From Burkholderiales bacterium (GTDB lineage Bacteria; Pseudomonadota; Gammaproteobacteria; Burkholderiales; Casimicrobiaceae): 37,313 bases of DNA. Each line of letters begins with the position of its first letter. The first letter of the stretch is position 1. Position numbers and translations under genes: made by a program. The notes beneath the pieces were generated by a model that was not told the origin of the DNA, made no database searches, and worked only from the letters and a program-made list of their open reading frames with translations. This document shows positions 1 to 37,313 of the stretch, piece by piece. The stretch spans positions 1 through 37,313 of the forward strand of contig JAICUU010000008.1 of assembly GCA_025935675.1 (NCBI GenBank), read 5' to 3'.

Positions 1-890
1 GGGATGGTGTTGAGGATGTACATCGCGGCGAGGAGGCCGGTGGGGCGGCCGTACTGGCCGAGCCAGCGCCGGAAGATGTCCTCGATCTCGCCCGACGTCG
101 TGAGCTGCGACAGCGCGCGATTGACGGCGAGGCGCATCGCCGAATCGCCGCGCGCCACCGCGAACGCGTACGGTTCGAAAGAGATGTCGTCGGGCAGGAT
201 GCGCAGCGCGCCGGGCTCGTTGGCGGCGGCGGCGAGGCCGACGAGCTTGATCTTGTCGCCGGCGAACGCGTCGAGCGAGCCGGCCTCGAGCATCGCCGAG
301 CCCTCGGGCCCCTCGCGCACGGTGATCACCGTGGCGTTGACGAGCCGCTCCTTGAGCGTCGCGCGAAGGCGCGCCTCGGTCGTCGTGCCGCCGATCACGC
401 CGATCTTGCGGTTGGCGAGGTCGGCGAGGCGATCGATGCGGCTCGAGCCCTTGACGAGGAGACCGCCGGCGTCGATGAACACGCGGTTCGAGAAGTCGAC
501 GCGCGCGAGGCGCTCGAGCGTTTCCGACGTGTTCGCGCAATCGAGGTCGGCCTGTCCCTTCTCGATCATCGCGAGGCGCTCGGCGACGGTACCGACGCGC
601 CAGTCGACCTTGAGGTCGGGCATGCCGAGGCCCATGCCGATGGAGGCGACCACCTTGCGGCAGATGTCGATCGAGTAGCCGACCGCCGCGTTGCCCTCGC
701 CGACCGACGAGAACGGCGGCGAGTCGCCGGAGAACGCGATGGCGATGCGGTGCGCGGCGCGGATTCGCGACAGCGTGTCGGGCGCCGGCGCCGGCGTGGC
801 GGCGATAGCGGCGACGTGCGCGCCGAGGAGCGCGACGACGGCGACGAGCGGCCGCCAGCGGTGCGTCATTGCTGCTGTCCTGCCGCTCAT
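1..890 (-). CDS. Amino-acid ABC transporter substrate-binding protein (SBP family 3), missing last codons at window edge
   Basis: This gene is absent from the ORF track because its stop lies just outside the window. Reading the minus strand from 890 gives about 296 codons: a signal peptide (hydrophobic PLVAVVALLGAHVAAIAA), then a family-3 periplasmic binding domain with GYSIDICRKVV, a DFS-type motif (VDFSNRVFIDAGG) and GGTTTEARL. It ends ...MYILNTIP, close to the C-terminus of its divergent neighbour (...MFYLNMLPE), so only a few codons are missing. I chose ATG 890 because GGGGAG lies 7 nt upstream; an in-frame ATG at 869 has only a weak SD. The family binds polar amino acids (GltI-like) and delivers them to an inner-membrane permease. 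No cognate permease or ATPase is visible here. The ligand is not predictable. Confidence 0.85.
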   Translation of the reverse strand, partial: MSGRTAAMTHRWRPLVAVVALLGAHVAAIAATPAPAPDTLSRIRAAHRIAIAFSGDSPPFSSVGEGNAAVGYSIDICRKVVASIGMGLGMPDLKVDWRVGTVAERLAMIEKGQADLDCANTSETLERLARVDFSNRVFIDAGGLLVKGSSRIDRLADLANRKIGVIGGTTTEARLRATLKERLVNATVITVREGPEGSAMLEAGSLDAFAGDKIKLVGLAAAANEPGALRILPDDISFEPYAFAVARGDSAMRLAVNRALSQLTTSGEIEDIFRRWLGQYGRPTGLLAAMYILNTI

Positions 891-950
891 GAGCGTTCTC
901 CCCGGCGGATGCGCCGCGTCGCATCGCGACGCACTGCGCACGCCGCGCCC

Positions 951-959
951 ATCTTAGCA
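951..959 (-). promoter_or_regulatory. Candidate extended -10 promoter for the minus-strand binding protein
   Basis: On the minus strand the sequence reads TGC-TAAGAT, an extended -10 element, about 60 nt upstream of the ATG at 890. No convincing -35 is seen, which is tolerable for extended -10 promoters. Consensus match only. Confidence 0.35.
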
Positions 960-961
960 AA

Positions 962-984
962 GCGCCGCGCGAATCACACGGCGC
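962..984. promoter_or_regulatory. Inverted repeat between the divergent promoters (possible operator)
   Basis: GCGCCG-N11-CGGCGC is a perfect 6-bp inverted repeat placed exactly between the two outward-facing extended -10 elements. The position suits a shared regulator of the two binding-protein genes. GC-rich palindromes arise readily by chance in this genome, so this is tentative. Confidence 0.25.
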
Positions 985-987
985 GCA

Positions 988-996
988 TGCTACACT
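988..996 (+). promoter_or_regulatory. Candidate extended -10 promoter for the SBP/Mce operon
   Basis: TGC-TACACT is a good extended -10 match, about 50 nt upstream of the ATG at 1047. It is the only obvious promoter ahead of the six tightly packed genes that follow, so it may drive the whole 1047-5995 operon. Confidence 0.4.
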
Positions 997-1046
997 CGCC
1001 GCACCGAAGCGCCGTGCCCATTCCTGCCGCCGTCGGCCGCCACCGC

Positions 1047-1919
1047 ATGCGACCCTTTCCGCGCACGCCGCTCGTCCTCGCTTCCATCGTCCTTTGCATC
1101 GCCTTCGCGTCGACGCCGGCGTTCGCCGCGAGCGCGGCACTCGCGCACATCGACGGCGGCGCGATCAGGCTCGGCTTCCGCGAGGGCACGCCGCCGTTCT
1201 CGTTCAAGGAGCGCGACAAGGCGCGCGGCTACTCGGTCGAGCTCTGCGAGCGGTCGGTGGCGGCGATCGCACGCGCGCGCCACGTCGCAACGCCGAAGAT
1301 CGAATGGGTCGCCGTCGATGCCGCCACCCGTATCGACGCCGTCGCGTCGGGCCGCGTCGACGCCGTCTGCGGCACGACGACGATCACGCTGTCGCGCCGC
1401 GAGCGCGTCGACTTCAGCGTGCCGATCTACGTCGACGGCGGCAGCCTGATGGTGCGGACCGATGCCGCGCCCGTGCCGGCGACGCTCGCCGACCTCGACG
1501 GCAAGCGCATCGCCGTCATCGGCGCGACCACGACCGAGGCGGCGCTCACCCGGGCGCTCGCGCTCGCCAAGGCCCAGGCGACGCTGGTGCACGTCAAGGA
1601 CGGCGCCGAGGGTGTGGCCGCACTCCTCGCCAAGCGGGTCGACGGCTACGCCGGCGATCGCATCGTGCTCACGGAGCTGCGCCAGCGCTCCGACGCGGCG
1701 AAGTCGCTCACGTTCCTCGCGCAGGACTTCTCGTACGAGCCGTACGGCATCGTCGTGCGCCGCGACGACCCCGACTTCCGGCTCGCGCTCGACCGCGCGC
1801 TCGTCGGCATCTACAAGAGCGGCGAGATCGACGGCATCTTCGCGACGTGGTTCGGCGACCTCGGCCGTCCCGGTCCGCTGCTCAACGCGATGTTCTACCT
1901 CAACATGCTGCCCGAATGA
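1047..1919 (+). CDS. Amino-acid ABC transporter substrate-binding protein (SBP family 3)
   Basis: A 290-aa secreted binding protein. Start ATG 1047 (MRPFPRTPLVLASIVLCIAFASTPAFA) gives a classical signal peptide ending at AFA; the ORF-track start at 750 runs through the promoter region. The mature part opens with IRLGFREGTPPFSF and GYSVELCERSV and contains VDFSVPIYVDGGSLMV and GATTTEAALTRAL, all typical of family-3 polar amino-acid binding proteins. It is a paralog of the divergent gene at 1-890 (same DFS/GTTTEA blocks and a matching C-terminal tail). Its stop overlaps the next ATG (ATGA), so it is translationally coupled to an operon whose other members look like an Mce/Mla lipid transporter rather than an amino-acid permease. 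Ligand unknown. Confidence 0.88.
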   Translation: MRPFPRTPLVLASIVLCIAFASTPAFAASAALAHIDGGAIRLGFREGTPPFSFKERDKARGYSVELCERSVAAIARARHVATPKIEWVAVDAATRIDAVASGRVDAVCGTTTITLSRRERVDFSVPIYVDGGSLMVRTDAAPVPATLADLDGKRIAVIGATTTEAALTRALALAKAQATLVHVKDGAEGVAALLAKRVDGYAGDRIVLTELRQRSDAAKSLTFLAQDFSYEPYGIVVRRDDPDFRLALDRALVGIYKSGEIDGIFATWFGDLGRPGPLLNAMFYLNMLPE

Positions 1920-2383
1920 GCGCGTCACGCCTGGCGCGGTCGCTGGCGCTCGCGTGGGCGCTCGGCGCGCTCGGTGCCCCGACTCTCGCGCCGCTCGCGC
2001 AGGCGCAAGGCGGCGGCGCCTGCGCGAACTGCGGCACCGTCATCGCGATCGACAGCTTCGACAGCGAGCAGCAGCTGACGTCGCTCGGCATGGTCTCGCC
2101 GGGCACGCTCGCCGGCGACAACGGCACCGGGCAATCGGGCCGCGTCACCGCGCAGTTTGCGATCGGCCGCGGCTTCACCAACGACGGCATGGTGCTGCTG
2201 GGCTCGGCTGGCGGCGTCGCTTACGCGCGCACGCCGGCGAACGCGCCGCAGAAGCGCTGGGAGGTGACCGTGCGGATGGACGACGGCTCGCGGCGCTCGC
2301 TGCGCCAGAGCTACCCGCCGACGCTCGCCGAAGGCGACCGCGTGCGCGTCTACGGCACGCAGCTCGAGCTCATCGGCCACTGA
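1916..2383 (+). CDS. Small secreted protein, C-terminus like glycine-zipper outer-membrane proteins
   Basis: 155 aa, starting at the ATG that overlaps the preceding stop (ATGA). It has a signal peptide ending near LAQAQ, a CANC motif, a Gly/Thr-rich middle and a C-terminal block RWEVTVRMDDGSRRSLRQ...EGDRVRVYG. That block resembles the C-terminal part of SlyB/YcfJ-type outer-membrane proteins, but no obvious glycine-zipper segment precedes it. There is no lipobox cysteine at the cleavage site, so it is probably periplasmic or loosely outer-membrane associated. Its position between an SBP and an MlaE-like permease suggests an envelope role. Function unknown. Confidence 0.75.
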   Translation: MSASRLARSLALAWALGALGAPTLAPLAQAQGGGACANCGTVIAIDSFDSEQQLTSLGMVSPGTLAGDNGTGQSGRVTAQFAIGRGFTNDGMVLLGSAGGVAYARTPANAPQKRWEVTVRMDDGSRRSLRQSYPPTLAEGDRVRVYGTQLELIGH

Positions 2384-2386
2384 CGG

Positions 2387-3508
2387 GTGAGCGCGATGGC
2401 GTCCTGCGCTGTCAGCGACCTGCCGGACGGACGCCGCGTCATCGCGCTCGCCGGCCGCCTCGACGCGGCGAGCGTGCCGTCGATCTGGGACCCCGTGCAT
2501 CGCGCGCTCGACGATGCGCCGGCGCGCCCGGTCACCGTCGACGCCGCGGAAGTGGAATCCTGCGACGGCGCCGGCATCGCGCTCCTGGTCGACCTCGCCT
2601 CGCATGCGCGCGCGGCGCCCGTCGAGGTCGTGCGCATGCGACCGGACGTCGACACGCTCTATCGCCAGTTCGACCTCGCGCGCCTCGAGCACGACCTCGA
2701 CCCGCCGCCGAAGCCGCTCGGCGTCGTGCCGGAGATCGGCCGCGCGACGTATCGCGTCAGCCGCGACCTCGCCGAGATGGTTTCGTTCGTCGGCGCGCTC
2801 GCCGCCGCGCTCGCATACGCGATCGCGCATCCCGCGAGCGTGCGCTGGCGCGACGTGTGGCGCATCTGCGAGGGCGTCGGCGCCGACGCGCTGCCGATCG
2901 TCGCGCTGATCTCGTTCCTGCTCGGCCTCATCCTCGCGTTCCAGTCGGCGGTGCCGATGAAGCGCTTCGGCGCCGAGATCTTCGTCGCCGACCTCCTCGG
3001 CCTGTCGGTGCTGCGCGAGCTCGGCCCGCTGATGACGGCGATCCTGCTCGCCGGGCGCTCGGGCGCCGCGTTCGCCGCCGAGATCGGCACGATGACCGTC
3101 AACCAGGAGGTCGACGCGCTGACGACGATGGGACTCGACCCGGTGCGCTTCCTGGTGACGCCGCGGATCATCGCCGCGCTCCTGATGACGCCGCTCCTGA
3201 CGCTGTTCGCCAACCTCGTCGCGCTGGCCGGCGGCGCGCTGACGATGGAGACGTTCCAGATCCCGCTCGTCACGTTCTTCAAGGAGCTCGACTCCGCCGT
3301 CGACATCACCGACTTCATGGCCGGATGGGCGAAGTCGTTCGTGTTCGCGTTCCTGATCGCTGCGGTCGGCTGCATGCGCGGACTGCAGACGTCCGCCGGT
3401 GCTTCGGCCGTCGGCGACAGCGCGACACGCGCGGTCGTTTCGGGCATCATCCTGCTCGTCATCGCCGACGGCATCTTCGCGTACCTCTACTTCGTCCTCG
3501 ACATCTGA
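2387..3508 (+). CDS. MlaE-family ABC permease with N-terminal STAS (MlaB-like) domain
   Basis: 373 aa if started at GTG 2387; ATG 2396, with GGTGAG just upstream, is an equally good start. Residues ~10-100 form a STAS-like domain (RRVIALAGRLDAASV, ESCDGAGIALLVDLASHA), equivalent to MlaB. The rest is the MlaE permease: several hydrophobic segments and the family block LRELGPLMTAILLAGRSGAA followed by AAEIGTMTVNQEVDALTTMG and a PR-IAALLMTPLL segment. MlaE dimers form the membrane channel of MCE-type lipid transporters in the inner membrane. Here MlaB and MlaE functions are on one chain. The downstream ATPase begins 4 nt after the stop. Confidence 0.92.
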   Translation: MSAMASCAVSDLPDGRRVIALAGRLDAASVPSIWDPVHRALDDAPARPVTVDAAEVESCDGAGIALLVDLASHARAAPVEVVRMRPDVDTLYRQFDLARLEHDLDPPPKPLGVVPEIGRATYRVSRDLAEMVSFVGALAAALAYAIAHPASVRWRDVWRICEGVGADALPIVALISFLLGLILAFQSAVPMKRFGAEIFVADLLGLSVLRELGPLMTAILLAGRSGAAFAAEIGTMTVNQEVDALTTMGLDPVRFLVTPRIIAALLMTPLLTLFANLVALAGGALTMETFQIPLVTFFKELDSAVDITDFMAGWAKSFVFAFLIAAVGCMRGLQTSAGASAVGDSATRAVVSGIILLVIADGIFAYLYFVLDI

Positions 3509-3512
3509 AGCC

Positions 3513-4280
3513 ATGGCGGACGCCGACCCCCTCATCGTCGTCGACGACCTGACCGTCGGCTACGACGAGCGCGTGATCCTCGAGCACGTGTCGTTCAGCG
3601 TCGCGCGCGGCGAGGTATTCGTGATCCTGGGCGGATCGGGCAGCGGCAAGAGCACGCTCCTGAAGCACATGATCGGGCTCTATCCGCCCCTCGAGGGGCG
3701 CGTCGTCATCGACGGTCGCGACCTCACGGCGGCGGAGGGCGACGAGCGCCGCGACATCCTGAAGGGCATCGGCGTCATGTACCAGTCGGGCGCGCTGTTC
3801 GGGTCGATGACGCTCGCCGAGAACGTGCGCCTGCCGCTCGAGGAATACACGGCGCTGCCGGCCGCGGCGATCGACCTCGTCGCGCGGATGAAGCTCGAGC
3901 TCGTCGGCCTCGAGCAGTTCTCGGGGCACCTGCCCGCGGAGATCTCCGGCGGCATGCAAAAGCGCGCGGCGATCGCGCGCGCGATGGCGCTCGACCCGCC
4001 GATCCTGTTCCTCGACGAGCCTTCGGCGGGGCTCGATCCGATCACCTCGGCGGAGCTCGACGCGCTGATCCTGCGATTGCGCCGCGCGCTCGGCATGACG
4101 TTCGTCATCGTCACGCACGAGCTGCCGAGCATCTACGCGATCGCCGACCGCGTGATCATGCTCGACAAGCGCACCCGCGGCATCTCCGCTGTCGGCGACC
4201 CGCGCGTGCTGCGCGACGAGAGCGACGACGCGTATGTACGCCAGTTCTTCCGCCGCGAGGCGGAAGCGGCGGCGGCTTAA
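3513..4280 (+). CDS. MlaF-like ABC transporter ATPase
   Basis: 255 aa. ATG 3513 (MADADPLIVVDDLTVGYDE) is the natural start; the track start at 3399 lies inside the permease gene. Walker A GGSGSGKST is at ~40-48, followed by a Q-loop (MYQSGALF), signature SGGMQKRAAIARAMA, Walker B ILFLDEPSAGLDP and the H-loop VTHE. The QSGALF and SGGMQKR variants are characteristic of MlaF-type ATPases of MCE lipid transporters. It should energise the MlaE-like permease encoded immediately upstream, on the cytoplasmic face of the inner membrane. Confidence 0.94.
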   Translation: MADADPLIVVDDLTVGYDERVILEHVSFSVARGEVFVILGGSGSGKSTLLKHMIGLYPPLEGRVVIDGRDLTAAEGDERRDILKGIGVMYQSGALFGSMTLAENVRLPLEEYTALPAAAIDLVARMKLELVGLEQFSGHLPAEISGGMQKRAAIARAMALDPPILFLDEPSAGLDPITSAELDALILRLRRALGMTFVIVTHELPSIYAIADRVIMLDKRTRGISAVGDPRVLRDESDDAYVRQFFRREAEAAAA

Positions 4281-4289
4281 GGCTTCGAA

Positions 4290-5351
4290 ATGAGCGAGCG
4301 CGCCAACTACTTCAAGCTCGGCCTCTTCGTCATCGCGGCGGTGGCGGCGGGGATCGTCGTGCTGCTGATCATCGGCTCGGGCCGCTGGTTCGTGCGCAAG
4401 GTGACGATCGAGACCTACTTCAACGAGTCGGTGCAGGGCCTCGACATCGGATCGAAGATGAAATACCGCGGCGTCGTCATCGGCCAGGTGACGGCGATCG
4501 GCTTCACCTACAACGTCTACCAGCAGGACGTGCCGATGACGCAGCGCGCGCGCTACGTGATGGTCGAGGCGCAGCTCGAGCCGCGGCTCGTCGGCGGCCG
4601 CGCCGCGGCCGGCGACCTGACGAGCGTCGACAACGCGCGCCTCGAGGTCGAGCGCGGATTGCGCGTGCGCCTGGCACCCCAGGGGATCACCGGCACCAAC
4701 TACCTCGAGGTCGACTACGTCGATCCGCCGCCGCCGGTATTGCCGATCGAGTGGAAGCCGTACTACATCTACATCCCGAGCGCGCCGTCGACAGTGACCG
4801 CGTTCGTCAACGCCGCGCAGGAGATCATCGACCGGCTGCACAAGCTCGACATCGAGGGCACGATCGCCAACCTCAACCGGCTGATGATCACCGCCAACGA
4901 CCGCCTCGCGGCGATCGACACCGGCGAGCTGTCGAAGCGCGCGAACGCGACGCTCGACCGTCTCGACGGCACGCTCGCCGGCCTGCAGACGAAGAAGCTC
5001 TCGGACGAGGCGCAGGCGCTGATGGCGGAGCTGCGCCAATCCAACGCCGAGCTCAAGAAGACGCTTTCCAACCCGGCGTGGCAGAGGCTGCCCGACAACG
5101 CCGATGCCGCGGTGGCCAGCGTCAAGGCGCTGGTCTCCGATCCGAAGCTCGCGTCCAGCATCGCGCATCTCGATCGCACGCTGTCGCGGCTCGACCGGAT
5201 CACCGGCGGCGGCGAGTCCGACCTCGCGACCACGATCGACAACCTGCGGCGGATCACGGACAACCTGCGCGACCTCACCGAGGACGCCAAGCGCTATCCG
5301 TCGAACATCCTGTTCGGCCAGCCGCCGCCGCCGCTGGAGCGCAGCCGATGA
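4290..5351 (+). CDS. MCE (MlaD-like) domain protein
   Basis: 353 aa. One N-terminal membrane anchor (FVIAAVAAGIVVLLIIG, ~12-30) is followed by a single MCE domain (~38-150: TYFNESVQGLDIGSKMKYRGV, then GLRVRLAPQGITGTNYLEV). A long C-terminal helical region (~175-340: IANLNRLM, LSKRANATLDRLDGTL, LRRITDNLRDL) probably extends across the periplasm. It is longer than canonical MlaD (~180 aa) and resembles MCE proteins of systems paired with PqiC-like lipoproteins. The MCE ring carries lipid between permease and outer membrane. Its stop overlaps the next start (ATGA). Confidence 0.93.
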   Translation: MSERANYFKLGLFVIAAVAAGIVVLLIIGSGRWFVRKVTIETYFNESVQGLDIGSKMKYRGVVIGQVTAIGFTYNVYQQDVPMTQRARYVMVEAQLEPRLVGGRAAAGDLTSVDNARLEVERGLRVRLAPQGITGTNYLEVDYVDPPPPVLPIEWKPYYIYIPSAPSTVTAFVNAAQEIIDRLHKLDIEGTIANLNRLMITANDRLAAIDTGELSKRANATLDRLDGTLAGLQTKKLSDEAQALMAELRQSNAELKKTLSNPAWQRLPDNADAAVASVKALVSDPKLASSIAHLDRTLSRLDRITGGGESDLATTIDNLRRITDNLRDLTEDAKRYPSNILFGQPPPPLERSR

Positions 5352-5995
5352 GCATCGCAACGCATCGCCCCTTCGTCTCGCGCGCCGCGCTCGCGGTCAT
5401 GGCGCTTTGCGCGCTCGCGCTCGCCGCCGGCTGCTCGTTCACGCGGCCCGCGCCGGTCAAGTCCCAGTACCTGTTGACGCCGAAGACGCCGCCGGTCGCC
5501 GCCAAGCCGCAGCCGGGAACGCTGCGCATCGGCATCGTCAACGTCGCCGGGCCGTTCCGCGACCGCAATTTCGTCATCAAGGCGGGCGAGCTGCGCTACG
5601 AGACCGACTACTACGACGAGTTCGTCGTGCCGCCGTCGGCGATCCTCGCCGAGCAGACCTCGCGCGCGCTGTCGCGATCGCGCACGTTCACGCATGTCGC
5701 CGCGCCGGGCGCGCCGGTGCAAGCCGACTACGTGCTCGACGGCTTCGTCAGCTCGCTGTACGCCGACCACACGGTGCAAGGCCGCTGCAAGGCGGTCATC
5801 GCGATCAACTACTACCTGTCGCAGGCCGACATTGGCAGCGGCGTGCCGTTCTGGTCGGAGGACTATCGCCGCGAGGTCGATTGCGGCGGCGGTGACGCCG
5901 ACGCCTACGTGGCCGCGCTCAATACGGCGCTCTCCGAGATCCTCGCCAAGCTCGCGACCGACCTCGGCGCGGTGAAGCTCCCGCCGGCGCAATGA
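5348..5995 (+). CDS. ABC-type transport auxiliary lipoprotein (PqiC/YmbA-like)
   Basis: 215 aa. Signal peptide with lipobox LAAGC (Cys ~29), then LRIGIVNVAGPFRDRNFVIKAG and a YDEFVVPPSAILAEQTSRAL block typical of the ABC_trans_aux / PqiC lipoprotein family, which pairs with MCE transporters. It likely sits in the inner leaflet of the outer membrane and docks the MCE assembly. ATG 5348 overlaps the MCE stop codon. It is the last gene of the operon, and the next gene is convergent 31 nt away. Confidence 0.9.
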   Translation: MSIATHRPFVSRAALAVMALCALALAAGCSFTRPAPVKSQYLLTPKTPPVAAKPQPGTLRIGIVNVAGPFRDRNFVIKAGELRYETDYYDEFVVPPSAILAEQTSRALSRSRTFTHVAAPGAPVQADYVLDGFVSSLYADHTVQGRCKAVIAINYYLSQADIGSGVPFWSEDYRREVDCGGGDADAYVAALNTALSEILAKLATDLGAVKLPPAQ

Positions 5996-6002
5996 CCCGC
6001 GC

Positions 6003-6027
6003 GCCGGACGATCCCCGCATCGTCGGC
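6003..6027. terminator. Short hairpin between convergent genes (possible bidirectional terminator)
   Basis: GCCGGACGAT-ccccgc-ATCGTCGGC forms a stem with one bulged G in the 31-nt gap between the converging Mce and RND operons. There is no T-tract on either strand, so intrinsic termination is unproven. Confidence 0.25.
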
Positions 6028-7460
6028 TAGAACACCGGCTCAAGAGGGATGGCCGGCGCGGGAATCCCGTCCGCCGGCAGCGTCCCGCCGCCGGTCGCCT
6101 TGTAGATGTTGACCGACGACACGAGGAGGCTCGTGCGCACGCTGGCGAGCTGGAGCTGCGCCGGAAACAGCGACTGCTCGGCCTGCAGCACCGTGGAGTA
6201 GGGCGCGTAGCCGCCGTTGTACTGGAGCTTCGCGAGCCGCGCGTAGTCGCCGAGCGCGGCGACGAGCTTCGCCTGCGCATCGTGCTGCGCGCCGAGCTTC
6301 GCGTGCGCGACCAGCGCGTTGTCGACGTCGGCGAATGCGCTCTCGACGGTGAGCCGGTAGTTGGCCTCGGCGGCGCGCGCCTGCGCCTCGGCGGAGGCGA
6401 CCTGCCCGCTGACCGCGCCGAACGTGAAGATCGGCCCCGCCAGCTGCCCCGCATAGCTCCACACGCGCGTCGGGCCCGTGAAGAGGTTGTCGAGCGCGTT
6501 GGACGTGCTGCCGAGCGCGCCGGTCAGCGAGATCGTCGGGAAGTAGAGCGCGCGCGCCGCGCCGATCTGCGCGCTCGCTGCGACGAGCTGCTGCTCCGCC
6601 TGCGCGATGTCGGGGCGGCGCAGCAGGAGGTCGGACGGCAGGCCCGCCGGCACATCGGGCGCCGCGAGCGCGTCGATCGTCTTGCCGCGCTCGATCGCGC
6701 CGGGGTTGCGGCCCGTCAGCACCGCGAGCGCGTTCTCGACTTGCGCGACCTGGCTCTCGATGGCCGGGATCTGCGCCGCCGCGGTCTCGTATTGCGACTC
6801 CACCTGCGCGACATTCATCTGCGAGATCTGGCCGTACTTGAACTGCAGCGTGAAGAGCTTCACCGAGTCGGCGTAGGCGCCGAGCGTGTCGCCCGAGATC
6901 TCGCGCTGGCGGTCGAGGCCGCGCAGCGTGATGTAGTTCTGCACGACCGACGCCGTGAGTGACAGCACGACGCCCTGGCGCGCGGCCGCGGTGGCCAGGA
7001 GATTGGCGCGCGCGGCCTCGGACAGCCGGCGGATGCGGCCCCAGAGGTCGATCTCCCACGATGCAGTGAGCAGCGCCTGGTACGACGTCTGCGGGTTCGG
7101 ATAGTTGGGCAGCAGCGCGGCGAGCCCGGTGTCGGGCACGCGCTCGCGCTGGCCGCTGCCGGCGTAGCCGACCTGCGGGAAGAGCTGCGAGCGCGCCTGC
7201 GTGAGCACGCCCGCCGCCGCCTCGACGTTCGCGGTGGCGATCTCGAGCGTGCGGTTGTGCGCGATCGCCTCGTCGACCAGCGCGTCGAGCACTGGATCGC
7301 CGAACGCCTTCCACCATGTGCCCTCGTCGGCGGCGATCGGCGCCGTCGGCGTGCGGTATGCAGTCGGCACGTCGACCGCGGGCCGCGCGTAGTCGGGTCC
7401 CATCGTGCAGGCCGACGCGCCGAGCGCGGCGGCAATGGCGAGAAGCGAACGCGCGCGCAT
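6027..7460 (-). CDS. RND efflux outer-membrane factor lipoprotein (NodT/OprM family)
   Basis: 477 aa. The N-terminus MRARSLLAIAAALGASAC carries a lipobox (Cys ~18) followed by TMGPDYARPAVDVP, a hallmark of NodT/OprM-type outer-membrane factors. Two OEP repeats follow (~60-250 and ~270-465) with long amphipathic helices; PSDLLLRRPDIAQAEQQL and VDNALVAHAKL are typical blocks. It forms the trimeric outer-membrane exit duct of the tripartite pump. Its ATG shares its last base with the permease stop codon (coordinate 7460), so translation is probably coupled. It is the third gene of the adaptor-pump-duct operon. Confidence 0.94.
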   Translation of the reverse strand: MRARSLLAIAAALGASACTMGPDYARPAVDVPTAYRTPTAPIAADEGTWWKAFGDPVLDALVDEAIAHNRTLEIATANVEAAAGVLTQARSQLFPQVGYAGSGQRERVPDTGLAALLPNYPNPQTSYQALLTASWEIDLWGRIRRLSEAARANLLATAAARQGVVLSLTASVVQNYITLRGLDRQREISGDTLGAYADSVKLFTLQFKYGQISQMNVAQVESQYETAAAQIPAIESQVAQVENALAVLTGRNPGAIERGKTIDALAAPDVPAGLPSDLLLRRPDIAQAEQQLVAASAQIGAARALYFPTISLTGALGSTSNALDNLFTGPTRVWSYAGQLAGPIFTFGAVSGQVASAEAQARAAEANYRLTVESAFADVDNALVAHAKLGAQHDAQAKLVAALGDYARLAKLQYNGGYAPYSTVLQAEQSLFPAQLQLASVRTSLLVSSVNIYKATGGGTLPADGIPAPAIPLEPVF

Positions 7461-10400
7461 CAGCCGGCTTTCGCGGCGGCGGCCGCATCGTCGCCCGTCG
7501 CCGGCGGTTCGGTGGGCGCAGGCGCCTCGGGCGGCGCAGGCGGCTCGCTGCCCGGCGCGCGCGCCGCGCGCCGCTCCTTAAGGCGATCGAAGATGTAGAA
7601 GAACAGCGGCACGTACAGCATCGCGAGCGTCGTCTCGCCGATCATCCCGCCGATGATGCCGGTGCCGATCGAATGGCGCGCATTGGCGCCCGCGCCGACG
7701 GCGAGCGCGAGCGGCAGCACGCCGACCGCGAACGCGAGCGAGGTCATGATGATCGGCCGCAGCCGCTGCTCGCCGGCCAGTACCGTCGCCTCCTCGATCG
7801 ACTTGCCGGCGTTGCGGAACTCCACTGCGGCCGACACGCGCAGCACCGCGTTCTTGGCGCCGAGCCCGATCAGCACGAGGAGTCCGATCTGGAAATACAC
7901 ATCGTTGGAAAGCCCGCGCATCCACGCGAAGAGCAACGCGCCGAGGATGCCGAACGGCACCGCGGTCATCACCGCGCCGGGCAGCGCCCACGACTCGTAC
8001 TGGGCGGCGAGCACGAGGAACACGATGATGAAGCCGAACAGGAACGCGACCGCCGACGTGCCGCCCGACTGCTTCTCCTCGTACGCGACGCCCGACCACG
8101 CGAACGTGTAGCCGGCGGGCAGCGCCTCCTTGGCGACCGCCTCCATCGCCGTGATGGCGTCGCCCGAGCTGTACGAGGGCGTGTTGCTGCCGATGATCTT
8201 GGCGGCGGGGAAGCCGTTGAAGTGCGGCAGCAGGTCGGGGCCCGACACCCATTCGGTCGACACCAGCGCCGACAGCGGAACCATCTTGTTGTCGCTCGAG
8301 CGCGTGTACAGGCGCGTCAGGTCGTCGGGCGCCAACCGGAAGCGCGCGTCCGACTGCAGCACCACCCACCACACGCGGCTGAACTCGTTGAACTGGCTCG
8401 CCGTCAGCGAGCCGAACTGCGCCTGGATCGCGCTGTAGACGTCCTGGATCGGCACGCCGAGCAGTGTCGCCTTGTCGCGGTTGACGTTGGCGCGCAGTTG
8501 CTGCGTGTTGGCGCGGAACGTCGACGCGAGCCCGGTGAGCTCGGGTCGCTCGCGCGCCTTGGCGAGGAAGTCCTGCAGCACGGCGCCGAGCTGCGCCGGA
8601 TCGCCGGCGCCGGTGTCCTGGATCCAGAACTCGAAGCCGCCGGTGGTGCCGAGCCCCGGCACCGCGGGCGGCGCGATCGGGATGACGAAGCCGCCGGGAA
8701 TCGACTGCATCTCGCGATAGAGCGTCGTCAGCACCGCGCGCGCATTCTGCTCCCTGGCGGTGGCGATCGACGCGTAGCGCTCGTCGAAGTCCTTGAGCGT
8801 CACGAAGAACGCGCCGGCGTTGGTCTGGAACCCGCCGTCGAGCAGGCTGTAGCCGGTGATCATCGCGCGCCGGTCGACGCCCGGGATCTTCGCCAGCGCC
8901 GCGTCGACTCGCTCGGACACCGCCTGCGTGCGATCGATGCTTGCGGCCTCCGGCATCACGATCGCCGCCATCACGTAGCCCTGGTCCTCTTGCGGCACGA
9001 ACGCCGTCGGCAGCACGTGGAACAGCCCCCAGATGGCGCCGAGCAGCACGACGAGCAGCACGAGCGCGATCGCCATCCGCGCGATGACCACGTTCACCGC
9101 GCGGCCGAACGCGTCGGTGACGCGGGTCACCTGGCGGTTGAACCATCCGAAGAAGCCGCGCGTGCGCGGCGGCGCGTGGCGCAGCATCAGCGCGCACATC
9201 GCCGGCGTCAGCGTCAGCCCGATGAATCCCGAGATCGTCACCGACACGACGATGGTGACCGCAAACTGCTTGTAGAGCTGCCCGGTGGTGCCCGGCAGGA
9301 ACGCCGCCGGCACGAACACCGACACCATCACCAGCACCACCGCAACGAGCGACGTGGCGATCTCGCCCATCGAGCGGATCGTCGCGGCCCTGGGGTCGAG
9401 GTGGTGCTGCTGCATGTTGCGCTCGACGTTCTCGACGACGACGATCGCGTCGTCGACCACCATGCCGATCGCCAGCACAAGGCCGAACAGCGTCAGGAGG
9501 TTGATCGAGAAATCGAGCGCCAGCATCCCCGCGAACGTCGTCACCAGCGCCACGACGATCGCCACGGCACAGATGATCGTCGTGCGCACGCTCTGCAGGA
9601 ACAGGAACACGATCAGCACGACCAGCACCATCGCCTCGGCGAGCGTCTTCAGCACCTCGCGGATCGAGATGCGCACGAAGTCGTTGGTGTCGAGCGAGAT
9701 CGTGTAGTCGATGCCCTCGGGGAAGCGCGTCTTCATCTCGGCGAGCGCTGCGCGCACCGCCGCCGAGACCTTGAGGCCGTTGGCGCCCGGTTGCTGGAAC
9801 ACCGCGATGTAGGTCGCCGGCACGTTGTCGAGGCGACTTTCGACGATGTACTGGCGGAGCCCCACCTCGACGCGCGCGACGTCGCCGAGGCGCACGATCG
9901 CGCTGCCGTCCTGGCTTGCGCGCAGGATGATGTTCTCGTACTGGCGCGGGTCGGTGAACGGCCGCTGCGTCACGACCGGGAACGTGAGCTCGACGGGATT
10001 CGACGTCGGCTTGGAGCCGATCTGCCCGGCGCCGAACAGCGCGTTCTGCGACTGCACGGCGCTCGCGATGTCGCTCGTCGTGATGCCGAGGGAGGCCATC
10101 CGATCCGGGTTCATCCAGATCCGCATCGCCTGGTCGGGCACGCCCATGATCTGCGCCTGGCCCGCGCCGGGCACGCGCTTCAGCGCGTCGAGCACGTAGA
10201 CGTTCGCGTAGTTGGCGACGAAGTCGCTCGTGTAGCGGCCGCCCTTCGGGTAGACGGCGATCAGCATCATGATCGACGACGACTTCTTCTGCACCGAGAC
10301 GCCGAGCTGCGTCACCGCCGACGGCAGCTGCGGCATCGCGAGGTTGACACGGTTCTGCACCTGCACCTGCGCGATGTCGGGATCGGTGTTCATCGCGAAG

Positions 10401-10681
10401 TACACGGTCAGCGTGAGCTGGCCGGTCGACGAGCTCGTCGACGACATGTAGAGCATGTTGTCGACGCCATTGATCTGCGCCTCGATCGGCGCGGCCACCG
10501 CGTCGGCCACCGTCCTCGAGTCCGCGCCGGGATACGTCGCCGAGACGGTGACCTGCACCGGCGTGATCGTCGGGTACTGCTGCACCGGCAGGAACAGCAC
10601 TGCCAGTCCGCCGGCCAGCATGAAGATGATCGCGACGACCGCGGCGAAGATCGGCCGCTCGATGAAAAAGCGCGAGAACAT
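7460..10681 (-). CDS. RND multidrug efflux permease (HAE1, AcrB/MexB-like)
   Basis: 1073 aa, normal for HAE1 pumps. The N-terminus MFSRFFIERPIFAAVVAIIF is classical. Proton-relay Asp pair in TM4: VVDDAIVVVENVERNM (~residue 405). Twelve TM segments and two large periplasmic loops are present (GANGLKVSAAVRAAL; PGLGTTGGFEFWIQD). TM10 carries the relay Lys in GAKNA, but the usual ILIVEFA that follows is replaced by VLRVSAAVEF (see findings). The C-terminus continues RPIIMTSLAFAVGVLPLA. The protein exports hydrophobic or amphiphilic compounds from periplasm and inner membrane using the proton gradient. Substrate cannot be told from sequence. No TetR/MarR-type regulator is adjacent. Confidence 0.95.
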   Translation of the reverse strand: MFSRFFIERPIFAAVVAIIFMLAGGLAVLFLPVQQYPTITPVQVTVSATYPGADSRTVADAVAAPIEAQINGVDNMLYMSSTSSSTGQLTLTVYFAMNTDPDIAQVQVQNRVNLAMPQLPSAVTQLGVSVQKKSSSIMMLIAVYPKGGRYTSDFVANYANVYVLDALKRVPGAGQAQIMGVPDQAMRIWMNPDRMASLGITTSDIASAVQSQNALFGAGQIGSKPTSNPVELTFPVVTQRPFTDPRQYENIILRASQDGSAIVRLGDVARVEVGLRQYIVESRLDNVPATYIAVFQQPGANGLKVSAAVRAALAEMKTRFPEGIDYTISLDTNDFVRISIREVLKTLAEAMVLVVLIVFLFLQSVRTTIICAVAIVVALVTTFAGMLALDFSINLLTLFGLVLAIGMVVDDAIVVVENVERNMQQHHLDPRAATIRSMGEIATSLVAVVLVMVSVFVPAAFLPGTTGQLYKQFAVTIVVSVTISGFIGLTLTPAMCALMLRHAPPRTRGFFGWFNRQVTRVTDAFGRAVNVVIARMAIALVLLVVLLGAIWGLFHVLPTAFVPQEDQGYVMAAIVMPEAASIDRTQAVSERVDAALAKIPGVDRRAMITGYSLLDGGFQTNAGAFFVTLKDFDERYASIATAREQNARAVLTTLYREMQSIPGGFVIPIAPPAVPGLGTTGGFEFWIQDTGAGDPAQLGAVLQDFLAKARERPELTGLASTFRANTQQLRANVNRDKATLLGVPIQDVYSAIQAQFGSLTASQFNEFSRVWWVVLQSDARFRLAPDDLTRLYTRSSDNKMVPLSALVSTEWVSGPDLLPHFNGFPAAKIIGSNTPSYSSGDAITAMEAVAKEALPAGYTFAWSGVAYEEKQSGGTSAVAFLFGFIIVFLVLAAQYESWALPGAVMTAVPFGILGALLFAWMRGLSNDVYFQIGLLVLIGLGAKNAVLRVSAAVEFRNAGKSIEEATVLAGEQRLRPIIMTSLAFAVGVLPLALAVGAGANARHSIGTGIIGGMIGETTLAMLYVPLFFYIFDRLKERRAARAPGSEPPAPPEAPAPTEPPATGDDAAAAAKAG

Positions 10682-10702
10682 GCGAGCCCCGGGCGCGGCG
10701 GG

Positions 10703-11881
10703 CTACTTCGCCGCGGCGCGGCGCGGCTCCGGTCGCGGCGGCGCGACGTACGGCGTCGCGTTGACCTCGGCGCCGGGCGTGAGGCGCAGCGTGCCGTCGA
10801 CGATCACCGTGTCGCCGCTCTCGAGGCCCTGGTCGACGAACCAGTCGTCGCCGTTCCAGTCGCCGACGTCGACCGGCCGCATCGCGGCCTTGCCGTCCTT
10901 GCCGAGCAGCCACACGAAGTGGCCCTTGGCACTCTGCTGGACGGCGCGCTGCGGCACCAGGATCGCGTTCGGCCGCAGCGCGCCCTTCAGGTGCACGCGC
11001 ACGTACTGGTTGGGCCGCAGCACGCCTTGCGGATTCGGCACCGACACGCGGATCAGGAACGTGCCGGTCTGCGAGTTGTACGAAGGGTCGGCGAACGTGA
11101 TGCGGCCCGTGTACGGGAAGATCGAGCCGTCGACGAGCTCGATCTCGGCGTCGAACGCGTTGGTCGGCGGCATCTTGAGGCGTCCCGAAGACGCGTCGTG
11201 GCGGATGCGCTCCATCACGTTCTCGGACAGGCTGAAGTTCACCCACATCGGCGTCAGCACCGACACCGTGGTGAGCTGCGCGTTCTGCGGGCTCACGTAC
11301 GTGCCTTCGGCGACCGCGGCGAAGCTCGACACGCCGTCGACCGGCGACGTGATCGTCGTGTACGAGAGGTTGAGCTCGGCTTCCTCGAGTTGCGCCTTCG
11401 CCTGCGCGACGGCAGCCGCGGATTGCTCGGCCTGCCCGGTCGCGTCATCGAGGTCCTTCTGCGACAGCGCGTTCTGCTCGGCGAGCGGCTTGGTGCGCGC
11501 GAGGTTCGCCTGCGCGACCTGCAGCGCCGCCTGGTTGCGCTGCAGCGCGGCCTTGGCGGCGTCGACCTGCGCCTGGAATGGCTTCGGGTCCATCCGGAAC
11601 AGCACCTGGCCGGCCTTGACCACCGCGCCCTCGGTGTAGACGCGCTTGTCGAGGAAGCCCGACACGCGCGCCTGGATGTTGACCGCCTGCGAGCTTTGCG
11701 TCTGCGCGACGAACTCCGCATTGACCGGCACGTCGTGCGCGGCGACGGTGACCGTCGTCACCGCCTGCGGCGGCGCGGGCGGAAGGGCAGGCGGCTTACG
11801 GTTGCACGCGGTGAGCGCTGCGGCCAGCGACAGCACGGCCCACACGCGAAGATGCCCGGCGTTGGTCAATCGCAATGACAT
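10703..11881 (-). CDS. RND efflux periplasmic adaptor (membrane fusion protein) lipoprotein
   Basis: 392 aa. Signal peptide with lipobox AALTAC (Cys ~25), a Pro-rich linker, lipoyl halves around VNIQARVSGFLDKRVYTEGAVVKAGQ and SPVDGVSSFAAVAEGTYV, an alpha-helical hairpin between them (AALQRNQAALQVAQANLAR), then beta-barrel and membrane-proximal domains. This is standard AcrA/MexA architecture. A strong SD (GGGGAGG) precedes ATG 11881. First gene of the RND operon; the pump gene starts 21 nt after its stop. Confidence 0.94.
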   Translation of the reverse strand: MSLRLTNAGHLRVWAVLSLAAALTACNRKPPALPPAPPQAVTTVTVAAHDVPVNAEFVAQTQSSQAVNIQARVSGFLDKRVYTEGAVVKAGQVLFRMDPKPFQAQVDAAKAALQRNQAALQVAQANLARTKPLAEQNALSQKDLDDATGQAEQSAAAVAQAKAQLEEAELNLSYTTITSPVDGVSSFAAVAEGTYVSPQNAQLTTVSVLTPMWVNFSLSENVMERIRHDASSGRLKMPPTNAFDAEIELVDGSIFPYTGRITFADPSYNSQTGTFLIRVSVPNPQGVLRPNQYVRVHLKGALRPNAILVPQRAVQQSAKGHFVWLLGKDGKAAMRPVDVGDWNGDDWFVDQGLESGDTVIVDGTLRLTPGAEVNATPYVAPPRPEPRRAAAK

Positions 11882-11897
11882 CGTCCTCCCCGTCGCG

Positions 11898-11919
11898 CCG
11901 GCGTGTCGACCGACGCCGG
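11898..11919. promoter_or_regulatory. Inverted repeat at the RND operon start (candidate operator)
   Basis: CCGGCGT-N8-ACGCCGG has perfect 7-bp arms. It lies between the candidate -10 (TACAAT on the minus strand, 11920-11925) and the SD of the adaptor gene, covering the likely transcription start. This is where a TetR/MarR-type repressor would be expected, but no regulator gene is linked. Confidence 0.35.
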
Positions 11920-11925
11920 ATTGTA
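11920..11925 (-). promoter_or_regulatory. Candidate -10 box for the RND operon
   Basis: TACAAT on the minus strand (5/6 to consensus), about 40 nt upstream of the adaptor ATG. There is no good -35 at 16-18 bp, suggesting a weak or activator-dependent promoter. The 98-nt gap to rimO would leave room for an independent promoter. Confidence 0.3.
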
Positions 11926-11979
11926 ACGTCGTTCAATTGCGCGGCGCGACGCCGAAGGGCCGCGGGCGTGACGATCGCG

Positions 11980-13386
11980 TCAGCAGGCGGGAACGAGCCG
12001 GCCGCCGAGGTCGTGCGCCCCCGCGCGCTCGATGGTCACGTGCGCGAACGTGCCGGGCGCAAGGTCGCCACCGTCGTCGACGACGACCGTACCGTCGATC
12101 TCCGGCGCGTCGGCGGCGCTGCGTGCCACCGCGACCGTGCTCACCGCGCGGCCCTTCCGGTTCCTCGCGCGCGCCTCGATCGCGTCGACAAGCACGGTTT
12201 GCGTCGAGCCGACCTTCGCCGCGAGTCGCGCGGCGCTGATCGCCGCCTGCTTCGCCATGAAGCGCGCGCGGCGCTCCTCCTTGACGGCATCGGGCACCGG
12301 GTCGGGCAACGCGTTGGCGGCGGCGCCCTCGACCGGTGAATACGCGAAGCAGCCGACGCGGTCGAGCGACGCCTCGTCGAGGAACGCGAGCAGCTCCTCG
12401 AACTCGGCGTCGGTCTCGCCGGGAAAGCCGACGATGAACGTGCTGCGGATCGTCATGGCCGGCCGCTCGCGGCGCCAGGCGCGCACGCGGTCGAGCACCT
12501 TTTCCGGCGCCGCCGGGCGCTTCATCAGCTTGAGGATGCGCGGGCTCGCATGCTGGAACGGCACGTCGAGGTAGGGCAGCACGCCGCCGCCGGCGCCGTC
12601 GGCGCGCATCAGCGGCACGACGTCGTCGACGTGCGGGTACGGGTAGACGTAGTGGAGCCGCACCCAGGCGCCGTGCGCGCGGGCGAGGGCGTCGAGCGCG
12701 GCGACGAGCTCGTGCATCCGCGTCTTGAGCGGCCGGCCCTGGAAGAAGCCCGTCCGGTAGCGAACGTCGACGCCGTACGCGCTCGTGTCCTGCGAGATGA
12801 CGAGGAGTTCCTTGACGCCCGCCTTCAGCAGGCGCTCGGCCTCGCCCAGCACGTCGCCGATCGGGCGGCTGGCGAGGTCGCCGCGCATCGACGGGATGAT
12901 GCAGAACGTGCAGCGGTGATTGCAGCCCTCGGCGATCTTCAGATAGGCGTAGTGGCGCGGCGTCAGCTTGATCCCTTGCGGCGGCACGAGGTCGACGAAC
13001 GGGTCGTGCGGCTTCGGCAGGTGCGCATGGACGTTGTCGAGCACCTCGCCGGCGGCGTGCGGCCCGGTCACTGCCAACACCTTCGGATGCGCGGCGCGCA
13101 CGAAATCGCCGCCGCCCTTGGCGCCGAGGCAGCCGGTGACGATCACCTTGCCGTTCTCGGCGAGCGCCTCGCCGATCGCGTCGAGCGATTCGGCGACCGC
13201 CGCGTCGATGAAGCCGCAGGTGTTGACGACGACGAGGTCGGCGCCCTCGTACGATGGCGCGATCGCATAGCCCTCGGCGCGCAGCCGCGTCAGGATCTCC
13301 TCGGAGTCGACGAGCGCCTTCGGGCAGCCGAGCGACACGAAGCCGACGCGGGGCGCCGCGGCAGCGGCCTTGCGTGCGGCGCTCAT
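11980..13386 (-). CDS. rimO: Ribosomal protein S12 methylthiotransferase RimO
   Basis: 468 aa radical-SAM methylthiotransferase that beta-methylthiolates an Asp of ribosomal protein S12. The N-terminal MTTase domain holds three cluster cysteines ([16 protein letters not shown]21, NTCGF C57, GCLGAK C86). The radical-SAM CxxxCxxC is GCNHRCTFC (C155, C159, C162), followed by [15 protein letters not shown]-terminal TRAM domain is present ([11 protein letters not shown] to FAHVTIERA). SLGCPK and the S/RG segment fit RimO rather than MiaB. It has its own 111-nt upstream gap from phaR. Confidence 0.95.
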
Positions 13387-13448
13387 CGGGATACCCTGCG
13401 CGCGGCGCGCTTCGGGGCGAGGGACGGGCTCATCGGGCGGATTGCGAT

Positions 13449-13481
13449 GCAGCTACTGCGGCGCACAAGCGCCGTTGCTGC
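13449..13481 (-). terminator. Hairpin downstream of phaR (weak terminator candidate)
   Basis: Nested stems GCAGC...GCTGC and CGGCGC-loop(4)-GCGCCG lie about 20-50 nt past the phaR stop in the minus direction. No T-tract follows, so at most it is a Rho-assisted or 3'-end-stabilising structure. Confidence 0.3.
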
Positions 13482-13497
13482 GATGCGTCGTGCGCGT

Positions 13498-14073
13498 TCA
13501 GCGCTTGTCGTCGTCGTCGGGTGCGTTTTGAGGCGGTGCCGCGAAGTTCGGGAACGGGAATGACGTGAACATGCCGCGCGTCTGGTCCTGCATCCGCTGC
13601 TGCATGTCCATGAAGAGCCGCGCGCTCTGCTCGAGGTAGTTGCCGAGCATCCCCTGCATCGCCGGCGCCTGCATCTGCATGAACTGCTTCCACAGGTCGG
13701 GCGTCAGCATCATCTTGTCGCCGTATACCTGCCGCGCCTGGTCCTGCAGCTTCTTCTGGATCGCGAGGAACGCCTTGACGTTCTGCTCCATGTACTGGCC
13801 CATGATCGTCTGCTGCGCGCTGCCGTAGAAGCGGATCATCTGCGCGAGCATTTCCGAGCTCCACATCGGCACGCCGCCCGATTCCTCGTCGAGGATGATC
13901 TGCAGCAGGATGCTGCGCGTCAGGTCGTCGCCGCTCTTGGCGTCGACCACCTGGAACTCGACGTTGTCGAGGACCATCTGCTTCACGTCGACGAGCGTGA
14001 TGTAGCCGCTGTTGGCCGTGTCGTAGAGGCGCCGGTTGGGGTACTTCTTGATGATGCGGGGGGAAGCGCTCAT
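13498..14073 (-). CDS. phaR: Polyhydroxyalkanoate synthesis repressor PhaR
   Basis: 191 aa. Residues ~6-66 are the PHB/PHA accumulation regulator DNA-binding domain (RIIKKYPNRRLYDTANSGYITLVDVKQM is its diagnostic start). The remainder is two PHB_acc regions rich in Met/Gln (MIRFYGSAQQTIMGQYMEQN; MQAPAMQGMLGNYLEQSARLFMDMQQRM), thought to bind PHB granules. The family represses phasin genes until PHB appears and titrates it off DNA. It lies divergent from phaP across a 315-nt region that contains TGC-type palindromes, consistent with direct control of phaP and perhaps itself. Confidence 0.96.
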   Translation of the reverse strand: MSASPRIIKKYPNRRLYDTANSGYITLVDVKQMVLDNVEFQVVDAKSGDDLTRSILLQIILDEESGGVPMWSSEMLAQMIRFYGSAQQTIMGQYMEQNVKAFLAIQKKLQDQARQVYGDKMMLTPDLWKQFMQMQAPAMQGMLGNYLEQSARLFMDMQQRMQDQTRGMFTSFPFPNFAAPPQNAPDDDDKR

Positions 14074-14099
14074 GGGGATGTCCGGGGGCCGAGGGCGCG

Positions 14100-14105
14100 A
14101 TTATA
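14100..14105 (-). promoter_or_regulatory. Candidate -10 box for phaR
   Basis: A perfect TATAAT on the minus strand, 27 nt upstream of the phaR ATG, giving a leader of about 20 nt. No clear -35 at 17 bp. The surrounding AT-rich island (TTATAAC...TGATTTATC) stands out in this GC-rich sequence. Confidence 0.45.
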
Positions 14106-14161
14106 ACCCCCTGATTTATCGGCCGTTTGGACGCCCTTCCCGGCCTCGCAGGGGCCGGATG

Positions 14162-14172
14162 CTGCAGTGCAG
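14162..14172. promoter_or_regulatory. CTGC-AGT-GCAG palindrome, candidate PhaR operator
   Basis: CTGCAGTGCAG is a perfect palindrome apart from its central base, 10 nt upstream of the phaP -35. As I recall, PhaR proteins recognise TGC-containing palindromes of the type CTGC-N3/4-GCAG; this one fits exactly. The 8-mer TGCAGTGC within it recurs upstream of phaC (minus strand, around 17880). Confidence 0.55.
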
Positions 14173-14182
14173 TAAAAAACCC

Positions 14183-14211
14183 TTGACTTGGGGATTTGCC
14201 GTCCCTATACT
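14183..14211 (+). promoter_or_regulatory. Strong sigma-70 promoter of phaP
   Basis: TTGACT - 17 bp - TATACT, the best consensus promoter in the window (5/6 and 5/6, ideal spacing). Predicted start is ~14218. A second TGC element (TTTGTGCGGTGCAGC) sits at the predicted +1, so together with the upstream palindrome the promoter is bracketed by candidate repressor sites. It implies a ~170-nt leader before phaP. Confidence 0.8.
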
Positions 14212-14214
14212 GCG

Positions 14215-14230
14215 TTTGTGCGGTGCAGCA
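14215..14230. promoter_or_regulatory. TTTGTGC-N2-TGC element at the phaP transcription start
   Basis: TTTGTGCGGTGCAGC starts 3 nt after the -10 hexamer and contains TGC-GGT-GCA. The same TTTGTGC-N2-TGC pattern occurs at the same offset from the -10 of the candidate sRNA at 15165. Inferred repressor (PhaR) site. Confidence 0.45.
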
Positions 14231-14388
14231 TCCGGTGTAAAGCCAGGGCGCCGCGGACGGCCTCGTCGGGACGTAAAGACCGCGCCGTCACAGGATACGC
14301 GAGCGCCGCCGGTGCCTCGTCCCCAGCGGGGATATCCGGCAACGTTCACGGTAACGGTTCCATGACTGAGACCACGAAAGGAAGCACC
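14218..14388 (+). other. Structured 5' leader of phaP
   Basis: Together with the promoter region this accounts for the 315-nt gap 14074-14388. The predicted leader is ~170 nt and can fold into two hairpins: GACGGC (14256) with GCCGTC (14284), and a nested one, GCCGG (14308)...CCCC-agc-GGGG...CCGGC (to 14340). No recognised riboswitch. An in-frame ATG at 14362 lacks a good SD. Confidence 0.4.
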
Positions 14389-14922
14389 ATGTACGCAACC
14401 GAACAATTCGCCGAGCTCAACAAGGTCGGCGTCGCCAACGCCACCCGCTTTGCCGCGCTCTCGATCGAGAACGCCGAGAAGCTCTTCCGGCTCAACGTCA
14501 CCGCCGCCAAGGCCGCGTTCGCGCACGGCGTCGAGAACGCGCAGGCCGTCGCGGGCGTCCGCGACGTCCAGGAGCTCTTCGCGCTTCGCGCCAAGGTCGC
14601 CGAAGAGAACGTCCAGGCCGCCGTCGGCTACGGCCGCACGCTCTATGCGCTCGCCTCGGAAGCCCAAGGCGAGTACACGGCAATCGCCGAAGACGCGTGG
14701 AACACGTACTCGAAGGGCGTCTCCGCGATCGTCGACAAGGCCGCCAAGAGCGCGCCGGCGGGCTCGGATGCCGCCGTCAACGCGTTCCGGTCGACCTTTG
14801 CCGCCTCGACCGCCGCGTTCGACCAGTTCCAGCGCGCAACCAAGCAGGTCGTGAGCCTGGCCGATGCGAGCGTCCGCGCCGCCGCGGCGTCGACCGCGAA
14901 GCCGGCCAAGGGCCGCAAGTAA
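14389..14922 (+). CDS. phaP: Phasin family protein (PHB granule surface protein)
   Basis: 177 aa. I chose ATG 14389 (MYATEQFAELNKVGV) because AAAGGAAG lies just upstream; the in-frame ATG at 14362 (MTETTKGST) would add 9 residues with no SD. Typical Phasin_2 sequence: helical, Ala/Val-rich, no Cys, with FAALSIENAEKLFRLN and VQAAVGYGRTLYALASEAQGEY, and a basic Ala/Lys tail (AAASTAKPAKGRK). Phasins coat PHB granules and control their number and size. Strong promoter, leader and terminator flank it, so it is monocistronic. Confidence 0.95.
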   Translation: MYATEQFAELNKVGVANATRFAALSIENAEKLFRLNVTAAKAAFAHGVENAQAVAGVRDVQELFALRAKVAEENVQAAVGYGRTLYALASEAQGEYTAIAEDAWNTYSKGVSAIVDKAAKSAPAGSDAAVNAFRSTFAASTAAFDQFQRATKQVVSLADASVRAAAASTAKPAKGRK

Positions 14923-15036
14923 TACCGCACCCACCAGGGAACTCGCGGTTCCGGCCGCGGGTCCACCTGATGTGGGTTGGATGACGAAAGCGTGAAGCGC
15001 GACCGGTCATAGCGATTGCGCGAAGTCGATCGACAG
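14923..15036 (+). other. phaP 3' untranslated region
   Basis: First part of the 356-nt gap between phaP and phaB. It has two small inverted repeats (GGAAC-N5-GTTCC at 14938; CCAC-N5-GTGG at 14963) and leads into the perfect terminator at 15037. No ORF of note. Confidence 0.4.
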
Positions 15037-15068
15037 GCCCCGCCTCCCAATGGAGGCGGGGCTTTTTT
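15037..15068 (+). terminator. Intrinsic terminator of phaP
   Basis: A perfect 11-bp stem GCCCCGCCTCC / GGAGGCGGGGC with a 4-nt loop (CAAT), followed directly by TTTTTT on the plus strand. Textbook Rho-independent terminator, 115 nt after the phaP stop. Confidence 0.93.
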
Positions 15069-15092
15069 CATCCGGGAGAGCCACGCCGACCG

Positions 15093-15111
15093 TGCACGAT
15101 TGTGCATGGCA
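15093..15111. promoter_or_regulatory. TGCAC-GATT-GTGCA inverted repeat upstream of the sRNA
   Basis: Perfect 5-bp arms, about 40 nt upstream of the candidate sRNA -35. It overlaps TTGTGCATGGCAATA, which matches a site upstream of the FabG-like gene (TTGTGCATCGCAATA, minus strand, 25219-25233) at 14 of 15 positions. Candidate site for the same TGC-recognising regulator, inferred to be PhaR. Confidence 0.4.
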
Positions 15112-15133
15112 ATAAATTTTTACGCCTTTATAT

Positions 15134-15161
15134 TTAACTCTCTCGGCAGCGGTGGTAAAGT
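15134..15161 (+). promoter_or_regulatory. Candidate extended -10 promoter of the sRNA
   Basis: TTAACT - 16 bp - TAAAGT, with TGG directly before the -10 (extended -10). It sits in an AT-rich island (AATAAATTTTTACG, TTTATATTTAAC) that is striking in this GC-rich genome. Predicted +1 is ~15168, just before the first stem of the RNA. Confidence 0.5.
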
Positions 15162-15167
15162 GGATTT

Positions 15168-15278
15168 GTGCACTGCCGCATGTCCCTCCCGGGACCTCCG
15201 CGGCAGGTGCCCTGTATTCCTCTCCTCCTCCTGACGGAATGCAGACTTCGAGCCCCGCCGTCACCGGCGGGGCTTTTT

Positions 15279-15280
<2 letters not shown>
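15168..15280 (+). ncRNA. Candidate small RNA (~113 nt) with anti-Shine-Dalgarno loop
   Basis: Bracketed by the phaP terminator and its own. Three stem-loops follow the predicted start. SL1: GCACTGCCGC (15170) pairs with GCGGCA-G-GTGC (15200-15210), enclosing an inner GTCCC-tccc-GGGAC hairpin and an unpaired CCTCC. SL2: CTGTATTCC (15212) pairs with GGAATGCAG (15236), 9 bp including one U-G, around a 15-nt loop TCTCCTCCTCCTGAC that is complementary to AGGAGG-type ribosome-binding sites. SL3: the terminator at 15251. There is no credible ORF. C-rich anti-SD loops are known in regulatory and toxic sRNAs of betaproteobacteria and neisseriae. It is convergent with phaB, whose stop codon overlaps the T-tract, and the loop can pair with the phaB SD. 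Family membership is not established here. Confidence 0.7.
15251..15280 (+). terminator. Intrinsic terminator of the sRNA
   Basis: AGCCCCGCCG-tcac-CGGCGGGGCT is a perfect 10-bp stem followed by TTTTTT on the plus strand. On the minus strand no T-tract follows, so it is not oriented for phaB. phaB (minus) stops at 15279-15281, inside the T-tract. Confidence 0.9.
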
Positions 15281-16028
<748 letters not shown>

Positions 16029-16081
16029 GTCGTCCTCCTCGTCGTTGTCGATGTGGATCGTGCCTTGCCGCCGCGCGCCAT

Positions 16082-17818
16082 TCAGGTCGCGGCCTCGTGT
16101 ACGTAACGGCCCGGCGCCGGCGCGAGCGGCGCGAACGCCGCGTTGCCCGTCGCGGAGGGTGCCGCGCGCGTGCCACCCTTGTACGCCGCGAGCCAGCGCG
16201 TCCAGTGTGGCCACCAACTGCCCGGATTCGACGTGGCGCGCGCGAGCCATGCGTCGGGATCGCCGCCGTTTCGCTCGCCGGTCCAGTAGTTGCGCTTCCG
16301 CGGCGCCGGTGGATTGACGACGCCGGCGATGTGCCCGGACGCCCCCAGCACGAACGTCGCGTCGCCGCCGACGAGCGCGGTGGTGCGCCAGGCGCTCTTC
16401 CACGGCACGATGTGATCGCGCCGGCTCGCCATCACGTAGGCTGGGCAGCGGATGCGCGAAAGGTCGACCGCCTCGCCCTGCATCGTCAGCGATCCGGGCT
16501 CGCGCAGCCGGTTGTGCACGTACATGCTGTCGAGGTAATACGCGAACATCGGCCCGGGCAGGCTGGTCGAGTCGCCGTTCCAGTGCAGCAAGTCGAGCGC
16601 CGGCGGCGTGCGGCCCTCGAGGTAGCTGGCGACGACGTAGCGCCACACGAGCTCGTTGGCGCGCAGGCTCGCGAATGCCCCCGCCAGCGTCGCGCCCGGC
16701 ATCCGCGCACCCATCCGCATCGCCGGCGCGACCGACGCCATGAACTCCGGCGTGATGTAGGCGCCGATCTCGCCCGGATCCTCGAAGTCGAGCATCGTCG
16801 CGAGGAGCGTCAGGCTCGCCACCGACCGGTCGCCGCGCGCCGCCATCACCGCGAGCGCGCTCGCGAGCAGCGTGCCGCCGACGCAGAAGCCGAGCGCATT
16901 GACCGTGCGGCTGCCGCTGACCGACTTCGCGACGTCGATCGCCTGCTCGACGCCTTGCGCGAGGTAGTCGTCCCAGGTGAGCCGGCCAAGCTCCGCAGGG
17001 ATGTTGCGCCAGGACACGATGAACGTCGTGTGTCCCGCGTCGACCGCGTGGCGAACGAACGAGTTCTGCGCGCCGAGATCGAGGATGTAGTACTTGTTGA
17101 TGCACGGCGGCACGATCACGAGCGGCCGTCGCGCCACCTTCGGTGTCGTCGCGTCGTACTGGATCAGCTCGATCAGCTCGTTGCGGTAGACGACGCTGCC
17201 CGGCGTGACGGCGAGGTTGCGACCGACCTCGAACGCGTCGGGATCGCTCATGGTCACGCGCCCGGCGCGCATGTCCGCATAGAGGTTCGCGGCGCCGTGC
17301 ATGAGGCTCGCGCCGCCGGTGGCCATCGCGCGCTTTTGCGCGGCCGGATTGCCCGCGAGGAAGTTGGCCGGCGCGAGCGCCTCGATCGCCTGGCGGGTGT
17401 AGAACGCCGCGCGCGCGGCGTCGCGCGGCGCGAGCGGCAGCGCGTTCACGCGCGCGGTCAGGTATTCGGCACGGAGGAGATACGCCTGGCGCAGGAACGA
17501 GAACCACGGGATGGTCCGCCATTCGGGCGCGTCGAAGCGCCGGTCGTCCGGCTCCGGCGTGGCGACCTCGGGAAGCGTGCCGCCCGCCTCGAGATGCAGG
17601 ACGGCCCGCCACAGCGCGGCGCTGCGCGCCGCGTAATCGCGGTCGAGTGCGGCGAGCGCGTCGCCTTGCACGGCCGCGGTCGCCTGCGCGGCATCGGTCG
17701 CGGGCGTCGCGGCGCCGAGCGGCTTCGTCCAGAAGCGCGCCCAATCGGCGCCGGCGCGTTGCCAGGCTTCGGCGAGCGGCGCGAGATCGGCGAGCGCGGG
17801 TTGGTCGAGGGTCAGCAC
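16082..17818 (-). CDS. phaC: Class I poly(3-hydroxyalkanoate) synthase PhaC
   Basis: 578 aa from GTG 17818 (VLTLDQPALADLAPLAEAWQ). The track start at 17911 adds an Arg/His-rich segment that does not look like a PhaC N-terminus. The GTG has no clear SD, so the start is uncertain. Domain order: N-terminal PhaC_N (~65-235), then an alpha/beta-hydrolase core. Lipase-like box GFCVGG with catalytic Cys312, Asp468 (SRRDHIVPWKSAW) and His496 (GASGHIAGVVNPP); NKYYILDL and SWRNI are also diagnostic. It polymerises (R)-3-hydroxyacyl-CoA on the granule surface, followed by phaB. Confidence 0.95.
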   Translation of the reverse strand: MLTLDQPALADLAPLAEAWQRAGADWARFWTKPLGAATPATDAAQATAAVQGDALAALDRDYAARSAALWRAVLHLEAGGTLPEVATPEPDDRRFDAPEWRTIPWFSFLRQAYLLRAEYLTARVNALPLAPRDAARAAFYTRQAIEALAPANFLAGNPAAQKRAMATGGASLMHGAANLYADMRAGRVTMSDPDAFEVGRNLAVTPGSVVYRNELIELIQYDATTPKVARRPLVIVPPCINKYYILDLGAQNSFVRHAVDAGHTTFIVSWRNIPAELGRLTWDDYLAQGVEQAIDVAKSVSGSRTVNALGFCVGGTLLASALAVMAARGDRSVASLTLLATMLDFEDPGEIGAYITPEFMASVAPAMRMGARMPGATLAGAFASLRANELVWRYVVASYLEGRTPPALDLLHWNGDSTSLPGPMFAYYLDSMYVHNRLREPGSLTMQGEAVDLSRIRCPAYVMASRRDHIVPWKSAWRTTALVGGDATFVLGASGHIAGVVNPPAPRKRNYWTGERNGGDPDAWLARATSNPGSWWPHWTRWLAAYKGGTRAAPSATGNAAFAPLAPAPGRYVHEAAT

Positions 17819-17875
17819 GGACGGCCGGCGGGCATGCGGCCGTCGGAGGCGAGGGCCGTGACGTCGATGGTATCG

Positions 17876-17888
17876 TGCACGCACTGCA
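17876..17888. promoter_or_regulatory. TGCA-N5-TGCA palindrome upstream of phaC
   Basis: TGCACGCACTGCA lies about 60 nt upstream of the phaC start. Read on the minus strand it holds TGCAGTGC, the 8-mer of the palindrome upstream of phaP. Possible PhaR-type site controlling phaCB. Inference from a short match. Confidence 0.3.
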
Positions 17889-17905
17889 ACATTCAATCGT
17901 CGCCG

Positions 17906-18145
17906 GTGCACATCGTCATCGCCGGCTGGCTCTACGTGATCGGCGCGATCTCGCTCACGATGAAGAGCGCGGCCGCGGGCATCGCCCTGTTCGCCCTCGC
18001 CGGTCTCGCGCCCGTCGCGCTCTGCGGATGGATCGCGCTCCTGCGGTTGCGCCGGCGGCGTGCCGACGCAGAGGCGCGCGCCGCGACATCGCCGTCGTCA
18101 GGGCTCGAGCGCGAGGTGGACCAGCGCGATGACCGCGACCCCTGA
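17906..18145 (+). CDS. Small two-TM membrane protein, conserved-hypothetical type
   Basis: 79 aa from GTG 17906 (MHIVIAGWLYVIGAISLTM). Two hydrophobic segments (~2-19 and ~23-46) are followed by a basic stop-transfer (RLRRRRADAE) and a polar tail. The MHIVIAGWLYV start and a second TM ending in a basic cluster match my recollection of a small membrane protein common in betaproteobacteria with unknown function. An upstream in-frame ATG (17867) would add 13 residues lacking family character. Divergent from phaC; its 3' end overlaps the ZIP gene tail-to-tail by 48 nt, and that part encodes a charged tail of doubtful meaning. Confidence 0.6.
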   Translation: MHIVIAGWLYVIGAISLTMKSAAAGIALFALAGLAPVALCGWIALLRLRRRRADAEARAATSPSSGLEREVDQRDDRDP

Positions 18146-18904
18146 CACGATCAGCAGCATCTGCTTCAGCGTCTCGAGCGGCTCGGGCCGCCGGTGCAGG
18201 CTGGGAATGAGGTCGGCGACCGCGACGTAGAGGAGGCTCGCCGACGCGATCGCGAGCACCGTCGGCAGGATCCCCGCCATCGCGGCGAGCGCGAAATAGC
18301 CGGCCGTGGCGCCGGCCAGCGTGGCGACGCCGGTCGCGACGTTGACGGCAAACGCGCGGCCGCGTGTGTAGCCCGAGTGCAGCAGCACCGCGAAATCACC
18401 GATCTGCTGCGGCAGCGCGTGCGCGACGATCGCGAGCGTGGTGACGAGCCCCAAGCGCGAATCCGCGAGGAACGCCGCGGCGATGACGATGCCGTCGCAG
18501 ACGTTGTGCACGCTGTTGCCGATCAGGATCATCAGGCCCGAGCGGCCCTGGTCGTGGCCGTGCGCATGCGCGGTGTGCATCGCATGCGCGTGCTCGGTCT
18601 CGTCGCGCGCGTCGTCGTGCGGCGCGTCGCCATGGCTGTGCCGCCACAGCACGAGCTTCTCGAGCAGGAAGAACGCGAGCAGCCCCGCGAGCACCGTCGC
18701 CATCACCGCTTGCGGATCGCCGCGCGCGAGGGCGTCGGGCAGCAGCTCGACGAACACCGCGCCGAGCAGCGCGCCGACCGCGAACGACACGAGGCGCGGC
18801 ACCAGCGTCGCGGGTAGCGCCAGCGACGCGCCGGCCGCCACCGTCGCCAGCACGCCGGCGGCGAGCGCGGCGAGGAAGACCTCGAGGTAGCCGGCGACAT
18901 GCAT
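18098..18904 (-). CDS. ZIP family divalent metal transporter
   Basis: 268 aa with about eight TM segments. A cytoplasmic His-rich loop (HSHGDAPHDD...HAHAMHTAHAHGHDQ, ~90-120) lies between TM3 and TM4. TM4 has the ZIP signature GNSVHNVCDGIVIAAAF, and TM5 carries HALPQQIGDFAVL (the usual HExPxExGD with altered residues). Predicted to import zinc or a related divalent cation across the inner membrane. It lies on the minus strand after pgeF with an 82-nt gap, splitting the usual rluD-pgeF-phaC neighbourhood. Confidence 0.9.
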   Translation of the reverse strand: MHVAGYLEVFLAALAAGVLATVAAGASLALPATLVPRLVSFAVGALLGAVFVELLPDALARGDPQAVMATVLAGLLAFFLLEKLVLWRHSHGDAPHDDARDETEHAHAMHTAHAHGHDQGRSGLMILIGNSVHNVCDGIVIAAAFLADSRLGLVTTLAIVAHALPQQIGDFAVLLHSGYTRGRAFAVNVATGVATLAGATAGYFALAAMAGILPTVLAIASASLLYVAVADLIPSLHRRPEPLETLKQMLLIVSGVAVIALVHLALEP

Positions 18905-18986
18905 CGGGCGCCGATGTTAGCGCAGCGGCCGCGGTGGCGGCTCGCGAGGCGTGGCAGGCGGCGCCCCTGCGCCACGGGTGCGGCCG

Positions 18987-19829
18987 TCAGCGATCGTCGC
19001 GCCAGATGAGCGCCGCCATGCGCCCGGTCGGGCCGTCGCGGCGATAGGAGAAGAAGCGCGCGCGATCGCCGTGCGTGCATGCGGTGACGACGTCGACGGC
19101 GGTCACGCCGGCGGCGGCGAGGCGCCGCTGCGCAAGCGCGCGCAGGTCGCAAAGCCACTTGCCTTCGCGATGGCGGACGAAGTGCGCGGCGGCGCCGGCG
19201 TCATCCGCGGCGAACGCGTCGCGCACGTCGTCGCCGACCTCGAACGCCGTCGCGCCGATCGCGGGCCCGAGCCACGCGACGATGTCCGGCGGCTTCACGC
19301 GCATCGCGTCGAGCGTCGCCTCGACGACGCCGCCCGCGAGCCCGCGCCAGCCCGCGTGCGCCGCGCCGATCGCGCCGCCGTCGCGTGCCGCGAGCAGCAC
19401 GGGAATGCAGTCGGCGACGCGGATCGCGAGCGGGCTGCCGGCGAGGCGCGTGACCAGCGCGTCGGCACGTGGCGGTGCATTGCGCAACGCATCGACGTTG
19501 CCGCGCCCGACCTCGACGACGTCGGCCCCATGCACCTGCTCGAGCCACACCGGCGGGGCGGGCAGCCATTCGCCGACGCGGCGCCGGTTCTCGGCGATCG
19601 CGGGGTCGTCGCCTTCGCGCGCGCCGCCGACGTCGAGCGACGCGCTCGTGCCTTGCGACACGCCGCCGTTGCGCGTCGTGGCGAACGCGTGCACCCGCGC
19701 TGGCGCCCGCCACGCGGGTACGATCCAGTCGAGGCGGCGCGCGGCGAAGCGCGCCGCGAGCGCGGCGTCAGCGATTGCGCGCGGCGGGGTCGCGTCGGCC
19801 GTCGCGCGCGCTGGAGTCGCGTCAGCCAT
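18987..19829 (-). CDS. pgeF: Purine nucleoside phosphorylase / laccase-domain protein PgeF (YfiH)
   Basis: 280 aa from ATG 19829; ATG 19856 (MPRHASRTR) is an alternative, and neither has a good SD. The first ~25 residues are low-complexity (ATADATP-like repeats). The Cu-oxidase_4/LACC core has the three metal ligands in EQVHGADV, RVADCIPVLL and AHAGWRGLAGG, and ends SYRRDGPTGRMAALIW. The family is reported to have purine nucleoside phosphorylase/deaminase activity and, in E. coli, a peptidoglycan quality role. It follows rluD, as in many proteobacteria. Confidence 0.9.
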   Translation of the reverse strand: MADATPARATADATPPRAIADAALAARFAARRLDWIVPAWRAPARVHAFATTRNGGVSQGTSASLDVGGAREGDDPAIAENRRRVGEWLPAPPVWLEQVHGADVVEVGRGNVDALRNAPPRADALVTRLAGSPLAIRVADCIPVLLAARDGGAIGAAHAGWRGLAGGVVEATLDAMRVKPPDIVAWLGPAIGATAFEVGDDVRDAFAADDAGAAAHFVRHREGKWLCDLRALAQRRLAAAGVTAVDVVTACTHGDRARFFSYRRDGPTGRMAALIWRDDR

Positions 19830-19879
19830 GCGCGTGCGCGAAGCGTGTCGTGGCATGTATTTGCGCGCCGCGCGTCGTT

Positions 19880-20821
19880 TCAGCCATTCGCGCGCTCTTG
19901 CAGCGCCCGCTGCAACGCCATGAAATCGTCCGGTGGCTCGGCTTGCCAGCGCATCTGCGCGCCGGTCACCGGATGATCGAGCGCGAGCCGCCACGCGTGC
20001 AGCGCCTGGCGCCGCATCGCCGGCAGGCCGGGAACGTCGCGCGCGCGGCCGTATGCGGCATCGCCGACGATCGGATGGCGGATCGCGGCGAGGTGGACGC
20101 GGATCTGGTGCGTGCGGCCGGTCTCCAGCGTGCACTTGACGAGCGTCGCGATCGCGTAGCGCTCGCGTGGCGCGACATGCGTGCGCGCCGCGCGGCCGCC
20201 CTCGACGACGGCCATCGTCGTGCGCGCCACCGGATGGCGGCCGATCGGCGCATCGACGGTGACCGCGCGCTCGATGTCGCCCCATGCGATCGCGAGGTAG
20301 TCGCGATGCACGTCGCGCGCGGCGAGCGCGCGCGCCAGCGCGGTCTGCGACTCCGGCGTGCGCGCGACGACGAGGAGGCCGCTCGTGTCCTTGTCGAGGC
20401 GGTGCACGATGCCGGCGCGCGCGATGCCGGCGAGCGACGGCGCGTGGTGCAGCAGCGCGTTCTGCAGCGTGCCGCCGCGGTTGCCCGCGCCCGGGTGGAC
20501 GACGAGACCGGCCGGCTTGTCGACGACGATGATCGCGTCGTCCTCGTACACGATCGCGAGCGCGATCGCCTCGCCGGCGTGCGTCGTGTCGGGCTCGACG
20601 GGCGGCGCGGCGATGCGCAGCCGCTCGCCGCCGGCGAGGCGATGACGCGGCGCGCGCACGGCGCCGTCGACGGTGACGTCGCCGGCGGCGATCCAGCCCT
20701 GGATGCGGTTGCGCGAATGCTGCGGCAGCAGGCGTGCGAGTGCCAGGTCGAGCCGCAGGCCCGCCATTTCCGGCGGCACGACGACGTCGTCGGCGGAGGC
20801 CTCCGCCGCGGGTTCGCGCAT
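19880..20821 (-). CDS. rluD: 23S rRNA pseudouridine synthase RluD
   Basis: 313 aa from ATG 20821 (MREPAAEASADDVVVPPEMAGLRLD). The longer track ORF runs antisense through bamD and is not real. N-terminal S4 domain (RLLPQHSRNRIQGWIAAGDVTVDG), then the RluA-family catalytic block GIVHRLDKDTSGLLVVART with the catalytic Asp in HRLDKDT, and TGRTHQIRVHLAAIRHPIVGDAAYG. It modifies U1911/1915/1917 of 23S rRNA helix 69. Divergent from bamD, a conserved arrangement in proteobacteria. Confidence 0.94.
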   Translation of the reverse strand: MREPAAEASADDVVVPPEMAGLRLDLALARLLPQHSRNRIQGWIAAGDVTVDGAVRAPRHRLAGGERLRIAAPPVEPDTTHAGEAIALAIVYEDDAIIVVDKPAGLVVHPGAGNRGGTLQNALLHHAPSLAGIARAGIVHRLDKDTSGLLVVARTPESQTALARALAARDVHRDYLAIAWGDIERAVTVDAPIGRHPVARTTMAVVEGGRAARTHVAPRERYAIATLVKCTLETGRTHQIRVHLAAIRHPIVGDAAYGRARDVPGLPAMRRQALHAWRLALDHPVTGAQMRWQAEPPDDFMALQRALQERANG

Positions 20822-20832
20822 GGGCGGCGGCG

Positions 20833-20838
20833 TATAAT
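20833..20838 (+). promoter_or_regulatory. Candidate -10 box for bamD
   Basis: A perfect TATAAT 25 nt upstream of the bamD ATG, in the 42-nt gap between rluD and bamD. No consensus -35 at 17 bp. The -35 region would lie inside the rluD start. Confidence 0.45.
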
Positions 20839-20863
20839 TCGCGGCTGTCACGTTGTCCGATCG

Positions 20864-21685
20864 ATGCCGCCGATGACCGCTGCGCTGTTCCTCAATCGTC
20901 TTCGCGGATTCGCGATCGTCGCGCTGTGCGCGCTGCTCGCGGGCGGATGCAGCCTGCTGCCGGACATGGGCAAGGACGAGACGACCGGCTGGTCGGCCGA
21001 GCGCCTGTACAAGGAGGCGCACGAGGCGCTCACCGACGGCAATTTTACACGCGCTGCAAGCCTCTTCGACAAGATCGAGGGCCGCTTCCCGTACGGGCGT
21101 TTCGCGCAGCAGGCGATCCTCGAGGGCGCGTACGCGAACTACCGGTTGGGCGAGGCCGAGACGGCGACCGCCGCGTGCGACCGCTTCATCCGCACGTATC
21201 CGAACCATCCCAACGTCGACTACGCGCTCTACCTCAAGGGCCTCGTCTACTTCCGCGAGGACCAGGGGATCCTGGGCTACGTCTACGAGCTCGATCCGGC
21301 GGAGCGCGACCCGAAGGCGATGCGCGACTCGTACGCGGCGTTCAAGGAGCTCGTCGCGCGGTTTCCGGACAGCAAGTACAGCGAGGACGCGCGCTACCGG
21401 CTGCGCTTCCTCGCCAATGCGATGGCACGGCACGAGGTGCTCGTGGCGCGCTACTACTACAACCGCGGCGCCTACGTCGCCGCCGCCAACCGCGCACAGG
21501 CTTCGCTGCTCGTCTATCCGAAGCAGCCGGCCAACGAGGAAGCGCTCGACGTGATGATCAAGGCCTACGACAAGATGGGCCTCACGCAGCTTCGCGACGA
21601 CAGCCGTCGCATCCTCGAGGCGACGTACCCGCAGAGCCGCTTCCTCGTCGCCGCGGCGCCGAAGCCGTGGTGGAAGCTCTGGTAA
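20864..21685 (+). CDS. bamD: Outer-membrane assembly lipoprotein BamD (ComL)
   Basis: 273 aa from ATG 20864 (MPPMTAALF); ATG 20873 is an equally possible start. Lipobox LLAGGC, then five TPR-like repeats: ERLYKEAHEALTDGNFTRAASLFDKIEGRFPYGRFAQQA, and YPNHPNVDYALYLKGLVYF with a DRDPKAMRDSYAAF-like block (here ERDPKAMRDSYAAFKELV). This is the conserved essential lipoprotein of the BAM complex that folds outer-membrane beta-barrels. Normal length. The stop is 4 nt from the convergent helicase stop. Confidence 0.95.
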   Translation: MPPMTAALFLNRLRGFAIVALCALLAGGCSLLPDMGKDETTGWSAERLYKEAHEALTDGNFTRAASLFDKIEGRFPYGRFAQQAILEGAYANYRLGEAETATAACDRFIRTYPNHPNVDYALYLKGLVYFREDQGILGYVYELDPAERDPKAMRDSYAAFKELVARFPDSKYSEDARYRLRFLANAMARHEVLVARYYYNRGAYVAAANRAQASLLVYPKQPANEEALDVMIKAYDKMGLTQLRDDSRRILEATYPQSRFLVAAAPKPWWKLW

Positions 21686-21689
21686 CCGG

Positions 21690-23678
21690 CTAGTCGCCGG
21701 CGGCGAAGAACGCCGCGACGTCGGCAAGCTCGCGCGTGCGCCGCATCGGCGGCAGGCTCCGCCACAACGTCTTGCCGTAGGATTTCTCGACGAGCCGCGG
21801 ATCGCCGATCACCAGCACGCCGCGATCGGTCTCGGTGCGGATCAGCCGGCCCGCGCCCTGCTTCAGGCTGATCGCCGCCTGCGGCAATTGCCAGTCGCGG
21901 AACGCGTTGCCGCCATCCTCCTCGAGCTTCTGCAATCGCGCGGCGAGCAGCGGATCGTCGGGGGGCGCGAACGGCAATTTGTCGATGACGACGACCGACA
22001 GCGCGTCGCCGGCGACGTCGACGCCTTCCCAGAAGCTCGCCGAGCCGAGCAGCACCGCGTTGCCGAGCCGGCGGAAGCGCTCGAGGAGCTCGGTCTTCGA
22101 GCCGTCGCCCTGCACGAGCACCGGGAAGTCGAGGCCTTCGCGCGCGAACGCCTCGGCGATGCGCTCGCGCGCACGGTTGAGCGCGCGTAGCGTCGTGAAC
22201 AGCAGGAACGCGCGCCCGCCGCTCGCGCGGAGCACCGGCAGCATCGCGTCGACCAATGCATCGGTGTGCCCGGGCGCGCCGGGCGCCGGCAGGTCGCGCG
22301 GCAGGTAGAGCAGCGCCTGTCGCGCGTAGTCGAACGGGCTCGGCCACGTGCCGGTCTTTGCATCGTCGAGGCCGAGCGTCGTCGTGTAGAGGCGAAAGTC
22401 GCCGGCGACCGCGAGCGTCGCCGAGGTGAAGATCCATGCGCGCGCCGACGACTCGACCTGGCGGCGGAACACGCGCGCGACCGACAGCGGCGACGCGTGC
22501 AGCAGGAACGCGTACGGCGTCAGGTCCACCCAGCGCACGAACGCCTCGCCTGCCTCGTCGCTCGCGTGCCGCCAGCGCGCGAGCCGCGCGGCGAGGTCGT
22601 CGGCGCGCGCGGCGAGCGTGGCGAGATCCTCGCTGCGGTCGGCGACGACGGCGAGGCTCGCCGCCGCGCGATCGGCGGCGGCGCACAGCGCGTCGAGCGC
22701 GTCGACGACGTCGCGCTGCGCGAGCGCCGCCTCGCGCGGCATCTTGCCGGTGCCCTCGCCGAGCGCGAGCCGCAGCCGCTTCGCCGCCGGCTGAAGCTCG
22801 CCCGGCGCGTCGCCGAGCTCGGGCATGTCGCGCGCGGCGCCGCGCAGCGCCGCCTCGGCGTCGCGCGCGAGATCGGCGACCTGTCCCGACGTCGCCTGCT
22901 CGCCGAAGAACAGCGTCGCGGTGTCGGGAAGCTGGTGCGCCTCGTCGAGGATCACCGTGTCGCAGGCGGGCAGGAGCTCGGAGACGCCCTCGTCGCGCAG
23001 CATCACGTCGGCGAAGAACAGGTGGTGGTTGACGACGACGACGTCGGCGTCGAGCGCCTCCTTGCGCGCCTTCATCACGAAGCACTCGCGGAAGAACGCG
23101 CAGTTCGAGCCGAGGCAGTTCTCGCGCGTCGACGTGACGAGAGGCCAGATCGACGCGTTCTCGGGCACGTCGGCGAGGCCCGCGCGGTCGCCGCGCTCCG
23201 ACGCGTGCGCGAACGCGACGATTTTCGGGAGATGGCGGGCGTCCTCGCGCGACGGCAGCCGGCCCTCGCGCGACGTGCGCTCGAGATGGTGCAGGCAGAT
23301 GTAGTTGGCGCGGCCCTTCAGAAGCGCCAGCGTGAGCGGCACGGCGAGCGCATCGCGCACCATCGGCAGGTCGCGCTCGAAGAGCTGGTCCTGCAGCGTC
23401 TTCGTGCCGGTCGAGATGATGACCTTGCCGCCTTCGAGCAGCGCGGGCACGAGGTAGGCGAACGTCTTGCCGGTGCCCGTGCCGGCCTCCGCGACGAGGC
23501 GCCCGGCGCTGCGGATCGTGCGCAGCACCGCGTCGGCCATCGCCACCTGCGACGCGCGGCGCCGAAAGCCGGGCATCGCTTGCGCCAATGCGCCGCCCTC
23601 GTCGAAAATCGCCGCGAGCGTGCTGTCGGCGACGTCGTCCGTGACGGGCGCGTCGCTGTCGATCGTCGTGGAGGTCAG
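21690..23678 (-). CDS. DinG/YoaA-family ATP-dependent DNA helicase (Fe-S, XPD-like)
   Basis: About 662 aa if translation starts at CTG 23678, which overlaps the preceding TGA. No ATG or GTG exists upstream of the conserved N-terminus (LAAIFDEGGALAQAMPGFRRRASQ); TTG 23588 and ATG 23576 would trim it. Walker A EAGTGTGKT (~64-72), four cluster cysteines (YICLHH; CLGSNCAFFREC), VVNHHLFFADV, DEAH box VILDEAHQ, and helicase C motifs GSASFWEGVDV and QGAGRLIRTETDRG. Superfamily-2 5'-3' helicase acting in DNA repair. The NHHLFF and Fe-S layout fit YoaA/DinG. Confidence 0.9.
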   Translation of the reverse strand: MTSTTIDSDAPVTDDVADSTLAAIFDEGGALAQAMPGFRRRASQVAMADAVLRTIRSAGRLVAEAGTGTGKTFAYLVPALLEGGKVIISTGTKTLQDQLFERDLPMVRDALAVPLTLALLKGRANYICLHHLERTSREGRLPSREDARHLPKIVAFAHASERGDRAGLADVPENASIWPLVTSTRENCLGSNCAFFRECFVMKARKEALDADVVVVNHHLFFADVMLRDEGVSELLPACDTVILDEAHQLPDTATLFFGEQATSGQVADLARDAEAALRGAARDMPELGDAPGELQPAAKRLRLALGEGTGKMPREAALAQRDVVDALDALCAAADRAAASLAVVADRSEDLATLAARADDLAARLARWRHASDEAGEAFVRWVDLTPYAFLLHASPLSVARVFRRQVESSARAWIFTSATLAVAGDFRLYTTTLGLDDAKTGTWPSPFDYARQALLYLPRDLPAPGAPGHTDALVDAMLPVLRASGGRAFLLFTTLRALNRARERIAEAFAREGLDFPVLVQGDGSKTELLERFRRLGNAVLLGSASFWEGVDVAGDALSVVVIDKLPFAPPDDPLLAARLQKLEEDGGNAFRDWQLPQAAISLKQGAGRLIRTETDRGVLVIGDPRLVEKSYGKTLWRSLPPMRRTRELADVAAFFAAGD

Positions 23679-24262
23679 TGCGTCGCCTTCTTGGTGGCCG
23701 CCTTCGCCGCGGGCTTGTGCGACTGCGCCGCGGTCTTCTTCTTGTCCTTCGCCGCGTCGGCGAGCTGCAGCGACGTCTGGATGTCGACGATCGTCGCGGC
23801 GAACTTCTCGTAAGGCTCCATCGTGCGCGCCTTGTAGACGGTGTCGCTCTCGCCCTTTCGCCAGCCGAGGTCGGCCATCGCCTGCAGCCATTCGGCGTTG
23901 AGCGCGCGCAGGCCGTCGACCGCCTTCGCCGAGCGCGTCGCCGACTTGAGCGCCGCCTGGTAGGGGCGCGTCATGTTGAGCTTCTGCTTGGCGAGGCACG
24001 AGTCGCTCTTCGCGCCGTTGGTGCCATCGGTCGATTTCTCGTAGCCGAACTCGAGGATCTCGATGCTCTTCACGTGCTTGCACATCGTGTAGAGGTGGCC
24101 GACCGCGTCGAAGTAGCAGTCGAGCGGCGGCTTGCCGTCGGCATCCGGGCAAATGTAGTTGTATTGAGGCCCCGGATTGCCGCCGATGGTCTCGGCGTGC
24201 GAGCCGGCGGCGGCGATGGCAACGGTGGCCGCGCAGGCGGCAACGAGGTACGGAATGCGCAA
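23675..24262 (-). CDS. Uncharacterised secreted protein
   Basis: 195 aa. Clear signal peptide (MRIPYLVAACAATVAIAAAGSHA), then a domain with four Cys (YNYICPDADGKPPLDCYFDAVGHLYTMCKHVKSIEI ... DSCLAKQKLN), likely two disulfides, a helical segment (YQAALKSATRSAKAVDGLRALNAEWLQAM) and a Lys/Ala-rich tail (KKTAAQSHKPAAKAATKKATH). I do not recognise a named family; it resembles conserved-hypothetical periplasmic proteins of Burkholderiales. Its stop overlaps the helicase start region, so the two may be co-translated despite acting in different compartments. SD GAAGGA is present about 13 nt upstream of the start. Confidence 0.8.
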   Translation of the reverse strand: MRIPYLVAACAATVAIAAAGSHAETIGGNPGPQYNYICPDADGKPPLDCYFDAVGHLYTMCKHVKSIEILEFGYEKSTDGTNGAKSDSCLAKQKLNMTRPYQAALKSATRSAKAVDGLRALNAEWLQAMADLGWRKGESDTVYKARTMEPYEKFAATIVDIQTSLQLADAAKDKKKTAAQSHKPAAKAATKKATH

Positions 24263-24401
24263 GGGACGGGTTCCTTCGGGCGATGCCGAATGCTACCCGG
24301 CCCGCGCGGCTGCGGGAAAGCTCGACCGATGGATGACGTGCCGCGACCGACGATTGCCGTCGCGCGCAGCGCCGCGAGCGGCCCCGCGTACGCGGATCGC
24401 G

Positions 24402-25142
24402 CTAGATCGTGACGCCGCCCGAGACTTCGATGACCGCGCCGTTGATGTAGGACGCCTCGTCCGACGCGAGCCACGCGTAGGTGTTGGCGATTTCCTCGGG
24501 ACGGCCGAGGCGACCCATCGGCACCTTGTCGCGGATCAGGTTCAGCACCTTTTCCGGCATCGACGCGAGGATCGGCGTCTCGATGAAGCCAGGGCAGATC
24601 GCGTTGGCGCGAATGCCCTTGCCGCCGAGCTCGCGCGCCCAGGTCTTGACCATGCCGATCACGCCGAACTTGGTCGCCGCGTAGTTGGTCTGGCCGAAGT
24701 TGCCGTACAGGCCGACGATCGACGACGCGTTGAGGATGCAGCCCGAGTTCTGCGCGAGCATGATGTCGACGACCGCCTTCGTGCAGTTGTAGACACCTTT
24801 CAGGTTGACGTCGATGACGCGCTCGAACTGCTCGTCGGTCATCTTGGCCAGGCGCGCGTCCTGGACGATGCCGGCGTTGTTGACCAGCGTGTCGATGCGG
24901 CCCCACGCCGCCATCACCGCCTCGACCATCCGCGCGATGCTCCCCTTGTCGGTGACGTCGACCTCGAAGGCCAGCGCTTCGCCCCCGGCCGCGCGAATCG
25001 CGTCGGCGGTCTCCTGCGCGGGGGCGAGGTTGATGTCGCAGACGGCGACGCGCGAGCCTTCGTGCGCGAACTTGACCGAGGTCGCGCGGCCGATGCCCTG
25101 GCCGCCGCCGGTGATGATGGAAACCTTGTCCTGCAGTCGCAT
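24402..25142 (-). CDS. SDR-family 3-oxoacyl reductase (FabG/PhaB-like)
   Basis: 246 aa from ATG 25142, with CGGAG upstream. Classical short-chain dehydrogenase: TGGGQGIGRA nucleotide-binding motif, acidic D36 after the second strand (AVCDINLA; suggests NAD preference or mixed use), NNAGI, catalytic NASSIVGLYGNFGQTNYAATK with Y154/K158, and C-terminal INGAVIEVSGGVTI. FabG-like with strong likeness to PHB reductases (NFGQTNYAATK). It could reduce acetoacetyl-CoA or 3-oxoacyl-ACP. An upstream element matches one near the pha sRNA, hinting at a PHB link. Stand-alone gene. Confidence 0.9.
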   Translation of the reverse strand: MRLQDKVSIITGGGQGIGRATSVKFAHEGSRVAVCDINLAPAQETADAIRAAGGEALAFEVDVTDKGSIARMVEAVMAAWGRIDTLVNNAGIVQDARLAKMTDEQFERVIDVNLKGVYNCTKAVVDIMLAQNSGCILNASSIVGLYGNFGQTNYAATKFGVIGMVKTWARELGGKGIRANAICPGFIETPILASMPEKVLNLIRDKVPMGRLGRPEEIANTYAWLASDEASYINGAVIEVSGGVTI

Positions 25143-25204
25143 GAGGCGAATCTCCGGGCGGGCCGGCCTGTCCATCGGGGGAACGGACCGCCAAATCCCC
25201 GCGC

Positions 25205-25233
25205 ACTCTAGCCCGAAATATTGCGATGCACAA
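25205..25233 (-). promoter_or_regulatory. Candidate promoter of the FabG-like gene with overlapping TTGTGC-N3-GC element
   Basis: On the minus strand TTGTGC - 17 bp - TAGAGT, about 60 nt upstream of ATG 25142. The -35 is part of TTGTGCATCGCAATA, nearly identical to TTGTGCATGGCAATA at 15101-15115. A repressor bound here would block the -35. Confidence 0.4.
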
Positions 25234-25403
25234 GCCGCGCCAGGACGAGGTCAAAATGCCAAGTCGGGCGGTTGAATCCTAAATATTTCAATTGTTTCAA
25301 AGATTTATATACGTGAGGTCGATGCGGGTCGGCGGCCTCTGGACGATGTACATTGCGCGGATGTTGCGCCCGCGAGACGCGCTTGCGCTCGCCGTGGGCA
25401 GGG

Positions 25404-27143
25404 TTAACCCGTCGCGGGCAGCCAGTGGTCGACAATGATAGTGAGCGCTTCCTCTCCCGAAAAGCGATCGACCTGAAGGGTGTAGACGGCGCGAATGCGC
25501 GCGGGCACCGGCTCGGCACGGCCGAACAGCATCGCGTCGACCGCGACTCCGCCGCAGCGCACCCGCAACTTCAGGTGGCCGCTGCCGACGACCCGCTGCT
25601 CGAGCACGTCGAGCTCGGCCTCGAAGCTCGGCGCCGGGAAACCCTGGCCCCAGACGCCGCGCTCGATCGCCTCGGCGAGGGGGAGCGAAAGCTCGCCGTC
25701 GGCGAGCGCGCCGTCCGTCAGCACGGTGCGGGTGAGCGCGGACGGCGCGATCGCCGCGCGCGCCACCGTCTCGAACGCCGCAACGAAGCGCGGGAGCGCA
25801 TCGCGCCCGATCGTCAGGCCCGCCGCCATCGCGTGGCCGCCGAAGCGGCGAATGACGCCGGGCGCGTCGCTCGTGACGCGCTCCAGCGCGTCGCGCAGGT
25901 GGAAGCCGTCGATCGACCGTCCCGAGCCCTTGAGGTCGTCCGCATCGCCGGGCGCGAACACGATCGCCGGTCGATGGAAGCGCTCCTTCAGGCGCGAGGC
26001 GACGATGCCGACGACGCCCTGGTGCCAGGCATCGTCGGCGAGGCAGATCGAGTGGCGAGCGTCGAGCGTCGCCTCGTCGACGCGCGCGAGCGCGGCGAGC
26101 GCGTCGTCGCGCATCGACGCCTCGATCGCGCGGCGCTCGTCGTTGAGCGCGGCAAGGCGCGCCGCGATCCGGCGCGACTCGGCGTCGTCGTCGGAGGCGA
26201 GGAGGCGAATGCCGAGCGTCATGTCGTCGAGGCGGCCGGCGGCATTGATCCGCGGCCCGACGACGAACGCGAGGTCGCGCGCGCTGGCGCGCGACGCGTC
26301 GCGCCGCGCGACGGCGAACAGCGCGGCGATCCCGGACTGGCAGCGGCCGGCGCGGATCCGCGCGAGGCCCTGCGCGCACAGCGCGCGGTTGACGGCGTCG
26401 AGCGGCACCACGTCGGCGATCGTGCCGAGCGCGACGAGGTCGAGGAGCGCCGCGAGGTTCGGCAGGCTGCCGCCGCCGTGTTCTTCGCGGCCGCCGCGTG
26501 CGCGCAGCTCGGCGCGCGTCGCGAGCAGCACGTAGAACATCACGCCGACGCCGGCCAGGTTGCGCGACGGGAACGGGCACCCGCGCTGGTTGGGATTGAC
26601 GATGATCGCCGGTGCCGGCAGCACCGGGCCGGGCAGGTGATGGTCGGTGACGATCACGTCGATGCCGCGCGCCGCCGCTGCGCGCACCCCGTCGACGCTG
26701 GCGATGCCGTTGTCGACGGTGACGATGATGCGCGGCGCGCGCGCCGCCGCCTCGGCGACGATCCCGGGCGTGAGGCCGTAACCGTGCACGAACCGGTTCG
26801 GCACGACGAAGTCCACGATGGCGCCCATCGCTTTCAGCGCACGCAGCCCCAGCGCGCAGGCGGTCGCGCCATCGGCGTCGTAGTCGGCGACGATGACGAT
26901 GCGCTCGCCGCGCGCGATCGCGTCGGCGAGTCGCGCGCCGGCGGCCCCGGCGTTCATGAGGCGCGACGGCGGCGGCAGCATGGCGAGGCGCGTGTCGAGG
27001 TCTTCCGGCGCGTTGACGCCGCGCGCGGCGTAGATCCTCGCCAGCACGGGATCGATGCCGGCACGCGCGAGCGCCGCGGCGGCGGCACCCGGCGCGCGCG
27101 CGACCGTGTGCGGCGCGCGTGTCTGCTCGCGCGCGTCAGCCAT
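25404..27143 (-). CDS. recJ: Single-stranded-DNA-specific exonuclease RecJ
   Basis: 579 aa from ATG 27143 (MADAREQTRAPHTV). The start overlaps the upstream gene by 8 nt, so they are coupled. DHH phosphoesterase motifs: IVIVADYDADGATACAL, VTVDNGIA, IVTDHHLPGP, then VGPRINAAGRLDDM; DHHA1 part GSGRSIDGFHLRDAL and RRFGGHAMAAGL; C-terminal OB-like region. Motif I reads DYDADG where DYDVDG is usual. 5'-3' ssDNA exonuclease in mismatch and recombination repair. Normal length. Confidence 0.95.
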   Translation of the reverse strand: MADAREQTRAPHTVARAPGAAAAALARAGIDPVLARIYAARGVNAPEDLDTRLAMLPPPSRLMNAGAAGARLADAIARGERIVIVADYDADGATACALGLRALKAMGAIVDFVVPNRFVHGYGLTPGIVAEAAARAPRIIVTVDNGIASVDGVRAAAARGIDVIVTDHHLPGPVLPAPAIIVNPNQRGCPFPSRNLAGVGVMFYVLLATRAELRARGGREEHGGGSLPNLAALLDLVALGTIADVVPLDAVNRALCAQGLARIRAGRCQSGIAALFAVARRDASRASARDLAFVVGPRINAAGRLDDMTLGIRLLASDDDAESRRIAARLAALNDERRAIEASMRDDALAALARVDEATLDARHSICLADDAWHQGVVGIVASRLKERFHRPAIVFAPGDADDLKGSGRSIDGFHLRDALERVTSDAPGVIRRFGGHAMAAGLTIGRDALPRFVAAFETVARAAIAPSALTRTVLTDGALADGELSLPLAEAIERGVWGQGFPAPSFEAELDVLEQRVVGSGHLKLRVRCGGVAVDAMLFGRAEPVPARIRAVYTLQVDRFSGEEALTIIVDHWLPATG

Positions 27144-28155
27144 CGATCGCCAAGCGCGCGGCGCGCCAGCGCGCGGCGATGCGCCGCCAGCCGCGCGGAC
27201 GCGACGCCGTATAGACGTGCGCATCGCGTCCATCGGCGATGAGCGTGAGGCGGCTCGCGCGACCGTCGAGCAGCGCATCGACGGCGGGCGCGAGCCACTG
27301 CGCGTCGATCGACGTGAATGTCGATGCGACGACCTCGGGCAGCGCGACGACGAGGTGCGGCGCGCCGGCGGCGGCGATCGCCGTGGCGAGCGATGCATCA
27401 CTCGCGCCGACGTCGCGCGTCGATCCCTGCGTCGCGAGTGCGAGCCCGCGCGCCAGGTCGCCGGCGGCGCCAGCCGCGGTCAGCGCGTCGACATCGAGCG
27501 GTGCGTGCGCCGAGGCCGACGCCGCGGTGTTCCACAGCCACAGGCCGTTGCAAGGCGCGAGCCCGCGCGCTTCGCGCGCGTCGTTCTCCGGTGCGGCAAA
27601 GAGGAGCATCTGGATCTCGTTGGCAACGCGTGCGAAGCGACGCGCGTCGTCGCCATCGACGCGCAGCGCGCCAAGCGTTCGCCCGACCGCCGCGCCGGTC
27701 GGCGGTGCCGCGAGTCGCGCCGGCGTCGCGAGCCGCAGGTACCAGCGCGCCGGATGCGCCGCGACGAAGGCGAGGCCATCGCTTGCGAAATGCGCCGACA
27801 GCCGCGCGGCGAGCGACGACGACTCATCGCTCGACAGGTCGTCGACGCGCGACGCGACGAGCACGTCGTCGATGCCGGCGACGAGCGTCACCGGATCGGC
27901 GACGAGCCAGTCGCGCGCCGCGGGATCGAGGCCGGCGCCGTGCGCCATCAGCGTGGCGGCCGGCGTCGCGATGCCGACCGCATCGACCAGCGCATGCTCG
28001 AGCCCGGCGTCGTCGCGGTGGTGCTGCGCGAGGGCGGCAAGGCGCGCGAGCCCGCGCGAGCCCGCGAGCACGTCGGCGGGGAGCGCGGCGAGGCCCGGCG
28101 CGGCGACGACGAGATGTGTCGCACGCGACGCGCGGCGATTCGTGGCGGCGTCCAT
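27136..28155 (-). CDS. RpfE-like protein encoded upstream of recJ
   Basis: 339 aa. Diagnostic block NEIQMLLFAAPENDAREARGLAPCNGLWLWNTA matches my recollection of the RpfE-type regulatory protein family (often auto-named phosphoglycerate mutase) that sits next to recJ in Xanthomonas and betaproteobacteria. Other regions are Ala-rich, with WYLRLATPA and LTLIADGRDAHVYTASRPRGWRR. No signal peptide, TM or known catalytic motif. Its 3' end overlaps recJ. Biochemical function is unknown; I would not call it a mutase from this sequence. Confidence 0.8.
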   Translation of the reverse strand: MDAATNRRASRATHLVVAAPGLAALPADVLAGSRGLARLAALAQHHRDDAGLEHALVDAVGIATPAATLMAHGAGLDPAARDWLVADPVTLVAGIDDVLVASRVDDLSSDESSSLAARLSAHFASDGLAFVAAHPARWYLRLATPARLAAPPTGAAVGRTLGALRVDGDDARRFARVANEIQMLLFAAPENDAREARGLAPCNGLWLWNTAASASAHAPLDVDALTAAGAAGDLARGLALATQGSTRDVGASDASLATAIAAAGAPHLVVALPEVVASTFTSIDAQWLAPAVDALLDGRASRLTLIADGRDAHVYTASRPRGWRRIAARWRAARLAIDG

Positions 28156-28173
28156 CGTCCGCGCACACTAGCA

Positions 28174-28182
28174 TGCGATAAT
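28174..28182 (+). promoter_or_regulatory. Candidate extended -10 promoter for lolCD
   Basis: TGC-GATAAT, an extended -10 match (5/6), lies 82 nt upstream of the lolC ATG in the 109-nt divergent gap with the RpfE-like gene. Confidence 0.4.
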
Positions 28183-28264
28183 CGCCGCGCCGCATCGACC
28201 ATCGCCTGTCGCGTGACGCCTCCTTCCGCCCGACGCTTCGCCGCGCGCCGCGACTGACGACGCG

Positions 28265-29512
28265 ATGGCTGCCTACGAGCTCGGCGTCGGCCTGCGCTAC
28301 GTGCGCACGCGCAAAGGCGCCTCGCGCAACACCTTCATCTCGTTCATCTCGCTGTCGTCGATGGCGGGCATCGCGCTCGGCGTCGCCGCGCTGATCGTCG
28401 TGCTGTCGGTGATGAACGGCTTCCAGGAGGAGTTGCGCAACCGCATCCTGTCGGTGGCCTCGCACGTCGAGATCCGCGGCGTGCCTGACCTGCGCGACTG
28501 GCAGGAAGTGGCGGCCGTCGCCAAGAAGGATCCGCGCGTCGTCGCCGCGGCGCCGTACGTTTCCGGGCAGGCGATGCTGACCGCGGGCGAGTCGAACCGC
28601 GGCGTCATCGTGCGCGGCATCGATCCCGCGATGGAGGCGGGCGTCGCCGAGATCGGCGAGCACATGAAGCAGGGCCGCCTCGAGAACCTGAAGCCGGGCG
28701 GCTTCGGCATCGTGCTGGGCTCCGAGGTCGCGCGCGCGCTCGGCGTCGGCTTGGGCGACACGGTCGTGGCGATCACGCCGCAGGGCACGGTGACGCCGGC
28801 CGGCACGCTGCCGCGCGTCAAGTCGTTCAAGGTGGTCGGCATCTTCGAGATCGGCATGTACGAGTTCGACAGCGGGCTCGCGCTGATCGACCTCGACGAC
28901 GCGCAAAAGCTCTACCGGGTGGACGGCGTCAGCGGCGTGCGGCTCAAGCTCACCGACATGTTCCTCGCGCCCGCGGTCGCGCGCTCGCTGCTGTCGACGC
29001 TGCCCACCGACGCCGAGGTGCGCGACTGGACGATGTCGCATGCCAACTTCTTCCGCGCCGTGCAGATGGAAAAGCGCGTGATGTTCATCATCCTCACGCT
29101 GATCGTCGCGGTGGCCGCGTTCAACATCGTCTCGGCGCAGATCATGCTCGTCACCGACAAGCAGGCCGACATCGCAATTTTGCGCACGCTCGGCGCGACG
29201 CCAGCGTCGATCATGACGATCTTCGTGATCCAGGGCGCGCTGATCGGCTTCATCGGCACGCTGATCGGCGTCGTCGGCGGCGTCGTGCTCGCGCTCAACG
29301 TCGGCACCGTCGTGCCGGCGATCGAGCGCTTCCTCGGCGTCACGTTCCTCGACAAGTCGGTCTACTACATCAGCGAGCTGCCGTCGCAGCTGCAGCGCGG
29401 CGACGTCGTCACGATCGCGGCGATCGCGCTGATTCTTGCGTTGATCGCAACGATCTACCCGAGCTTCAAGGCGGCGCGCGTCAACCCTGCCGAGGCGTTG
29501 CGCTATGAATGA
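28265..29512 (+). CDS. lolC: Lipoprotein-releasing system permease LolC/LolE
   Basis: 415 aa. N-terminus [53 protein letters not shown] is the LolC/E hallmark, with TM1 at ~28-50. The periplasmic MacB-like domain runs ~50-265. The FtsX-type core ([50 protein letters not shown]) ends [21 protein letters not shown]. It extracts mature lipoproteins from the inner membrane for LolA. A single permease is followed by lolD, with an 8-nt overlap. Confidence 0.95.
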
Positions 29513-30191
29513 CGCGGCGCCGGTGATCGCGTGCCGCGCGCTCGCCAAGACCTATACGAGCGGGCCGCAGGACGTCGAGGTGCTGCAGGGCGTCGACCTC
29601 GCGATCGCCCGCGGCGAGCGCGTCGCGATCGTCGGCGCGTCGGGCTCGGGCAAGAGCACGCTGTTGCACCTCCTCGGCGGGCTCGACGCGCCGACGGCGG
29701 GCGAGGTGGACGTCGACGGCGCGCCGTTCTCCACACTTTCCGACACCGAGCGCGGCCGGGTACGCAATCGCGCGCTCGGCTTCATCTACCAGTTCCACCA
29801 CCTGCTGCCGGAGTTCAGCGCCGTCGAGAACGTCGCGATGCCGCTGACGATCCGCCGCGAGGCGAAGGCCGCCTCGCAAGCGCGCGCCGCCGAGCTCCTG
29901 TCGCGCGTCGGGCTCGCGAGCCGGCTCAAGCATCGGCCCGGCGAGCTCTCGGGCGGCGAGCGCCAGCGCGTCGCGCTGGCGCGCGCGCTCGTCACCGCGC
30001 CGCGCTGCGTGCTGGCCGACGAGCCGACCGGCAACCTCGACCGCCGCACCGCGCACCAGGTGTTCGACCTGATGCTCGAGCTCAACGCGTCGGCCGGCAC
30101 GAGCCTCGTCATCGTCACCCACGATCCCGACCTCGCCGCGCGCGCGGGCCGCACGCTGCACTTGGTCGACGGCAAACTGCGCGACGCCTAG
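29505..30191 (+). CDS. lolD: Lipoprotein-releasing system ATPase LolD
   Basis: 228 aa. Walker [10 protein letters not shown] (~44-52), Q-loop [22 protein letters not shown] (the LolD-typical [10 protein letters not shown]-like segment), signature [15 protein letters not shown], Walker [14 protein letters not shown]-loop [11 protein letters not shown]. Energises LolC/E. ATG 29505 overlaps the lolC stop, giving a fixed 1:1 coupled operon. Confidence 0.95.
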
Positions 30192-30267
30192 CTGTAATCC
30201 TTCAAGACGTTGTTGCGGTATTGGATGCGTCGCGTGCATGGGTCGGCACGACGGCGACGCACCCGCT

Positions 30268-30365
30268 CGTCATCCCCGCGCAAGCGGGGATCCAGCCTTG
30301 ACGCCTCGCCGGGGCTCGTCCTGTTGCTGCGCCAGGACTGGATTCCCGCTTGCGCGGGAATGACG
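30268..30365. repeat. REPIN-like pair of inverted REP elements
   Basis: Two 28-nt elements face each other: 30268-30295 (CGTCATCCCCGCGCAAGC..., stem CCCCGC/GCGGGG) and 30338-30365 (ending ...GCGCGGGAATGACG). Read in the same orientation they differ only at two positions (C/T and G/A) that pair with each other in the hairpin, so pairing is preserved. They are separated by ~42 nt. They translate as VIPAQAGIQ in spurious ORFs, the usual REP signature of GC-rich proteobacteria. Located between lolD and a gene remnant. Confidence 0.85.
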
Positions 30366-30475
30366 AATCGCTTCGCCCGGATCTGCGCGGTGACAGCGAC
30401 GACAAACAGGGCGGCGAAGATCAGGGTGCCGATGGCATAGCCCAGGTCGTGGCGGAGTTCCGCGTCAATAGACAA
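30366..30475 (-). pseudogene. Fragment of a COG4705-type membrane protein gene
   Basis: The minus frame 30475-30366 encodes AELRHDLGYAIGTLIFAALF then VVAVTAQIRAKRF, one good TM helix plus flanks, then runs directly into the REP element (VIPAQAGIQ). From memory this matches an internal stretch of COG4705-type multi-TM proteins (LGYxxGTLIFAALF...AQI..K.F), which are ~250 aa. No ATG is present (TTG 30475 only) and both sides of the gene are missing. Interpreted as a decayed remnant whose end coincides with the repeat. Overlaps the glycosylase stop by a few codons. Confidence 0.5.
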
Positions 30476-31115
30476 CCGGCAGCGGGTCGAGCGAGCGCCA
30501 CAGGTACCACGTCGCGACGCTGCGCCAAGGCGCCCAGCGCGCGCCGAAGCGCCGCAGCGCCTTGGGCGCCATCCGCTTGCCCTTGTGATAGTGCTCGGCG
30601 ACCGCCTTGACGAGGCCGAGATCGTCGACCGGCAGCACGTCGGGGCGCAGCTCGTGGAACATCAGGAACATTTCGGCGGTCCAGCGGCCGATGCCCTTGA
30701 CGTCGACGAGCGCTTCGATGAGCGCCTCGTCGTCGAGCGCGCTCCATGTGGAAGGATCGAGCCGGCCGCTCACGAAGTGGCGCGCGAGGTCGCGCACGTA
30801 TTCCGACTTGCGTTCGGAGAAGCCTGCCTTGCGCAGCGTCGCGACGCGCATTCGCGCGACGCGCGCCGGATCGAGCGTGATCGCGAGCGCGCCCGTGTCG
30901 ACGCTGCCGTGCGCGGCGTGCGTGAAGCGGTCCCACACCGCCTGCGCGGCCTTCACCGAGATCTGCTGGCCGACGATCGAGCGGGCGAGCGTGGTGAACG
31001 GGTCGCCGCGGCGGGTGAGATGGATATCCGGGTAGCGGGCGATGAGGCCCGCCATCACGGGGTCGCCCGCGGCGAGCTCGCGCGTCGCCGCGTCCCAGAA
31101 CACGGGCTTCGTCAC
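30465..31115 (-). CDS. DNA-3-methyladenine glycosylase II (AlkA-type, HhH-GPD)
   Basis: 216 aa from GTG 31115 (MTKPVFWDAATRELAAGDPVM). The longer track start (31217) overlaps the neighbouring gene and adds low-complexity sequence. HhH-GPD fold: DPFTTLARSIVGQQISVKAA, hairpin VDVKGIGRWTAEMFLMF, catalytic Asp in LPVDDLGL, and RFGARWAPWRSVATWYLWR near the end. It excises alkylated purines. The small size fits the compact Mag/AlkA proteins of many proteobacteria (no N-terminal AlkA_N). Follows the DUF2062 gene by 31 nt. Confidence 0.9.
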   Translation of the reverse strand: MTKPVFWDAATRELAAGDPVMAGLIARYPDIHLTRRGDPFTTLARSIVGQQISVKAAQAVWDRFTHAAHGSVDTGALAITLDPARVARMRVATLRKAGFSERKSEYVRDLARHFVSGRLDPSTWSALDDEALIEALVDVKGIGRWTAEMFLMFHELRPDVLPVDDLGLVKAVAEHYHKGKRMAPKALRRFGARWAPWRSVATWYLWRSLDPLPVVY

Positions 31116-31146
31116 GACGATGGTTGCCGGGCCGGCCGTCCGCGCA

Positions 31147-31707
31147 TCACCGCCGGCGCTCGCGCGCGAGCGCGCGGCGTCGCCATGCGCGCAGCGTGTG
31201 CCAGCGCCACGCGACATGGACCGCGACGAAGCCGGCGACCGCCAGCAGCGCCGCGAGGATCGGCAGGCCGACGGCGAGCGGCGTGCCGATCGACGATGCC
31301 CAGTGAATGAACGAAGCGACGCCGTCGAGATCGAAGGTCAGGTCCGGCGGCGCCGGCAGCGCCATGCCGTGCGCCGATGGCAGCACGAGCCGTCCGGCGT
31401 GCCAAGCGGCGGCGTAGAGCGGCACGATCGTCAGCGGATTGGTATAGAACGTCGTGGCGACCGCGATCGGCAGGTTGCCGCGGCACATGACGCAGCCGAG
31501 CGCCGCGGCGATCGCCTGGACGGGCCCGGGAATCAGGCCGCAGGCGAGGCCGATCGCGACGCCGCGTGCGGTGGAATGGCGGTTGAGATGCCAGAGGTCG
31601 GGATCGGCGAGTGACGGCAGGTGACGGCGCAGCCAGCGATTGCCGGTGATCGTGGACGAGAGCGGCGCGGCGCGCGCGGCGATCCGGCGGAGGAATGGGC
31701 GCGACAT
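31147..31707 (-). CDS. DUF2062 domain membrane protein
   Basis: 186 aa. Contains the DUF2062 core: ARGVAIGLACGLIPGPVQAIAAALGCVMCRGNLPIAVATTFYTNPLTIVPLY. TM segments lie around 48-70, 80-100 and 140-165, with basic tails at both ends (WRWHTLRAWRRRALARERRR). Inner-membrane protein of unknown function. Divergent from the peptide-binding-protein gene with a 52-nt gap. Confidence 0.88.
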   Translation of the reverse strand: MSRPFLRRIAARAAPLSSTITGNRWLRRHLPSLADPDLWHLNRHSTARGVAIGLACGLIPGPVQAIAAALGCVMCRGNLPIAVATTFYTNPLTIVPLYAAAWHAGRLVLPSAHGMALPAPPDLTFDLDGVASFIHWASSIGTPLAVGLPILAALLAVAGFVAVHVAWRWHTLRAWRRRALARERRR

Positions 31708-31723
31708 GACGGTGCCTCGGAAA

Positions 31724-31732
31724 TGGTACTAT
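31724..31732 (+). promoter_or_regulatory. Candidate extended -10 promoter of the peptide ABC operon
   Basis: TGG-TACTAT lies 28 nt upstream of ATG 31760, followed by GAGGG as SD. Consensus match only; no strong -35. Confidence 0.4.
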
Positions 31733-31759
31733 GCGCCGCTTTTTCATTCGAGGGCAGCA

Positions 31760-33553
31760 ATGTTCGGTCGGTTCGCCCCGCTCGTTCGGGGCTTCGTCGC
31801 GTCGCTTGCGCTTTGCGTCGCGTGCGCCGCCGCTGCCGCTGCCGACCCCGCGAAGGTCTACCGGATCGCGTTTCCGACCGCGGAAACGGGGTTCGATCCC
31901 GCGAAGGTCTCCGATCTCTATTCGAACGAGGTCAACGAGGCGATCTTCGACCGGCTGCTCACGTACGACTGGCTCGCGCGGCCCGCGAAGATCGTGCCGA
32001 TGGTCGCCGAGTCGATGCCCGAGGTGAGCGCCGACGGCAAGGTCTACACGTTCCACTTGCGCAAGGGCGTCTACTTCGCCGACGACCCGGCATTCAAGGG
32101 GAAAAAGCGCGAGCTCGTCGCCCAGGACTTCGTCTACAGCTTCGAGCGCATCGCCGATCCGGCCAACCGCTCGCCGTGGGCGTTCATCTTCGAGGGCCGC
32201 GTGGTCGGCCTCGACGAGGCGGTGGCGGCGGCGAAGAAGTCGGGACGCTTCGACTACGACGCGCCGATCGCGGGGCTGACCGCCGTCGACAGGTACACGC
32301 TCAGGATCACGCTGACGCGCACCGACTACATGTTCCTGTACGCGGCCGCGCACACGACGCTGTGCGCCGTCGCGCGCGAGGTCATCGAGGCGTACGCCAA
32401 CGACACGATGGCGCATCCGGTCGGCACCGGGCCGTACGTGCTGAAGGAATGGGTGCGCGGCTCGCGGATCGTGCTCGAGGCCAACCCCGGCTTCCGCGGC
32501 TTCACGTGGGATTTCGCGCCGTCGACGCAGGACGCCGACTGGGACCACAAGGTCATCGCCGACATGAAGGGCAAGGCGATGCCGCAGATCGGGCGCGTCG
32601 AGATCAGCATCATGGACGAGGACCAGTCGCGCTGGCTCGCGTTCCAGCAGCAGCAGCTCGACACGCTCAACGTGCCCCTCGGCTTCATCGCCAAGGGGAT
32701 CTCGCCCGACGGCAAGCTTTTGCCCGACCTCGCGGCAAAGAAGATCGAGCTCTTCCGCGGCAACGACCTCGACGTCACGTACTCCACGTTCAATTTCAAG
32801 GACCCGGTCATCGGCGGCTACACGCCGGAGAAGATCGCGCTGCGGCGCGCGATCATCATGGGCTACCGCGACGACGAGGAGCGGCGCATCGTGCGCAAGG
32901 GGCAGATGCGCTACATCGCGATGCCGGTGCCACCGGGCGTGGTCGGCTACGACCCCAACTACGTCGCGGTCGATCACTACGACCCGGTGCTCGCCAACGC
33001 GCTGCTCGACCACTTCGGCTACAGGAAGGGCGCCGACGGCTGGCGCACGCTGCCCGACGGCAAGCCGCTGGTGATCCACTACGCGACGGGCTCGTCGGCG
33101 ATCGAGCGCGAGTTCAGCGAGCTGTGGAAGCGCTCGATGGACGACCTCGGCCTGCGCATCGAGTTCGACATCGCCAAGTTCGCCGACCACCTCAAGGCGG
33201 CCAAGGCCTGCCACCTGATGATGTGGGGCGCGGCATGGATCGCCGACTGGCCCGACGCCGACAACTTCATGCAGCTCCTCTACGGCCCCAACACCGGGCA
33301 GAGCAACAACGGCTGCTACCAGTCGCCGGCGTTCGACAAGCTCTACGAGGCGTCGACGCACCTGCCGACCGACTCGACCGAGCGGATGAAGCTGTTCCTC
33401 GACATGGCGCGGCAGATGCAGGTCGACGGCGCGTGGCAGGTGAGCGGCTCGCGGCTGCGCAACCAGCTGCTGTGGCCGTGGGTCCTGGGCTACAAGAAGC
33501 ACCCGATCCTGCAGGCGGAATGGGTGTACATGGACATGGCGCCGCGCTCGTAG
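31760..33553 (+). CDS. Peptide/nickel-type ABC transporter substrate-binding protein (SBP family 5), copy 1
   Basis: 597 aa from ATG 31760 with GAGGG SD; the track start at 31640 runs antisense to the DUF2062 gene. Signal peptide MFGRFAPLVRGFVASLALCVACAAAAAA. Family-5 features: early SGFDP-like (ETGFDPAKVSDLYSNEVNEAIFDRL), VYTFHLRKGVYF, HPVGTGPYVLKEW, and late IADWPDADNFMQLLYGPNTGQSNNGCY. It captures peptides or similar solutes in the periplasm. Followed after 16 nt by a close paralog and then by permease genes. Confidence 0.92.
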   Translation: MFGRFAPLVRGFVASLALCVACAAAAAADPAKVYRIAFPTAETGFDPAKVSDLYSNEVNEAIFDRLLTYDWLARPAKIVPMVAESMPEVSADGKVYTFHLRKGVYFADDPAFKGKKRELVAQDFVYSFERIADPANRSPWAFIFEGRVVGLDEAVAAAKKSGRFDYDAPIAGLTAVDRYTLRITLTRTDYMFLYAAAHTTLCAVAREVIEAYANDTMAHPVGTGPYVLKEWVRGSRIVLEANPGFRGFTWDFAPSTQDADWDHKVIADMKGKAMPQIGRVEISIMDEDQSRWLAFQQQQLDTLNVPLGFIAKGISPDGKLLPDLAAKKIELFRGNDLDVTYSTFNFKDPVIGGYTPEKIALRRAIIMGYRDDEERRIVRKGQMRYIAMPVPPGVVGYDPNYVAVDHYDPVLANALLDHFGYRKGADGWRTLPDGKPLVIHYATGSSAIEREFSELWKRSMDDLGLRIEFDIAKFADHLKAAKACHLMMWGAAWIADWPDADNFMQLLYGPNTGQSNNGCYQSPAFDKLYEASTHLPTDSTERMKLFLDMARQMQVDGAWQVSGSRLRNQLLWPWVLGYKKHPILQAEWVYMDMAPRS

Positions 33554-33569
33554 CGGCGCTGCCTCGACG

Positions 33570-35336
33570 ATGCGGATTCGCGCCGTAGCCGTGTTGGCCG
33601 CCGTTGCGCTGGCGGTGACGGCGCCCGCATGGGCCGCCGACCCGAACAAGGTGATTCGCGACGTGTTCCCGGTCGCCGAATCGGGCTTCGATCCCGCCGC
33701 GGCGCACGACCTCTACTCGGCCGAGGTCGAGCAGGCGATCTTCGAGACGCTGTACACGTACGACTACCTCGCGCGTCCCGCCAAGGTGGTGCCGCTCACC
33801 GCCGACGGCATGCCGGTCGTCACCGACGACGGCAAGACGTACACGATCAAGCTGAAGCGCGGCATCTACTTCACGCCCGACAAGGCATTCAAGGGCAAGC
33901 GCCGCGAGCTCACCGTCGACGACTACATCTACGAGTTGAAGCGCCTCGCCGACCCGAAGATCAAGTCGGCGTGGACGTTCCTGGTCGAGGGCAAGATCGT
34001 CGGCCTCGACGCGCTCGCCGAGGAGGCGAAGAAGACCGGCAAGTTCGACTACGACCGCAAGATCGAGGGCCTCGAGGCGATCGACCCGTACACGCTGCGC
34101 ATCCGCTTGACCGCGACCGACTACAACCTGCCGTACGTGCTCGCGCACGAGCCGACGTCGGCGGTGGCGCGCGAGGTCGTCGAGATGTACGCCGAGTCGG
34201 ACGGGCGGATCATGGCCAATCCCGTCGGTACCGGGCCGTACATGCTGACCGAGTGGATCCACAGCTCGAAGATGGTGCTGACCGCCAATCCCGGCTACCG
34301 CGGCTTCACCTGGAACTTCACGTCGAGCGATCCCGCGGACGCGCCGCTGATCGCCGAGATGAAGGGCAAGTCGATGCCGCGGGTCGGCCGCGTCGAGATC
34401 TACGTGATGGAGGAGGATCAGTCGCGCCTCCTCGCGTTCCAGAACCGCGAGCTCGACATCATGAACCTCGAGGGCCCGCTCGCGCCCAAGGTCCTCGACG
34501 GCGACAAGCTCAAGCCCGCGTTCGCGGAGCTCGGCGTCAAGCTGTCGCGGATCGTCGACCCCGAGATCAGCTACACGTACTGGAACATGGAGGATCCCGT
34601 CTGGGGCGGCTTCGGGCTGCCGCAGATCGCGCTGCGACGCGCGGTGGCGATGAGCTACGACACCGACGCCGACATCCGCGTGATCCGCAACGGCCAGGCG
34701 GTCGCGGCGAAGTACCCGATCCCGCCCGGCGTCGTCGGCCACGTGCCCGACTGGCAGCCGCTCAACGCCTACGATCCCGCAACGGCCAATGCGCTCCTCG
34801 ACCATTTCGGGTACAAGAAGGCGGCCGACGGCTACCGCAACCTTCCCGACGGCCGCCCGTTCGCGATGACGCTCTCGTCGCGACCCGACACGCTCGGCCG
34901 CCAGCAGGACGAGCTGTGGAAGAAGTCGCTCGATGCGATCGGCGTGCGCCTCGACGTGCGCAAGGACAAGTTCCCGGAGCAGTTGAAGGCAGAGAAGGCG
35001 TGCAAGCTGCAGAGCCGCGTCGCGTCGTGGATCGCCGACTATCCCGACGGCGACAATTTCATGCAGCTCATGTACGGCCCGAACACCGGGCAGAGCAACA
35101 ACGGCTGCGCGCGCATCCCCGCGTACGACAAGCTCTACGAGCAGTCGGTGCGGATGCCGCCGGGGCCCGCCCGCGACAAGCTCTACATGGACATGACGCG
35201 GATCACCGAGGTCTACGCGACGTGGCGGCTGACGATCAGCCGCTACCGCAACCAGCTCGTCCAGCCGCGCGTCGAAGGCTACAGGAAGCACCCGATCCTG
35301 CACGCGCAGTGGCAGTATCTGGACGTCAAGGAGTAG
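33570..35336 (+). CDS. Peptide/nickel-type ABC transporter substrate-binding protein (SBP family 5), copy 2
   Basis: 588 aa. Signal peptide MRIRAVAVLAAVALAVTAPAWA. Collinear with copy 1 throughout (ESGFDPAAAHDLYSAEVEQAIFETLYTYDYLARPAK; NPVGTGPYMLTEW; IADYPDGDNFMQLMYGPNTGQSNNGC), so the pair arose by tandem duplication and has since diverged. Differences cluster around residues 300-370 and in the C-terminal lobe, suggesting different ligands. No obvious SD before ATG 33570, so translation may be coupled to copy 1 (gap 16 nt). Confidence 0.92.
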   Translation: MRIRAVAVLAAVALAVTAPAWAADPNKVIRDVFPVAESGFDPAAAHDLYSAEVEQAIFETLYTYDYLARPAKVVPLTADGMPVVTDDGKTYTIKLKRGIYFTPDKAFKGKRRELTVDDYIYELKRLADPKIKSAWTFLVEGKIVGLDALAEEAKKTGKFDYDRKIEGLEAIDPYTLRIRLTATDYNLPYVLAHEPTSAVAREVVEMYAESDGRIMANPVGTGPYMLTEWIHSSKMVLTANPGYRGFTWNFTSSDPADAPLIAEMKGKSMPRVGRVEIYVMEEDQSRLLAFQNRELDIMNLEGPLAPKVLDGDKLKPAFAELGVKLSRIVDPEISYTYWNMEDPVWGGFGLPQIALRRAVAMSYDTDADIRVIRNGQAVAAKYPIPPGVVGHVPDWQPLNAYDPATANALLDHFGYKKAADGYRNLPDGRPFAMTLSSRPDTLGRQQDELWKKSLDAIGVRLDVRKDKFPEQLKAEKACKLQSRVASWIADYPDGDNFMQLMYGPNTGQSNNGCARIPAYDKLYEQSVRMPPGPARDKLYMDMTRITEVYATWRLTISRYRNQLVQPRVEGYRKHPILHAQWQYLDVKE

Positions 35337-35378
35337 TCGGAGGAGAAGGGGGAAGAAAGCGCGGCGTGGCGGGCGATC

Positions 35379-35397
35379 CCCGCGGCGACCGCGCGGG
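35379..35397 (+). other. GC hairpin between binding-protein and permease genes
   Basis: CCCGCG-N7-CGCGGG lies in the 185-nt gap 35337-35521, with further GC-rich self-complementary sequence to ~35440. No T-tract. It may stabilise the binding-protein mRNA 3' end or attenuate read-through. Nothing else is seen in the gap except a weak -10-like TAGGCT at 35468. Confidence 0.3.
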
Positions 35398-35521
35398 CCC
35401 GGCAACGGGCGGCGCGGCGGGCCGCTCCCGGACACGGGGGCGGTTCGCGCGGACGCCGCGGGACGGGTAGGCTAATGCGTGCGCGGCGGAACCCGCGGAC
35501 GCGAGAAGGCGAGGTGACGGC

Positions 35522-36460
35522 ATGACCGCGTACATCCTGCGACGGCTGTGGCAGATGATCCCGACGCTGCTCGGGGTGATCCTGCTCGTGTTCTTCCTGT
35601 TCAACTGGGTGGGCGGCGATCCCGCCTACGTGCTGGCGGGCAAGATCAGCAACCAGGAGCAGATCGACAACATCCGCCGCCAGCTCGGCGTCGACCAGCC
35701 CTACTACGTGCAGCTCGGCATCTTCATCAAGCAGGTGCTGACCGGCAACTTCGGCGCGTCGTGGAGCACCAACGAGACGATCTCGCACATCCTCGCCACG
35801 CGCCTCGGGCCGTCGCTGACGGTGACGGTGCCGCTCCTCATCCTCGACACGCTGATCGCCATCGGCCTGGCGCTCGCCGTCGCCTACGTGCGCGGCTCGC
35901 TGACGGATCGGATGGTGATGATCGTCTGCACGGTCGGTCTGTCGGTCTCGATCCTCGTCTACATCATCGTGTTCCAGTACGTGTTCGCCTACAAGCTCGG
36001 CTGGTTCCCGGTGCAGGGATGGGGCGACAGCTTCTGGCAGAACCTCGTCAAGTACGCGTCGCTGCCCATCCTGATCGGCCTCGCCGTGTCGATCGCGCCC
36101 GACCTGCGGCTCTTCCGCACGTTCGTGCTCGACGAGATCAACCAGGACTACGTGCGCACCGCGCGCGCCAAGGGCGTCGGCGAGAACCGCATCATGTGGG
36201 TGCACGTGCTGCGCAACGCGTCGATCCCGATCATCACCAACGTGATGGCGCAGCTTCCCGGCTTGCTGGTGGGCGTCTTTCTCATCGAGCGCTTCTTCTC
36301 GATCCCCGGCATCGGCCGCGAGGTGATCCTCGCCGTCGAGCGCTCCGACTTCCCGGTGATCAAGGCGATCACCGTGTACGTCGCGGTGGCGACCATGGTG
36401 TTCAACCTGCTCGCCGACCTGATGTACAAGGCCGTCGACCCGCGCGTCCAGCTCAAGTAG
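35522..36460 (+). CDS. DppB/OppB-like ABC transporter permease
   Basis: 312 aa. N-terminus MTAYILRRLWQMIPTLLGVILLVFFLFN is typical of DppB/OppB. Then the periplasmic loop (GDPAYVLAGK, QIDNIRRQLGVDQPYYVQ), six TM segments and the EAA loop DYVRTARAKGVGENRIMWVHVLRNA, ending FNLLADLMYKAVDPRVQLK. SD GAGGTGA is present. Inner-membrane half-channel for the solutes bound by the upstream SBPs. Confidence 0.94.
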   Translation: MTAYILRRLWQMIPTLLGVILLVFFLFNWVGGDPAYVLAGKISNQEQIDNIRRQLGVDQPYYVQLGIFIKQVLTGNFGASWSTNETISHILATRLGPSLTVTVPLLILDTLIAIGLALAVAYVRGSLTDRMVMIVCTVGLSVSILVYIIVFQYVFAYKLGWFPVQGWGDSFWQNLVKYASLPILIGLAVSIAPDLRLFRTFVLDEINQDYVRTARAKGVGENRIMWVHVLRNASIPIITNVMAQLPGLLVGVFLIERFFSIPGIGREVILAVERSDFPVIKAITVYVAVATMVFNLLADLMYKAVDPRVQLK

Positions 36461-36471
36461 GAGGCGACGAG

Positions 36472-37313
36472 ATGGCTATCGACCTGGCAACGCTGCCCGC
36501 CGCCGCCCCCGCGCGCGAGATCCCGCACACCGTCTCGCCGAGCCTGTGGACGCTCGCCTGGCGGCGCCTCCGCCAGGATCGCGTGGCGATGGTGTCGATG
36601 GCGATCGTCGCGGCATTCCTCGTGTTGATCACGCTGTCGGCGACGGGCCTCATCGCCGCCGACTGGTCGCGCGAGGTCGGCGTCAACTACGCGCCGCCGA
36701 CGTTCATGGGTCCCGACGCGTCGAGCCAGCACGCGCAAACCGAGGCGACGGCGCCCGCCGCCGAAGGCGAGACGCTCGCGAGCCACTATCACTCGACGAT
36801 CGTCGACCCGCTCGCCGGCGTGCTGGCGGAGATCCGCGCCAGGCAGGGCAAGCCGCCGGCCGCGGCGCCCGGCGGCGCGGCTGCGTCGCCCGATGCGACG
36901 GTCGATCCGCTCGCCGACGTGATGGCCGACATCCGCGCCGGCAAGGGCGGCGCCGTGGTGAGCGAGGCGCGCGCGGCGACGCTGCCGTTCGGCGGCGACA
37001 AGTGGGGCCGCGACGTCCTCAAGAAGACGATCAAGGGCTCGGAGACGTCGATCCTGGTCGGCATCCTGTCGGCGGTGCTTGCGACGTTCCTCGGCACGCT
37101 GTTCGGCGCGCTCGCCGGCTACTACGGCAAGGGAGTCGACGATTTCTTCAACTGGTTCTACAGCGTGTTCAGCTCGATCCCCTACCTGCTGCTGATCCTC
37201 GCGGTCGCCGCGGTGCTGAAGCAGAAGGGCCTCGTGACGATCGTGCTGATCCTGGGGCTCACCGGCTGGTCGGGCATCTTCCGCCTGGTCCGCGGCGAGT
37301 ACCTGAAGCACAA
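36472..37313 (+). CDS. DppC/OppC-like ABC transporter permease (3' truncated by window end)
   Basis: Not in the ORF track because it runs off the window; ATG 36472 has SD GGAGG 8 nt upstream. About 280 codons are visible. OppC_N segment (SLWTLAWRRLRQDRVAMVSMAIVAAFLVLI, TM1), then an unusually long periplasmic insertion of ~110 residues, then PFGGDKWGRDVLKKTIKGSETSILVGILSAVL and the start of the permease core (SSIPYLLLILAV, GWSGIFRLVRGEYLKH). The insertion contains a duplicated motif, VDPLAGVLAEIRARQGK and VDPLADVMADIRAGKGG, linked by Ala/Pro-rich sequence. Pairs with the DppB-like protein. Confidence 0.92.
   Translation, partial: MAIDLATLPAAAPAREIPHTVSPSLWTLAWRRLRQDRVAMVSMAIVAAFLVLITLSATGLIAADWSREVGVNYAPPTFMGPDASSQHAQTEATAPAAEGETLASHYHSTIVDPLAGVLAEIRARQGKPPAAAPGGAAASPDATVDPLADVMADIRAGKGGAVVSEARAATLPFGGDKWGRDVLKKTIKGSETSILVGILSAVLATFLGTLFGALAGYYGKGVDDFFNWFYSVFSSIPYLLLILAVAAVLKQKGLVTIVLILGLTGWSGIFRLVRGEYLKH

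Follow-up and report, generated by a model that had tools for sequence, protein, structure and literature searches.

The window, i.e. the entire 37,313-nt stretch of DNA analyzed here, holds a PHB locus. We found phaR, encoding the PHB-responsive repressor, on the minus strand (13498..14073; TIGR01848 equivalog, 162 bits; PF07879, PF05233); phaP, encoding a phasin, on the plus strand (14266..14922; PF09361, E 5.6e-22; TIGR01841) with a likely start at 14389; and phaB, encoding acetoacetyl-CoA reductase, on the minus strand (15279..16028; TIGR01829 above cut-off). Profile matches place phaC upstream of phaB. The interval between phaP and phaB had been described, in an earlier note on this DNA, as two same-strand terminators with no ORF between them. 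Both terminators are there on the plus strand, the phaP terminator (terminator 1) spanning 15035-15064 and the later one (terminator 2) 15250-15275, and the scan around the predicted sRNA gave 3 terminator-like sites in 501 bp vs 0.6 expected. The absence of an ORF held in substance: a GTG frame of 250 aa, antisense to phaB, opens at 15168, but the frame is not conserved, as the sRNA of the nearest relative, G006, shows two gaps, one of 20 nt and one of 1 nt; the small-ORF reading was rejected on this ground.

Terminator 2 ends a predicted sRNA of about 113 nt (15168..15282, plus strand) that is convergent with phaB, and its U-tail shares nucleotides with the stop codon of phaB (15279-15281, minus strand). 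The terminator scan found no minus-strand terminator after phaB at 14900-15400, so phaB mRNA may read antisense across the predicted sRNA. Antisense action of such read-through RNA was considered and set aside, as the phaB overlap is lost in most relatives.

The predicted sRNA has three parts. SL1 (15168..15210, plus strand), known from folding and comparison with relatives, is a compound stem at the 5' end in which a CCTCC is partly unpaired, and it varies among relatives in sequence and length (20-nt gap in G006). SL2 (15212..15244, plus strand), defined by covariation, is a 9-bp hairpin (15212-15220/15236-15244) with 2 closing pairs that displays the anti-SD loop TCTCCTCCTCCTGAC at 15221-15235. 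The terminator, supported by both the scan and covariation, extends over 15250..15282. Folding of 15168-15282 gives a minimum free energy of -62.4 kcal/mol (z -8.15), and 0/200 shuffles were as low. Upstream, an extended -10, TGG-TAAAGT (15153..15161, plus strand), predicts a start at about 15168; it is preceded by an AT-rich stretch (about 15108-15139) and a poor -35, TTTAAC (15133-15138), and G006 has TGG-CATACT at the matching position. The AT-rich stretch, extended -10, SL1, SL2 and loop are thus all where the earlier note had placed them.

We found the same arrangement in the phaP 3' flanks of Burkholderiales MAGs (one Casimicrobiaceae), as a CTGTATC-NNN-CCTCCTCC-TGA-NNN-GATACAG hairpin and, after it, a terminator. 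An alignment of 23 units, with 18 pairs in hairpin and terminator and 500 shuffles as control, has two-sided compensatory changes in 12/18 pairs, and 0/500 shuffles reach this signal. Double-changed cells numbered 55 vs 15 in shuffled alignments, and the signal was lost once the pairing partners were slid. For helix 1 (SL2), 7/9 pairs have two-sided changes and 95.7% of cells are paired, with TCCTCC within the loop invariant throughout the 23 units. Of the stem covariation that the earlier note had named as a check, the part for SL2 and the terminator is present.

To define the distribution of the element, we used a covariance model (R1) built from the 23-unit alignment and counted matches above 57 bits as strong. 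The window RNA scores 72.6 bits (15203-15282), and strong matches occur in 29 genomes of the window's family, including 20/22 genomes of the same genus; 11 of the 29 made no contribution to the model. The strong loci lie directly 3' of phaP on the same strand in 27/29 cases, and the remaining two sit at the ends of contigs. Relatives have 33-162 nt between phaP and the RNA, and the window has 284 nt. Shorter, weaker versions lie between phaP and phaB in other families (G192, G153, G143, G079), and some genomes have tandem pairs of units. Comparison thus shows that the predicted anti-SD hairpin and terminator form an RNA element that is conserved, covaries and keeps a fixed place beside phaP.

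R1 also matches the phaP terminator weakly (15003..15071, plus strand; 19.8 bits, E 0.002), which may possibly be a degenerate first copy of the RNA without the anti-SD loop. The anti-SD hairpin unit also occurs outside the phaP neighborhood, at L157 (G025), L158 (G027), L161 (G014) and L160 (G015), and some of these copies have PhaR-like sites. Separately, phasin 3' flanks in other families (L108, L113, L115, L117, L119) carry a recurrent GTTGTCTCCT-hairpin-terminator element. GTTGTCTCCTT is the complement of AAGGAGACAAC, which appears as an RBS in L119, and this element may represent a further anti-SD RNA at the 3' ends of phasin genes.

PhaR-operator-like sites were scored with a matrix trained on the phaP promoters of 16 relatives, the window being left out. 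This matrix was used because the published degenerate S. meliloti PhaR consensus, tried as a search motif, was too unspecific on the GC-rich window (a match of at least 19/21 is reached at 34 of about 74,600 positions). Among the five best matrix sites in 37 kb, all on the plus strand, two are in the phaP promoter (14215..14232, 22.9 bits; 14159-14176, 15.5 bits) and two are around the sRNA promoter: ATTGTGCATGGCAATAAA upstream of it (15099..15116, 13.0 bits, fourth best) and TTTGTGCACTGCCGCATG over the predicted start (15165..15182, 11.0 bits, fifth best). Shuffled windows had 0.07 sites at >=13 bits and 0.2 sites at >=11 bits. The two sRNA sites are well below the 22.9-bit phaP operator. In G006 both sites recur, likewise 66 nt apart, at 21.4 and 14.7 bits, and the 21.4-bit one is almost identical to the operator of phaP. 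The third best site of the window (27583-27600, 13.7 bits) is apparently within a coding region and is probably due to chance.

The matrix site agrees in its TGC/GCA core with the footprinted motif of PhbF, a betaproteobacterial PhaR homologue (TG[N]TGC[N]3GCAA; PMC3206438), and it agrees as well with Sinorhizobium PhaR sites, including that of the mmgR sRNA gene (PMC12542648). RNA copies unlinked to phaP have an operator-like site in G025 (14.8 bits) and G027 (11.3 bits); in the same scan G014 had a weak site and no good one, and no convincing PhaR operator was found at the tandem second copies L031, L033, L034, L042 and L044. Elsewhere in the window, an operator-like CTTGTGCATCGCAATATT (25217-25234, minus strand), 19/21 to the Sinorhizobium consensus and weak in the phaP-trained matrix, lies 42 nt upstream of a FabG/acetoacetyl-CoA-reductase-like SDR gene (24402-25175, minus strand). 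With the sites at 15099 and 15165, the sRNA promoter has a feature of the PhaR regulon, and we infer that PhaR controls it. Together, the covariation, the phaP synteny at 27/29 loci and the operator-like promoter sites bear out the main proposal of the earlier note, an unannotated anti-SD-loop sRNA gene tied to the PHB locus, whose transcript is predicted.

We found no match in an Rfam search of the window at gathering cut-offs. The toxic betaproteobacterial sRNAs mentioned in the earlier note are RF02278, the nearest family known from betaproteobacteria, which is present in 187/300 genomes of the order (113 over cut-off). The likeness stood, and membership did not: the window RNA has the two-hairpin plan of RF02278 (an anti-SD hairpin with a CU-rich loop, then an intrinsic terminator) and reaches 26.7 bits vs a gathering cut-off of 50. 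Members of the RF02278 or double-hairpin group are ncS03, ncS05, ncS27 (bdhR1), ncS62 and Bordetella S17. The window RNA differs in its longer stem of another sequence, its extra SL1 and its fixed place beside phaP, whereas dispersed copies are the rule for RF02278, for which no phasin linkage was found in 30 loci. Overexpression of ncS27 attenuates growth (PMC5688073), and S17 is not strongly toxic in E. coli (PMC11722255); by analogy, the window RNA is possibly growth-inhibitory.

The operator idea arose on the first 30 RF02278 loci, and 40 copies fetched later were the check set (L048-L077 and L186-L225 overall). PhaR-like sites of >=8 bits lie within 120 nt upstream in 16/30 of the first copies (shuffled 3.2%) and 16/40 of the later copies (shuffled 2.6%), i.e. 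32/70 pooled vs about 3% in shuffles. At >=11 bits, the numbers are 12/30 and 10/40 (shuffled 0.5% and 1.1%). As a negative control, upstream regions of the sigma-32 type (described below) had PhaR-like sites in 0/27. Among genomes that were scanned for phasins as well, sites of >=5 bits precede RF02278 in 18/25 with a phasin vs 1/12 without (Fisher p 0.0003, kinship ignored). The 2017 study of double-hairpin RNAs left the regulator open; it described an upstream motif common to these RNAs and their greater abundance in medium with glucose (PMC5688073).

These results bear on whether the window RNA is simply an RF02278 RNA whose score has fallen under the Rfam cut-off through drift, which we consider a tenable but less than even prospect. 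Both RNAs share a C/U-rich 5' stretch, a CUCCUCC hairpin and a terminator, and PhaR-like operators are found upstream of the window RNA and of several RF02278 members. R1 rediscovers the RF02278 element in 29/30 RF02278 loci at E <= 0.01, and RF02278 is missing from the sampled members of the window's family bar a weak match in G024. However, RF02278 had no match at E <= 0.01 in 12 relatives, stem sequence and length differ, the linkage to phaP is absent from RF02278 copies, and the likeness in both directions must be read with caution, as a common C-rich loop and terminator supply much of such scores and could by themselves give them. The phaP-linked RNA is best regarded as a new variant among anti-SD hairpin RNAs, most likely one that branched off and diverged within the RF02278 group.

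Upstream of the relatives' units, we found a different promoter, CTTGAA-N14/15-CCCCANNT. Scored as CTTGAA-N13..16-CCCCATNT with a cut-off of >=11 of 13, this sigma-32-type pattern is present at 19/29 loci vs 0.07 expected in dinucleotide shuffles, a count inflated by kinship. We regard it as a heat-shock promoter type because the strict pattern also fronts dnaK, grpE, lon, htpG and hsp20 in these genomes and clpB in the window's own. The window promoter (score 6) and the closest relative, G006, lack it. RpoH would control the RNA in the relatives that carry this pattern.

Promoters of either type speak to the reading in which the RNA is the tail of the phaP mRNA, a 3'-UTR RNA active after processing for which a separate promoter is irrelevant. 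Most relatives lack a terminator between phaP and the element, which in G192, G153 and G079 begins 8-22 nt past the phaP stop, leaving scant room for a promoter, and RNase E releases Bordetella S17 from a longer precursor (PMC11722255). Yet the window has a strong terminator after phaP, then a promoter-like region with two operator-like sites, and most relatives have the sigma-32-type promoter between phaP and the element. We therefore judge a processed phaP tail to be improbable, if still worth weighing, relative to an RNA with its own promoter.

Among Rfam families, the best match to the window RNA is ar14/NfeR1 (RF02344), with 36.8 bits over three stems vs a cut-off of 58.8. Like the window RNA, the ar14/NfeR1 and cuckoo/CcsR RNAs of Alphaproteobacteria have hairpins displaying CCUCCUCC, and the RpoHI/RpoHII promoter of the CcsR operon (PMC10253847) resembles the sigma-32-type promoters of the phaP-linked RNA. 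However, ar14 has CCUCCUCCC in the unpaired regions of its three hairpins (PMC10746234), whereas the window RNA has the full motif only in SL2, a shorter CCUCC in SL1 and none in the terminator loop, i.e. one full anti-SD hairpin, and it lies beside phaP in another class rather than in a DUF1127/CIN1 context. Membership in ar14 fails on these defining features and is very unlikely.

MmgR (ar8, RF00519) of Sinorhizobium is an sRNA of PHB metabolism that is repressed by PhaR/AniA and carries a PhaR site close to where it starts (PMC12542648; PMC8401924). It shares with the window RNA the link to PHB and the PhaR-type site near the start, but is not beside phaP, and the match is 25.4 bits vs a cut-off of 41 with the core CCUCCCU unmatched and gapped in the alignment. 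We filed the window RNA under none of RF02278, ar14 and mmgR, because all three cut-offs failed; the Rfam check proposed by the earlier note thus returned likeness to RF02278 and ar14/NfeR1 with every cut-off missed. Least credible of all is a mere tandem or back-up terminator that shields phaB from phaP transcription and is C-rich by chance: the genes are convergent and the terminator abuts the phaB stop, but the conservation contradicts it, since termination calls neither for a preceding hairpin whose pairs change in compensation beneath an invariant loop nor for operators or promoters of the sigma-32 type.

As to targets, the phaB SD of the window, GAGGAGGA, is complementary to the anti-SD loop (duplex -15.9 kcal/mol). 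Mean SD-loop pairing is -14.5 kcal/mol for phaB vs -7.5 kcal/mol for phaP (Mann-Whitney p 3e-5, with related species not independent). However, mexA in the window pairs with the loop at -15.1, and as strong SDs abound, pairing energy does not set phaB apart. These energies make phaB a plausible target, with phaP escaping. RBS occlusion by such loops has precedent since NfeR1 silences its targets at the RBS (PMC10746234) and S17 acts likewise (PMC11722255).

Taken as a whole, 15168-15282 is probably an sRNA gene of the PHB regulon that is repressed by PhaR and blocks SD sequences. The window RNA would be transcribed from its own sigma-70-type promoter under PhaR repression; as PHB granules form, PhaR would be drawn off the DNA and the RNA would be made along with phaP. 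Its C-rich loop would then pair with strong GGAGG SD sequences and keep translation from starting on a set of mRNAs, phaB plausibly among them, while phaP would be spared through its weak SD. For most relatives, with the RNA in the phaP 3' flank behind a sigma-32-type promoter, storage and heat stress would feed one translational brake.

A broader reading, which we hold with evenly divided confidence, is that PhaR governs anti-SD sRNAs across Burkholderiales, including RF02278, such that granules free PhaR and thereby set a brake on strong-SD mRNAs; the phaP-linked RNA would be the branch left in the pha locus, also heat-shock-controlled in most relatives. As of a 2021 review, PHB riboregulation in the model betaproteobacterium Cupriavidus was still undeciphered (PMC8401924). 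If the operators are real, they would link RF02278, a widespread RNA family, to a candidate regulator, PhaR, and the phasin-neighbor RNA would tie carbon storage, heat stress and translation together.
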